DNA from: Flavobacteriales bacterium
GTDB lineage: Bacteria > Bacteroidota > Bacteroidia > Flavobacteriales_D > Crocinitomicaceae
Assembly (NCBI GenBank): GCA_003331365.1
Contig: QOQC01000003.1
Location: 1 to 46,877 of the forward strand
Reading direction: 5' to 3'
Length of the DNA: 46,877 bases
This document shows positions 1 through 46,877 of the stretch, piece after piece; position 1 is the stretch's first letter; each line of letters opens with the position of its first letter. The translations under genes and the position numbers were made by a program. Below the pieces are notes generated by a model. That model was not told the DNA's origin. It made no database searches and was given only the letters and a program-made list of their open reading frames with translations.

Positions 1-506
1 CGCTCACAAATTTCAATTCTTCGTTCATAATTGTCGGCTTGACCTTTTTCATCAAATGCCATAACAATAACGGCAGCGCCATACATCTTGATTATTCTGG
101 CTTGTCGAATAAATTCTTCTTCACCTTCTTTAAGTGAAATGGAATTCACAACCCCTTTACCTTGGATACATTTCAGTCCAGCCTCGATGATTTCCCATTT
201 TGAACTATCGATCATTACCGGCACTCGTGCAATATCTGGTTCAGAGGCTATTAAATTCAGGAACTTGACCATAGCGTCTTTACCATCAATCATTCCCTCA
301 TCCATATTCACATCAATAATTTGAGCACCTCCATTCACTTGATCTAATGCTACCGCTAATGCAGATTCATAATCACCTGCCTGAATCATTCGAAGAAAAG
401 CACGAGAACCAGTGACATTGGTTCTTTCTCCAATATTTACGAAGTTGCTTTCTTTGGTTACAATTAAGGGTTCAAGACCGGATAATTTAAGTGTTGCAAT
501 AGACAT
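1..506 (-). CDS. metH: Methionine synthase, second subunit (5' part: pterin-binding domain), runs off the window
   Basis: This is the N-terminal 168 codons of the folate-binding half of cobalamin-dependent methionine synthase; the rest lies beyond position 1. The translation carries the pterin-domain signatures [14 protein letters not shown] (about residues 25-38), [19 protein letters not shown] and [18 protein letters not shown], which closely match the corresponding part of full-length MetH. In the full enzyme this domain binds methyltetrahydrofolate and passes the methyl group to cobalamin. The start is the ATG at 506, which shares one base with the TAA of the upstream homocysteine-binding subunit (TAATG), so the two halves are probably translationally coupled. 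Splitting MetH into two polypeptides is usual in Bacteroidetes, so this is not a frameshift artefact. The B12-binding and activation domains are expected past the window edge but are not visible here. Confidence 0.95.
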
Positions 507-1489
507 TAGCTTATCATTCTTGGTTTATATTTTTTTGCTCTTTCGGCAATTTCAGAGATGTGTTCGGGGGTTGTGCCACAGCAACCTCCTATAATGTTCA
601 CCAATCCATCCTTTAAAAATACTTCAATCTGATCAGCCATCATTTCTGGTGTTTCGTCATATTCGCCAAATTCATTTGGCAGACCTGCATTTGGGTGAGC
701 ACTTACGTTGAATGGTGATGTTTGGTTCAGAATTTGAAGATAAGGTCTCATTAAATTGGCACCAAGAGCACAATTCAAACCAATACTTAGAAGTGGCATA
801 TGAGACAAGGAGATTAAAAAGGCTTCCGTAGTTTGTCCCGTTAGTGTTCTACCACTTTGATCTGTTATCGTACCAGAAACCATAATGGGAAGATTTACTT
901 CTTCTTCGTCAAATACCTTCTGAATAGCATATAATGCTGCTTTTGCGTTTAATGTATCGAATACTGTTTCAACCAAAAGAATATCTACTCCACCTTCTAT
1001 TAATGCTGATATTTGTTCTTTATATGCTGAAACAAGGTCATCGAAACTTACCGCTCTGTAACCAGGGTCATTTACATCTGGAGAAATGGATGCCGTTCGA
1101 TTTGTTGGACCGATAGACCCTGCAACAAATCGGGGTTTATCTGTAAACTCTTGAGCCACCTCTTTTGCAATTTTAGCACTTAAGAAATTGATATCATAAA
1201 CAGCTTTTTCTAAATCATAATCGGCTTGGGCAACAGAGGTTCCTGAAAATGTATTCGTTTCGACAATGTCCGCTCCAGCAGCAAAATATTTTCGATGTAT
1301 ATCCCTAATTATTTCTGGACGGGTAATTGATAATAAATCATTGTTGCCTTTCAGCGGTTTGTGATGGTTTTCAAATGCTCCTTCTCTGAAATCAAATTCC
1401 TCTAAGTCATGTCTTTGGATCATTGTTCCCATGGCGCCATCCAAAATTAAAATTCGTTTACCAATAAGTGATTCAATAGTCTCTTTCAT
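506..1489 (-). CDS. metH: Methionine synthase, first subunit (homocysteine-binding domain)
   Basis: This 327-residue protein is the zinc-dependent homocysteine S-methyltransferase barrel that forms the N-terminal module of MetH. It shows [12 protein letters not shown] near the N-terminus, ADIVETNTF (about 73-81), AGSIGPTNR (about 123-131), and the three expected zinc-ligand cysteines: C240 in GLNCALG and C303/C304 in [11 protein letters not shown]. It activates homocysteine as a thiolate for methylation by methylcobalamin bound to the second subunit. The ATG at 1489 lies 35 nt downstream of a SAM-I riboswitch, consistent with feedback by the end product of the methionine/SAM pathway. The gene ends at the domain boundary and overlaps the next subunit by 1 nt. 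A stand-alone homocysteine methyltransferase is the alternative, but the coupled pterin domain makes MetH much more likely. Confidence 0.95.
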
Positions 1490-1524
1490 ATTAAATGTAT
1501 CGAAGTAAAGGATAAAGATGTAAG

Positions 1525-1625
1525 CTTATCTTTTCGGAAGTGCCGAGTGGATTTGGCACCTTTTCATTTGAACATGCAGGTTGCCAAGGTTTCGTAGGGC
1601 CAATCCCTCCACCTTTCTTCATAAG
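1525..1625 (-). promoter_or_regulatory. SAM-I (S-box) riboswitch upstream of metH
   Basis: Read on the minus strand, the leader has the S-box core in the right order: a P1 strand CTTATG, AGGTGGAGGGATTGGCCC, GAAACC, GGCAACC, then AAGGTGCCAAATCC, CGGCACTTCC and the closing strand GATAAG that pairs with CTTATG. These match the conserved positions of the SAM-I aptamer, including the kink-turn side and the GGCAACC junction. The aptamer is about 101 nt long, and its 3' end is 35 nt from the metH ATG. No poly-U terminator follows, so control of translation or of structure near the start is more likely than classical attenuation. Confidence 0.95.
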
Positions 1626-1690
1626 TTTATTTAAAGAACGTGAGGTAAAATTAATGTATTTTAGCTCTTGAATTCAGATATCATAAGGAA

Positions 1691-2056
1691 ATGAGAAAAA
1701 AAAATCGTTTTAAAGCTGCCTATCATGGATTATGCTCAGTCTATGGAAGTGAACAAAACTTTAGAATTCATCTTTTTGCTTTTTCCCTGGTAATTTTATT
1801 AGGAGTTTTTTTTGGTCTTACCAACCTAGAATGGATTGCCATATTAAGCTGTTCTTTTTTGGTTTTAATTTGTGAGGTTTTCAATACGGCTTTAGAAAAA
1901 TTATGCGATCATATTTCTCCGAATCATGATGCCCTGATCGGAAAAGTAAAAGACATTTCCGCAGCAGCAGTATTGATTTCTTCAATAATGAGTATCGTTG
2001 TTGGAGCTTTTGTTTTTATACCATATCTGATTGAGTTATGTGTTGATCGAGCTTAA
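1691..2056 (+). CDS. dgkA: Diacylglycerol kinase / undecaprenol kinase family membrane protein
   Basis: This is a small integral membrane kinase of the prokaryotic DgkA family (121 residues, usual length). The family phosphorylates diacylglycerol or undecaprenol with ATP at the inner membrane, feeding lipid recycling. The protein has E21 in the SEQNFRIH segment, two hydrophobic helices (about 28-61), the signature CEVFNTALEKLCD (61-73; E62, N65, E69), KVKDISAAAVL (85-95) and a third helix to about 115. Sequence alone does not separate the diacylglycerol from the undecaprenol activity. The gene converges on dprA, and the last 41 nt of the two coding regions overlap tail to tail, so neither can have a classical terminator between them. 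Confidence 0.9.
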   Translation: MRKKNRFKAAYHGLCSVYGSEQNFRIHLFAFSLVILLGVFFGLTNLEWIAILSCSFLVLICEVFNTALEKLCDHISPNHDALIGKVKDISAAAVLISSIMSIVVGAFVFIPYLIELCVDRA

Positions 2057-3116
2057 ATATAGAGCCCGGAAGTGCGCGTATAATTTGTCTAAGTTCTAAA
2101 CTTAAGATGAGCTCATGTAATTGGGATACTGAAAACTTAGAAAGCGCAACGAGCATATCAAAGTGAACCCCGTCCTCTCTGTTCAATAAATTGACAATTA
2201 CAGATTCATTTTGGGTTAATTGAATTTTTGATTCATTGTTTTTCGAAGTTTTTTTCCAATTCATAAGTTCGAAAAAGTCAGCGGTATTTTCTAATAGATG
2301 CGCTTTATTTTTCTTAATTAATTCATTGCAGCCTTCTGATGAGTTTGAAAAAACAGAACCTGGAACTGCCATGACTTCACGATGATATCCGTTGGCTATT
2401 TCAGCTGTTATTATTGCGCCTCCATGTTTTGGAGATTCAATGACTATGGTTGCATGAGACATTCCTGCAATGATTCTATTTCTTTTTGGAAAACTGTATT
2501 TTGTAATCTGGTGATCAATTCCAAATTCGGTAAGTAGACCTCCATTTGTTGTCATTTTTCCAGCTAGGTTTCGATTTATTTTAGGATAAATGGTATTTAA
2601 TCCATGACCAAGTACTCCAATAGTTTGGATATTGTGTTTTAAGCAACACTCATGAACAAAGGTGTCAATCCCACAGGCCAAGCCACTAATGATTATTACT
2701 TCTTGATTTTCAAAACTCGAAATAAGCTTTTCAACCATTTGTTTTCCATAAGAAGATGCCCTTCTTGTTCCAACCACAGAGACCAATCTGCCTTGTATCT
2801 GTTTATTCCCTTTATAGTATAGGGTTATAGGGGCATCTGAACACTCTTTGAGTAAGTCAGGGTATTTGATATCATCAAAAAAAAGCGTTTGAATACTAAA
2901 TTTTTTATTGAATTCCAATTGCTTTTGAGCTTCTGCAATTGCGTGTTTACGGTTCATTTGGATAAGTCGTTTTTTACTCACCTCATAGCGTTTGGCAAGT
3001 ACACTAATGTCCTCTTCAAAAAGGATATTTAGACTCCCTATTCGCTCATGCAATTGCTTTATTGTTTGAATTCCAATACCATGTAATTTCGATGCCGCTA
3101 TTTTGTATAATTCCAT
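2016..3116 (-). CDS. dprA: DNA-processing protein DprA (Smf)
   Basis: DprA binds incoming single-stranded DNA during natural transformation and loads RecA. The 366-residue protein has an N-terminal helix-hairpin-helix-like segment (about 1-60), then the Rossmann-like core with VVGTRRASSYG, IISGLACGIDT, GVLGHGLNTIYP, LLTEFGID, FPKRNRIIAGMS and ESPKHGGAIITAEIA, and a C-terminal winged-helix segment (about 300-355) that carries hydrophobic heptads. The length is normal for the family. The ATG at 3116 is followed directly by MELYKIAASKLHGIG, a typical start. The last ten codons extend beyond the predicted winged helix and lie inside the overlap with dgkA. A possible -7 box, TATTTTTG, lies at 3158-3165 on the minus strand, although no clear -33 element accompanies it. 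Confidence 0.95.
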   Translation of the reverse strand: MELYKIAASKLHGIGIQTIKQLHERIGSLNILFEEDISVLAKRYEVSKKRLIQMNRKHAIAEAQKQLEFNKKFSIQTLFFDDIKYPDLLKECSDAPITLYYKGNKQIQGRLVSVVGTRRASSYGKQMVEKLISSFENQEVIIISGLACGIDTFVHECCLKHNIQTIGVLGHGLNTIYPKINRNLAGKMTTNGGLLTEFGIDHQITKYSFPKRNRIIAGMSHATIVIESPKHGGAIITAEIANGYHREVMAVPGSVFSNSSEGCNELIKKNKAHLLENTADFFELMNWKKTSKNNESKIQLTQNESVIVNLLNREDGVHFDMLVALSKFSVSQLHELILSLELRQIIRALPGSIFKLDQHITQSDMV

Positions 3117-3168
3117 TCGAATATGTAAAATTTTATTAGTTTCGTTATATAAGTTAACAAAAATATAG

Positions 3169-5523
3169 ATGCGTTATACCCTTATAATTCTATTTCTATC
3201 CTGTTTTAATTTATTGTTTTTTACAAGCCATTCACAAGTGACTGGAACGATTAAGGATGGACATAATGGAGAAGAATTATATGGAGTGAGAGTGGAGATT
3301 CAGGGTGGACAAAAAGCACTCTCCGATGTATCTGGTAAGTTTACTTTAAACCCAACGACCTACCCAGTATGGATCAAAGCTTCCTTAATGGGATATATGT
3401 CAGATTCACTTATGATAACAGGACCACAACCCGTTGATTTTTTGCTTTATGAGCAGGTGTTGGAAATCAAAACCGTCGTAGTTTCTGCAGGGAGAAGAAA
3501 TCAGGATATTGAAGATATTTCCGTTTCAATGGAGATACTAAAACCAGAACTTATAAACAATAAAGGATATGCGAATCTGGAGCAAGCTGTTGACCAGAGC
3601 CCTGGTGTTTATGCCATGGACGGACAAGTCAGTATAAGAGGAGGTGGAGGTTATGCTTACGGTGCGGGTAGTCGTGTATTGTTATTGTGGAATGGAATTC
3701 CCATGATGTCTCCTGATATTGGTGATGCCAAATGGAATGCCATCCCGATGGAGCAGGCTTCTCAGATTGAGATTATGAAGGGAGCCTCCTCTGTTCTTTA
3801 CGGTAGCGGAGCCCTAAACGGTGTAATTGCCTTAACAGAAAAAGAACCTAATCCTAAAGGTGAGTTAAAGGCAAAGATACAGTCTGGAATATATGATAAC
3901 CCACGGAGGTCTTCAATGAAGTGGTGGAATAAAAACCCTACGTTTCATTTGGCTGATTTATATTATGGAAAGTCATCTAAAAACTTTGGCTTTACAATTG
4001 GAGCGAATGCCTACTTGGATTCAGGTTTTAGGAAGGAGGAAAGTGAAGAAAGGTACCGACTGAATGGTACTTTTTATTTTAAACCTGAAAAAAATAAAAA
4101 ACTAAAAGCTGGTTTAAGTTACAATGCACAATATCAGGATGTTGGTGTTTTTGTATTGTGGAAAAATGACTCTATGGGTTACGAGCCGCAAGACAACACC
4201 ATTGATAGACAGAAATCCATCAGACTTAGTGTTGACCCATACGTTAAGTTATATGACAAGTATAACAATAAGCACTATTTCAAGTCTCGATATTATTTAG
4301 TAACCACTGGGAATACGGAAAATTTATATGCAAATTCTTTAGCGGAGATGTATTATTTTGATTATCAGTTCCAGAGAAATATGGGGGTGGGTAACACATT
4401 AACAGCTGGATTTTCAAATACTGTAAATCGTGTAGACAGCTGGGTATTTGGTGATCACCTTTCGGAAAATGCTGCAGCGTATGCACAATTCGAAAGCAAA
4501 TTTAAAAAAATGGACTTTTCGGCTGGTATGCGCCTGGAGTGTTATAAAATTGATACACTTGACTTTGATTCAAATATATATTTCAAATATTTGGATCGAG
4601 ATGAAGTCCTGGATTCTTTAAAAATACCCATTTATCCTGTTTTTAGAGCAGGCTGGCATTATGAGATCAACCCTGCTTCGCACCTTCGCGCTTCCTTGGG
4701 TCAAGGTATTCGTTTCCCATCAGTAGCCGAGCGTTTTGTTTCGACTTCAGTAGGCGGATTAATTATTTTCAAAAATCCAAACCTTAAGCCAGAAAAAGGA
4801 TGGGCAGCTGAAGTTGGGTACAAACAAATTTTAAAACTTGGTGAATGGAAAGGCTATTTTGATGTTTCTGGATTTATTAATCAATACAGCAATATGGTAG
4901 AGTTTACTTTTGGAATTTACAATCCAGATTCTATTGTGTTGCAGGCCTCTGATCCGGACCAGCTTGATTATATATTAAATTGGGTAGGTTTTCAGGCACA
5001 AAATGCAGAGCGTGCTCGAATTACTGGTTTGGAATTTTCTTTTAATAGCGCAGGAAAGATTGGCGATGTTGAATTGACTTCATTGTTAGGCTATACCTAC
5101 ATGAATCCAATTAGTTTAAATGAAGATTCTATATATCGAATGACTTTTTCTGATACCAGCGTAAACTTATTGAAATACCGTTTTAAACATCTTGCTAAGG
5201 TTGATGTGCAGGCAACCTATAAAAAATTCTTTGTTGGCTTTAGTTGTAGATATAATAGCTTTATGAAGAATATTGATGCTGTTTTTGAAGAGGATGTGGA
5301 TCCCTCAGAATCGGAGATTTACATTTTACCAGGATTGAGTCAGTATAGAGAGATGTATAACAAAGGTGCCTTTGTAATGGATGCCAGAATGGGTTATCAA
5401 TTTAGTGATGCAATAAAGCTAAACTTGATTGCAAACAATTTTTTGAATACTGAATATGTCTCAAGACCAGGGGATGTTCAACCTCCACGTAGTTTTATTG
5501 TTCAGCTGCAGTTCAATTTATAA
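3169..5523 (+). CDS. TonB-dependent receptor with N-terminal carboxypeptidase-like domain (copy 1 of a tandem pair)
   Basis: This is an outer-membrane active transporter of 784 residues. It has a signal peptide ending near SHSQ (residue 23), a CarboxypepD_reg-like domain (about 24-105), a plug domain (about 110-225, with SIRGGGGYAYGAGS, LLLWNGIPMM and MKGASSVLYGSGALNGVIAL), and a beta-barrel to the C-terminus ending QLQFNL. It is strongly similar along its whole length to the next gene: they share AGRR, RPEL/KPEL, IPMEQASQIE, WNAIP, GIYDNPRR and FTFGIYNP. No SusD-like partner is adjacent, so polysaccharide import is not indicated; the substrate is unknown. The gene is 55 nt upstream of its paralogue on the same strand and probably co-transcribed with it. 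Confidence 0.93.
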   Translation: MRYTLIILFLSCFNLLFFTSHSQVTGTIKDGHNGEELYGVRVEIQGGQKALSDVSGKFTLNPTTYPVWIKASLMGYMSDSLMITGPQPVDFLLYEQVLEIKTVVVSAGRRNQDIEDISVSMEILKPELINNKGYANLEQAVDQSPGVYAMDGQVSIRGGGGYAYGAGSRVLLLWNGIPMMSPDIGDAKWNAIPMEQASQIEIMKGASSVLYGSGALNGVIALTEKEPNPKGELKAKIQSGIYDNPRRSSMKWWNKNPTFHLADLYYGKSSKNFGFTIGANAYLDSGFRKEESEERYRLNGTFYFKPEKNKKLKAGLSYNAQYQDVGVFVLWKNDSMGYEPQDNTIDRQKSIRLSVDPYVKLYDKYNNKHYFKSRYYLVTTGNTENLYANSLAEMYYFDYQFQRNMGVGNTLTAGFSNTVNRVDSWVFGDHLSENAAAYAQFESKFKKMDFSAGMRLECYKIDTLDFDSNIYFKYLDRDEVLDSLKIPIYPVFRAGWHYEINPASHLRASLGQGIRFPSVAERFVSTSVGGLIIFKNPNLKPEKGWAAEVGYKQILKLGEWKGYFDVSGFINQYSNMVEFTFGIYNPDSIVLQASDPDQLDYILNWVGFQAQNAERARITGLEFSFNSAGKIGDVELTSLLGYTYMNPISLNEDSIYRMTFSDTSVNLLKYRFKHLAKVDVQATYKKFFVGFSCRYNSFMKNIDAVFEEDVDPSESEIYILPGLSQYREMYNKGAFVMDARMGYQFSDAIKLNLIANNFLNTEYVSRPGDVQPPRSFIVQLQFNL

Positions 5524-5578
5524 TAAATCATTTTTGTTTGGAACAAAAGTTTATTTTTATTCAATCTAAACCGACAAT

Positions 5579-7954
5579 ATGAAAAGACTTTTACTTTGTT
5601 TTTTACTTTTATCAATAGCCTTCAATTTGAAATCACAAATTCAAGGAAAGGTAGTTGATGCTTCTACGGGAGAACCCATTATTGGCGCAAAAATTTATGC
5701 CTCTGATGGTCAAAGAGCTATTTCAAACTTTGATGGCGACTATAACTTAGCTTGTAAGGAGTTTCCCGTACTACTTGTTGTTAAAATGCTTCAATACGTG
5801 AATGATACAACTACGATTGAGTCAAGTGGTAGATATAACATTAAGCTTAATGAGCCTGTTACAGACCTTCAAACAGTTGTGGTTTCTGCGGGACGAAGAA
5901 AACAGGCCATTGAAGAAGTGCCAGTCTCAATGGAGATTATTCGGCCAGAATTAATCGATAACAAAGGAATTACTAGTCTTGACCAAGCTATTGAACAAAC
6001 TCCAGGAGTTTCAACATTTGACGGTCAAGTGAGTATTCGAGGTGGAAGCGGGTTTTCCTATGGAGCCGGTAGCCGTGTACTTCTTTTGTGGAATGGAATG
6101 CCACTTTTATCGGGTTATGCGGGTGATACACAATGGAATGCCATTCCCATGGAGCAGGCATCTCAAATTGAAGTCATGAAAGGAGCATCTTCAGTTTTAC
6201 ACGGGAGCGGAGCCCTGAATGGAATTATTGCGCTAACAGAAAAGGAACCTGGCACGACACCCGAAACCAAAGTCAAATTGCAATACGGGATTTATGATAA
6301 CCCTAGAAGGGCATCTCTAAAGTGGTGGGACACGAACCCGATGACTCAACAAGTTGAAGTATATCGTGGTCACATGTTCAAAAATATGGGATATACGATT
6401 TCGTCAACATTTTTTCATGATGGAGGATACAAAGCAGGAGAAACTGAATACAGGGGAAGAGTTAGTGGATCCCTATATTTTCGCCCTCAGAAATGGAAAA
6501 AGGTCAAGGCTGGAATTGGATACAATTACCAAATTCAAAAAACAGGAAATTTCATCATTTGGGAGAGTGATTCTTTAGGTTATACACCTCAAGGTGGAGT
6601 TGATACAAGTAATTCTGCGTCCACCTTAACCTATAATTTAGGTCACCGACTTTTCCTTGACCCATACATTAAAATGATTGACAAGTACAATAATCGTCAT
6701 TCTTTTAAAAATCGAATTTATTATGTCAAAAATGGCATTTCAGGAACTGAAGGACAGAGCAGTGCGGCTACAATTTATTATTCAGATTATCAATTTCAAA
6801 AAGAATATGCCAACGGATTTACCTTGACATCAGGGATTTCGAATATCACAAATGTAGTTCGCTCTGAATTGGTAGGTGATCACAATTCACTAAATACAGC
6901 CATTTATACGCAAGTTGAACATCACATTGGCGATTTTGATTTTACGGCAGGTTTGAGGTTAGAGTATTTTGAAATGGATGGTGAACGAGGAGACAGTGAT
7001 TTTATGATTTCTAAAAAGGATTCAACGATTTTACCGTTTTATCCTGTTGCGAGATCTGGGTTCCACTATCAGTTGGCTGAATACACCCATTTAAGAGCAT
7101 CTATCGGACAAGGAATCCGATATCCTGCTGTAGGTGAAAGATATATTAATACAAGTGTAGGAGCGCTAAATATTTTTCAAAATCCTCAACTTAAACCCGA
7201 AATTGGTTGGGCTGCGGAATTAGGATTTAAGCAAGGGGTTCGAATTGGAGATTGGAAGGGGATGTTTGATGTTGCAGCTTTTATTAATGAGTATCAAAAT
7301 ATGATTGAATTCACTTTTGGTATATATAACCCTTTGAATGGAGCACTTTTAAATACGGACACGCCTGAAGGTTTAGAAGAGTATTTAGATCTAGAAAATC
7401 AGGGGTTTAGTATATTTGAAATGATTGGATTCAGAGCGCAAAATGCTGAGGCTGCAAGAATAACTGGTTTGGATTTTTCTTTTAACAGTATGGGGAGTAT
7501 TGGTGATGTAGAAATTGTTTCGTTAATAGGATATACATACATGAATCCGATTAGTTTGAACAACGACGCTGACTATAGAAATACTTGGTCGGATACAACA
7601 GAGAATATTCTAAAATACAGATATAAACACTTGGCTAAAGTAGATGTCGAAGTTAACTATAAGCAATATAGCTCAGGTTTTTCAGTTAGGTATGGAGGTT
7701 TTATGCGTAACATTGATAAGGTATTTGAAGAACCTATAGGTGGAACAACATATATCTTACCAGGATTAAAAGAGTATAGAGAGATATATAATAAAGGAAA
7801 TTTAGTTGTTGATTTTCGACTGGGATATAAGCTAAATGATAATTATCGACTGGGTTTTATGGTAAATAATTTATTCAATTCTGAATATACAAGCCGTCCA
7901 GGAGATATTCAGCCTCCTCGAAATTTTTCACTTCAAGTCCAAATGAAATTTTAA
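5579..7954 (+). CDS. TonB-dependent receptor with N-terminal carboxypeptidase-like domain (copy 2 of a tandem pair)
   Basis: This 791-residue paralogue of the preceding receptor has the same domain order: signal peptide (to about NLKSQ, residue 20), carboxypeptidase-like domain (about 21-105), plug (about 110-225, with SIRGGSGFSYGAGS, LLLWNGMPLL and MKGASSVLHGSGALNG) and barrel. It ends in QVQMKF with the terminal Phe typical of outer-membrane barrels. The two copies diverge most in loop regions, for example around barrel positions 330-350 and 590-620, where this copy carries extra residues. Its stop codon overlaps the kdsB start (TAATG), so kdsB is likely co-transcribed and translationally coupled. 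The ligand cannot be assigned from sequence; the lack of a SusD neighbour argues for a small ligand such as a metal chelate, vitamin or peptide, which is inference. Confidence 0.93.
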   Translation: MKRLLLCFLLLSIAFNLKSQIQGKVVDASTGEPIIGAKIYASDGQRAISNFDGDYNLACKEFPVLLVVKMLQYVNDTTTIESSGRYNIKLNEPVTDLQTVVVSAGRRKQAIEEVPVSMEIIRPELIDNKGITSLDQAIEQTPGVSTFDGQVSIRGGSGFSYGAGSRVLLLWNGMPLLSGYAGDTQWNAIPMEQASQIEVMKGASSVLHGSGALNGIIALTEKEPGTTPETKVKLQYGIYDNPRRASLKWWDTNPMTQQVEVYRGHMFKNMGYTISSTFFHDGGYKAGETEYRGRVSGSLYFRPQKWKKVKAGIGYNYQIQKTGNFIIWESDSLGYTPQGGVDTSNSASTLTYNLGHRLFLDPYIKMIDKYNNRHSFKNRIYYVKNGISGTEGQSSAATIYYSDYQFQKEYANGFTLTSGISNITNVVRSELVGDHNSLNTAIYTQVEHHIGDFDFTAGLRLEYFEMDGERGDSDFMISKKDSTILPFYPVARSGFHYQLAEYTHLRASIGQGIRYPAVGERYINTSVGALNIFQNPQLKPEIGWAAELGFKQGVRIGDWKGMFDVAAFINEYQNMIEFTFGIYNPLNGALLNTDTPEGLEEYLDLENQGFSIFEMIGFRAQNAEAARITGLDFSFNSMGSIGDVEIVSLIGYTYMNPISLNNDADYRNTWSDTTENILKYRYKHLAKVDVEVNYKQYSSGFSVRYGGFMRNIDKVFEEPIGGTTYILPGLKEYREIYNKGNLVVDFRLGYKLNDNYRLGFMVNNLFNSEYTSRPGDIQPPRNFSLQVQMKF

Positions 7955-8685
7955 TGAAAGTTATTGGTGTTATACCATCAAGATACGATTCAAGCAGATT
8001 CCCAGGCAAACCCTTAATTGATTTGGATGGAAAATCCATGATTAGAAGAGTGTATGAAGGCGTTGCTTGTTCTAAAAAAATTCACAAAGTCATTGTTGCG
8101 ACTGACGACCAAAGAATAGTTGATGAGGTGGAGTCTTTTGGCGGAAATGTCGTGATGACATCAACGAATCACAATTCAGGAACTGAGCGATGTATTGAAA
8201 TAGCAAATAATTACGATGACTTTGATATCCTCATTAACGTTCAAGGAGACGAGCCATTGGTTGACGCTAGGCAGATTGATCAATTAATAGAGTCATTCGA
8301 GGACAAGAAAGTTCAGATTGCCACATTGGCCTCTAAAAATATTTCTGGACAAGAACTTTCTAATTTAAATCGAGTCAAGGTAGTTCTGGACTCATCTCAA
8401 AATGCCTTGTTTTTCAGCCGTAGTATTGTTCCAAACAATTCAAAATTGGGTAATCAATATTCATATTTGAAACATATTGGACTTTATGCGTTTAGAAAAA
8501 CGGCATTGCATAGAATTTCCTCCATGACTTCTTGTGAATTAGAGAGAGCAGAGTCTTTGGAACAGTTGAGATGGATGTTTCATGGGGAAAAAATAAAAGT
8601 AGTGGAAACCCATATTGAGACACCAAACATTGATGTGCCAGATGATGTTGAAAAGGTTTTAAGACTATTGAAGAAATCAGATTAA
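7954..8685 (+). CDS. kdsB: 3-deoxy-manno-octulosonate cytidylyltransferase
   Basis: KdsB makes CMP-Kdo from CTP and Kdo, activating the first sugar of the LPS inner core in the cytoplasm. The 243-residue sequence has the nucleotidyltransferase start IGVIPSRYDSSRFPGKPL (residues 4-21), IVATDDQRI, SGTERC, the ILINVQGDEPL metal/nucleotide segment (about 91-101), FFSRSIVP, KHIGLYAFR and a terminal IDVPDDVEKV, all characteristic of KdsB rather than of other CMP-sugar synthetases. The length is typical. It begins inside the stop codon of the second TonB receptor (TAATG). The functional link to the receptors is unclear beyond a shared outer-membrane theme. Confidence 0.96.
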   Translation: MKVIGVIPSRYDSSRFPGKPLIDLDGKSMIRRVYEGVACSKKIHKVIVATDDQRIVDEVESFGGNVVMTSTNHNSGTERCIEIANNYDDFDILINVQGDEPLVDARQIDQLIESFEDKKVQIATLASKNISGQELSNLNRVKVVLDSSQNALFFSRSIVPNNSKLGNQYSYLKHIGLYAFRKTALHRISSMTSCELERAESLEQLRWMFHGEKIKVVETHIETPNIDVPDDVEKVLRLLKKSD

Positions 8686-8702
8686 TGATTGGATTTTCTT
8701 TT

Positions 8703-8710
8703 TAACTTTG
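8703..8710 (+). promoter_or_regulatory. Candidate -7 box (TAACTTTG) three bases before the HU/SPOR gene start
   Basis: TAACTTTG fits the Bacteroidetes -7 consensus TAnnTTTG. It ends only 3 nt before the ATG at 8714, so a transcript from it would be leaderless or nearly so. No TTG lies at the 17-20 nt spacing upstream (the nearest gives 11 nt), so the -33 element is weak or absent and the call is tentative. Confidence 0.4.
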
Positions 8711-8713
8711 AGT

Positions 8714-9781
8714 ATGACGAATTTTGATAAAGTACTGTTTGACCTATTGGTTCATCACAATTGTGTGATCATTCCCGAATTTGGTGGTTTTATCGCAAAA
8801 AGGGTTTCCAGTCAAATCGACTATGAAAAAGGAATCATTTCACCTCCTTCTAAGCATCTACTATTCAATCGATTTCTCACAGCAGATGACGGACTACTTA
8901 TTTCGTCTTTCGTTCAATCTGAAGGAGAAGATTACGATGCTGTAAAAACAAAAATTTCGAATGTTGTTTCAGTGCTGGATAAAAAACTGAGTAACGGCGA
9001 GGAACTTACATTTAAACATATAGGAACATTGAAGCGTTCTGAAAATGGCAATTATGTATTCAAGCAAGATCGGACATTTAACATGCTTGCTGATGCGTAT
9101 GGGCTTACGGATTTGGACTTTGTTTCAGCTAAAGAGGTCAAAGAAGAGATTCTTGAAGAGGAAAGCATTTTGATTTCAGATAATAATCATATTGAGCCTG
9201 TTTCAGAGAATAAAAATAGAACAATTGGAGTTAAAAAAATATTGAGATATGCGGCTGTAGCATGTATTCTCCCCTTAGCTTTTTATAGTTTTTGGATTCC
9301 ATTTAAATCTGATTTCTTTAGCTCAGGTTTGATTTCAGTAGATGATCTGAATCCATTTTACACGAAAGAAGCAGGTAAATACGAACCAAAACCCTCGAAG
9401 CATATTATCACCGTTGAAAATAAATCAACTCTTTCACATAAAGAAATTCAAGATGATGAAGTCGTCAAAGTTGAGGAGCGTGTAGCCCCTAAAGATGAAG
9501 CGATCGTGGTTGAAACAAATCTTTCTATAAGTGGTGTATCTTCAGGAGTATCAAAAAAAGCACCTTATGGCAAACAATACATTGTAGGGTGTTTTGCAGT
9601 AAAGGAAAATGCCGTTAACTATAAAAATAAAATTGAGGAGGATGGTTTTTCCCCTACAATTAGCAAGTCAGGTAGATTGTATCGCGTATCGATGGGCATT
9701 ACCTATTCTAAAGAGGAGTATAATCTTCTCATAGCCAAAGTTATTTCTAAAGGCTACAAAGGTTGGACTTTAAAAAAATAA
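8714..9781 (+). CDS. HU-CCDC81-like and SPOR domain membrane protein
   Basis: This is a single-pass membrane protein of 355 residues. The N-terminus (about 1-130; FDKVLFDLLVHHNCVIIPEF, GGFIAKR, FKHIGTLKRSENGNYVF) resembles the paired bacterial HU/CCDC81-type domains found in Bacteroidetes. A transmembrane segment follows at about 178-196 (ILRYAAVACILPLAFYSFWI), then a charged linker and a C-terminal SPOR domain (about 282-355; GKQYIVGCFAVKENAVNYKNK). SPOR domains bind denuded peptidoglycan at division sites, so the protein probably bridges the inner membrane and the cell wall. I chose ATG 8714 over the in-frame TTG at 8708, because MTNFDKVL is a natural start and the TTG lies in a -7-like box. 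The downstream peptidase begins 5 nt after the stop. Confidence 0.85.
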   Translation: MTNFDKVLFDLLVHHNCVIIPEFGGFIAKRVSSQIDYEKGIISPPSKHLLFNRFLTADDGLLISSFVQSEGEDYDAVKTKISNVVSVLDKKLSNGEELTFKHIGTLKRSENGNYVFKQDRTFNMLADAYGLTDLDFVSAKEVKEEILEEESILISDNNHIEPVSENKNRTIGVKKILRYAAVACILPLAFYSFWIPFKSDFFSSGLISVDDLNPFYTKEAGKYEPKPSKHIITVENKSTLSHKEIQDDEVVKVEERVAPKDEAIVVETNLSISGVSSGVSKKAPYGKQYIVGCFAVKENAVNYKNKIEEDGFSPTISKSGRLYRVSMGITYSKEEYNLLIAKVISKGYKGWTLKK

Positions 9782-9786
9782 AAAAC

Positions 9787-10980
9787 ATGAATTTCAGAAT
9801 ATTAATCGTTGCAATTTTTGCAAATTGTGCATTGACTTATGCGCAGTTAAAAACAAATGTTGAAGGAAGTAAGTTTGAATTTAAAAAGGTAGTTAGCCAT
9901 GATGCTTCTCCGGTTGAAAGTCAGGGAAGGACAGGGACATGCTGGAGCTTCTCGGCACTGTCTTTCTTAGAATCAGAAATCATGCGCATTAACAAAACGG
10001 ATAAGCCTATTTTACTTTCTGAAATGTTTATCGTTCGAAAGGCGTATGAGGCAAAGGCTAAAAAATACATTCGAATGGATGGTAATACTAATTTTGGTCA
10101 AGGAGGCGCTTTTCATGATATCCCATATGTGATTAAAAATTATGGAATTGTTCCACAAAATGTGTATACAGGTCTAAAGAAAAAATCGGATACCTACAAT
10201 CATGCTGAGATGTTTAAAAAATTAAACGAAATTGTTGCTAATGCAAAAGCTGAGGGAAAAGGAATTCAAAAGTCCTGGGTTGATGCCTTCAATGCGGTTT
10301 TGGATGAGGAGTTAGGTGAATTACCTGAAACTTTTAAGTACAAAGGAGAGAAATATACACCCAAAACCTTCTATAATTCATTAGGAATCGATATGAATGA
10401 TTATGTATCAATTACTTCTTTTATAAACCACCCATTACATTCCAAATGTATGCTGGAAATTCCAGACAATTGGTTGTGGGATGAAAGCTATAATGTTTCT
10501 TTGGATGAAATGTATGAAACGGTTTTACATGCTTTAAAAAGTGGTTACACGGTAGCTTGGGGAGCCGATGTGTCAGAAAAAGGTTTTAGTTTTAAAAATG
10601 GATTGGCAATAGTCCCACTTAAAAAAGAAGAAATAGTGGTTGAAGGACAGGATAATGAGAATTTTTCAGACGCTGGAGCTGATAAAAAATCCTCATATTT
10701 TACCCAACCAGATTCAGAGGTTGAGGTAACGCAAAAAATGCGTCAAGAAGGATATGATCACAAAGAGACGACTGATGACCACGGTATGCATATTGTCGGC
10801 TTGTACAAGGATAAAAAGGGTAGAAATTTTTTCTTAGTTAAAAATTCTTGGGGAACATCTAACTATCCGAAAGGATATCTATATGTTTCTGAATCTTATT
10901 TTAAACTAAAGACCATAAATATTTATCTTCATAAGGATGCAATTCAAGACATATTAGCTGCAAAGCTCGGATTGAACTAA
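9787..10980 (+). CDS. Secreted papain-fold cysteine peptidase, bleomycin hydrolase/PepC-like (C1B)
   Basis: The protein has 397 residues when read from ATG 9787; an in-frame TTG at 9763 lies inside the upstream gene and would spoil the signal peptide. It starts with a signal peptide (MNFRILIVAIFANCALTYAQ). The catalytic residues of the papain fold are visible: C52 in QGRTGTCWSFSALSF, His at about 335 in DDHGMHIVGLY and Asn at about 353 in VKNSWGTS. Length and insertions fit the bleomycin hydrolase/aminopeptidase C group, which are hexameric aminopeptidases and usually cytoplasmic. Here the signal peptide puts it in the periplasm or outside the cell. It sits 5 nt downstream of the HU/SPOR gene and probably shares its transcript. 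Confidence 0.9.
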   Translation: MNFRILIVAIFANCALTYAQLKTNVEGSKFEFKKVVSHDASPVESQGRTGTCWSFSALSFLESEIMRINKTDKPILLSEMFIVRKAYEAKAKKYIRMDGNTNFGQGGAFHDIPYVIKNYGIVPQNVYTGLKKKSDTYNHAEMFKKLNEIVANAKAEGKGIQKSWVDAFNAVLDEELGELPETFKYKGEKYTPKTFYNSLGIDMNDYVSITSFINHPLHSKCMLEIPDNWLWDESYNVSLDEMYETVLHALKSGYTVAWGADVSEKGFSFKNGLAIVPLKKEEIVVEGQDNENFSDAGADKKSSYFTQPDSEVEVTQKMRQEGYDHKETTDDHGMHIVGLYKDKKGRNFFLVKNSWGTSNYPKGYLYVSESYFKLKTINIYLHKDAIQDILAAKLGLN

Positions 10981-11052
10981 TAATTACCTTTACTTAGTGT
11001 CAAGTATACACTTATTTCATTAATTTTGTTTTCTTAAGTCATGCACGTTACG

Positions 11053-11060
11053 TAAATTTG
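11053..11060 (+). promoter_or_regulatory. Candidate -7 box (TAAATTTG) of gap, overlapping palindrome TTACGTAA
   Basis: TAAATTTG matches the Bacteroidetes -7 box and ends 7 nt before the gap ATG. At the usual 18-nt spacing upstream the -33 position reads TTC instead of TTG. The palindrome TTACGTAA (11048-11055) overlaps the 5' half of the box, so a bound regulator there would block the promoter. Confidence 0.5.
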
Positions 11061-11067
11061 TTAAACG

Positions 11068-12069
11068 ATGAGTACAAATAAAATTATTGGAGTAAATGGA
11101 TTCGGACGTATTGGACGTTATTTGACACGTCTTGCCATTCTTGATCCTGAGGTTGAGATTGCCCTTGTTAATGATCTTTCTGACGTGCATACGCTGATGC
11201 ATTTATTCAAATATGATAGTGTTCATGGCCGTTTTGAGATCGATTTTAAAATCGAAGGCAATCTGGTGCTATTTGAAAATGGGAAAAAGATGTCATTTTC
11301 GCAGCAACGAGATCCTGGCTTAATTGAATGGTCTAAATTTGGAGCTTCAACTGTTGTTGAGTGTACTGGATTATTTCTCACAAACGAGTCTGCATCTCAA
11401 CATTTTAATGGAGGCGCGAAAAAAGTAGTTTTATCTGCTCCCGCAAAGGATACAGAAATAAAAACAGTGGTTTTAGGTGTTAATGACCACCTGTTGTCTA
11501 AAGATGATCGCATTGTTTCCAATGCCAGTTGCACAACAAACAATGTGGCTCCACTTATAAAAGTAATGCTCACGATGGCTGAAATAGAAATGTGTTACAT
11601 CTCAACAATTCATAGCTACACATCAGACCAAAGGCTTCATGATTCACCTCATAAAGACCTCAGAAGAGCTCGTGCAGCTGCTCACTCTATTATCCCTACA
11701 TCAACAGGTGCGGCAAATGCTATTGTTAAAATATTCCCCGAATTAAATGGAAAAATATCTGGTGGAGCAATAAGAGTGCCTGTTTCAGATGGTTCAATGA
11801 CTGAGATTACTCTCATTTTGGATAAAGAACTGCAAATGGATGCCATAAGTAAAAATATGGCAGAAGCCTCAATTGCTGATTTGAAAGGAGTTTTGGCAAT
11901 AAATGAAGATCCAATTGTTTCAATAGACGTTATCGGTGCTCCAGCAAGTTCTATATATGACAGCACTTTATCTAATGCCTACGGAAAAATGGTTCGAATT
12001 GTATCCTGGTATGATAATGAATCAGGATATTCTAATCGACTCTTGGAACTCTCTAAAAAAGTAAGCTAA
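11068..12069 (+). CDS. gap: Glyceraldehyde-3-phosphate dehydrogenase, type I
   Basis: This is the phosphorylating glycolytic GAPDH (333 residues, usual length), which acts in the cytoplasm as a tetramer. It shows the NAD-binding GVNGFGRIGR (8-17), the active-site SNASCTTN with C155, the base H182 in TIHSYTSDQRL, the phosphate-site STGAANAI, and WYDNESGYSNR near the C-terminus. The Asp in VNDLSD (residue 36) points to NAD rather than NADP preference, by family knowledge. The segment after the catalytic Cys is NNVAP rather than NCLAP, which does not touch catalysis. pgk, the next glycolytic enzyme, lies close by on the opposite strand and has its own promoter. Confidence 0.97.
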   Translation: MSTNKIIGVNGFGRIGRYLTRLAILDPEVEIALVNDLSDVHTLMHLFKYDSVHGRFEIDFKIEGNLVLFENGKKMSFSQQRDPGLIEWSKFGASTVVECTGLFLTNESASQHFNGGAKKVVLSAPAKDTEIKTVVLGVNDHLLSKDDRIVSNASCTTNNVAPLIKVMLTMAEIEMCYISTIHSYTSDQRLHDSPHKDLRRARAAAHSIIPTSTGAANAIVKIFPELNGKISGGAIRVPVSDGSMTEITLILDKELQMDAISKNMAEASIADLKGVLAINEDPIVSIDVIGAPASSIYDSTLSNAYGKMVRIVSWYDNESGYSNRLLELSKKVS

Positions 12070-12137
12070 ATTCAATTTACGTAAATGCACGTAATTATCC
12101 ATTTTATTATACGTAGGCTTATCTAGGTACCCTATTC

Positions 12138-12145
12138 TATTTTTG
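12138..12145 (+). promoter_or_regulatory. Weak candidate -7 box (TATTTTTG) for the small secreted protein
   Basis: TATTTTTG fits TAnnTTTG within the 152-nt gap between gap and the next gene. No TTG is present at 17-20 nt upstream, so this is a weak call. The same gap holds two TACGTA palindromes (12078-12083 and 12110-12115). Confidence 0.3.
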
Positions 12146-12221
12146 TTGTAAACCATTTGTATTCTCAGATTTCCGAGCGATTCTCCCTCATCTTTGACTT
12201 GTAATTAACAAATACAATGTC

Positions 12222-12572
12222 ATGAATGCAAATAAAATTTTCACAATACTTTTTTCACTTAGTCTTCTTTTTGTATCATCAATTTCTTTCGCAAACAATA
12301 ACATTGAGGATGACGATCCGATAAAAAAGAAAAAACATGGGGTGAGAGTTGTTACCTCTACAGTATATGATGGCGATGCCACGATAAAATGGAACGATAA
12401 TCGAATCGATTACTTAGAAATCAATCTTGGAAAAGAACAATTTATGCCTTCTATTCCAGTTTTAGAGGCTTCCTCTCTTCATCTACATGATTTAATGAAT
12501 GGGACTTATCTTATTCAATTTAAATCAGAAGGGGAGGTTTTATATTATAAAGAGATAACTGTGCAAAGGTGA
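12222..12572 (+). CDS. Small secreted protein of unknown function, resembling a free-standing sorting-domain-like beta fold
   Basis: I do not recognise a family for this 116-residue protein. It has a clear signal peptide (about 1-25; hydrophobic core IFTILFSLSLLFVSSISFA), an acidic-basic stretch EDDDPIKKKKHG, and then about 75 residues of predicted beta structure ending LHDLMNGTYLIQFKSEGE and YYKEITVQR. The closing pattern (L..L..GtY...F...g....k.itv) is like the end of type A T9SS C-terminal domains, which normally sit at the end of large secreted proteins. Here there is no passenger. It follows gap by 152 nt and is closed by a strong terminator. It could be a small periplasmic or surface protein; the T9SS resemblance is inference. 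Confidence 0.75.
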   Translation: MNANKIFTILFSLSLLFVSSISFANNNIEDDDPIKKKKHGVRVVTSTVYDGDATIKWNDNRIDYLEINLGKEQFMPSIPVLEASSLHLHDLMNGTYLIQFKSEGEVLYYKEITVQR

Positions 12573-12595
12573 TTGAGTATATGCACAATTATCAT

Positions 12596-12619
12596 GGGGG
12601 CCTAAAAGCCCCCTTTTTT
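12596..12619 (+). terminator. Rho-independent terminator after the small secreted protein
   Basis: A perfect GC stem GGGGGC-CTAAAA-GCCCCC (12596-12613) is followed by six T residues (12614-12619) on the plus strand. The final bases touch the stop codon of convergent pgk at 12618. Read from the minus strand no T-tract follows, so it mainly serves the plus-strand gene. Confidence 0.9.
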
Positions 12620-13811
12620 ATGCTTCAATAGCACGAATTCCAGGTAATTCTTTACCTTCAAAGTATTCGAGTAAGGCCCCTCCGCCAGTACTCACGTGAC
12701 TGATTGCTTTTTCTACACCAAATTTCTTTGCAGCTGCGGCACTATCTCCACCGCCTATAAGACTGTATGCTCCATTTGATGTTGCAGTCGCAACCGCTTC
12801 TGCGATTGATTTTGTTCCCTGTTCAAAAGACGACATTTCAAATACCCCCATTGGTCCGTTCCAAAGTATGGTTTTGGATTTTAAGATTACCTCACAAAAG
12901 TCTTTTGAGGCTTCAGGGCCAATATCTAATCCCATCCAATTATCCTCAATATTGTTACTTTGTGAGGTGTTTATATTCGCATTATTGTTAAAATCATTAG
13001 CGATAACAGAATCTTTTGGAAGATGAATTTCAACACCCTTTTCTTTTGCCCTTTTTAGTATATCAAGACAGGTCTTTAACCGATCATCTTCGCATAGACT
13101 TTTTCCGATTTGTCCACCTAACGCTTTTTTAAAGGTGTATGCCATTCCTCCACCGATGATAATATGATCAGCTTTTTGAATTAAATTTTTTACGATAAGT
13201 ACTTTATCAGATACTTTTGCCCCTCCAACAATAGCTGTAAATGGACGTTTTGTGTCCTCCATTACCGCTTTTGCACTTTGAATTTCTTTTTGCATAAGAA
13301 ATCCACACATTCTATTATTCGGAAAAAATTGAGCAATTTGGGAGGTACTGGCATGCGCCCTATGGGCAGTTCCAAATGCATCATTTACATAACAATCGCC
13401 TAACAAAGCTAATTGCTTAGCAAATGATTCATCTCCTTGTGTCTCCTCTGGATAAAAACGTACATTTTCTAGTAGCAAGATTTCTCCTGGCTCTATTTTT
13501 TCTGATAATTCTTTGGCCTCACGGCCAATACAGTCCTTTGCAAAATGAATTTTTGCCCCTGTTATATCCTTAATTCTATGAATAATATGCTTAAGAGAAA
13601 ATTTATCTTCGGGCCCATTTTTTGGTCTTCCTAAATGCGACATCAGAATTGCAGATCCATTATCCGAAAGGATTTTTTGAATTGTTGGAAGTGCTGCTCT
13701 AATTCTTTTATCATCAGTTATGGTCTGTGTTTCTTTATCTAAAGGGACATTAAAATCGACTCGTACTAATGCTCGTTTCGAATTAAAGTTGAAATTATCG
13801 ATTGAAATCAT
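12618..13811 (-). CDS. pgk: Phosphoglycerate kinase
   Basis: Pgk transfers the phosphate of 1,3-bisphosphoglycerate to ADP in glycolysis. The 397-residue protein has the N-terminal RVDFNVPL (about 17-24), the substrate-binding SHLGRPKNG, LLLENVRFYPEE, NDAFGTAHRAHAS, GGAKVSDKV and, at the C-terminus, WNGPMGVFE and GGGDSAAAAKKFG followed by SHVSTGGGALLEYFEG, covering both lobes of the kinase. The length is typical. The ATG at 13811 lies 13 nt downstream of a good promoter -7 box. It is transcribed opposite to gap, although the two enzymes act consecutively. Confidence 0.97.
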   Translation of the reverse strand: MISIDNFNFNSKRALVRVDFNVPLDKETQTITDDKRIRAALPTIQKILSDNGSAILMSHLGRPKNGPEDKFSLKHIIHRIKDITGAKIHFAKDCIGREAKELSEKIEPGEILLLENVRFYPEETQGDESFAKQLALLGDCYVNDAFGTAHRAHASTSQIAQFFPNNRMCGFLMQKEIQSAKAVMEDTKRPFTAIVGGAKVSDKVLIVKNLIQKADHIIIGGGMAYTFKKALGGQIGKSLCEDDRLKTCLDILKRAKEKGVEIHLPKDSVIANDFNNNANINTSQSNNIEDNWMGLDIGPEASKDFCEVILKSKTILWNGPMGVFEMSSFEQGTKSIAEAVATATSNGAYSLIGGGDSAAAAKKFGVEKAISHVSTGGGALLEYFEGKELPGIRAIEA

Positions 13812-13824
13812 GAGATTTTTTTTG

Positions 13825-13853
13825 CAAATCTAATAAGTTGCCATAGAATTCAA
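13825..13853 (-). promoter_or_regulatory. Promoter of pgk (TTG-N18-TAGATTTG)
   Basis: On the minus strand TTG (13851-13853) and TAGATTTG (13825-13832) are separated by 18 nt, a good fit to the Bacteroidetes -33/-7 promoter. The box ends 13 nt before the pgk ATG, so the leader would be only a few nucleotides long. Confidence 0.6.
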
Positions 13854-13924
13854 CCATTAATTTCATCAATGTATGTAACTCATTTAAAAATATTTGTTCA
13901 GTTTTGTAGAAAACATCCCTAATT

Positions 13925-16534
13925 ATGAAAAACATTTCCACACTATTTATAATAATACTCTTAACTCTTTCAGCATGTAAAACCCAAAAAGGAACGAGCG
14001 CTAATTCGGAAGAATTTCCATCTGAAGATGCGTTTTATATGGATGAAGCTGCTGATTTGCCGGGATCACATGACTGGGATATGGACTCCGAAGAGCCAAC
14101 GGTGAGACCCATTTACAATCCTTCAAATACCATCCTGACGGATTTAATACATACAAAGCTTGAGGTATCTTTTAATTGGAATGAATCTCAGCTTAATGGG
14201 AAAGCTACCATAACTGCAAAACCTCATTTTTATGAATCAGACGAATTAATTTTAGATGCGAGAGGAATGGATATTTTAAAAGTGCAAATGAAAGGTAATG
14301 ACCTAGAATATACTTATGAGGATGCTTTAAAACTGAACATAAATTTGGGACGGGTATATAAAAATACAGAGGAGTATACCATAACAATTGAATACATTTC
14401 TAAACCGGACGAACTTGAAATGGGGGGTAGTGCCGCAATTGCTGGGGATAAAGGGCTTTATTTCATTAATCCTAAGGGCGAAGAAAAAAACAAGATGCCA
14501 CAAATTTGGACACAAGGTGAAACCCAAGCCAATTCCGTATGGTTTCCTACCATTGATTCTCCAAATGCAAAAACCTCACAAGAAATTTATATTACAGTTG
14601 AGGATAAATATGTGACCTTATCAAATGGAGATTTGATTTCTTCAAAAAAGAACAAAGACGGCACCCGAACAGATTACTGGAAACAAGACCTTCCTCATGC
14701 ACCATATTTATTCATGATGGCTGTAGGAGAATTTAGTATTGTGAAAGATTCCTATACCAAGAAAGATGGATCTAAAATTGAGGTTAATTATTACGTAGAA
14801 CCTGAATATGAAAAGGATGCAAAAGGAATTTTCGGGGAGACGCCAAATATGATTGGATATTTTTCCCAATTATTAGACCTTGAGTATCCTTGGGATAAAT
14901 ACAATCAGGTGGTCGTTAGGGATTATGTTTCTGGAGCAATGGAAAATACCGGCGCGGTAATATTTGGAGAATTTGTTTATAAAGATGCTGAAGCTTTACT
15001 TGATGGAAATGACCAGTCGACTATTGCACACGAGTTATTCCATCATTGGTTTGGAGATTTGGTTACTTGTGAATCTTGGGCTAATCTGCCGCTTAACGAA
15101 TCTTTTGCCAATTATTCTCAATATTTATGGGATGAATATCGATATGGTATGGATGAAGCCGATTATCAGGCAGAGCTTGAGGCCGATGGATATTATCAGT
15201 CTGCCTCTTATCAAGGATATCATGATTTGATTTGGTTTGATCATTTTGATAAAGAGGACATGTTTGATGGTCACTCCTACAATAAGGGAGGTCGAATATT
15301 GCATATGTTGAGAAGTTACTTGGGTGATGACGCCTTTTTCAAAGGTTTAAATAATTACTTGACTACTAATAAATTTAAGGCAGCCGAAGTTCATCATTTG
15401 CGATTGGCTTTTGAAGAGGTAAGTGGTGAAGATTTAAATTGGTTTTTTAACCAATGGTTCTTGGGTAAAGGGCATTTAATTTTATTTACGGAATACGAGC
15501 TAATAGATGAGCAAACTGTCGTTTTAAAAGTAAAGCAGCGTCAAAATATCGATGATTTCCCGATTTATAAAATTCCTACTCAGGTAGCCATTTTCTCAGG
15601 AAATCAGCTGATCATTGAAGACATTGTAATTGATGAACTTGAACAAGAGTTTACATTTGAATTTAAGGGCGATTTAAAAAATATTCAGATAGATCCATGG
15701 CAAGACTTGTTGGCTAAAGTATATGAAGACAAACCGGCTGAATTTTTTATGCATCAGTATCATTTTTCTCAGGCTTACAGATCGAGAATTACCGCGTTAA
15801 ATAGAGCATGTAAGAAAAATACTAAAGAGGTTCAAGATTTATTAATTGATGCCTTGGCAGATCCATTTTGGAAGATTCGGAGTGAAGCTGCATCTTTAGC
15901 ATATCGTTTGGGATGTTCGAACAACAATGAAATTGCCAGTATGATGATGAACTTGGCTCAAAATGATTCTGTTTCTAAATCTCGCGCTTCCATTCTTCAA
16001 CTTTTAGATAAAAGCGATATCGATGAAGATGAGCTGCTGACTTTGTTTAAAGGTCGAATAAACAATGACCCCTCCGCTATGGTTCGTTCTAGTGCTTTTC
16101 AAGCCCTAGTTGATCTTAATCCGTCTAAAGCGCTTGATGAGGCGAGAATGATGCAGGAAGGTGCATCCATGTCACTGAAAATAACCCTGGCTGAAGCATA
16201 TAGTAAAATGGGTGAAGCACAAGAGCAGGCTTTCTTTGAGGATCTAATTTTTAGTGGCGAAGTAGATGGTCAAGATGAGATGCGTGTTTTGTTTTCGTAT
16301 TTAACATATGCCTTGAAGCAGGATATTGATCAATTCAAGGAAATGCCAAGAATTTTGGCACATTATAAAGAAAATGGTGGTGGATATGTAGCCATGTATT
16401 TCGATCGTATTGTTGCCTATTGCATTGAACAAAGCCAGGAGGTGATCAATACTTTAGTAATTGAGGAAAAGGTTGAAGAAAGCGAAAAGTTCATGGAGGT
16501 TGTTTCGCAATTAGAGAAGCTCAACGCTGAATAA
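13925..16534 (+). CDS. M1 family zinc aminopeptidase, lipoprotein
   Basis: This is a gluzincin of 869 residues. It begins with a lipoprotein signal (lipobox LSAC, C18), so it is membrane-anchored. An N-terminal beta domain (about 60-260) precedes the catalytic domain with the aminopeptidase signature GAMENTG (about 338-344), then HELFH (H369, H373) and the third zinc ligand E392 in LPLNESFANY, giving HExxH-x18-E. The C-terminal third (about 600-869) is helical and HEAT-like, with repeats of A...L..L. The family removes N-terminal residues from peptides; a surface location suggests use of extracellular peptides. No transporter lies beside it. Confidence 0.93.
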   Translation: MKNISTLFIIILLTLSACKTQKGTSANSEEFPSEDAFYMDEAADLPGSHDWDMDSEEPTVRPIYNPSNTILTDLIHTKLEVSFNWNESQLNGKATITAKPHFYESDELILDARGMDILKVQMKGNDLEYTYEDALKLNINLGRVYKNTEEYTITIEYISKPDELEMGGSAAIAGDKGLYFINPKGEEKNKMPQIWTQGETQANSVWFPTIDSPNAKTSQEIYITVEDKYVTLSNGDLISSKKNKDGTRTDYWKQDLPHAPYLFMMAVGEFSIVKDSYTKKDGSKIEVNYYVEPEYEKDAKGIFGETPNMIGYFSQLLDLEYPWDKYNQVVVRDYVSGAMENTGAVIFGEFVYKDAEALLDGNDQSTIAHELFHHWFGDLVTCESWANLPLNESFANYSQYLWDEYRYGMDEADYQAELEADGYYQSASYQGYHDLIWFDHFDKEDMFDGHSYNKGGRILHMLRSYLGDDAFFKGLNNYLTTNKFKAAEVHHLRLAFEEVSGEDLNWFFNQWFLGKGHLILFTEYELIDEQTVVLKVKQRQNIDDFPIYKIPTQVAIFSGNQLIIEDIVIDELEQEFTFEFKGDLKNIQIDPWQDLLAKVYEDKPAEFFMHQYHFSQAYRSRITALNRACKKNTKEVQDLLIDALADPFWKIRSEAASLAYRLGCSNNNEIASMMMNLAQNDSVSKSRASILQLLDKSDIDEDELLTLFKGRINNDPSAMVRSSAFQALVDLNPSKALDEARMMQEGASMSLKITLAEAYSKMGEAQEQAFFEDLIFSGEVDGQDEMRVLFSYLTYALKQDIDQFKEMPRILAHYKENGGGYVAMYFDRIVAYCIEQSQEVINTLVIEEKVEESEKFMEVVSQLEKLNAE

Positions 16535-16576
16535 TATTCTTCGCTCAAAACTTTCTTAGTTTTTTACTGTTTTTTA

Positions 16577-16623
16577 ATTGACGTTTGAGAATTATAACTA
16601 TATTTGATTAAAATTACGTCAAT
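16577..16623 (+). promoter_or_regulatory. bcp promoter (TTG-N18-TATATTTG) flanked by an 8-bp inverted repeat
   Basis: TTG (16578-16580) and TATATTTG (16599-16606) have an 18-nt spacer, matching the local promoter pattern. ATTGACGT (16577-16584) and its exact reverse complement ACGTCAAT (16616-16623) flank the box; the left arm covers the -33 TTG and the right arm lies just past the expected start of transcription. This could be an operator or a leader structure. Confidence 0.6.
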
Positions 16624-16648
16624 AATTAATGATTAAAATATAAACACA

Positions 16649-17116
16649 ATGAAAATATTAGAGGTTGGAGAAACGACACCAATATTTGAGGGAGTAAATC
16701 AGAATAATGAAAAAATATCTTCTGATGATTATGTTGGGTCAAAATGGGTAATTTATTTTTACCCAAAGGACAATACGCCTGGATGTACCGCACAAGCTTG
16801 TAGTCTTCGTGATGGTTATGATGCTTTGAGAAATCATGGTATTAAAGTATTGGGTGTAAGTGCCGATGGAGTGAAAAGTCATGATAAATTTGCTTCAAAA
16901 TATGATCTTCCGTTTGCATTATTGGCCGATGAGGGTAAAGAAGTAATCAATAAGTTTGGAGTATGGGGGCCAAAAAAGTTTATGGGAAGAGAATACGAAG
17001 GAATTCATAGAGTTTCTTTTGTTGTTGACGAGAAAGGAGTGATTACCCATGTTATACAAAAACCAAAAACCAAGGATCATGCTAATGAAATACTAGGTTT
17101 ATTAAATCTAAATTAG
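16649..17116 (+). CDS. bcp: Thioredoxin-dependent peroxiredoxin of the BCP/PrxQ type
   Basis: This cytoplasmic peroxidase of 155 residues reduces H2O2 and organic hydroperoxides using thioredoxin. The peroxidatic Cys is C46 and the resolving Cys is C51 in DNTPGCTAQACSLRDG, the C-x4-C arrangement of atypical 2-Cys PrxQ proteins. Further family motifs are WVIYFYPKD before the Cys, KVLGVSADGVKSHDKFASKYDLPFALLAD split along the fold, and the C-terminal RVSFVVDEKGVI. The length is standard and there is no signal peptide. It has its own promoter and precedes recA by 55 nt, but recA also has its own promoter, so they need not be one operon. Confidence 0.95.
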   Translation: MKILEVGETTPIFEGVNQNNEKISSDDYVGSKWVIYFYPKDNTPGCTAQACSLRDGYDALRNHGIKVLGVSADGVKSHDKFASKYDLPFALLADEGKEVINKFGVWGPKKFMGREYEGIHRVSFVVDEKGVITHVIQKPKTKDHANEILGLLNLN

Positions 17117-17117
17117 T

Positions 17118-17153
17118 TCGTAAATTGATTACGATGTAGTGAGTGTACATTTG
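17118..17153 (+). promoter_or_regulatory. recA promoter (TTG-N18-TACATTTG) with a perfect 6-bp dyad over the -33 box
   Basis: TTG (17125-17127) and TACATTTG (17146-17153) are 18 nt apart, a good promoter match, with the coding start 18 nt downstream. The inverted repeat TCGTAA-attga-TTACGA (17118-17123 and 17129-17134) places the -33 TTG in its central spacer, as expected for a repressor site. Which protein would bind it is not known from this window. Confidence 0.65.
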
Positions 17154-17171
17154 ATTCATTACTAACGGGCA

Positions 17172-18224
17172 ATGCTCAATAAAACAAACGATATGTCAAA
17201 TAAAGATGTCAATTCAGAAAAACTAAAAGCTTTAAAGCTTACAATGGAAAAATTAGACAAAACCTACGGGAAAGGTTCTGTGATGAAATTAGGAGATGCG
17301 CCGGTTGAAAAAGTCGAAGTCATTCCAACTGGTTCTTTAACACTTGATATGGCACTTGGTGTTCAAGGATATCCTAAGGGTAGAGTAGTAGAAATATATG
17401 GCCCTGAATCATCGGGTAAAACTACACTTGCGATTCACGCTATTGCAGAAGTTCAGAAGCAGGGTGGGATTGCTGCATTTATTGATGCAGAACATGCTTT
17501 TGATCAGTTCTATGCACAGAACTTGGGCGTTGACGTAGCAAATCTTTTAATCTCACAACCTGACAATGGAGAACAGGCATTAGAAATTGCGGATAATTTA
17601 ATACGTTCAGGAGCCATTGATTTAATCGTAGTTGATTCAGTTGCAGCACTGACGCCCAGAGCTGAAATTGAAGGTGAAATGGGAGACTCTCAGATGGGCT
17701 TACAGGCTCGTTTAATGTCTAAGGCTTTAAGAAAACTTACGGCATCAATAAATAAGGCTGGTTGTTGTTGCATCTTTATCAATCAACTTCGAGAAAAAAT
17801 AGGAGTGATGTTTGGAAACCCTGAAACGACTACCGGTGGAAATGCATTGAAATTTTATTCTTCTATACGAATCGATATTCGGAGATCTACACAGCTAAAA
17901 GATGGTGACGAAATTAAAGGCAATAGGGTTAAAGTGAAAATTGTCAAAAACAAAGTAGCACCTCCATTTAGAAGAGCCGAATTTGATGTGATGTATGGCA
18001 AAGGGATTTCAAAAATTGGAGAAATTATAGACATAGGTGTGGACTTGAACATATTGAAAAAGAGTGGCTCTTGGTTCTCCTATGGTGAAACGAGATTAGG
18101 TCAGGGTCGGGATTCGATTAAAAGTTTATTGTTAGACAATCCCGAATTGGCTGAAGAACTAGAGAACAAAATTAAAGAGGCCCTTGTAAAACCCGAGGTG
18201 GAAACTACGGTATTACAAGATTAA
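17172..18224 (+). CDS. recA: Recombinase A
   Basis: RecA forms filaments on single-stranded DNA for homologous recombination and repair. The 350-residue protein carries Walker [10 protein letters not shown] (77-85), FIDAEHAFD, Walker [11 protein letters not shown], the L1/L2 loop regions ([17 protein letters not shown], and [15 protein letters not shown]) and [11 protein letters not shown]. The length is normal and the C-terminus is acidic. An alternative start is the second Met (17193), which would remove seven residues (MLNKTND) and begins [11 protein letters not shown]; the N-terminal extension is not needed for the fold. A factor-independent terminator follows directly. DprA, its loader in transformation, is encoded elsewhere in the window. 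Confidence 0.97.
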
Positions 18225-18243
18225 GAGCAAATCGTTTGGTTAT

Positions 18244-18269
18244 AACGGCATCGTAAGGTGCCGTTTTTT
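18244..18269 (+). terminator. Rho-independent terminator of recA
   Basis: The stem AACGGCA-TCGTAAGG-TGCCGTT (18244-18265) is followed by a run of T to 18269. The end of the T-run and following G form the TTG that may serve as the -33 box of the next gene, so terminator and promoter overlap. Confidence 0.88.
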
Positions 18270-18295
18270 GTATTCCAAAAATTAAATTATTTTTG
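18268..18295 (+). promoter_or_regulatory. Candidate promoter of the DUF5011 lipoprotein gene (TTG-N17-TATTTTTG)
   Basis: TTG (18268-18270) and TATTTTTG (18288-18295) are 17 nt apart and end 23 nt before the start codon. The -33 element is the tail of the recA terminator. Confidence 0.5.
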
Positions 18296-18318
18296 GGAAA
18301 ACATTTCAATAATAAACT

Positions 18319-19038
18319 ATGAAAAATTTCACTTATTTATTTATATTATCTCTTTTTGTATTTGGTTTAAATGCCTGTAAGAAGAAAGGATGTACTGACA
18401 TTGACGCTGCCAATTACAATGCAGAGGCGAAAAAGGATGATGGTTCATGTGTATACACTCCGGTCATAACTTTAATCGGTGCTTCAGATACCACAATCAG
18501 TGTAGCTTCTGAATGGTTAGATCCCGGGGCAACTGCTGCAAATTTAGATGGTGCCATTGTTCAGGTAGAGTCTAGCACAACTGTTGATGAAGGTCAAGTT
18601 GGTGTTTATACAATTACTTACACAGCCACAAATCAAAACGGAACAACTTCGGTTGTTCGTACGGTGAATGTAATTGTTAATCAAGATACGTGGCTTGGAG
18701 GATGGAGTGTTAGCGATAATTGTGGAGGCGGAACAGGTTTAGCGCTTAATGGCTCACCTACAGTAATCGCTGGTGGAAATGAAGAACAAATATTAATTAC
18801 TGATTTCTTTAGTGGAGTTACGGGGACCTATGGTACTGCAATCTGTCAAGTAGTCGGAGATGATATTACGATTGCACAAGCATCCGATGGAGCTCCTGGA
18901 GGTTTAGGAGATATCATATACTCTGGTTTTGGTACAATGAGTAGTAATGGCTTAAGCTTTACAATCACATTTACATGGCAAAACACGACCCCTATCACCG
19001 GAGGATCAGGGACATGTCAGGCGACTTATTCGAAATAA
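18319..19038 (+). CDS. Surface-type lipoprotein with an immunoglobulin-like (DUF5011-type) domain
   Basis: This 239-residue protein starts with a lipoprotein signal (lipobox LNAC, C20). Next comes the small Cys-containing motif GCTDIDAANYNAEAKKDDGS (residues 24-43), common in envelope proteins of aquatic Bacteroidetes and probably a calcium- or wall-related repeat. A beta-sandwich domain of the DUF5011 type follows (about 50-125; SEWLDPGATAANLDG, VGVYTITYTATNQNG). The last 110 residues are Gly/Thr-rich beta structure with Cys pairs and no recognised family. No enzyme motif is present, so an adhesive or structural role is likely but unproven. It is a single-gene unit bounded by terminators on both sides. 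Confidence 0.85.
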   Translation: MKNFTYLFILSLFVFGLNACKKKGCTDIDAANYNAEAKKDDGSCVYTPVITLIGASDTTISVASEWLDPGATAANLDGAIVQVESSTTVDEGQVGVYTITYTATNQNGTTSVVRTVNVIVNQDTWLGGWSVSDNCGGGTGLALNGSPTVIAGGNEEQILITDFFSGVTGTYGTAICQVVGDDITIAQASDGAPGGLGDIIYSGFGTMSSNGLSFTITFTWQNTTPITGGSGTCQATYSK

Positions 19039-19058
19039 ATAAAATTCCAAAGGATTTT

Positions 19059-19087
19059 AAGGAGGGCTAGCAAGCTCTCCTTTTTTT
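19059..19087 (+). terminator. Rho-independent terminator of the DUF5011 lipoprotein gene
   Basis: The stem AAGGAGGGCT-agca-AGCTCTCCTT (19059-19082, one G-T pair) is followed by T residues to 19087. Confidence 0.88.
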
Positions 19088-19098
19088 ATGCTTTGTGC

Positions 19099-19129
19099 TT
19101 GCATAGAATGATTTAAACATCTACTTTTG
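19099..19129 (+). promoter_or_regulatory. Promoter of the membrane pyrophosphatase gene (TTG-N20-TACTTTTG)
   Basis: TTG (19099-19101) and TACTTTTG (19122-19129) are 20 nt apart, and the box ends 25 nt before the ATG at 19155. Confidence 0.55.
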
Positions 19130-19154
19130 CCCCCTATTAAAATAATTCATAAAA

Positions 19155-21560
19155 ATGGAAAACAATTTAATTTATATTTTACCGGCTTTTGGTATTCTAG
19201 GTCTTATCTATATGATGTTTTTAACATCATGGGTAAATAAGCAATCAGCTGGTAGTGATAAGATGAAAAAATTATCTGGCTACATTGCCAATGGTGCAAT
19301 GGCATTTTTGAAAGCTGAATATAAAATGCTAGCAGTTTTTGTGTTAATTGCTGGAGGAGCTTTAGGGGCTTTGTCCGCATTAAATTTGATTCCAGCTGGA
19401 TTATTTATTGTTGTCTCTTTTGTTATTGGTGCTGTTTTTTCAGCTTTAGCTGGAAACATTGGAATGCGTATTGCAACTAAAGCAAACGTAAGAACCGCTG
19501 AGGCGGCAAAAACAAGTTTACCACAGGCGATGAAGGTCGCATTTCGAGGAGGTACGGTTATGGGGCTTGGTGTAGCCGGCTTAGCTGTATTTGGTTTATC
19601 TGCCATTTTTGCATTATTGGTAATGCAAGGTGGTAAAAATGCCGACATGGTTGTGATTCTAGAGACACTAGCAGGATTTTCATTGGGAGCTGAATGTATC
19701 GCCTTATTTGCAAGAGTAGGAGGAGGGATTTATACAAAGGCTGCGGATGTTGGAGCTGATTTGGTAGGAAAGGTAGAAGCAGGAATTCCTGAAGATGACC
19801 CACGTAACCCTGCAACAATTGCAGACAATGTAGGAGATAATGTAGGAGATGTTGCGGGAATGGGAGCAGATTTATTTGGCTCGTATGTGGCAACAATGCT
19901 TGCTGCTATGGTTCTAGGAAATTATCTAATTCTTCAAGATCCAGGAACTTTCACCAAATTTGACGGTTTAGGACCAATTCTTATGCCTGTTTTGATCGCA
20001 GGAGTTGGACTTGTATTTTCTATAATTGGTACATGGGTAATTAAGATTAAGAATAACGAAGCGAAAGAAAAAGAAGTTCAAGGCGCATTTAATCTTGGAA
20101 ATTGGGGTTCATTGATTTTAACGGCAATCGCCTCATTTTTCATCATCAAATGGATGCTTCCTGCTCAAATGAAAATGGAGTTTTTTGGCGAAGGTGTAAT
20201 GACTATTGGATACAATAGAGTTTTCTATGCAGTATTGATTGGCTTAGCCGTTGGAGGATTGATATCTATGCTTACTGAATATTATACAGCGATGGGTAAA
20301 AAACCGGTAATGGGAATTATACAAAACTCTTCTACGGGAGCAGCTACTAATATTATTGCTGGATTGTCTCTAGGTATGATGTCAACTGCAGCACCAGTTA
20401 TTTTATTTGCTGGAGCGATATGGGGAGCATATGCGTGTGCTGGATTTTATGGAGTGGCTATTGGAGCATCTGCGATGATGGCAACAACAGCAATGCAATT
20501 AGCAATTGACGCATTTGGACCAATTGCAGATAATGCCGGGGGTATTGCAGAGATGTCGGAATTGGATCCTGAGGTTCGAGAAAGAACAGATATATTAGAT
20601 GCAGTTGGTAATACAACCGCAGCGGTAGGAAAAGGTTTCGCTATTGCTTCTGCTGCACTTACTGCTCTTGCCCTTTTTGCAGCATATGTAACCTTTACAG
20701 ATATTGATGGGATTAATATTTTCAAGGCAAAAGTATTAGCTGCTTTATTTATTGGAGGAATGATTCCCGTAGTATTTTCCGCTTTAGCTATGAGCTCCGT
20801 TGGAAAAGCTGCAATGGCAATGGTTAAAGAGGTTCGAAGACAATTCAAAGACATTCCTGGTATCATGGAAGGTAAAGCTGAACCTGAATATGATAAATGT
20901 GTAGATATTTCCACGCGAGCTGCATTGAGAGAAATGATGCTTCCAGGTATTATCACTATTGTATCGCCAATCATCATCGGATTTGCAATGGGCGCAGAGG
21001 CTTTAGGTTCGTATATGGCTGGAGTAACTGTATCTGGTGTTCTTTGGGCCATTTTCCAGAATAATGCGGGTGGTGCATGGGACAATGCTAAAAAGTCTTT
21101 TGAAGCAGGAGTTGAGATTGATGGAGAAATGACATACAAAGGTTCTGAAGCGCATAAAGCGGCAGTTACTGGAGATACTGTTGGAGATCCATTTAAAGAT
21201 ACATCTGGACCTTCAATGAATATCTTAATTAAGTTGACCTGTTTAGTAGGTTTGGTAATAGCACCTATTTTAGGAAGCGGTCATGGAGATGAAGACCATA
21301 AGCATGGAAAAACGGAGAAATGTTGTACTGTTGATGGTAAATGTTCTGATGATGATTCTTGTTCTAAAGAAGATAAGTGTTGCAAAAAAGAATCTGATAA
21401 AGAATGTTGTGCTGGAGAAGAAAAGACTTCATGCATGTCAAAATGTTCAGAAATGACGAAGGAAGAATGCGCTGCGATGTGTGAAGAAAAAGGATGTAGC
21501 AAGGAGGAAAAGGCAATGTGCATGGCACGATTTGATGAATCTGGAGATGATATAGAATAA
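19155..21560 (+). CDS. hppA: Membrane-bound ion-pumping pyrophosphatase with a cysteine-rich C-terminal tail
   Basis: This integral-membrane pump of 801 residues hydrolyses PPi to drive H+ (or Na+) across the inner membrane. Diagnostic segments are [20 protein letters not shown] (residues about 197-216), [18 protein letters not shown], the [13 protein letters not shown] loop and the C-terminal [18 protein letters not shown]. Ala in GNTTAA, where K+-independent enzymes have Lys, points to the K+-dependent subgroup; the sequence does not settle H+ versus Na+. About 16 hydrophobic helices fill residues 1-706. A hydrophilic tail of about 95 residues (707-801) then adds 14 Cys, including three CC pairs, and a His-rich start ([10 protein letters not shown]). 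Normal family members end soon after the last helix, so this tail is an extension. Confidence 0.95.
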
Positions 21561-21584
21561 ATCATTTCACTATTAGAAAATTTT

Positions 21585-21609
21585 AAAGCCATCGATTGAT
21601 GGCTTTTTT
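21585..21609 (+). terminator. Rho-independent terminator of hppA
   Basis: The stem AAAGCCATC-gatt-GATGGCTTT (21585-21606) runs into six T residues (21604-21609). Confidence 0.9.
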
Positions 21610-21650
21610 ATTGCCCAATATTTCATTTAATTTCGTATTTACTCCAAGTA

Positions 21651-21989
21651 ATGATAGATAAATCTGATTTTTTCGAAAATGTATATGAAGTTGTCAAACT
21701 GATTCCTAAGGGTCGCGTAACTTCTTACGGTGCGATTGCTTGCTATTTAGGAGCAAAGAAATCTTCTAGAATGGTAGGTTGGGCTATGAATGCCTCACAC
21801 AATCGTGTTGACATTCCCGCACATCGTGTGGTAAATCGAAATGGGGTTCTTACTGGTAAAAATCATTTTGAGTCCGTCAACTCCATGCAAAAATTATTGG
21901 AAGAAGAGGGCGTAGTTGTCGTTAATGATAAAATCCAAGAATTTGAAAAAAAATTTTGGGATCCTACAGTAGAATTGGAACTGCCTTAA
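21651..21989 (+). CDS. Alkyltransferase-like protein (ATL), MGMT fold without the acceptor cysteine
   Basis: This 112-residue protein has the O6-alkylguanine transferase DNA-binding fold. The Tyr of TSYGAIA (Y26) and the Arg finger in SSRMVG (R40) are kept. The acceptor motif PCHRV reads PAHRV (56-60), so Cys57 is replaced by Ala. Such ATL proteins cannot remove alkyl groups; in other bacteria they flip and bind O6-alkylguanine and hand it to nucleotide excision repair. Size and start fit the ATL group, which lacks the N-terminal domain of true MGMT. No frameshift is seen. uvrC, a possible partner pathway, is about 14.5 kb away. The gene lies between the hppA terminator and the cystathionine enzyme gene. 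Confidence 0.92.
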   Translation: MIDKSDFFENVYEVVKLIPKGRVTSYGAIACYLGAKKSSRMVGWAMNASHNRVDIPAHRVVNRNGVLTGKNHFESVNSMQKLLEEEGVVVVNDKIQEFEKKFWDPTVELELP

Positions 21990-22022
21990 AGATTTCTTTT
22001 ATTTTAGTTTAAAAATGAAAAT

Positions 22023-23159
22023 ATGAAATTTGGTACAAAAGCAATTCATGCTGGTGTCGAAGTGGATACTGCAACGGGGGCAATAATGACACCGATTTAT
22101 CAAACCTCTACTTATGTTCAGGATGGTGTTGGGAATCACAAGGGTTATGCATATTCTCGAACTCAAAATCCAACACGTAGTGCCTTAGAGCGAAATTTAG
22201 CTGCACTCGAAAATGGCAAGTATGCTGCATGTTTTGGTTCTGGCTTGGCAGCTATTGATTGTGTAATTAAAATGCTCAAACCTGGCGATGAAGTGATTTC
22301 GACAAATGACCTTTATGGAGGCTCTTACCGATTGTTTAAAACCATATTTGAAAAGTACGGTATTGTATTTCATTTTGTTGACATGAAGGAAATCGAAGAG
22401 GTTAATCGTATGATTAACGTAAATACAAAACTCATTTGGGTTGAAACTCCAACAAATCCCTTATTGAATATTATTGATATAGAGGCCATGGCAATGGTTG
22501 CTAAAAATTCCAATTTAATGTTATGTGTGGATAATACTTTTGCTACACCATATCTGCAGAATCCATTGGATTTAGGAGCGGATATTGTGATGCATTCTGT
22601 GACTAAGTATCTAGGTGGTCATTCGGATGTAGTTATGGGTGCTTTAGTTACCTCTAACGAAGAGATAGCCACCGAAATGTATCGAATTCAAAATTCTTCC
22701 GGAGCCATTACCTCACCTATGGATTCATTTCTCGCATTAAGGGGGATTAAAACATTACATCTTCGTATGGATAGGCATTGTGAAAATGCGAAGGACTTAG
22801 CTCATTTTTTAAAAAATCATACTCGAGTAGAAAAGGTGAATTGGCCAGGTTTTGATGATCACCCGAACCATGATATTGCGAAAAAGCAAATGCGTGGATT
22901 TGGCGGTATGATTTCATTTACCTTAAAGGGAAATCATCAGGAAGAAGCACTTGAAATCGTTAAAAAAGTAAAGATCTTTGCTTTAGCAGAATCATTAGGT
23001 GGTGTTGAATCTTTGATTGGACATCCCGCAACTATGACGCACGCCTCCATTCCAAAAGAAATAAGAGAAAATAGCGGTATTGTTGATTCCTTGATTCGAT
23101 TAAGTATTGGTATTGAAGATGCTGAAGATTTAATTAAAGATCTTAAACAAGCCTTATAG
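22023..23159 (+). CDS. Cystathionine gamma-synthase / gamma-lyase family PLP enzyme
   Basis: This is a fold-type I PLP enzyme of the Cys/Met metabolism family (378 residues). Visible motifs include AYSRTQNPTRSALE (about 42-55), ACFGSGLAAI, STNDLYGGSYRLF, WVETPTNPLL, the LCVDNTFATPYLQNPLDLGA segment and the PLP-Lys in HSVTKYLGGHSD (Lys about 195), with a C-terminal GVESLIGHPATMTHASIP. The family includes cystathionine gamma-synthase (metB) and the lyase (mccB or cth); sequence alone does not separate these, so no symbol is given. Either activity fits sulfur amino acid metabolism, which metH elsewhere in the window also serves. Its 3' end overlaps the convergent lytTR gene by 6 nt. Confidence 0.9.
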   Translation: MKFGTKAIHAGVEVDTATGAIMTPIYQTSTYVQDGVGNHKGYAYSRTQNPTRSALERNLAALENGKYAACFGSGLAAIDCVIKMLKPGDEVISTNDLYGGSYRLFKTIFEKYGIVFHFVDMKEIEEVNRMINVNTKLIWVETPTNPLLNIIDIEAMAMVAKNSNLMLCVDNTFATPYLQNPLDLGADIVMHSVTKYLGGHSDVVMGALVTSNEEIATEMYRIQNSSGAITSPMDSFLALRGIKTLHLRMDRHCENAKDLAHFLKNHTRVEKVNWPGFDDHPNHDIAKKQMRGFGGMISFTLKGNHQEEALEIVKKVKIFALAESLGGVESLIGHPATMTHASIPKEIRENSGIVDSLIRLSIGIEDAEDLIKDLKQAL

Positions 23160-23897
23160 ATTTTCTATAATATGAAAAAATTGTTCTTTTTTAGCTGGTG
23201 ATAAAGGCACGGAACTACCATCTTTCATTATTACTGCCCCTCCATCAATTTTATCATATCTATCAATGAAATCAAGATTCACGAGATGAGATTGTTGCAC
23301 ACGGAAAAATGAATGACCCGATAAAAGCAAATCATATTCTTTTAATGTTTTTGAAACCAAGATTCTTTTTCCTGAATTCAAGAAAAAAGAAGTGTAATTT
23401 TTATCGGCTTCACAACGAACAATGTCTTTAAGTTCTAGAACGTATACACTCTCTTGGGTTTTTAGGACAAGTTTTTTCTTTTTATTTCTATTTGCATTGT
23501 TTTCTAATGCGCTGAATTGAACATTGTTATCTTTTTTCTCAAGTGTTGCTAATGCTTTATCAACAGCCTGTTCTAATTCTTCTACATCGATTGGCTTCAG
23601 GATGTAAGCCAATGCGCTAAATTTTATGGCTTGAATGGCATATTCTTGATAAGCTGTAATGAAGATGATTTGAAAGTCTTTGCTTTTTACTCCTTTTAAA
23701 ACATCAAAACCATTGCCATCCGGCATTTGAATGTCCAAAAAAACAAGGTCAGGTTTTATCCTATTAATGGCCTCGATACCTGTTTCAACATTTGAACCAT
23801 CAGTGTGTATTTCAAAATCATGACCAAAAGAAATGAGTAATTTTTTAATAAAATCTTTCGTTTTATTTTCATCATCAATAATTAATACTTTTTTCAT
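23154..23897 (-). CDS. LytTR-family response regulator
   Basis: This 247-residue regulator has a receiver domain (about 1-120) with DDE at 8-10, the phospho-acceptor D55 in LVFLDIQMPDG and the switch Lys in YILKPIDVEEL (about 103-106). A C-terminal LytTR DNA-binding domain follows (about 145-247; VRCEADKNYTSFFL, HSFFRVQQSHLVNLDFID). LytTR proteins control envelope, exopolysaccharide or competence genes. The start is 2 nt after the stop of the sensor kinase gene, forming a clear two-component pair. Its target promoter cannot be told from the window. Confidence 0.95.
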   Translation of the reverse strand: MKKVLIIDDENKTKDFIKKLLISFGHDFEIHTDGSNVETGIEAINRIKPDLVFLDIQMPDGNGFDVLKGVKSKDFQIIFITAYQEYAIQAIKFSALAYILKPIDVEELEQAVDKALATLEKKDNNVQFSALENNANRNKKKKLVLKTQESVYVLELKDIVRCEADKNYTSFFLNSGKRILVSKTLKEYDLLLSGHSFFRVQQSHLVNLDFIDRYDKIDGGAVIMKDGSSVPLSPAKKEQFFHIIENL

Positions 23898-23899
23898 AG

Positions 23900-26032
23900 T
23901 CAGTCAAATTTAATATTTTCATTCAGTAATGGCAGATATAATTCAACCAATGTGCCACTATATTTCTCTTCTTTAAGATCCCGGATTTCAACTGTTGCTT
24001 TAGACTTGTACTTTTTATTCAGAATGTTGACTCTTTCCTTTGTGATATTAAGAGCCATACTTTTGTGGTTTTTTTTCATTTTCTTCTTTTCTGATTCTTT
24101 TCGGCCAATCCCATTGTCTTCAATTTTTACAAATAACATATTATCAACTTGTTTAAATTCGATATGAATATTTCCGTTTTCAACAATGTTTAATTGTCCA
24201 TGTTCAATTGAGTTTTCTACGAATGGTTGGGTAATCATAGGAGGGATTAATACTTTTTTGAAAATCAGTTCTTCTGGTGCGGTTATTTTGAAATCAAATC
24301 GATTTTCAAATCTTAATTTCTGGGTTTTTAGGTATTTATCAAGAATATCAATTTCAGTTTCAATGGTAATGAATTCTTTGGGCGAGTTTTCTAGAATCAA
24401 TCTTATCAATTTCGAAAAACTTACTAGGAACTTTGATGATTTGGTTGGGTCATTTTCATAGATGTAACTCTGAATAACAGACATGGCATTGAAAATGAAA
24501 TGAGGATTCATTTGAGTTCTTAATAATGTCTGGGACATTTCAATTTCCTGAGTCTGCTGTTTGATTTTTAGCTGCCTAAAATAGAAGATTACGATAATTA
24601 TAATTGATATCAGAATAATCACAATCAATATTATGGTTGAAAATTGTTTTTCACTTTTTAAGGCCAATAACTCTTTTTCTTTTTTTTGATTTGTAATCAC
24701 CTGTTCTTGCTCCTTTATACGATATTCTCTCAATTCTCTTGAATACATTTGAGTCAGTTCATTAATAGCTTTTGTACTTGAGATTGAGGAATTAATATTT
24801 GTGTACTTCTGGTATTCTTCCAAATTAAAATACGCGCGCGTAAAATCTTTTTGATGTGAATATATCTCTGCAAGAAATCTGTGATTTTCTATCCGAAAGG
24901 GGTCGAATTCAAATGTTTGTAATAGATCTAAAGATTTTTTAAAATAACTTTCAGAAAGTTTCCATTCATTTTGTTCAAAGAAAAGTTGTCCAATTAAGTG
25001 TAATGTTTTGGCAATCCCTTTTTTGTCACCAAGAAGTTGGAATTGACTTCTCGCTGAAGACAACTCATTGTTGGCTTGGTCATATTCTTTCTGAAACATC
25101 AGTATTTTCGCCTTTGTCAAAATTGTTAAAGGTAGATTTGTGCTTTCTTCCCATTCCTTGATGAGAGGAATACACTTGTCTAAATTTCTTACGGCTTCTT
25201 CTTTTTCTTGAATAGCGAGTGAAACTTCTGCCAAGCCTCTGTAAATCATTGACTTGAGAAAGATTGCGTTATTCTTTTCAGCAATGCTTAGTGCTTTTCT
25301 GTAATAGGTTTTCGCCTCATTATAATATCTGATTTGAAAAGATTTTTCAGCGATTTGAATGGTCCCCCAACAAATATTTTTCTGGTCTCTATTTGCTTCC
25401 GCTTTATCTATTAATTTTATCAGTACAGATGTGCTTTGACCGATCATGCCAAAATGATTGAAAATCTCCGCTTGTACTTTAAATGTATTTAATATGGCAT
25501 TTTCAGAATTGGATCTCCTTGCAAAATTTAAGGATAAGTTTGAGTAATATAACGAAGAATCTTTGCTGTTTAAGTACATATGTGACTTTGCAAGTATTCT
25601 GTATGATTTTGAAATCTCGTCATTGATCCTGCTCTTTTGAGATTCTATAAGATGTTGTCTGGAGGCGTTTAAGCTTTTTGAGTATTCCCCAGTATAATTG
25701 AAATAAATACTCTTCCAAAAATATAGTTTCAAAGGATCGTTCTTAAACAGAACATCATGTTGGTTGTATAATTTTTTAAATTCAAGAAACTCACCTTTTT
25801 CGATAAAGTGTTGAAGCATTAAATCTGTAATTGTAGATTTCTCTGACAAGGAAGATTCTTCGCTGTTTATTTTCTCTCTTAAATCAGTAATCAAGCCATC
25901 GTTTGCGACAAGGGATTTTTTTGAATTTTGATTAAAAACTTTGATAAGTGCACTGGATGAATTCCCTTGTTGACTTTGAGCAATGGTACCACAACAAAAA
26001 ACAACGATAAAAAGGAGGATAATTTTATTCAT
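23900..26032 (-). CDS. LytS-type sensor histidine kinase with TPR repeats
   Basis: This is a membrane sensor of 710 residues. It has a signal peptide (about 1-20), a periplasmic array of tetratricopeptide repeats (about 60-415), a transmembrane helix (about 465-486; IILIVIILISIIIIVIFYF), and then the short His_kinase domain with LRTQMNPHFIFNAM (phospho-acceptor H511) and the ATPase boxes FVENSIEH and IEDNGIGRKESE. This kinase family lacks the classical DHp of HisKA and pairs with LytTR regulators, as here. Periplasmic TPRs suggest it senses a protein or peptide partner; the ligand is unknown. It is transcribed divergently from the PfkB operon. Confidence 0.95.
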   Translation of the reverse strand: MNKIILLFIVVFCCGTIAQSQQGNSSSALIKVFNQNSKKSLVANDGLITDLREKINSEESSLSEKSTITDLMLQHFIEKGEFLEFKKLYNQHDVLFKNDPLKLYFWKSIYFNYTGEYSKSLNASRQHLIESQKSRINDEISKSYRILAKSHMYLNSKDSSLYYSNLSLNFARRSNSENAILNTFKVQAEIFNHFGMIGQSTSVLIKLIDKAEANRDQKNICWGTIQIAEKSFQIRYYNEAKTYYRKALSIAEKNNAIFLKSMIYRGLAEVSLAIQEKEEAVRNLDKCIPLIKEWEESTNLPLTILTKAKILMFQKEYDQANNELSSARSQFQLLGDKKGIAKTLHLIGQLFFEQNEWKLSESYFKKSLDLLQTFEFDPFRIENHRFLAEIYSHQKDFTRAYFNLEEYQKYTNINSSISSTKAINELTQMYSRELREYRIKEQEQVITNQKKEKELLALKSEKQFSTIILIVIILISIIIIVIFYFRQLKIKQQTQEIEMSQTLLRTQMNPHFIFNAMSVIQSYIYENDPTKSSKFLVSFSKLIRLILENSPKEFITIETEIDILDKYLKTQKLRFENRFDFKITAPEELIFKKVLIPPMITQPFVENSIEHGQLNIVENGNIHIEFKQVDNMLFVKIEDNGIGRKESEKKKMKKNHKSMALNITKERVNILNKKYKSKATVEIRDLKEEKYSGTLVELYLPLLNENIKFD

Positions 26033-26124
26033 TTCTTTAAAATTACAAAATTGCTTTAGATGAGTTGGCCTATTTTATGAACAAAACCCCATTTGGAATA
26101 GCATGAACTAAGTTTCAATTTACG

Positions 26125-26132
26125 TATCTTTG
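26125..26132 (+). promoter_or_regulatory. Candidate -7 box (TATCTTTG) of the PfkB operon, overlapping a TACGTA site
   Basis: TATCTTTG fits TAnnTTTG and ends 17 nt before the ATG at 26150. The 13-mer TTCAATTTACGTA (26114-26126) overlaps the start of the box and also occurs at 12071-12083 downstream of gap. The -33 position does not read TTG. Confidence 0.5.
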
Positions 26133-26149
26133 TCGCTTAAAATTAAAAA

Positions 26150-27079
26150 ATGAGTTTACTGACAGTTGGAAGCGTCGCTTTTGATGCTATTGAAACCCCA
26201 TATGGAAAGACGGATAAGATTGTAGGAGGAGCAGGTACCTTTATTTCGTTGGCATCATCATATTTTGTTGATCGTCAAAATATTATTTCAGTGGTTGGAG
26301 ATGATTTCCCGAAAAACACAATTAAGGAACTCAATTCAAGAGGGATTAATACTATGGGGCTTCAGATAAAAGAAGGGGAAAAAACATTTTTTTGGTCAGG
26401 CAAGTATCACAATGATATGAATAGCAGAGATACATTAATTACAGAATTAAATGTACTTGAAAACTTTGATCCAGTCGTTCCTAATGACTATCAAGATTCT
26501 GATTATTTAATGCTTGGAAACCTTAGTCCGCTTGTCCAAAGTACAGTTATTGAACGGCTTAAAAATAGACCTAAACTGATTGCAATGGATACCATGAATT
26601 TTTGGATGGATATTGCAATGAATGACCTCACTAAAACCATATCAATGGTTGATTTGTTAATCATTAATGACGAAGAAGCAAGACAATTAAGTGGTGAGTA
26701 CTCTTTGATTAAAGCGGCTCAAATTATTCGAGATATGGGACCAAAAATATTGATTATCAAGAAAGGCGAGCATGGCGCTTTGTTATTCGTCAAGGAAGAT
26801 GTGTTTTATGCTCCAGCCTTGCCACTTGAGGAAGTGTTTGATCCAACTGGCGCTGGAGATACTTTTGCAGGTGGGTTTATGGGTTACCTCGCTTCAACTC
26901 ACGATTTAACCTTTGAAAATCTTAAAAGAGCCGTGATTTATGGTTCGGCCATGGCCTCTTTTTGTGTTGAGAAATTTGGCACACAAAGATTATTGGAATT
27001 GGATAAAGAAGAAATCTCAAATCGAGTGAACCAATTTGTTAAATTGGCAAACTTTGACATGAACCTATTGATAAAATGA
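26150..27079 (+). CDS. PfkB-family carbohydrate/nucleoside kinase
   Basis: This is a ribokinase-like kinase of 309 residues. The glycine-rich N-terminus (GGAGTFISLA, about 26-35), the SVVGDDFP segment, and the C-terminal signature DPTGAGDTFAGGFMGYLA (about 229-246), with the catalytic Asp in GAGD, are all present. The substrate is not clear: PfkB members act on ribose, fructose, adenosine or other sugars. It is the first gene of a five-gene run in which the next gene starts inside its stop codon (ATGA), so a shared transcript is likely. Confidence 0.92.
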   Translation: MSLLTVGSVAFDAIETPYGKTDKIVGGAGTFISLASSYFVDRQNIISVVGDDFPKNTIKELNSRGINTMGLQIKEGEKTFFWSGKYHNDMNSRDTLITELNVLENFDPVVPNDYQDSDYLMLGNLSPLVQSTVIERLKNRPKLIAMDTMNFWMDIAMNDLTKTISMVDLLIINDEEARQLSGEYSLIKAAQIIRDMGPKILIIKKGEHGALLFVKEDVFYAPALPLEEVFDPTGAGDTFAGGFMGYLASTHDLTFENLKRAVIYGSAMASFCVEKFGTQRLLELDKEEISNRVNQFVKLANFDMNLLIK

Positions 27080-28773
27080 AAAATGAATTTATAGAGAAAC
27101 TTAGCTCAAAAGTCACTGAAGAGGACTTGATTTCGAATATTAGGGAGGTCAATCAATTAAGAACAGATTTTGATGATTGGTTATTGAAATCAGAAAGCAA
27201 TCAACAAGTTGAAACCCTAAAGGCTAAGGATCAAGGACAAGAAATTGAACAAATTGATTTTTCAGTATTCAAAGAACAATTTTATACGCTTTATGGAACT
27301 TACAAGGAAAATCGAAAGAAGCAAATTGCTTTAAAAAATGATTTAGAAGATGCCAACCTCAAGCAAAAAAGTGCTTTGATATCAGAACTCAAAACCTTAG
27401 TTGAAAACGAAGAAAACATTGGTTCAGCCTTTAAGTCATTTAACACAATTCAGGATACATGGAAAAAAATAGGTGACATTCCAAGGTCCAAAAGAGATGG
27501 AATTCAAAAGGAGTATTCGCGTCTTCGTGAAATGTTTTTTTATAACATCAATATTTATCGTGAGATAAAGGATCATGACTATAAGAGAAATACACAACTT
27601 AAACAAGACGTAATACATAAGCTACAGTCACTTCGTAATGATGAAACTCAAATTAGAGAGATTGAAAAATCGCTTCGCTTGCTTCAAGATGAATGGGAAG
27701 ATATTGGCCCTGTTAATAACGATGAATGGGAGATTTTAAAATCAAGTTATTGGGAAGCGGTTCGATCAATTTATGATAAAATAAATAAGCATTACGAGGA
27801 GTACCGTCAGATTCAAAATGACAATCTTGTCAAGAAACGTGAGATTATTGATTCACTTAAAGCCAAAATTGAGGACAACTCCGCCTCAAGAAATTTTAAA
27901 GATTGGAATAAACTCACCATTGAGGTAAAAAAAGCACAAGAGGATTGGAAAAAAATAGGCTTTGCATCAAAAAAAGATAATGACAAGATTTGGAAAGAAT
28001 TTCGTGGATTATGTAATACGTTTTTTGACGAAAGAAAAGTATTTTTCAAGTCAAAAGATGAGGTGGATCAAAAAGCCAGAGATCTAAAAAAAGAGCTTAT
28101 AGAAAAGGCCATAACTTTCAATACATCTAATGATATACCAAACGCTACTAAAGGTTTAATTGCGCTTCAGAAAGAATGGAAATCAGCTAAGAATGCTGGA
28201 AAATACGAAAGAAAATTGTGGGAAGATTTTCGAAAAGTATGCGATGACTTTTTTGGTCGAAAACAAGAAATATCATCGGAACTTCAAAAAACGCTTGAAG
28301 CAAATCTGAATGCTAAAAAGAAAGTGATTGCATCTTTCAAGGAAGTAAAATTGACTTCTGAAAATAAGGAGCAGCAACTAAAAAATGAAATAAATTCTTT
28401 TGTTTCTATTGGAGGAGTTCGTAAGGACAAGCTGAATGGAATATTAACCGAGTATATAGCTGTTCTGAAAGGGAAACTAAATGGTCTTAAAATGAAACCA
28501 GAGCAAATAGAAGCCACCATTTTCAAGGTGAAAATTGATTCATTTGCTGTGATGGAAAACAGTAAAGATTTATTTTATAAAGAGAAAAACATATTACGTA
28601 AAAGAATTACTTCGCTTGAAAATGATCTTATGCAATCTGAAAATAATCTTGGTTTCTTTTCGATTTCAAAGGGCGCCGAAAAACTATTTGATCAAGTCAA
28701 TCAGAAGAATGAAGAAACTAAGAATGAAATAGCCATTTTAAAAAGGCAATTGAAAATGATTCCTAATGAATAG
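27076..28773 (+). CDS. DUF349-repeat protein, cytoplasmic, coiled and charged
   Basis: This 565-residue protein is built from at least four DUF349 repeats, each with a W-K-x-I-G type core (TWKKIGDIP, EWEDIGPVN, DWKKIGFAS, EWKSAKNAG) followed by helices rich in Lys/Glu. It ends in a coiled-coil region (about 500-565). DUF349 proteins are common in Bacteroidetes, and their role is unknown; an all-helical scaffold is likely. There is no signal peptide or TM segment. It starts in the stop codon of the PfkB gene and overlaps the next gene by 8 nt. Confidence 0.9.
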   Translation: MKNEFIEKLSSKVTEEDLISNIREVNQLRTDFDDWLLKSESNQQVETLKAKDQGQEIEQIDFSVFKEQFYTLYGTYKENRKKQIALKNDLEDANLKQKSALISELKTLVENEENIGSAFKSFNTIQDTWKKIGDIPRSKRDGIQKEYSRLREMFFYNINIYREIKDHDYKRNTQLKQDVIHKLQSLRNDETQIREIEKSLRLLQDEWEDIGPVNNDEWEILKSSYWEAVRSIYDKINKHYEEYRQIQNDNLVKKREIIDSLKAKIEDNSASRNFKDWNKLTIEVKKAQEDWKKIGFASKKDNDKIWKEFRGLCNTFFDERKVFFKSKDEVDQKARDLKKELIEKAITFNTSNDIPNATKGLIALQKEWKSAKNAGKYERKLWEDFRKVCDDFFGRKQEISSELQKTLEANLNAKKKVIASFKEVKLTSENKEQQLKNEINSFVSIGGVRKDKLNGILTEYIAVLKGKLNGLKMKPEQIEATIFKVKIDSFAVMENSKDLFYKEKNILRKRITSLENDLMQSENNLGFFSISKGAEKLFDQVNQKNEETKNEIAILKRQLKMIPNE

Positions 28774-29428
28774 CTTTACTAATAGCTTGCTTATATTTTT
28801 TACAATTCCATTAATGTGTTTTGTGGTCTATGTAGGTTACGATGTTCCTATTGATTTTATGCATACGACCGGAAAGGAAATCCCTTATCAAGAATATATT
28901 TTTTTAGGTTTTGGATTGGTTTATTTTATGCTTCTGGTTTGGAGAAGTATACGCAGATGGATGGGGTTATTTATTGTAAATAAAACCGAAAGATTTAAAT
29001 GGAATATGTTGGTCAGTAAATCGAGATCTCAGCGTATTTTAGTCTATTCTTTGCTTGAATCTGGAATCATGTCAACGGTCGCTTTTGCGATGTATGTAGT
29101 TTCTGATGCAAATCATTTACCGGGAATTATTCTATATATTTTTTCAATTGAAGGATTGGTATTTTTGCTTCTTGGATTAAAAAACAAATTTCGCGTTGGC
29201 ATCTCTTCAAAGGCAGTTATTGTATCTGATAGAGAGGTTACAATAGCCTATTTAACAGGTCTAAGGCAGGTTACGATTGGAAATGAATCCATTTATTTTG
29301 ATTATATTAATGATTTACAACTCTCATTCCCAACAGATTGTATTGACGAGCAAAATATAGAATCATTTCGTTCAGAGATTAAAAATGTTGTTGACCGCGA
29401 TAGGGTTTTGATTCGAAATAAGTATTAA
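28766..29428 (+). CDS. Hypothetical membrane protein (four predicted helices)
   Basis: I do not recognise a family for this 220-residue protein. It has about four hydrophobic segments (residues about 5-27, 45-62, 90-115 and 120-140) followed by a hydrophilic C-terminal part of about 75 residues (KAVIVSDREVTIAYLTGLRQ onwards) that is likely on one side of the membrane. The start overlaps the DUF349 gene by 8 nt, and the REC-PAS-kinase gene begins 2 nt after its stop. Coupling to a signalling gene suggests a membrane part of the same pathway, but this is inference from position only. Confidence 0.8.
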   Translation: MNSFTNSLLIFFTIPLMCFVVYVGYDVPIDFMHTTGKEIPYQEYIFLGFGLVYFMLLVWRSIRRWMGLFIVNKTERFKWNMLVSKSRSQRILVYSLLESGIMSTVAFAMYVVSDANHLPGIILYIFSIEGLVFLLLGLKNKFRVGISSKAVIVSDREVTIAYLTGLRQVTIGNESIYFDYINDLQLSFPTDCIDEQNIESFRSEIKNVVDRDRVLIRNKY

Positions 29429-29430
29429 AA

Positions 29431-30783
29431 ATGGAAGAAGCACAAATATTAATTATCGAGGATGATTTGGTATTCGCGGAGATGGTGCAATTTCAGCTCA
29501 GTACTTCCGGAATTTCGTTAGAAAATATCATCTCTATTGATTCAATTGAAGATGCCAAAGAAATCAGAACGTATCAAGAACCAGATGTCATTCTCTTGGA
29601 TCTAAACATTACGGATTCATCAGGAATAAGTACATATGATTCAATCAGTAAGTTATTTCCATTAGCCTCAATTATTGTATTGTCAGGTATGGATGACGAA
29701 TCTATTGCACTAGAAATTGTTTCCAAGGGTGGTCAGGACTATGTATTGAAAGGAGATTTGAATGCGCAAATTTTAAATAAAACCATAAAATATGGTTTGC
29801 TTAGACGGCAGTTGAGTATTAAAGTTCAGAAGTCTGAGAGGAAATTTAAAGATGTATTTAACAAATCACCTTTACCAATCATTCAACTTGTCGGAGAGGA
29901 TATGGTAATCGAGCTGGTAAATAGTGCAGCCGAACAATTATATAATGTCAAGCGAGAAGATCTTATTGGTAAAAATATACAGGCGTTTAACATAGGGACT
30001 GATTCAGAAAGAGAAATAACTTCTGATGGAGGAAGATTTACACAGCATAGGGGAGATGGGGCTAAAATTATAGTTGACATCGAAATCAGTCAGATTGAAT
30101 CTGATTCCAAGCAGCCTGAATTTATTGCACTGTTGATAGATAGAACGAAAGAAATTGAATTCGAAAAAAGAAAATTTGATATCATTTCTCAAGCGGAAGA
30201 ATCTGAAAAGAAAAAAATTGCCAGAGAATTACATGATGGCTTGGGGCAACAAATGGTACTTTTGAATCTTTTGTTTCAGAACTTTCAACCAATCGACGAG
30301 CAGAAAGATAATTATAAGGACTTAGGAAACCTTTTACAAAGCTGTATCCGTGAGGTGAAAGAGATTGCTTATAACCTTTTACCGCCAGAATTAGAAAAGG
30401 GCTTTATTAATGCCATGGAGCGATTCTCACACCGAATTAATTCAATGGGGGAGATTCAGTTTAGCTTAGAAATAGATGAATCTATAATGGAGTCGGATCT
30501 TGAAACGATAGATAATTTTAATTTGTATCGAATCATACAGGAGCTTTTTAACAATGCATTAAAGCATTCAAATGCGACTATTTTTACCTTTAAAATGAAA
30601 AAAGAACCGTCCGGAAAAATATCAATAGATGTTTCTGATAATGGAGACGGCTTCGATATTGAGAAGGTGAACCACGGCTTGGGTCTTGCCAATTTGAATT
30701 ATCGAATGAATATGACCGGAATTAAAGGAGATTTTAATTCAAGTCAAGGGGAAGGAACAAAAGTGAGTTTAAACTTTGATTAA
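29431..30783 (+). CDS. Receiver-PAS-histidine kinase (NarX/LiaS-like HisKA_3)
   Basis: This 450-residue signalling protein has an N-terminal receiver domain (about 1-125; D57 in PDVILLDLNI), a PAS domain (about 140-250) and a C-terminal kinase with HisKA_3 dimerisation helix KKIARELHDGLGQQ (phospho-acceptor H268) and HATPase_c boxes IIQELFNNALKHS, DNGDGFDIEK and GLGLANLNYR. There is no TM segment, so it acts in the cytoplasm. Putting REC before the kinase means its activity can be set by another kinase. A partner regulator is not in this window. It is fourth in the PfkB/DUF349 gene run. Confidence 0.95.
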   Translation: MEEAQILIIEDDLVFAEMVQFQLSTSGISLENIISIDSIEDAKEIRTYQEPDVILLDLNITDSSGISTYDSISKLFPLASIIVLSGMDDESIALEIVSKGGQDYVLKGDLNAQILNKTIKYGLLRRQLSIKVQKSERKFKDVFNKSPLPIIQLVGEDMVIELVNSAAEQLYNVKREDLIGKNIQAFNIGTDSEREITSDGGRFTQHRGDGAKIIVDIEISQIESDSKQPEFIALLIDRTKEIEFEKRKFDIISQAEESEKKKIARELHDGLGQQMVLLNLLFQNFQPIDEQKDNYKDLGNLLQSCIREVKEIAYNLLPPELEKGFINAMERFSHRINSMGEIQFSLEIDESIMESDLETIDNFNLYRIIQELFNNALKHSNATIFTFKMKKEPSGKISIDVSDNGDGFDIEKVNHGLGLANLNYRMNMTGIKGDFNSSQGEGTKVSLNFD

Positions 30784-30785
30784 AA

Positions 30786-31760
30786 GTGAAGGTATTATTT
30801 ATACGTTTTAGCTCCATAGGAGATATTGTGTTGACTTTTCCTGTAGTTACTGCCTTTAAATCACAATACCCACATGCTCATATTTCTTTTTTGTCAAAAA
30901 AATCTTTTATTGAACTGTTGTCTGCCCAACCGTGTATTGATGAAAGTATTCCATTTGATAAGTCAGTATTACAGACTAGAAAATGGATTCGTAGTCAAAA
31001 GTTTGATCTCATTATCGATTTACACAAGAATACGCGAAGTCATTTGGTTTCGTTTGGAAATGCCAAAAAGATTTATAGATTCGAAAAGTTAAATTTTAGA
31101 AAAAAGCTTTTGACCTCCTTAAAGGTAGATAGGCTTCCAAATATTCATATTATAGATCGTTATTTCCAGGCATTAGCTTCTTTAGATTTGAATAAAGATT
31201 TAACAGGCACATCGTTCAGTATTCCCCAGGAGTTTGAGGTAAAAATCAGTACTGTTTTTAATGAAATTCCGGATATATTTCTTTGCATTGCCTTGGGGGC
31301 TCAGTTTAATACAAAAAAAATTCCCACATCACTTTTGGAGCAGCTAATTGAGGGTATAGAAACACCTATAGCCCTCTTGGGAGACAAAAATGACCTCGCC
31401 ACGGGAAATCGCCTTGTTGAGAAGTTCAAGCAAAAAAACATAGTCAATTGTGCCGGAAAATATTCCATATTGCAATCTGCAAGTATTTTGAATCAGTCAA
31501 ACAAATTAATTACTGGTGATACAGGCTTGATGCATATTGCATCTTTTTTCGATATTGATATTATAAGTATATGGGGAAATACAACACCTAAGTTTGGTAT
31601 GTATCCCTATAGAAAAGAGCACCACAAAAACGATTTACTTTTTGAAAAAAAGGATTTGGCTTGTCGACCATGTTCAAAAATAGGATATGAAAAATGTCCT
31701 AAAGGACACTTTAAGTGTATGGCTCATGATGCATCAGAAATCATTAGAGCGATAGAATAA
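30786..31760 (+). CDS. Glycosyltransferase family 9 (heptosyltransferase-like)
   Basis: This 324-residue enzyme, probably acting on LPS core or other envelope glycans, has the GT9 N-terminus VLFIRFSSIGDIVLTFPVV and the second-lobe donor-binding segment TGDTGLMHIASFFDIDIISI followed by WGNTTPKFGMYPY. The length fits ADP-heptose:LPS transferases, though donor and acceptor are not determined. The start is a GTG (30786), 2 nt after the stop of the kinase gene. Four Cys near the C-terminus (CRPCSKIGYEKCPKGHFKC) look like a conserved GT9 feature. The stop abuts the convergent hydrolase stop with no gap. Confidence 0.92.
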   Translation: MKVLFIRFSSIGDIVLTFPVVTAFKSQYPHAHISFLSKKSFIELLSAQPCIDESIPFDKSVLQTRKWIRSQKFDLIIDLHKNTRSHLVSFGNAKKIYRFEKLNFRKKLLTSLKVDRLPNIHIIDRYFQALASLDLNKDLTGTSFSIPQEFEVKISTVFNEIPDIFLCIALGAQFNTKKIPTSLLEQLIEGIETPIALLGDKNDLATGNRLVEKFKQKNIVNCAGKYSILQSASILNQSNKLITGDTGLMHIASFFDIDIISIWGNTTPKFGMYPYRKEHHKNDLLFEKKDLACRPCSKIGYEKCPKGHFKCMAHDASEIIRAIE

Positions 31761-33140
31761 TCAATTCCATATCTCTTGAAGGAAGTCTCTTATTTCCTCC
31801 ATCGCATCCATTGAAAATGTTTCTTCTAGCTGCCCGTACTCACTTACAGTGCATAAGGAACATTTCTGAAATAAATGGTTTAGTCCCTTTAACTCTTTTA
31901 CCGTTTGTAATTTTCTATTTTTCGGCAATAGTTTTTTATATCCTTCAATATTTTCTTTACTGGTAACCTGAATATCTCTGGAACCAATCAAGACAAGAAC
32001 ATGACAATCTAAATTTTTAATATCCTCACTAGGGGAATATTTCACAAATTCATACATCCATGGGTTGAGCATGGTTTCCGATACAGATTTTATCACTTCT
32101 TTTTTCTCATTTCTTTTAATAATATCATTTTTGTACATGACTTTAGTCCACCGTTTTGATATTTTTTCGAGTTCAATTTTAGCTTGACTAATAGACAAGG
32201 ATTTTACGATGGCATTGAATATTTCTCTGTTGTAATTCTGAGTGATTTCAAGCTCTTGTTCGGATGTATTATTACTTTCAGAAATTAGTCTTGTCTGGAT
32301 TTGAAGAATTGAATCACCTCTAATAGAGGTTCCTGCAAGTGAAACAATCCCGGATAGATTTTTTATCCTTGCACCCAAAATATTACATATTAATCCTCCT
32401 TCACTATGACCGATTACAACAATCTTATTGGAGTCGATATCATCTCTTCCTTTTAAGTATTCAATGGCCGATTCTCCATCAAGGGCAAAGTCTAAAGTTG
32501 TAGCCGATGCATAGTCACCTCCAGAAGCATGTGTCCCGCGGTCATCATATCGCAATACCGCATAGCCTAGACTTGTAAGATAATCCGCAAGGACCAAAAA
32601 AGGCTTGTGTCCCATTATTTCTTCATCTCTGTTTTGAGGTCCACTTCCACTGATCAATACTATTGCTGGAGTTTGATTGTTGTTTTTTGGAAGAGTAAGG
32701 GTGCCGGCCAAATAAAAAGAATCCTGCAAATTCATAAATTTTACTTCTTCAATATCGTAGGAAAACGGTGGTTTAGGATTTTGTGGTCGCTTGGGTTTAT
32801 TATTTTGCTGAGCCTCTTTATAAAAGGTCATATTTTCGACGATAGCTCCTTGCTGAAAAACTCCTGCAATGGAATCCGTATAATAAACCCCTTCAAAAAT
32901 GAATCCGATGTTTTTCATTTCAACTTTTAGCCGATTACCTTTCAAAAGGGATATTTCTGCTGGGATATCAAAGGCCTTTTGCTTCGGTGAATCAATGGTG
33001 ACCTTGTGATTTTTTTTGTCTTTCGTAATATGAAATACCAATTGAAGATCAGCAGCTTTTAATGTGGCATACCAATCCCCACAAGGAGATTGCGCAAGAC
33101 TTGTCATGCTTATAGAAAGAAACAGGAAGAATAATTTCAT
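31761..33140 (-). CDS. Secreted alpha/beta hydrolase
   Basis: This 459-residue secreted or periplasmic protein has a signal peptide (about 1-17), an N-terminal beta domain (about 20-135) and an alpha/beta-hydrolase domain (about 140-459). The nucleophile lies in IGHSEGGLICN (Ser about 247), the acid probably in LIGSRDIQV, and the His in KGLNHLFQK. The oxyanion/lid strand VLISGSGPQNRDEE and YDDRGTHASGG are typical of the dienelactone hydrolase/acyl-esterase clan. The natural substrate cannot be told. Its ATG (33140) is fused to the stop of the Mpo1-like gene. Confidence 0.9.
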   Translation of the reverse strand: MKLFFLFLSISMTSLAQSPCGDWYATLKAADLQLVFHITKDKKNHKVTIDSPKQKAFDIPAEISLLKGNRLKVEMKNIGFIFEGVYYTDSIAGVFQQGAIVENMTFYKEAQQNNKPKRPQNPKPPFSYDIEEVKFMNLQDSFYLAGTLTLPKNNNQTPAIVLISGSGPQNRDEEIMGHKPFLVLADYLTSLGYAVLRYDDRGTHASGGDYASATTLDFALDGESAIEYLKGRDDIDSNKIVVIGHSEGGLICNILGARIKNLSGIVSLAGTSIRGDSILQIQTRLISESNNTSEQELEITQNYNREIFNAIVKSLSISQAKIELEKISKRWTKVMYKNDIIKRNEKKEVIKSVSETMLNPWMYEFVKYSPSEDIKNLDCHVLVLIGSRDIQVTSKENIEGYKKLLPKNRKLQTVKELKGLNHLFQKCSLCTVSEYGQLEETFSMDAMEEIRDFLQEIWN

Positions 33141-33607
33141 TAATAAGGGACATTTAATTTTTTAAAAATAAAATGCATTAACCAAGCAGGACCAATGAGT
33201 AGAAACTGAATATCTTGGAGAAATGATGGTTTTTTACCCTCGATGTGATGACCAATAAATTGAAAAACCCAACTGACAGAAAAAATGCCAATGTAAATCC
33301 ATACGGGGTATTCCAAGGAATTGATATTCTGACATAAGAATATGCATGCAAATGCGAATAAGCTCATTCCTACGGAAATAGATATAGAAAGAGATATGTA
33401 GTAAATGAGGACAAGCACTAAAGCTACAAAAGCCCAATTTAGATTAAGGCTTCCGAATAAAGAAATGTTCCATGGAAAAGGAATAACAGAAATCAATCCT
33501 ACAATACTCAAAAAAATGGCTGGAACACATATCCAATGAATCAATTTATTTGTTTTGTTCTGATGACTCACCCCGTAGGCATCAATAAGAGATTGAAATT
33601 TGCTCAT
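33140..33607 (-). CDS. Mpo1-like (DUF962) membrane protein
   Basis: This is an integral membrane protein of 155 residues from the family that includes yeast Mpo1, a 2-hydroxy fatty acid dioxygenase. I start it at ATG 33607 (MSKFQSLIDAYG), 4 nt after the stop of the thioesterase gene; a longer in-frame reading would overlap that gene. The motifs are HQNKTNKLIHWICVP (about 14-28) with His pairs, and WVFQFIGHHIEGKKPSFL near residues 110-127, plus four hydrophobic helices. Conserved His residues suggest a metal site. It sits between an acyl-CoA thioesterase and a hydrolase, which hints at lipid turnover, though this is inference. Confidence 0.88.
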   Translation of the reverse strand: MSKFQSLIDAYGVSHQNKTNKLIHWICVPAIFLSIVGLISVIPFPWNISLFGSLNLNWAFVALVLVLIYYISLSISISVGMSLFAFACIFLCQNINSLEYPVWIYIGIFSVSWVFQFIGHHIEGKKPSFLQDIQFLLIGPAWLMHFIFKKLNVPY

Positions 33608-33611
33608 AGTT

Positions 33612-34130
33612 CTAATCGTTTTCGGTAAATAATTTTTTAAGCTCAGAGGCTTCACTCGGTTTCATTTTTCCTGCTAGAATTAAGCTCAATTGTTTTCTAC
33701 GTAAAGCCGCGTCGTATCGCTTTTTTTCTTCTTCACTTTCGGGAATCAATTCGGGGACTTGAATAGGACCGGCGTGTTGATCAACTGCCACAAATGTATA
33801 AATGGCGTCGTTACATTTAATTTTTTCTCCTGTGACCTGATCTTCGACATACACATCAATAATCACCTCCATTGACGAGTAGAATGATCTTGAAACTTTT
33901 GCCTCCAAGGTAACAATTGAGGCTTGCTTAATAGGTCTTTGAAAGGATACATGATTAACCGATGCCGTTACAACGACTCTTCTACAATGCCTGTGTGCAG
34001 AAACGCTTGCAATAACATCCATCCATGCCAATAACTCTCCTCCAAATAGATTTCCAATTGTGTTGGTATCATTAGGTAGAACAACTTTTGTTGCTATGGA
34101 GAGGGTATCAATCGCTTTTCTAGATTTCAT
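33612..34130 (-). CDS. Acyl-CoA thioesterase (hotdog fold)
   Basis: This is a cytoplasmic hotdog-fold thioesterase of the YciA/BFIT type (172 residues from ATG 34130; an in-frame TTG at 34136 would add two residues). It shows the hotdog signature PNDTNTIGNLFGGELLAWMD (about 20-39) with the catalytic Asn/Asp region, then the VTASVNHVSFQRPI strand and SRSFYSSMEV. A C-terminal alpha-helical extension (about 120-172) is rich in Lys and Glu. The family hydrolyses acyl-CoA, and substrate length is not known. The -7 box TACATTTG ends 3 nt before its ATG. Confidence 0.92.
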   Translation of the reverse strand: MKSRKAIDTLSIATKVVLPNDTNTIGNLFGGELLAWMDVIASVSAHRHCRRVVVTASVNHVSFQRPIKQASIVTLEAKVSRSFYSSMEVIIDVYVEDQVTGEKIKCNDAIYTFVAVDQHAGPIQVPELIPESEEEKKRYDAALRRKQLSLILAGKMKPSEASELKKLFTEND

Positions 34131-34133
34131 ACA

Positions 34134-34141
34134 CAAATGTA
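34134..34141 (-). promoter_or_regulatory. Candidate -7 box (TACATTTG) directly before the thioesterase start
   Basis: On the minus strand TACATTTG (34134-34141) ends 3 nt before the ATG at 34130, implying a leaderless or nearly leaderless mRNA. The nearest TTG upstream is at 15 or 23 nt, outside the usual spacing. Confidence 0.4.
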
Positions 34142-34302
34142 AGTAATAATGGAATTCAATAGTCCAATAATGAAATGAAAGAAAAGCGGTAATTTACAAT
34201 TGGAATCCATTTCAAGGAAATAAAAAAGTTTAAATAAAAAGTTTTATTGTTTACTTTAGCAAACCTTTAAAGAAATAATTCGTTAATAAGAAAACTAAAT
34301 CC

Positions 34303-36486
34303 ATGAAATTTACTTATTTATTATTGTGCTCATTTCTCCTTTCATCGATGCACAGTATAGCTCAAGACAACAAAAGGAAGTTTGACCCAACAAATGCCAG
34401 AGATGGTGAGGATATTGAATATTGCCATCAGCATATCAAAATGGCTGAATTGAGAAATAATCCAGATTACATCAAAGCCAACAAAGAATCTGAGTTGGAG
34501 TTCCAGCAAAAAATAAAGGAGCCAGCTCAAAAGGGTACAATTTATAAAATACCCATTGTTTTTCATGTTCTTCACAGTGAGGGAGTTGAAAATATTTCTG
34601 ATGAGCAAATTTATGATTGTGTTAGTATTTTGAATCGAGATTTTCGAAAGCAAAATGCGGATACCGCAAATGTACATCCTGACTTTTTAGGGATGCCAGC
34701 GGATGTAGAGGTAGAATTTGTTCTTGCCACAAAAGCACCAAATGGAAATTGTTTCAAAGGTATTACGCGAACCAATTCACCTATGAGCTATCAAGGTGAC
34801 GATGGAGGAAGTCAGGTAGGTGCTATTATTCAAGGCAACGATGTTTACAATCAGTCATGGCCTGGAAACAAATATCTAAACGTATTTGTCTGCGGAGAAA
34901 TCGGTGGAGCTGCTGGTTACACAACAAACCCGAGTAGTTGGAGTGCAACAAGCATGACAAATGGCATTTGGGTTTTACACAATTATGTAGGTTCAATCGG
35001 CACGAGTAGCTTGGGGACTAGTCGAACAATGACACATGAAGTTGGACACTGGTTGAATTTGGATCACCCATGGGGAAATACAAACAATCCCAATTTGCCT
35101 AGCAATTGTTTTACCGATGATAACGTTCAAGACACACCTGAATGCATTGGCGTGACTTCCTGTAATTTGAATGCCAACACTTGTAGTGGAGACAACGCTT
35201 ACTGGGGTTTCGACATAAGAGATAATGTTGAAAATTATATGGATTATTCATATTGTTCAAAAATGTATACGCAAGGTCAAGTAAACAGAATGCGAGCGGC
35301 TTTACAAGTTTCGAGCACCGGAAGATCCAACCTATGGAAAGCATCGAATTTAAGTGCTACAGGGGCAACAGGAGACCTGTATTTGTGTAAGGCAGAATTT
35401 GAGGCTGACCGTACAACCATTTGTTCAGGAAATGAGATTTTCTTCACAGATGATTCGTACAATGTAGTATCGAGTTGGTTATGGACCATAACACCGTCAA
35501 CAGGTTGGTCCTATACCAATGGAACTGATGCCAATTCTCAAAATCCAAGTATCATTTTCGATAATGAAGGATTATATACAATTTCGCTTAATGCTTCAGA
35601 TGGGGCTGCTTCAGATGTAGAAACCAAAAATAATTACATTCGTGTTCTACCAGCATCTGCTGTATTGCCTTATTGGGAAGGTTTCGAAGAATATACAAGT
35701 CTTGAAAATCTTACAAATTGGGAAATCATAAATCTAAATAACAACAATGCTTTTACTTTAGCAACAGGTATTGGTTATACTGGAAATAAATGTGCTCGAC
35801 TTGTCAATTATGGTCAGCAACCATCGAATGTTGATGAATTGATTTCTGAGCCTATTGATATGTCTGGTATTCCAGAAACTGGGCAGGTTACCTTGAGTTT
35901 TAGATATTCCTACAGGAAGAGAACTTCATCAGATTATGAATTCTTGAAGGTTTTTATATCAAATGATTGTGGAGGTGACTGGTCACAAAGGAAAACCTTA
36001 GGTGGAAATTTGTTATCAAATCAAGTTTCATCATCTTATTGGCAACCCAGCTCTCAATCCGATTGGGAAACCATACATATGGGGAATGTTTTTTCTGACT
36101 TTTTTGTTGAAAATTTTAGAATGAAATTCAGATTTGAGGGTGAAGGAGGAAATAACTTTTACCTTGATGACATAAATCTATATGAAGGAAGCTCTTCTGA
36201 TGATATCATTGTTGGTGTTGAAGAATTAGGTGCTAATATCGATATGAGTATTTATCCGAATCCAACCGAAGCGGATGTTTCAGTTGTGTTTCATCTAAAT
36301 AAAGCACAAAAAATGACTGCACAAATTATTGATGTTAGAGGAAAGGTTATAGAGTCTCATTTGCTACATGCAAATGAAGGAAAGAATACTTTAATTCTTG
36401 AAACCAGTAAGCTTTCTCAAGGATCCTACACGATCAAATTGAACAGTGCTTCTGCGTCTTCATCAATGCCGTTCTACAAAATCTAA
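34303..36486 (+). CDS. Secreted M43 zinc metalloprotease with a T9SS C-terminal sorting domain
   Basis: This 727-residue extracellular protease has a signal peptide (about 1-20) and a cytophagalysin-like M43 domain. The zinc motif is HEVGHWLNLDH (H245, H249, H255), with the Met-turn in NYMDYSYCSKM. A PKD-like beta domain (about 360-450) and a long beta-rich region follow, then the C-terminal YPNPTEADVSV...SQGSYTIKL (about 650-727), a type A sorting domain for the type IX secretion system. The HEVGHxLNL form is usual for this subfamily. Its 3' end overlaps uvrC by 4 nt on the opposite strand. Confidence 0.93.
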   Translation: MKFTYLLLCSFLLSSMHSIAQDNKRKFDPTNARDGEDIEYCHQHIKMAELRNNPDYIKANKESELEFQQKIKEPAQKGTIYKIPIVFHVLHSEGVENISDEQIYDCVSILNRDFRKQNADTANVHPDFLGMPADVEVEFVLATKAPNGNCFKGITRTNSPMSYQGDDGGSQVGAIIQGNDVYNQSWPGNKYLNVFVCGEIGGAAGYTTNPSSWSATSMTNGIWVLHNYVGSIGTSSLGTSRTMTHEVGHWLNLDHPWGNTNNPNLPSNCFTDDNVQDTPECIGVTSCNLNANTCSGDNAYWGFDIRDNVENYMDYSYCSKMYTQGQVNRMRAALQVSSTGRSNLWKASNLSATGATGDLYLCKAEFEADRTTICSGNEIFFTDDSYNVVSSWLWTITPSTGWSYTNGTDANSQNPSIIFDNEGLYTISLNASDGAASDVETKNNYIRVLPASAVLPYWEGFEEYTSLENLTNWEIINLNNNNAFTLATGIGYTGNKCARLVNYGQQPSNVDELISEPIDMSGIPETGQVTLSFRYSYRKRTSSDYEFLKVFISNDCGGDWSQRKTLGGNLLSNQVSSSYWQPSSQSDWETIHMGNVFSDFFVENFRMKFRFEGEGGNNFYLDDINLYEGSSSDDIIVGVEELGANIDMSIYPNPTEADVSVVFHLNKAQKMTAQIIDVRGKVIESHLLHANEGKNTLILETSKLSQGSYTIKLNSASASSSMPFYKI

Positions 36487-38282
36487 GACTGCTTAAAGTA
36501 TTCATTTATGATTCGTGCTTTAGAGGTACCGATTTCCTCCGCAAGCTCATTTTCACTAGCGCTCTTTATGGCTTCTAAAGTTTTGAATTTTTTAAACAAA
36601 GATTCTTTGGTTTTTTCTCCTATTCCATTGATGTTTTCAAATTCGGAATGTAGTGCGCTTTTACTTCTCCTATTACGGTGATGTTTAATGCTGAATCTAT
36701 GCGCTTCGTTTCGCATAAATTGAATCACTTTTAGACTCTCGCTTCTTTTATCTAGATAAAGAGGGTGTTTGTCATTTGGGAAAAATATCTCTTCTAGTCT
36801 TTTTGCGATTCCTACAATGGCTACCTTTTTCTCAAGGTTTAATTCTTTAAGAGCTTGACAAGCTGCGCTAAGCTGACCTTTACCACCATCAATGATAATA
36901 AGGTCAGGTAAAGATTGATTTTCTGATAGAAGTCTTTTATATCTCCTAAATACAATCTCTCGCATTGTCTCGAAATCATCAGGACCACTGACCGTTTTTA
37001 CATTAAAGTGTCTGTAATCTTTTTTTGAAGGCTTTCCTTTCTTAAAAACCACACATGCAGAAACCGCATTTGTGCCCTGTAGATTTGAATTATCAAAGCA
37101 TTCCATGTGAATCGGTGTGGTTTTTAGTCTGAAATCTTTTTGTATGGATTCAAGGATTCGAGTTTGATGGTTTTTCGAATTCAATAGAATAGCCTTTTTC
37201 TTTTCATTATTTATATATTGATTAATGTTACTTAAGGATAGCTCGAGTAATTTTCTTTTGTCCCCCCTTACAGGGAACATGAATTTATAATCATTGAATG
37301 TGGATTTCAATTCCACATTGGAAATGATGGTTTTGTTTACCGAGCCAAACTTATCCTTTAATAATGATATATTTAGCAGGGCACATTCAGTAATGGATTC
37401 ATTGAGTCTTTTTTTGATTTTTTGATTGTAGATATTCATGACCGCCCCCTCTTTAATAATCATGTAATTAATATAAAATGAATCACCTGTTTCCACCAAA
37501 GAAAACACATCAAGGTCATGAATTTCCGAAACTATTATAGACTTGGTTCGATATTGATTGAGTCCATCAATTATTTTCTTGACTTCTTCAGCTTGCTCAA
37601 ATTCATACTTAGATGATAAGTCTTTCATTTGAGTTCTAAGTATTTTAATGAGTTGAGATGTTTTACCCTCAAGAAGTAAAATAACTTTCTCAATAATCTC
37701 ATCATATTCCGCTTTAGATTGAAGAGCCTCACATGGTCCCTTACAATTGCCTATGTGATATTCAAGGCAAACTGAATGTTTGTTCTGTTCAATTTTTTGA
37801 GCACTTAGGTCCAATGAACAAGTTCGGACAGGAAATAAGTCATGAATAAGCTTAAACATGACATTCATATTTCTGACGTTTGGGAATGGTCCAAAATACA
37901 GTGAGTCTTTATTGTTTTTTTTACGAGTCGTTTGAACTCTTGGAAAGGGTTCCTTAATGACTTCAATCCAGGGATAGGTTTTATCGTCCTTTAAAAGAAC
38001 ATTGTATTTGGGTTGATGTGTTTTAATAAGATTATTTTCGAGCAATAGCGCGTCTTCCTCAGAGTCCACAATGTGATACTCTATTTTTTTTATAGACTGA
38101 ACTAAAATTTTTGTTTTGTAGTATTCATGTTTTGAGTTGAAATAAGACTGAACGCGATTTTTTATGTTTTTGGCCTTACCAATATAGATAATTCGATCGC
38201 TTGCATCTAAAAACTGATAAACTCCTGGATTATCAGGTAGCAGTTTTAAGGAATTTATGATTTCATCACTCATTGGATTCAT
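36483..38282 (-). CDS. uvrC: Excinuclease ABC subunit C
   Basis: UvrC makes both incisions in nucleotide excision repair. The 599-residue protein has a GIY-YIG nuclease domain at the N-terminus (PGVYQFLDASDRIIYIGKAK, about 19-38), the Cys-containing CLEYHIGNCKGPC segment, the UVR helix that binds UvrB (LSSKYEFEQAEEVKKI, about 221-236), the RNase H-like endonuclease (MECFDNSNLQGTNAV; LIIIDGGKGQLSAA) and C-terminal helix-hairpin-helix motifs (FENINGIGEKTKESL). The start is either 38282 or the second Met at 38273; I keep 38282. The length is normal. Confidence 0.96.
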   Translation of the reverse strand: MNPMSDEIINSLKLLPDNPGVYQFLDASDRIIYIGKAKNIKNRVQSYFNSKHEYYKTKILVQSIKKIEYHIVDSEEDALLLENNLIKTHQPKYNVLLKDDKTYPWIEVIKEPFPRVQTTRKKNNKDSLYFGPFPNVRNMNVMFKLIHDLFPVRTCSLDLSAQKIEQNKHSVCLEYHIGNCKGPCEALQSKAEYDEIIEKVILLLEGKTSQLIKILRTQMKDLSSKYEFEQAEEVKKIIDGLNQYRTKSIIVSEIHDLDVFSLVETGDSFYINYMIIKEGAVMNIYNQKIKKRLNESITECALLNISLLKDKFGSVNKTIISNVELKSTFNDYKFMFPVRGDKRKLLELSLSNINQYINNEKKKAILLNSKNHQTRILESIQKDFRLKTTPIHMECFDNSNLQGTNAVSACVVFKKGKPSKKDYRHFNVKTVSGPDDFETMREIVFRRYKRLLSENQSLPDLIIIDGGKGQLSAACQALKELNLEKKVAIVGIAKRLEEIFFPNDKHPLYLDKRSESLKVIQFMRNEAHRFSIKHHRNRRSKSALHSEFENINGIGEKTKESLFKKFKTLEAIKSASENELAEEIGTSKARIINEYFKQS

Positions 38283-38324
38283 AGAATAAAAATAAAACTA
38301 ATATTCAAAATTTATTCATTCCTC

Positions 38325-38332
38325 TATCTTTG
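38325..38332 (+). promoter_or_regulatory. Candidate -7 box (TATCTTTG) of nadC
   Basis: TATCTTTG ends 5 nt before the ATG at 38338. At 18 nt upstream the sequence is TTC rather than TTG, as at gap. A transcript would have little or no leader. Confidence 0.5.
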
Positions 38333-38337
38333 TATAC

Positions 38338-39171
38338 ATGTTAGATGAATTTGTAAGAAGAGCACTCAGTGAGGATTTAGGGGATGGAGACCACACTTCA
38401 TTGGCATGTATCAATGAAAACGAAAAATCTGCTGCACGGCTTGAAGTTAGAGAAAGAGGAATTCTTGCAGGTATTGGAGTAGCCAAAAGAGTTTTTGAAC
38501 TCTATGATTCATCCTTAGAAATAGAAATTCTCAAAAATGATGGAGATTCGGTAATTGAAGGCGATATCGCGTTCATCGTTAAAGGAGCAGCGCGCTCAAT
38601 ATTAAGCACTGAAAGATTGGTGCTCAATTTAATGCAGCGCATGAGTGGTATTGCTACAAAAACACGTCAAATGATTGAAATGATTTCGCATACGGATGCC
38701 ATATTATTGGATACAAGAAAGACCACTCCAGGAATTCGTTTCATTGAAAAAGAGGCTGTTGCCATTGGAGGAGGAGGAAATCATCGCTTTGGTTTGTATG
38801 ATATGATCATGATTAAAGACAATCACATTGATTATGCAGGGGGGATTTCAAATGCCATACAAAGAACACAATCTTATTTGAATACAAACAATAAAAAGCT
38901 AAAAATAGAGATCGAGGTCCGTTCTTTGAATGAGCTTAATGAAGTCCTGACCGAAGGAAAGGTACACCGTATCATGCTTGACAATTTTTCTCCAAAAGAA
39001 ATTGAAAATGCATTAAAGCTTATTCCGCCGGAATATGAAACTGAGGCTTCAGGTGGTATTACAGAAGAAAACATTGTTGCCTATGCTGAAACTGGAGTGG
39101 ATTTTATATCCGTTGGTGCCTTAACACATGCGATAAAAAGTTTAGACTTAGGTTTAAAGGCTCATCCCTAG
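38338..39171 (+). CDS. nadC: Nicotinate-nucleotide pyrophosphorylase (quinolinate phosphoribosyltransferase)
   Basis: NadC converts quinolinate and PRPP to nicotinate mononucleotide, CO2 and PPi in de novo NAD synthesis. The 277-residue protein shows DLGDGDHTS (about 14-22), LNLMQRMSGIAT, the PRPP-site LDTRKTTPGIR (about 123-133), GGGGNHRFGLYDMIMIKDNH (about 142-161), IEIEVRSLNE, IMLDNFSP, EASGGI and DFISVGALTH. The length and all family blocks are complete. It converges on pcrB with an 18-nt overlap of the coding ends. nadA and nadB are not in this window. Confidence 0.96.
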   Translation: MLDEFVRRALSEDLGDGDHTSLACINENEKSAARLEVRERGILAGIGVAKRVFELYDSSLEIEILKNDGDSVIEGDIAFIVKGAARSILSTERLVLNLMQRMSGIATKTRQMIEMISHTDAILLDTRKTTPGIRFIEKEAVAIGGGGNHRFGLYDMIMIKDNHIDYAGGISNAIQRTQSYLNTNNKKLKIEIEVRSLNELNEVLTEGKVHRIMLDNFSPKEIENALKLIPPEYETEASGGITEENIVAYAETGVDFISVGALTHAIKSLDLGLKAHP

Positions 39172-39885
39172 ACGATAGTTGCTGATATCAAGAAGAAAAT
39201 TTATATCCTCCTCTATTTTATTCCCTATAACTACAATCTTTGCACCTGCTTCATGTGCATTTTTAATTTCTTCAATACTCCGTATTCCGCCACCAATAAT
39301 CAATGTTGAATTTACTTTAGAGAGTAATTGAATCATTTCTCTGCTAATACAATGCTTAGCGCCACTTCCTGCATCTGCGTATATAATTTGATGACCAAGA
39401 AATTTTCCAGCGACTGCAGTTTTTCTGGCTATAGATAATGCATCTTTTGGAATTGGATTTGTGTTTGAGATATATTCTACTGAAGATTTTTTACCCCCTT
39501 CGATGAGCATGTAGGAAGTTGATATGATTTCAATGTTCATTTTTTCAAGCTCAGGAACGGAGTCAATATGATGCCCGATCAAATAATCAGGATTTCGTCC
39601 AGAAATCAGGGATAAAAATAAAATCGCATCTGCATGTTCAGAAAGTTGGTGGGAAGCTCCCGGAAATATAATAAGGGGTGCCGTGATTTTTTCTTTTGCG
39701 AGCTTAACGCAATTTTGAAAATCTGATTTAGAAACAGTGCTTCCTCCAATAAAGACAAAATCGGGTTTAGCAAAAGATACCTTATCTAAAAATCGAAGCA
39801 AGTCTTTATCAGATGTAAACTTATCGGGGTCTATCAGAATAGCTATCCCTTTAGCTGAAATTTTAAAGATGTCTAAAACATTCAT
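39154..39885 (-). CDS. pcrB: Geranylgeranylglyceryl phosphate synthase family protein (group II, PcrB-like)
   Basis: This is a TIM-barrel prenyltransferase of 243 residues that joins a prenyl diphosphate to glycerol 1-phosphate through an ether bond. It carries IAILIDPDK (about 15-23), FIGGSTVSKSD, IFPGASHQLSEHADAILFLS split along the barrel, YADAGSGAKH and LIIGGGIRSIEEI. These fit the group II enzymes found in Bacteroidetes as well as archaea, which usually use geranylgeranyl diphosphate. The ATG at 39885 directly follows the stop of the phosphopantetheinyl transferase gene with zero gap, so both share a transcript. Confidence 0.92.
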   Translation of the reverse strand: MNVLDIFKISAKGIAILIDPDKFTSDKDLLRFLDKVSFAKPDFVFIGGSTVSKSDFQNCVKLAKEKITAPLIIFPGASHQLSEHADAILFLSLISGRNPDYLIGHHIDSVPELEKMNIEIISTSYMLIEGGKKSSVEYISNTNPIPKDALSIARKTAVAGKFLGHQIIYADAGSGAKHCISREMIQLLSKVNSTLIIGGGIRSIEEIKNAHEAGAKIVVIGNKIEEDINFLLDISNYRLGMSL

Positions 39886-40476
39886 TTAATCAATATTATA
39901 AGTCAGTATTTCGTCTTCTATTTTTTCATGAATCAGACGATGTTTTTGTCTACCGTTTTTTGTATTTACTTCAAAATAATGTTCGTTGTTATTTCTGGAT
40001 AATGCTCGGATATCATTTTTGAAGTTTAATCCTTTTAAGTCATATAATTTATATAAACATTCTTTTATGGTCCAAAGGATAGTTAAATCTTCAACTGAAT
40101 TATATTGGTAATGTTTTTTATCCTCGATATTTACATATTTGGTTTTAATCCTCATAACTCTTTCATCAATTCCCTCAATGTCAATACCTATAGGGGATTT
40201 TGAAATGGCTAGGCAGTTGCTTTTAGAAGAATGGCTTACTGAAATGTGATTCTTACACCTTCCTAAAAAAGGCTTTCCATTAGAATTGTACAAAATGGGC
40301 TCATTGGGAATTAATTGATTTCTTAATTGCCGAATACCAATAAATTCATTTTTCCGTTGCAGACTGTTTATTTTTATTAATTCAGCATTTTCCTCATTTA
40401 ACATTAAAGTATTTAAATCAACACTTGTTTTGTTTAAGATGCCAAATTTAATTTTATGTCTTTCAAAAAAAATCAC
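39886..40476 (-). CDS. 4'-phosphopantetheinyl transferase (Sfp-type)
   Basis: This 196-residue enzyme transfers the phosphopantetheine arm of CoA to carrier proteins. The metal site GIDIEGIDERVMRIK (about 97-111) and the signature WTIKECLYKLYDLKG (about 134-148), together with the N-terminal GKPFL and HISVSHSS (about 78-85), are the usual Sfp blocks. The length is shorter than Sfp itself but within the family. The best start is GTG at 40476; the next Met is at residue 25 and would drop part of the fold. It is the first gene of the pair with pcrB. Whether it serves fatty acid ACP or a secondary pathway is not visible. Confidence 0.88.
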   Translation of the reverse strand: MIFFERHKIKFGILNKTSVDLNTLMLNEENAELIKINSLQRKNEFIGIRQLRNQLIPNEPILYNSNGKPFLGRCKNHISVSHSSKSNCLAISKSPIGIDIEGIDERVMRIKTKYVNIEDKKHYQYNSVEDLTILWTIKECLYKLYDLKGLNFKNDIRALSRNNNEHYFEVNTKNGRQKHRLIHEKIEDEILTYNID

Positions 40477-40640
40477 CCTTTATTTTTTGTAAAAATGCTA
40501 ATTAAATCGTAAATTAATAAAGTCAATCTCCAAGTCTGATTAAAACAATTTAAATTTTTTTAACAATTCTTTAATGACGGTGTTTTTTTTTATATTTACC
40601 CTCTTGAAAAGAAAGAATTTAAAACCAATTCATATATACT

Positions 40641-43600
40641 ATGATTAAAAAGTTACATTACGTCCTCTTAACATTCTTATTAATAGGCTCTTACTCTTTT
40701 TCGCAGGTAGGTTTAGGAACATTGAAAGGAACCGTTCGAGACGAGGTTTCGAAAGAACCATTACCATACAGTAAAGTTCTCATCAAGCAAAATGGTAATA
40801 CAAAAGGTAATGCTCTCACAGATTTTGATGGAAAATTTCAGATTAATGCGGTTCAACCTGGTTCTTACACAGTTGAAGTTCGTAATGCTGAAGGATATCA
40901 GCCTCAGGAAATTACTGATGTGTTAATTTCTTCAGACAAAATCACCTTCCTGGACAAAATTATGTTGAGCAAACCAAAAGACGTTCAAGATATTGAAGAA
41001 GTAAAGGTTATTGCATATAAGGTTCCTCTAATTGACAAAGATGGAGGGGCTTCAGGAGCGACCGTGACGCGTGAAGATATATCAAGACTTCCCGTTCGTT
41101 CGGCGGCAGGTGTTGCCCAGTCGGTTGGTGGTGTAAATGCAAACGAGGGAACAGGTGCAATATCTGTAAGGGGTTCAAGATCGGATGCTACTTATTTTTA
41201 CATTGATGGTATCAAAGTCCGTGGTTCTTCGAACCTTCCCAAGTCAGCTCTTGAAGAGGTGGCCGTAATTACTGGAGGAGTTCCGGCGAATTATGGAGAT
41301 GTTACGGGTGGTATTATATCAATTACAACGAGAGGTCCTTCTGCAACTTATTTCGGAAGTATTGAAGCAGTTTCCTCTGGTATATATATTAATGGAGAGG
41401 ATCCTGATGGATACGACGGTAAGGTTTTTGGTTTAGATCAATATGGTTACAATTTATTTGAAGGAATGCTTTCTGGGCCATTGCTCATGAAAAGAGACTC
41501 TGCTGGAAAAAAAACAAAACCTATTTTAGGATTTTTGGTTTCAGCAAACTATACGGATCGATTGGATAGTCGACCATTGGCAGGTGGAAGCTACAGAATC
41601 AAGAAAGACGTTAGAGATGAATTGCTGGCAAATCCGTTAAGACCGACCTCAACAGGTTTTGGAACATTCCATAACGCATTATTTTTAAGCAATTCAGATT
41701 TCGAATTAACGCCTTGGAGAATGAACGCGAGAAATCAAGTGCTTTCTGCCCAGGCTAAAATAGATGTGAATACAGGCCCAACAATTAATCTCCAATTTGG
41801 TGGATCTTTAAACTACTCAACTGGTTCAAACTGGGGGAGAACAGGGTCTTTATTGAATTTTGGAAATTTTGGAGAGTACAACAATATCGATTACAGGGTA
41901 TTTGGTCGTTTCACACAACGCTTTAATAATTCACAAGAAGGGAGCAGTTCAAAAATCAAGTCAGCTAACTACAATTTAATGGTTGACTACTCTAAGTCAA
42001 CGAGAGATTTTTATGACCCGAAACACCAATACAATATGTTTAACTACGGTCACGTAGGGTATTATACCACAAGAAGAAGACCTTCTTATGAGTTTAATTC
42101 TGAAACAAACATGTATGTGCATAATGGTTTTAAAGACGAAGAGGTGAGCTTTACGCCTTCTCAAACAAATTCAGCATTGGCAGCCATAACAAGTCAATAT
42201 TATGATATTTATGCAGGAGATCCCATTGGACATTACGAGAATTTATTCCAAATTCAGCAAGGTAATGCATTGAGAAATGGTGATGCACCCCAATCCGTAT
42301 ACAATATGTGGAGCAATATAGGAACACCATATAATGGCTTTTACAAATCAGAAAATGATCAGTTCCGAGTAACTGGTTCTGGATCTGTTATCATTGGTGA
42401 CCATTCAATCTCTTTAGGTTTTGAATATGAGCAAAGAGTAGATAGAGGATGGACAAATGGGACTACCACAGGTGGTGGTGGAAATGGTCCGATTGGAATT
42501 TGGACAATAGCACGACAGCTAACAAATTTCCACATTACGGAGCTTGATTTGAATTCAGGGACTATTGCTGATTCTGGATCTTTTAAGACGATTACCTATG
42601 ACCGATTGAATTCTGGTTATGCCTACTCTTCAGGTACAGGCGAATATGGCGGGCAGCGTGAAGACGACAACCAGAGCTTTTTTGACTATAACCTAAGACA
42701 AAAATTAGGAATTGCGGTAGATGGGGACCAATTCATTGATATTGATGAATATGATCCAAATCTCTTACAATTTGATATGTTCTCTCCTGATGAACTTTTA
42801 AATAGTGGAAACTCTTTTGTTTCTTATTGGGGATATGATCATACGGGTAAAAAAGTAAAAGGAATAACAGATATCAATAAGTATTTCAATGAATATGACG
42901 AGAATGGAAACTTCAGAAGATTCGTAGGAGCATTTCAACCTATATATATGGCAGGTTATATTATGGACAAATTTGCTTTCAATGATATTGTATTTAATGT
43001 TGGTCTTCGTGTGGATGTTTTTGATGCGAATCAACCGGTACTTAAAGACCCATATTTATTTTACAATGCAAGATCTGTGGCTGAGGCTCAAGCCTTAAAA
43101 GAAAGTGATCCAACCCAATATGCATGGGTAGATATTCCTGAAAGCATGGGAAGCGACTATGTCGTTTATGTTGATGACGTGAATGATCCTTCATCAATCA
43201 ATGGATTTAGAACCGGAATGAATTGGTACAATGCAGATGGAACACCAGTAGAAGATCCAGAGCCATTAACTGGAGCTGCGGGTATTGCACCTTGGCTATT
43301 AAACCCAGGTCAGGAAACACCTGACGCAAGTGCCTTTGAAGACTACAAGGCTCAGGTTAATTTTATGCCAAGAATTGCTTTCTCTTTCCCGATTTCAGAG
43401 GAGGCATCATTTTTTGCACATTATGATATCTTGACCAAACGACCTACTTCTGGATTTAGGTTTGATCCATTTGAATATCAATTCATAAATTCAAGAAATG
43501 CGATTATAAGCAATTCAAACTTAAAGCCTGAAACGACTGTAGATTATGAATTAGGATTTCAACAGGTTCTTGGCCGAACATCATCACTTAAAATCTCTGC

Positions 43601-44414
43601 ATTTTATAGAGAGCAAAGAAATAATGTTCAGCTGGTCAATATATTCCTAGCTCACCCTGCAACATACAGAACCTATGGAAATAGAGACTTTGGAACCATT
43701 AAAGGCTTGACCGTTGCATATGATTTGAGACGAACAGGTAACATTAGAATGACAGCAAACTATACACTTCAGTTTGCGGAAGGTACTGGTTCAGATGCGA
43801 CGTCAGCTGCAGGATTAATTAATGCTGGTTTACCTAATCTAAGAAATATTTTCCCATACTCATACGATCAGAGACATGCCATTAATGTAACATTTGATTA
43901 TCGTTATGGGAGTGGTGAAGATTATAATGGTCCAATGCTCGGAAAAATGCGGGTATTAGAAAATACTGGACTTAATATATTTTCCAATATTTATTCAGGC
44001 TCTCCATATTCAAATCAGACTTTTATTACCGATGAGGCGATTGGAAGTTTAAATGCTGGTCTTGATGGTACTTTAAATGGTTCAAGACTCCCATGGTCTT
44101 ACAGATTAGATCTTCAAATCGACAAAACTTTCAATTTGGAGTTTGGTTCTAATGAAGATAAAAAGAAAATGGCATTTTTAAATGTTTATGTTAGGGTAAC
44201 CAATCTACTTAATCAATTCAATATCTTGAATGTGTATAGAGCAACAGGTAACTGGGATGATGATGGCTATTTGGCGGCTGCGTCAAGTCAATCATCTATT
44301 CAAAATCAGATTGATGAGCAGGCATTTAGAGACTATTATATGATGAAAATTCAAAACCCATACAATATTAGTTCACCAAGGACAATCAGACTGGGTATAA
44401 AATTTGATTTTTAA
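40641..44414 (+). CDS. Large TonB-dependent receptor with carboxypeptidase-like N-terminus
   Basis: This outer-membrane receptor of 1257 residues is much larger than the pair at 3169-7954 and not a close copy of them. The signal peptide ends near SYSFSQ (residue 22). A CarboxypepD_reg-like domain (about 26-115; LKGTVRDEVSKEPLPYSKVL) precedes the plug (about 130-235; GAISVRGSRSDATYFYIDGI, GGVPANYGDVTGG), and the barrel ends RLGIKFDF with a terminal Phe. Long extracellular loops explain the size. No SusD-like gene follows; instead a large secreted protein begins 36 nt after the stop. That two-gene arrangement suggests a joint function in the outer membrane, of unknown substrate. Confidence 0.93.
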   Translation: MIKKLHYVLLTFLLIGSYSFSQVGLGTLKGTVRDEVSKEPLPYSKVLIKQNGNTKGNALTDFDGKFQINAVQPGSYTVEVRNAEGYQPQEITDVLISSDKITFLDKIMLSKPKDVQDIEEVKVIAYKVPLIDKDGGASGATVTREDISRLPVRSAAGVAQSVGGVNANEGTGAISVRGSRSDATYFYIDGIKVRGSSNLPKSALEEVAVITGGVPANYGDVTGGIISITTRGPSATYFGSIEAVSSGIYINGEDPDGYDGKVFGLDQYGYNLFEGMLSGPLLMKRDSAGKKTKPILGFLVSANYTDRLDSRPLAGGSYRIKKDVRDELLANPLRPTSTGFGTFHNALFLSNSDFELTPWRMNARNQVLSAQAKIDVNTGPTINLQFGGSLNYSTGSNWGRTGSLLNFGNFGEYNNIDYRVFGRFTQRFNNSQEGSSSKIKSANYNLMVDYSKSTRDFYDPKHQYNMFNYGHVGYYTTRRRPSYEFNSETNMYVHNGFKDEEVSFTPSQTNSALAAITSQYYDIYAGDPIGHYENLFQIQQGNALRNGDAPQSVYNMWSNIGTPYNGFYKSENDQFRVTGSGSVIIGDHSISLGFEYEQRVDRGWTNGTTTGGGGNGPIGIWTIARQLTNFHITELDLNSGTIADSGSFKTITYDRLNSGYAYSSGTGEYGGQREDDNQSFFDYNLRQKLGIAVDGDQFIDIDEYDPNLLQFDMFSPDELLNSGNSFVSYWGYDHTGKKVKGITDINKYFNEYDENGNFRRFVGAFQPIYMAGYIMDKFAFNDIVFNVGLRVDVFDANQPVLKDPYLFYNARSVAEAQALKESDPTQYAWVDIPESMGSDYVVYVDDVNDPSSINGFRTGMNWYNADGTPVEDPEPLTGAAGIAPWLLNPGQETPDASAFEDYKAQVNFMPRIAFSFPISEEASFFAHYDILTKRPTSGFRFDPFEYQFINSRNAIISNSNLKPETTVDYELGFQQVLGRTSSLKISAFYREQRNNVQLVNIFLAHPATYRTYGNRDFGTIKGLTVAYDLRRTGNIRMTANYTLQFAEGTGSDATSAAGLINAGLPNLRNIFPYSYDQRHAINVTFDYRYGSGEDYNGPMLGKMRVLENTGLNIFSNIYSGSPYSNQTFITDEAIGSLNAGLDGTLNGSRLPWSYRLDLQIDKTFNLEFGSNEDKKKMAFLNVYVRVTNLLNQFNILNVYRATGNWDDDGYLAAASSQSSIQNQIDEQAFRDYYMMKIQNPYNISSPRTIRLGIKFDF

Positions 44415-44450
44415 TTTATTATTGAAACAAACGGATTAAACGTTACAAAT

Positions 44451-46877
44451 ATGAAAAAGCAATTTTTTGCAACATTAATAGGATTAGGTTTATCTCTCAA
44501 CGGGATGGCTTATCTTGGACCAAACGATAAAAAAGGGGGAGATGATGAATCTCCAAAAGGAGCCAATTGTAGTCCTGCAACTGCAAAGCTAACGATGGAA
44601 TTTAACGACGTAAGTGCATTTATTGAGCAAGGTGGAAGTATGTTCCAGAACAGACAAGAAGGAACACCAGCTTATGAGGTTCCAAAAGGGAGTAATTTAT
44701 TTGCTATTTATGCTGGAGCTCTTTGGATGGGAGGTACTGATGTAAATGGCCAGCTAAAACTAGCAGCATTGCGTTATCGTAGAGGAAACGACTTTTGGCC
44801 CGGGCCATTGACGGTAAATCCAGGAACGGGGGATTACAACCCTCTATATCCTGTTGGAGATCTCGCGAGAAGAGATTATGGTGAGGCAAATATTGATCCA
44901 GATCAGTGTCAAGCTTATGATAGGTTTTATACCATAAGAAAGGCGGAAGTTATTGCATTTAATATTTGGTTTGAGTGTAACGCTGGAATAGCAACTGAAG
45001 GTTGTGACGATATCGAAACCCCATCAAATGATGTTTTAAAAAGGATTTATGGTTGGCCGGCACACGGTGATGTTTCAAGAGGTCAAGATTACTTCTTAGC
45101 ACCATATTATGATAGAGATGAGGATGGTAATTACAATCCTGATAATGGTGATCACCCGTGGTATGATGATATCCTTGGAAGAGATGATGTTGAATGCGGA
45201 GTTGACAGAAGGGTAACGCTTTATGGAGATGAGACACATTGGTGGGTTTTTAATGATAAGGGTAATATTCACACAGAAACGACTGGAGATCCGATTGGTA
45301 TGGAAATTCGGGCACAAGCTTTTGCTTTCGCAACGAATGACGAGGTCAACCTAATGACATTCTACAACTATGAATTAATTAATAGAGGAACACAAACTCT
45401 TTATGATACGTATTTCTCTCAGTACTTAGATTGTGATATAGGAAATTATTCAGATGACTACGTTGGTTGTGACGTTTCAAGGGGATTAGGTTACACCTAC
45501 AACGGTGATTTAATTGACCAAAGTGATGGTGGAACAAACGGATATGGTGAAAATCCTCCTGCGATTGGTTGTGATTTCTTTGAAGGGCCCTATCAAGATG
45601 CAGATGGCTTAGACAATCCTGGTCCCTATTTCGATTCAGTAACCAATGAAATTGTTACGCCTAACATATCTGACGCCATTAACAATAATGGTATTGTGTA
45701 TAACGGAATTGGTGTGGGATATTCAGATTCATTAATCGATAATGAAAGATTTGGAATGAGGAGGTTTACTTACTATACCTCCACGTCCTTATATCCCTAT
45801 AATGACCCTGATGTTGCTGCAGAGTACTATAACTTCATGGAAGGTCAGTGGGCCAACGGTTCTGAAATGTATTATGGTGGTCTTGGAGCAGGTGCCGAGT
45901 CTGATGTATTATCGGATTACATGTTCCCTGGCGATTCTGACCCGTTGAATTGGGGTACAGGTGGTATTGACATGACAGCCGAATGGCCTGATGGGTGGTT
46001 TGAAGCTACTCCGGGCTTACCTGCTAACCCGAATGGTGATAGAAGATTTGTTCAATCTGCCGGTCCATTTACGTTAAGGCCAGGTGCGATCAATAACATT
46101 ACTGTTGGAATCGTATACGGTAGAAGTTCTGATGGTGGTTTATTAGCTTCAGTTGATGCAATGAAACAAGCAGATACTAAAGCTCAAGCTTTATTTGACG
46201 CATGCTTCGACATTCTTTCTCCTCCAGATGCACCTAAATTAACCATTCAAGAATTAGAAAATGAATTGATTTTGGTAATCGAAAACCCGATATCTTCTAA
46301 CAATTATCAAGAAGCCTATGAGGAAGAGGATGAAATCAATATTTCGGATCCTTCAGTTGACCGTTTCTATCGATTTGAAGGATATCAAATTTTTCAGCTG
46401 AAAGACGAGGACGTTTCCGTTGCTGACTTGTATGATACGGATAAATCAAGATTAGTTGCACAATGCGATATCGAAAATGATATTGATAGAATCATCAATT
46501 TTACTTTTGACGAATCACTTGGATTTGCTATTCCAGAAGAAATGGTTGATGGTTCAAATGTAGGGATTCAGCATTCCTTTAAAGTGACTACTGATTTATT
46601 TGCACAAGGTTCACCAACTTTAGTAAATCATAAAACGTATTATTTTGTAGCTGTAGCTTATGCTTACAATCAGTGGAAAGAATACAATCCAAATGACCCC
46701 TTATTATTGGATGGACAGCGTATGCCGTACATCTCATCTCGTCTGAACTTTGATGGTACTGCGATCACAAGTGTGCCTGCTGTTCCCCACAATCCTACTC
46801 CTGAGTCAGATGGAACTGCACAGTTGGTAGAATATGGTTCAACTCCACAAATCACTAGGCTAGATGGATATGGAAAT
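44451..46877 (+). CDS. Large secreted protein of unknown function, partial (runs off the window)
   Basis: From ATG 44451 the frame stays open for 809 codons to the end of the window, so the C-terminus is missing. It starts with a signal peptide (MKKQFFATLIGLGLSLNGMA), then a low-complexity KKGGDDESPKG segment and a long stretch of Asp/Gly/Tyr-rich beta structure (for example LFAIYAGALWMGG at about 83-95, DRDEDGNYNPDNGDHPW at about 222-238, and ADGLDNPGPYFDS further on). The DxDxDG-like sites may bind calcium. Near residues 600-640 come a conserved-looking WPDGWFEATPG and GPFTLRPGAINNITVG. I do not recognise a family. A T9SS sorting domain is expected at the missing end, as in similar large Bacteroidetes proteins. 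It lies 36 nt downstream of the large TonB receptor and is probably its partner. Confidence 0.85.
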   Translation, partial: MKKQFFATLIGLGLSLNGMAYLGPNDKKGGDDESPKGANCSPATAKLTMEFNDVSAFIEQGGSMFQNRQEGTPAYEVPKGSNLFAIYAGALWMGGTDVNGQLKLAALRYRRGNDFWPGPLTVNPGTGDYNPLYPVGDLARRDYGEANIDPDQCQAYDRFYTIRKAEVIAFNIWFECNAGIATEGCDDIETPSNDVLKRIYGWPAHGDVSRGQDYFLAPYYDRDEDGNYNPDNGDHPWYDDILGRDDVECGVDRRVTLYGDETHWWVFNDKGNIHTETTGDPIGMEIRAQAFAFATNDEVNLMTFYNYELINRGTQTLYDTYFSQYLDCDIGNYSDDYVGCDVSRGLGYTYNGDLIDQSDGGTNGYGENPPAIGCDFFEGPYQDADGLDNPGPYFDSVTNEIVTPNISDAINNNGIVYNGIGVGYSDSLIDNERFGMRRFTYYTSTSLYPYNDPDVAAEYYNFMEGQWANGSEMYYGGLGAGAESDVLSDYMFPGDSDPLNWGTGGIDMTAEWPDGWFEATPGLPANPNGDRRFVQSAGPFTLRPGAINNITVGIVYGRSSDGGLLASVDAMKQADTKAQALFDACFDILSPPDAPKLTIQELENELILVIENPISSNNYQEAYEEEDEINISDPSVDRFYRFEGYQIFQLKDEDVSVADLYDTDKSRLVAQCDIENDIDRIINFTFDESLGFAIPEEMVDGSNVGIQHSFKVTTDLFAQGSPTLVNHKTYYFVAVAYAYNQWKEYNPNDPLLLDGQRMPYISSRLNFDGTAITSVPAVPHNPTPESDGTAQLVEYGSTPQITRLDGYGN

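Follow-up and report, generated by a model that had tools for sequence, protein, structure and literature searches.

A conserved palindrome in the recA promoters of one Flavobacteriales clade: a putative damage-regulon element with a box unlike that of LexA

The promoter of recA in a Flavobacteriales bacterium carries an inverted repeat that had been singled out, from the letters alone, as a site suited to a repressor of a damage response. We asked whether this dyad is a genuine regulatory element or a product of chance, and which protein could read it. It lies in a stretch of 46,877 nucleotides (the window), in which the repeat TCGTAA-ATTGA-TTACGA is indeed present without a mismatch, and the 18 nt claimed between the TTG of its spacer and TACATTTG were counted correctly. 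The features of the locus are as follows.

16649-17116, + strand: upstream gene, an AhpC/TSA-family peroxiredoxin (open reading frame, Pfam)
17114-17138, no strand: extended palindrome TAGTTCGTAA-ATTGA-TTACGATGTA, imperfect in its outer arms (matrix built from 153 distinct sites)
17118-17134, no strand: reported dyad TCGTAA-ATTGA-TTACGA (TCGTAAATTGATTACGA), exact in the sequence
17119-17133: dyad core CGTAA-N5-TTACG, exact in 29 of the best 30 of 115 family recA loci, one mismatch in the other
17125-17127, + strand: TTG in the dyad spacer, the -33 element of the original prediction, not kept in relatives
17146-17153, + strand: -7 element TACATTTG, 12 nt past the dyad core (sequence, relatives)
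17193-18224, + strand: recA, 343 aa counted from the second ATG (Pfam RecA, E 8e-140)

The start of recA at 17193 was chosen from relatives, the mechanical open reading frame beginning at 17172, and 39 nt separate the end of TACATTTG from this start. The extended palindrome shares part of its left arm with the stop codon of the peroxiredoxin gene, and the dyad follows directly behind that codon. In the family, the frequency matrix of the 153 distinct sites gives an approximate consensus of TAGAWCGTAA-N5-TTACGWTCTA for the extended palindrome. The position right after a stop codon, together with the capability of the arms to pair as a 6-bp stem, would fit a terminator hairpin of the peroxiredoxin gene. 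Yet the hairpin reaches only -6.5 kcal/mol (z -0.73), a stability matched by 45 of 200 shuffled sequences, and no T run follows the dyad. A terminator, or a dyad arisen by chance, is a practically negligible explanation, refuted by the conservation and the promoter geometry presented below.

The assembly of the genome itself comprises 1.66 Mb in 78 contigs and is 68% complete. It holds two copies of the 12-base form of the dyad, the recA site and one at positions 6059-6075 of contig 56, which also stands just before TACATTTG; eight first-order Markov simulations of 1.66 Mb produced none. The 10-base core occurs three times, against a simulated mean of 0.125 (and of 0 for the core combined with the -7 element). 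All three copies are in promoters, with the TTTG placed equally in each, and they precede recA, a 105-aa open reading frame and a 133-aa open reading frame, the latter two both on contig 56. The 105-aa frame is divergent from a gene that we label tatC-like. Degenerate matches are uninformative: no enrichment was seen at two mismatches in the genome (64 sites versus 153 for the reversed control), nor at three mismatches in the window (16 sites versus 20.6 expected).

Conservation at recA was assessed on loci ranked by RecA similarity, ignoring the dyad. We detected recA in 115 of 120 family genomes and took the best 30 of these 115 matches; the core was exact before 29 and had one mismatch before the remaining one. 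Of the 80 recA loci from named genomes that were nearest to ours, 79 had enough upstream sequence; ten of them carried the exact core and one a single mismatch, including a Flavobacteriales UBA952 bin, whose RecA is 91% identical, and a Crocinitomix bin. The sequence AAAAGGTTGCGT before recA in Flavobacteriaceae is presumably the promoter of a divergent gene. The original prediction had offered the motif as a mark of repair genes and had allowed for mere chance if it were not kept. Since the dyad is kept before recA and stands before other damage genes such as dinB, the first reading survived and the chance reading failed. Judged from this conservation, the dyad is almost certainly a real element of a regulon.

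To follow the element across genomes we used a strict pattern, consisting of the core, 10-14 nt and TAnnTTTG. It was found in 20 of 41 genomes of the genus, where the reversed control hit one genome, and in 136 of 299 genomes of the order. The bulk of the matches came from the organism's own family (f1), with 124 of 178 genomes against 6 for the reversed control; family f3 contributed 10 of 25 against 2, and the other families 2 of 96 against 8, the control counts per family having been tallied by eye. Matches outside f1 and f3 are thus attributable to chance, as they do not exceed the reversed control. The pattern is absent from 54 of the 178 family genomes, though in several of them (L086, L089, L094) recA has the dyad in exact form together with a variant -7 element. 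The full-arm palindrome was too strict to be of use, because it matched only 3 of 396 genomes of the class, all from the same genus as our organism. On viral contigs, 111 stretches contained the strict pattern (80 listed as loci), a number that we judge to be near chance expectation by our own estimate, not by computation. Ahead of a 95-aa gene, a 57-kb viral contig (L432) bears an extended operator that is almost perfect; it is the sole scored viral site that fits the family matrix well. Altogether, the palindrome is retained at one fixed promoter spot, before recA or before a gene for a small protein, in well over a hundred related bacteria.

This small protein, of about 105 aa, was found in 176 of the 178 own-family genomes, with two matches in G011, G052 and G325 and otherwise one, and in 10 of the 25 genomes of f3; elsewhere there was one marginal match. 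In a first set of genes, the 30 best matches to a profile built from dyad-linked genes, the core was exact in 30 of 30 upstream regions, a count that is circular because the search profile itself came from dyad-linked genes. The count to trust is that of a second set of 40 further family genes picked without regard to the dyad, in which the core was exact in 34, had one mismatch in five and two mismatches in one. A dyad with at most one mismatch thus stood at 39 of 40 loci, versus 0.005 per gene in shuffles. By eye, 5 of these 40 promoters kept the T of TAnnTTTG and most read (G/C)AnnTTTG, so the -7 element of the small gene is weak as well. Such variants are over-represented in this set, however, as many TA promoters had gone to the strict pattern beforehand. 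Outside the own family, 7 genomes had both dyad and protein, 5 the dyad only, 4 the protein only and 105 neither (Fisher p 4e-6, inflated by relatedness).

The C-terminal end of the protein is conserved as (I/L/V)xA, mostly IRA. We found no Pfam or NCBIfam match near the curated cut-off and no convincing PDB match by sequence or fold; the best VIA Z of the model was 4.6 (KCTD12 H1 domain, rmsd 3.1 over 70 residues), which is nothing firm. As a guess, the protein might be a damage-induced division inhibitor or a modulator of RecA. It could also be imagined as the regulator of its own gene and of recA, since it accompanies recA under the dyad more constantly than any other protein and occurs in nearly every family genome. 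Its AlphaFold2 model (pLDDT 86.7), however, predicts a beta sheet and one long helix without a helix-turn-helix, there is no clear structural match, and genus g26 of f3 has the strict pattern with no match to the protein. We regard such a role as very improbable.

The genes behind the dyads were read for a part of all sites. Besides recA and the ~105-aa protein, they encode a 133-aa and a 101-aa protein in the genus of our organism. In other genera, they include dinB (two scanned and identified by Pfam IMS, the others assigned by eye), Cas12a, Cas9, IS1595 transposases, a C5 DNA methylase, a serine recombinase and proteins of 46-62 aa without a Pfam match. The CRISPR effectors with a recA-type dyad promoter are Cas12a at L252/L282 and L263 and Cas9 at L319. 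The IS1595-like transposase genes are those at L264, L265, L278 and L320, three by Pfam and L265 by eye. The 101-aa and 133-aa proteins recur behind the dyad in the genus (L112, L134, L195, L198; L158, L191, L192, L194), and the 133-aa protein is present in the genome studied here. At L197:1573-1953, a 126-aa protein behind the dyad ends in GDDIPF, a tail that we take to resemble the C-terminus of single-strand binding protein. In genus group g11 (L292-L315), many dyads stand in front of genes whose products look secreted or surface-like. Leaders there measure about 200-350 nt, in contrast to those of the repair genes, which suggests that some dyad sites may lie outside a repair regulon. One sigma-70-like gene begins 203 nt behind a dyad (L253/L283), and no transcription-factor gene was recognised among the genes read.

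A palindrome over a recA promoter recalls the classical LexA box of the SOS response. The original prediction noted that the dyad differs from the classical Escherichia coli and Bacillus boxes, and those boxes are indeed unlike it in both sequence and spacing. The dyad also differs from the published Bacteroidetes boxes in the portion of PMC8565304 consulted and from the box of the clade's own LexA-like genes, described below. That source, as far as consulted, described damage control in Bacteroidetes in 2021 as resting on LexA-like repressors, reported GGA-N5-TCC, CTAA-N5-TTAG and one TTAC-N5-GTAA as boxes, and noted that LexA boxes drift (PMC8565304). Its main text contains neither CGTAA, TTACG, GATTA nor WYL, and our literature search returned no match for the CGTAA/TTACG motif strings. 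In the 30 recA upstream regions, neither GGA-N5-TCC nor CTAA-N5-TTAG occurred exactly.

The regulators were searched for with PF00717, PF13280 and an HTH-S24 alignment. Of these, PF00717 was discarded as a means of detecting LexA, since it overlooked the HTH-S24 gene of several complete relatives. The window was said to lack a lexA gene, and we likewise found no S24 protein in the assembly, which is 68% complete. That absence says little, as each of the 17 near-complete relatives searched, from two genera, encodes one full-length HTH-S24 LexA-like gene; further HTH-S24 LexA-like proteins are present in other genera. Upstream of 31 distinct genes of this kind, GATTA-N5-TAATC was exact in 8 and had at most one mismatch in 21, where shuffles gave 0.6 expected, and the CGTAA dyad was found in none at the same tolerance. 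Upstream of 19 umuD-like genes, the GATTA box was exact in 5 and within one mismatch in 9, whereas the dyad was within one mismatch in one. GATTA-N5-TAATC looks like the box of the family's non-canonical LexA (L183-L227 for the HTH-S24 upstream regions, L165-L179 for the umuD-like ones). We did not find it in print, having looked in the text of PMC8565304.

The two boxes sort to different genes, because at one mismatch or fewer the GATTA box appeared in none of the 30 recA and none of the 30 small-gene upstream regions (first set), where the dyad appeared in all 30 of each. These counts bear on the idea that the clade's HTH-S24 LexA reads CGTAA-N5-TTACG as a diverged CTAA-N5-TTAG. The equal N5 geometry, the inner TAA/TTA bases in common, the presence of the protein in 17 of 17 near-complete genomes and the reported drift of LexA boxes (PMC8565304, in part) would favour it. 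The exclusive distribution of the boxes at the LexA-like, recA and small-protein genes, and the ratio at the umuD-like genes, speak against it, as does one dinB promoter (L317) that holds both boxes, as two regulators would. A diverged LexA site is in our judgement unlikely, and the dyad is, judging from this distribution, very probably separate from the LexA-like box, although the two systems are not wholly apart, since both are found at L317. With the non-canonical LexA regulon of Bacteroidetes, the dyad promoters share N5 dyads in damage promoters, targets among recA, dinB and umuD (PMC8565304, in part) and an HTH-S24 regulator encoded in relatives. They differ in that the regulator's own box here appears to be GATTA-N5-TAATC and that recA is without such a box.

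If not LexA, the regulator could be a repressor or an activator, and the geometry of the promoters bears on this choice. The distance from the dyad end to NNNNTTTG, the TTTG block of the -7 element, was 11 or 12 nt in 97 of the 98 promoters measured (30 of 30 for recA, 29 of 29 and 38 of 39 for the first and second small-gene sets); at L110 (recA) and L338 (small gene), which show a nearer chance TTTG, the regular block at 12 was counted. The distinct fetched sites of the strict pattern, which allowed 10-14 nt, had gaps of 11 nt (68), 12 nt (39) and 13 nt (1). Among 33 sites found without a -7 condition, the -7 element was present at 26 of 29 intergenic and at none of four intragenic ones. In contrast, the GATTA boxes lay 1 to 31 nt from TAnnTTTG, clustering near 6, 19 and 30 nt, as measured on the 15 boxes, out of 18, that have a TAnnTTTG no more than 60 nt away.

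The dyad had been described as lying over the recA -33 element, which is true of the organism itself, whereas its relatives do not conserve the TTG: in 67 dyad promoters, it occurred nine times at 17-18 nt before TAnnTTTG and never at 19, whereas in 205 non-dyad promoter candidates it peaked at 19 nt with 31 occurrences and occurred 59 times at 18-20 nt. The dyad promoters therefore look dependent on help, because the -7 spacing is fixed and the -33 TTG mostly missing.

A dimeric non-LexA repressor, covering -33 and blocking polymerase until damage inactivates it, was the initial idea, and the place of the dyad at -33 and its sharing among damage genes are in keeping with it; fixed spacing could also arise with a repressor obliged to cover -33. 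This fixed spacing and the unconserved TTG nevertheless suit a built-in activator better. Moreover, the LexA-like boxes, taken as repressor sites, vary in distance, and no transcription-factor gene was recognised behind those dyads, a part of the total, whose downstream genes were read. From this analysis of the promoters, the dyad is probably an activator site, and we hold the repressor only as a tentative second reading.

We then considered which protein might be such an activator. The genome encodes one WYL protein of 336 aa with wHTH-WYL-WCX architecture (contig C58, L477:1244-2251). Its predicted model (pLDDT 82.6, pTM 0.56) aligned with full-length DriD (8tpk; VIA Z 17.5, rmsd 14.6 over 257 residues) and with the DriD C-domain (7tzv; VIA Z 18.5, rmsd 4.2 over 192). 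By predicted fold it is closest to DriD, followed by BrxR and PafBC; by sequence profile PafBC came first and then DriD, whose match was restricted to the C-terminal part. The presence of a WYL gene does not discriminate, because 284 of the 299 order genomes have one, including families without the dyad, and no dyad within two mismatches was found upstream of 19 WYL genes. A four-residue gap in the wing of the wHTH is shared by all 27 proteins compared from f1 and f3 and is absent in 12 of 14 others; the two exceptions from other families (L504, L507) were poorly aligned and left out of the tree. Families f1 and f3 form one clade (support 99/98), which holds the dyads in excess of control. The gap weakly supports the WYL protein as the reader, but f3 genera without a strict dyad share the wing change, which may be plain phylogeny. 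In our own reading of the alignment, the recognition-helix core STIEKDL contains no arginine, whereas DriD is described as using arginines in recognition (PMC12340889, in the portion consulted). Taken with the predicted fold, this makes the WYL protein a possible, albeit somewhat doubtful, reader of the dyad.

The comparison with DriD, a WYL-domain activator of Caulobacter crescentus, extends to the promoters. In the parts of these sources consulted, DriD sites lie across poor -35 elements and keep a constant distance from -10 (PMC12340889), and recA is among the targets of its regulon (PMC11804915). Here too, a palindrome lies over a poor upstream element at a fixed distance from the downstream one, damage genes are concerned (DriD's own, as far as these sources were consulted, include a small cell-division inhibitor), the CG steps are 13 bp apart in both consensuses by our own count, and a protein with a predicted fold closest to DriD is encoded. 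The half-sites differ, ATACGAC-N7-GTCGTAT as opposed to TAGAWCGTAA-N5-TTACGWTCTA, as do the phylum and the promoter type, and the system here is known from sequence and predicted fold. The likeness to the mycobacterial PafBC promoters lies in the LexA-independent damage activation of recA and in a related WYL protein; those promoters are read by sigma adaptation, with PafBC inserting between promoter and sigma domain 4 (PMC11804915, as far as consulted). PafBC differs in being a heterodimer and in using a -26 motif instead of a palindrome over -33.

The overall explanation that we prefer, at roughly even confidence, is that a dimeric regulator has its site as an integral part of the promoters of a damage regulon in one Flavobacteriales clade, an explanation to which the conservation, the fixed -7 distance, the use by several genes and the separateness from the LexA-like box all point at the level of sequence. 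A dimer would bind the dyad in the promoters of recA, of the ~105-aa protein and, in some genera, of dinB. It would act as an activator astride a weak -33, helping RNA polymerase as DriD does. The single WYL protein, as the likeliest reader, would sense single-stranded DNA arising from damage and switch recA on. Alongside, a LexA-like protein would repress umuD and lexA itself via GATTA-N5-TAATC. Joined into one scheme, the damage response would be split: a LexA-like repressor on itself and umuD, and an ssDNA-sensing, DriD-like WYL activator on recA, dinB and the small-protein family via a palindrome of ~25 bp replacing -33, with CRISPR effectors, a methylase and insertion sequences recruited to the second switch. 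We put this complete scheme forward as speculative.

The evidence thus indicates that the palindrome is genuine and conserved, and serves as an element of promoters in a damage regulon, with a box unlike that of LexA. It would add to the Bacteroidetes a second promoter element, linked to recA, whose anatomy is clear and whose clade is defined, together with a candidate reader and a small protein conserved as its partner, and it bears on how recA is controlled where its promoter is without a LexA box. With genes for Cas9, Cas12a and transposases also standing behind this element, damage signalling may be tied to defence and to mobile DNA; if the split response held true, with defence and mobile genes on the second switch, damage or phage attack would raise repair and defence together.
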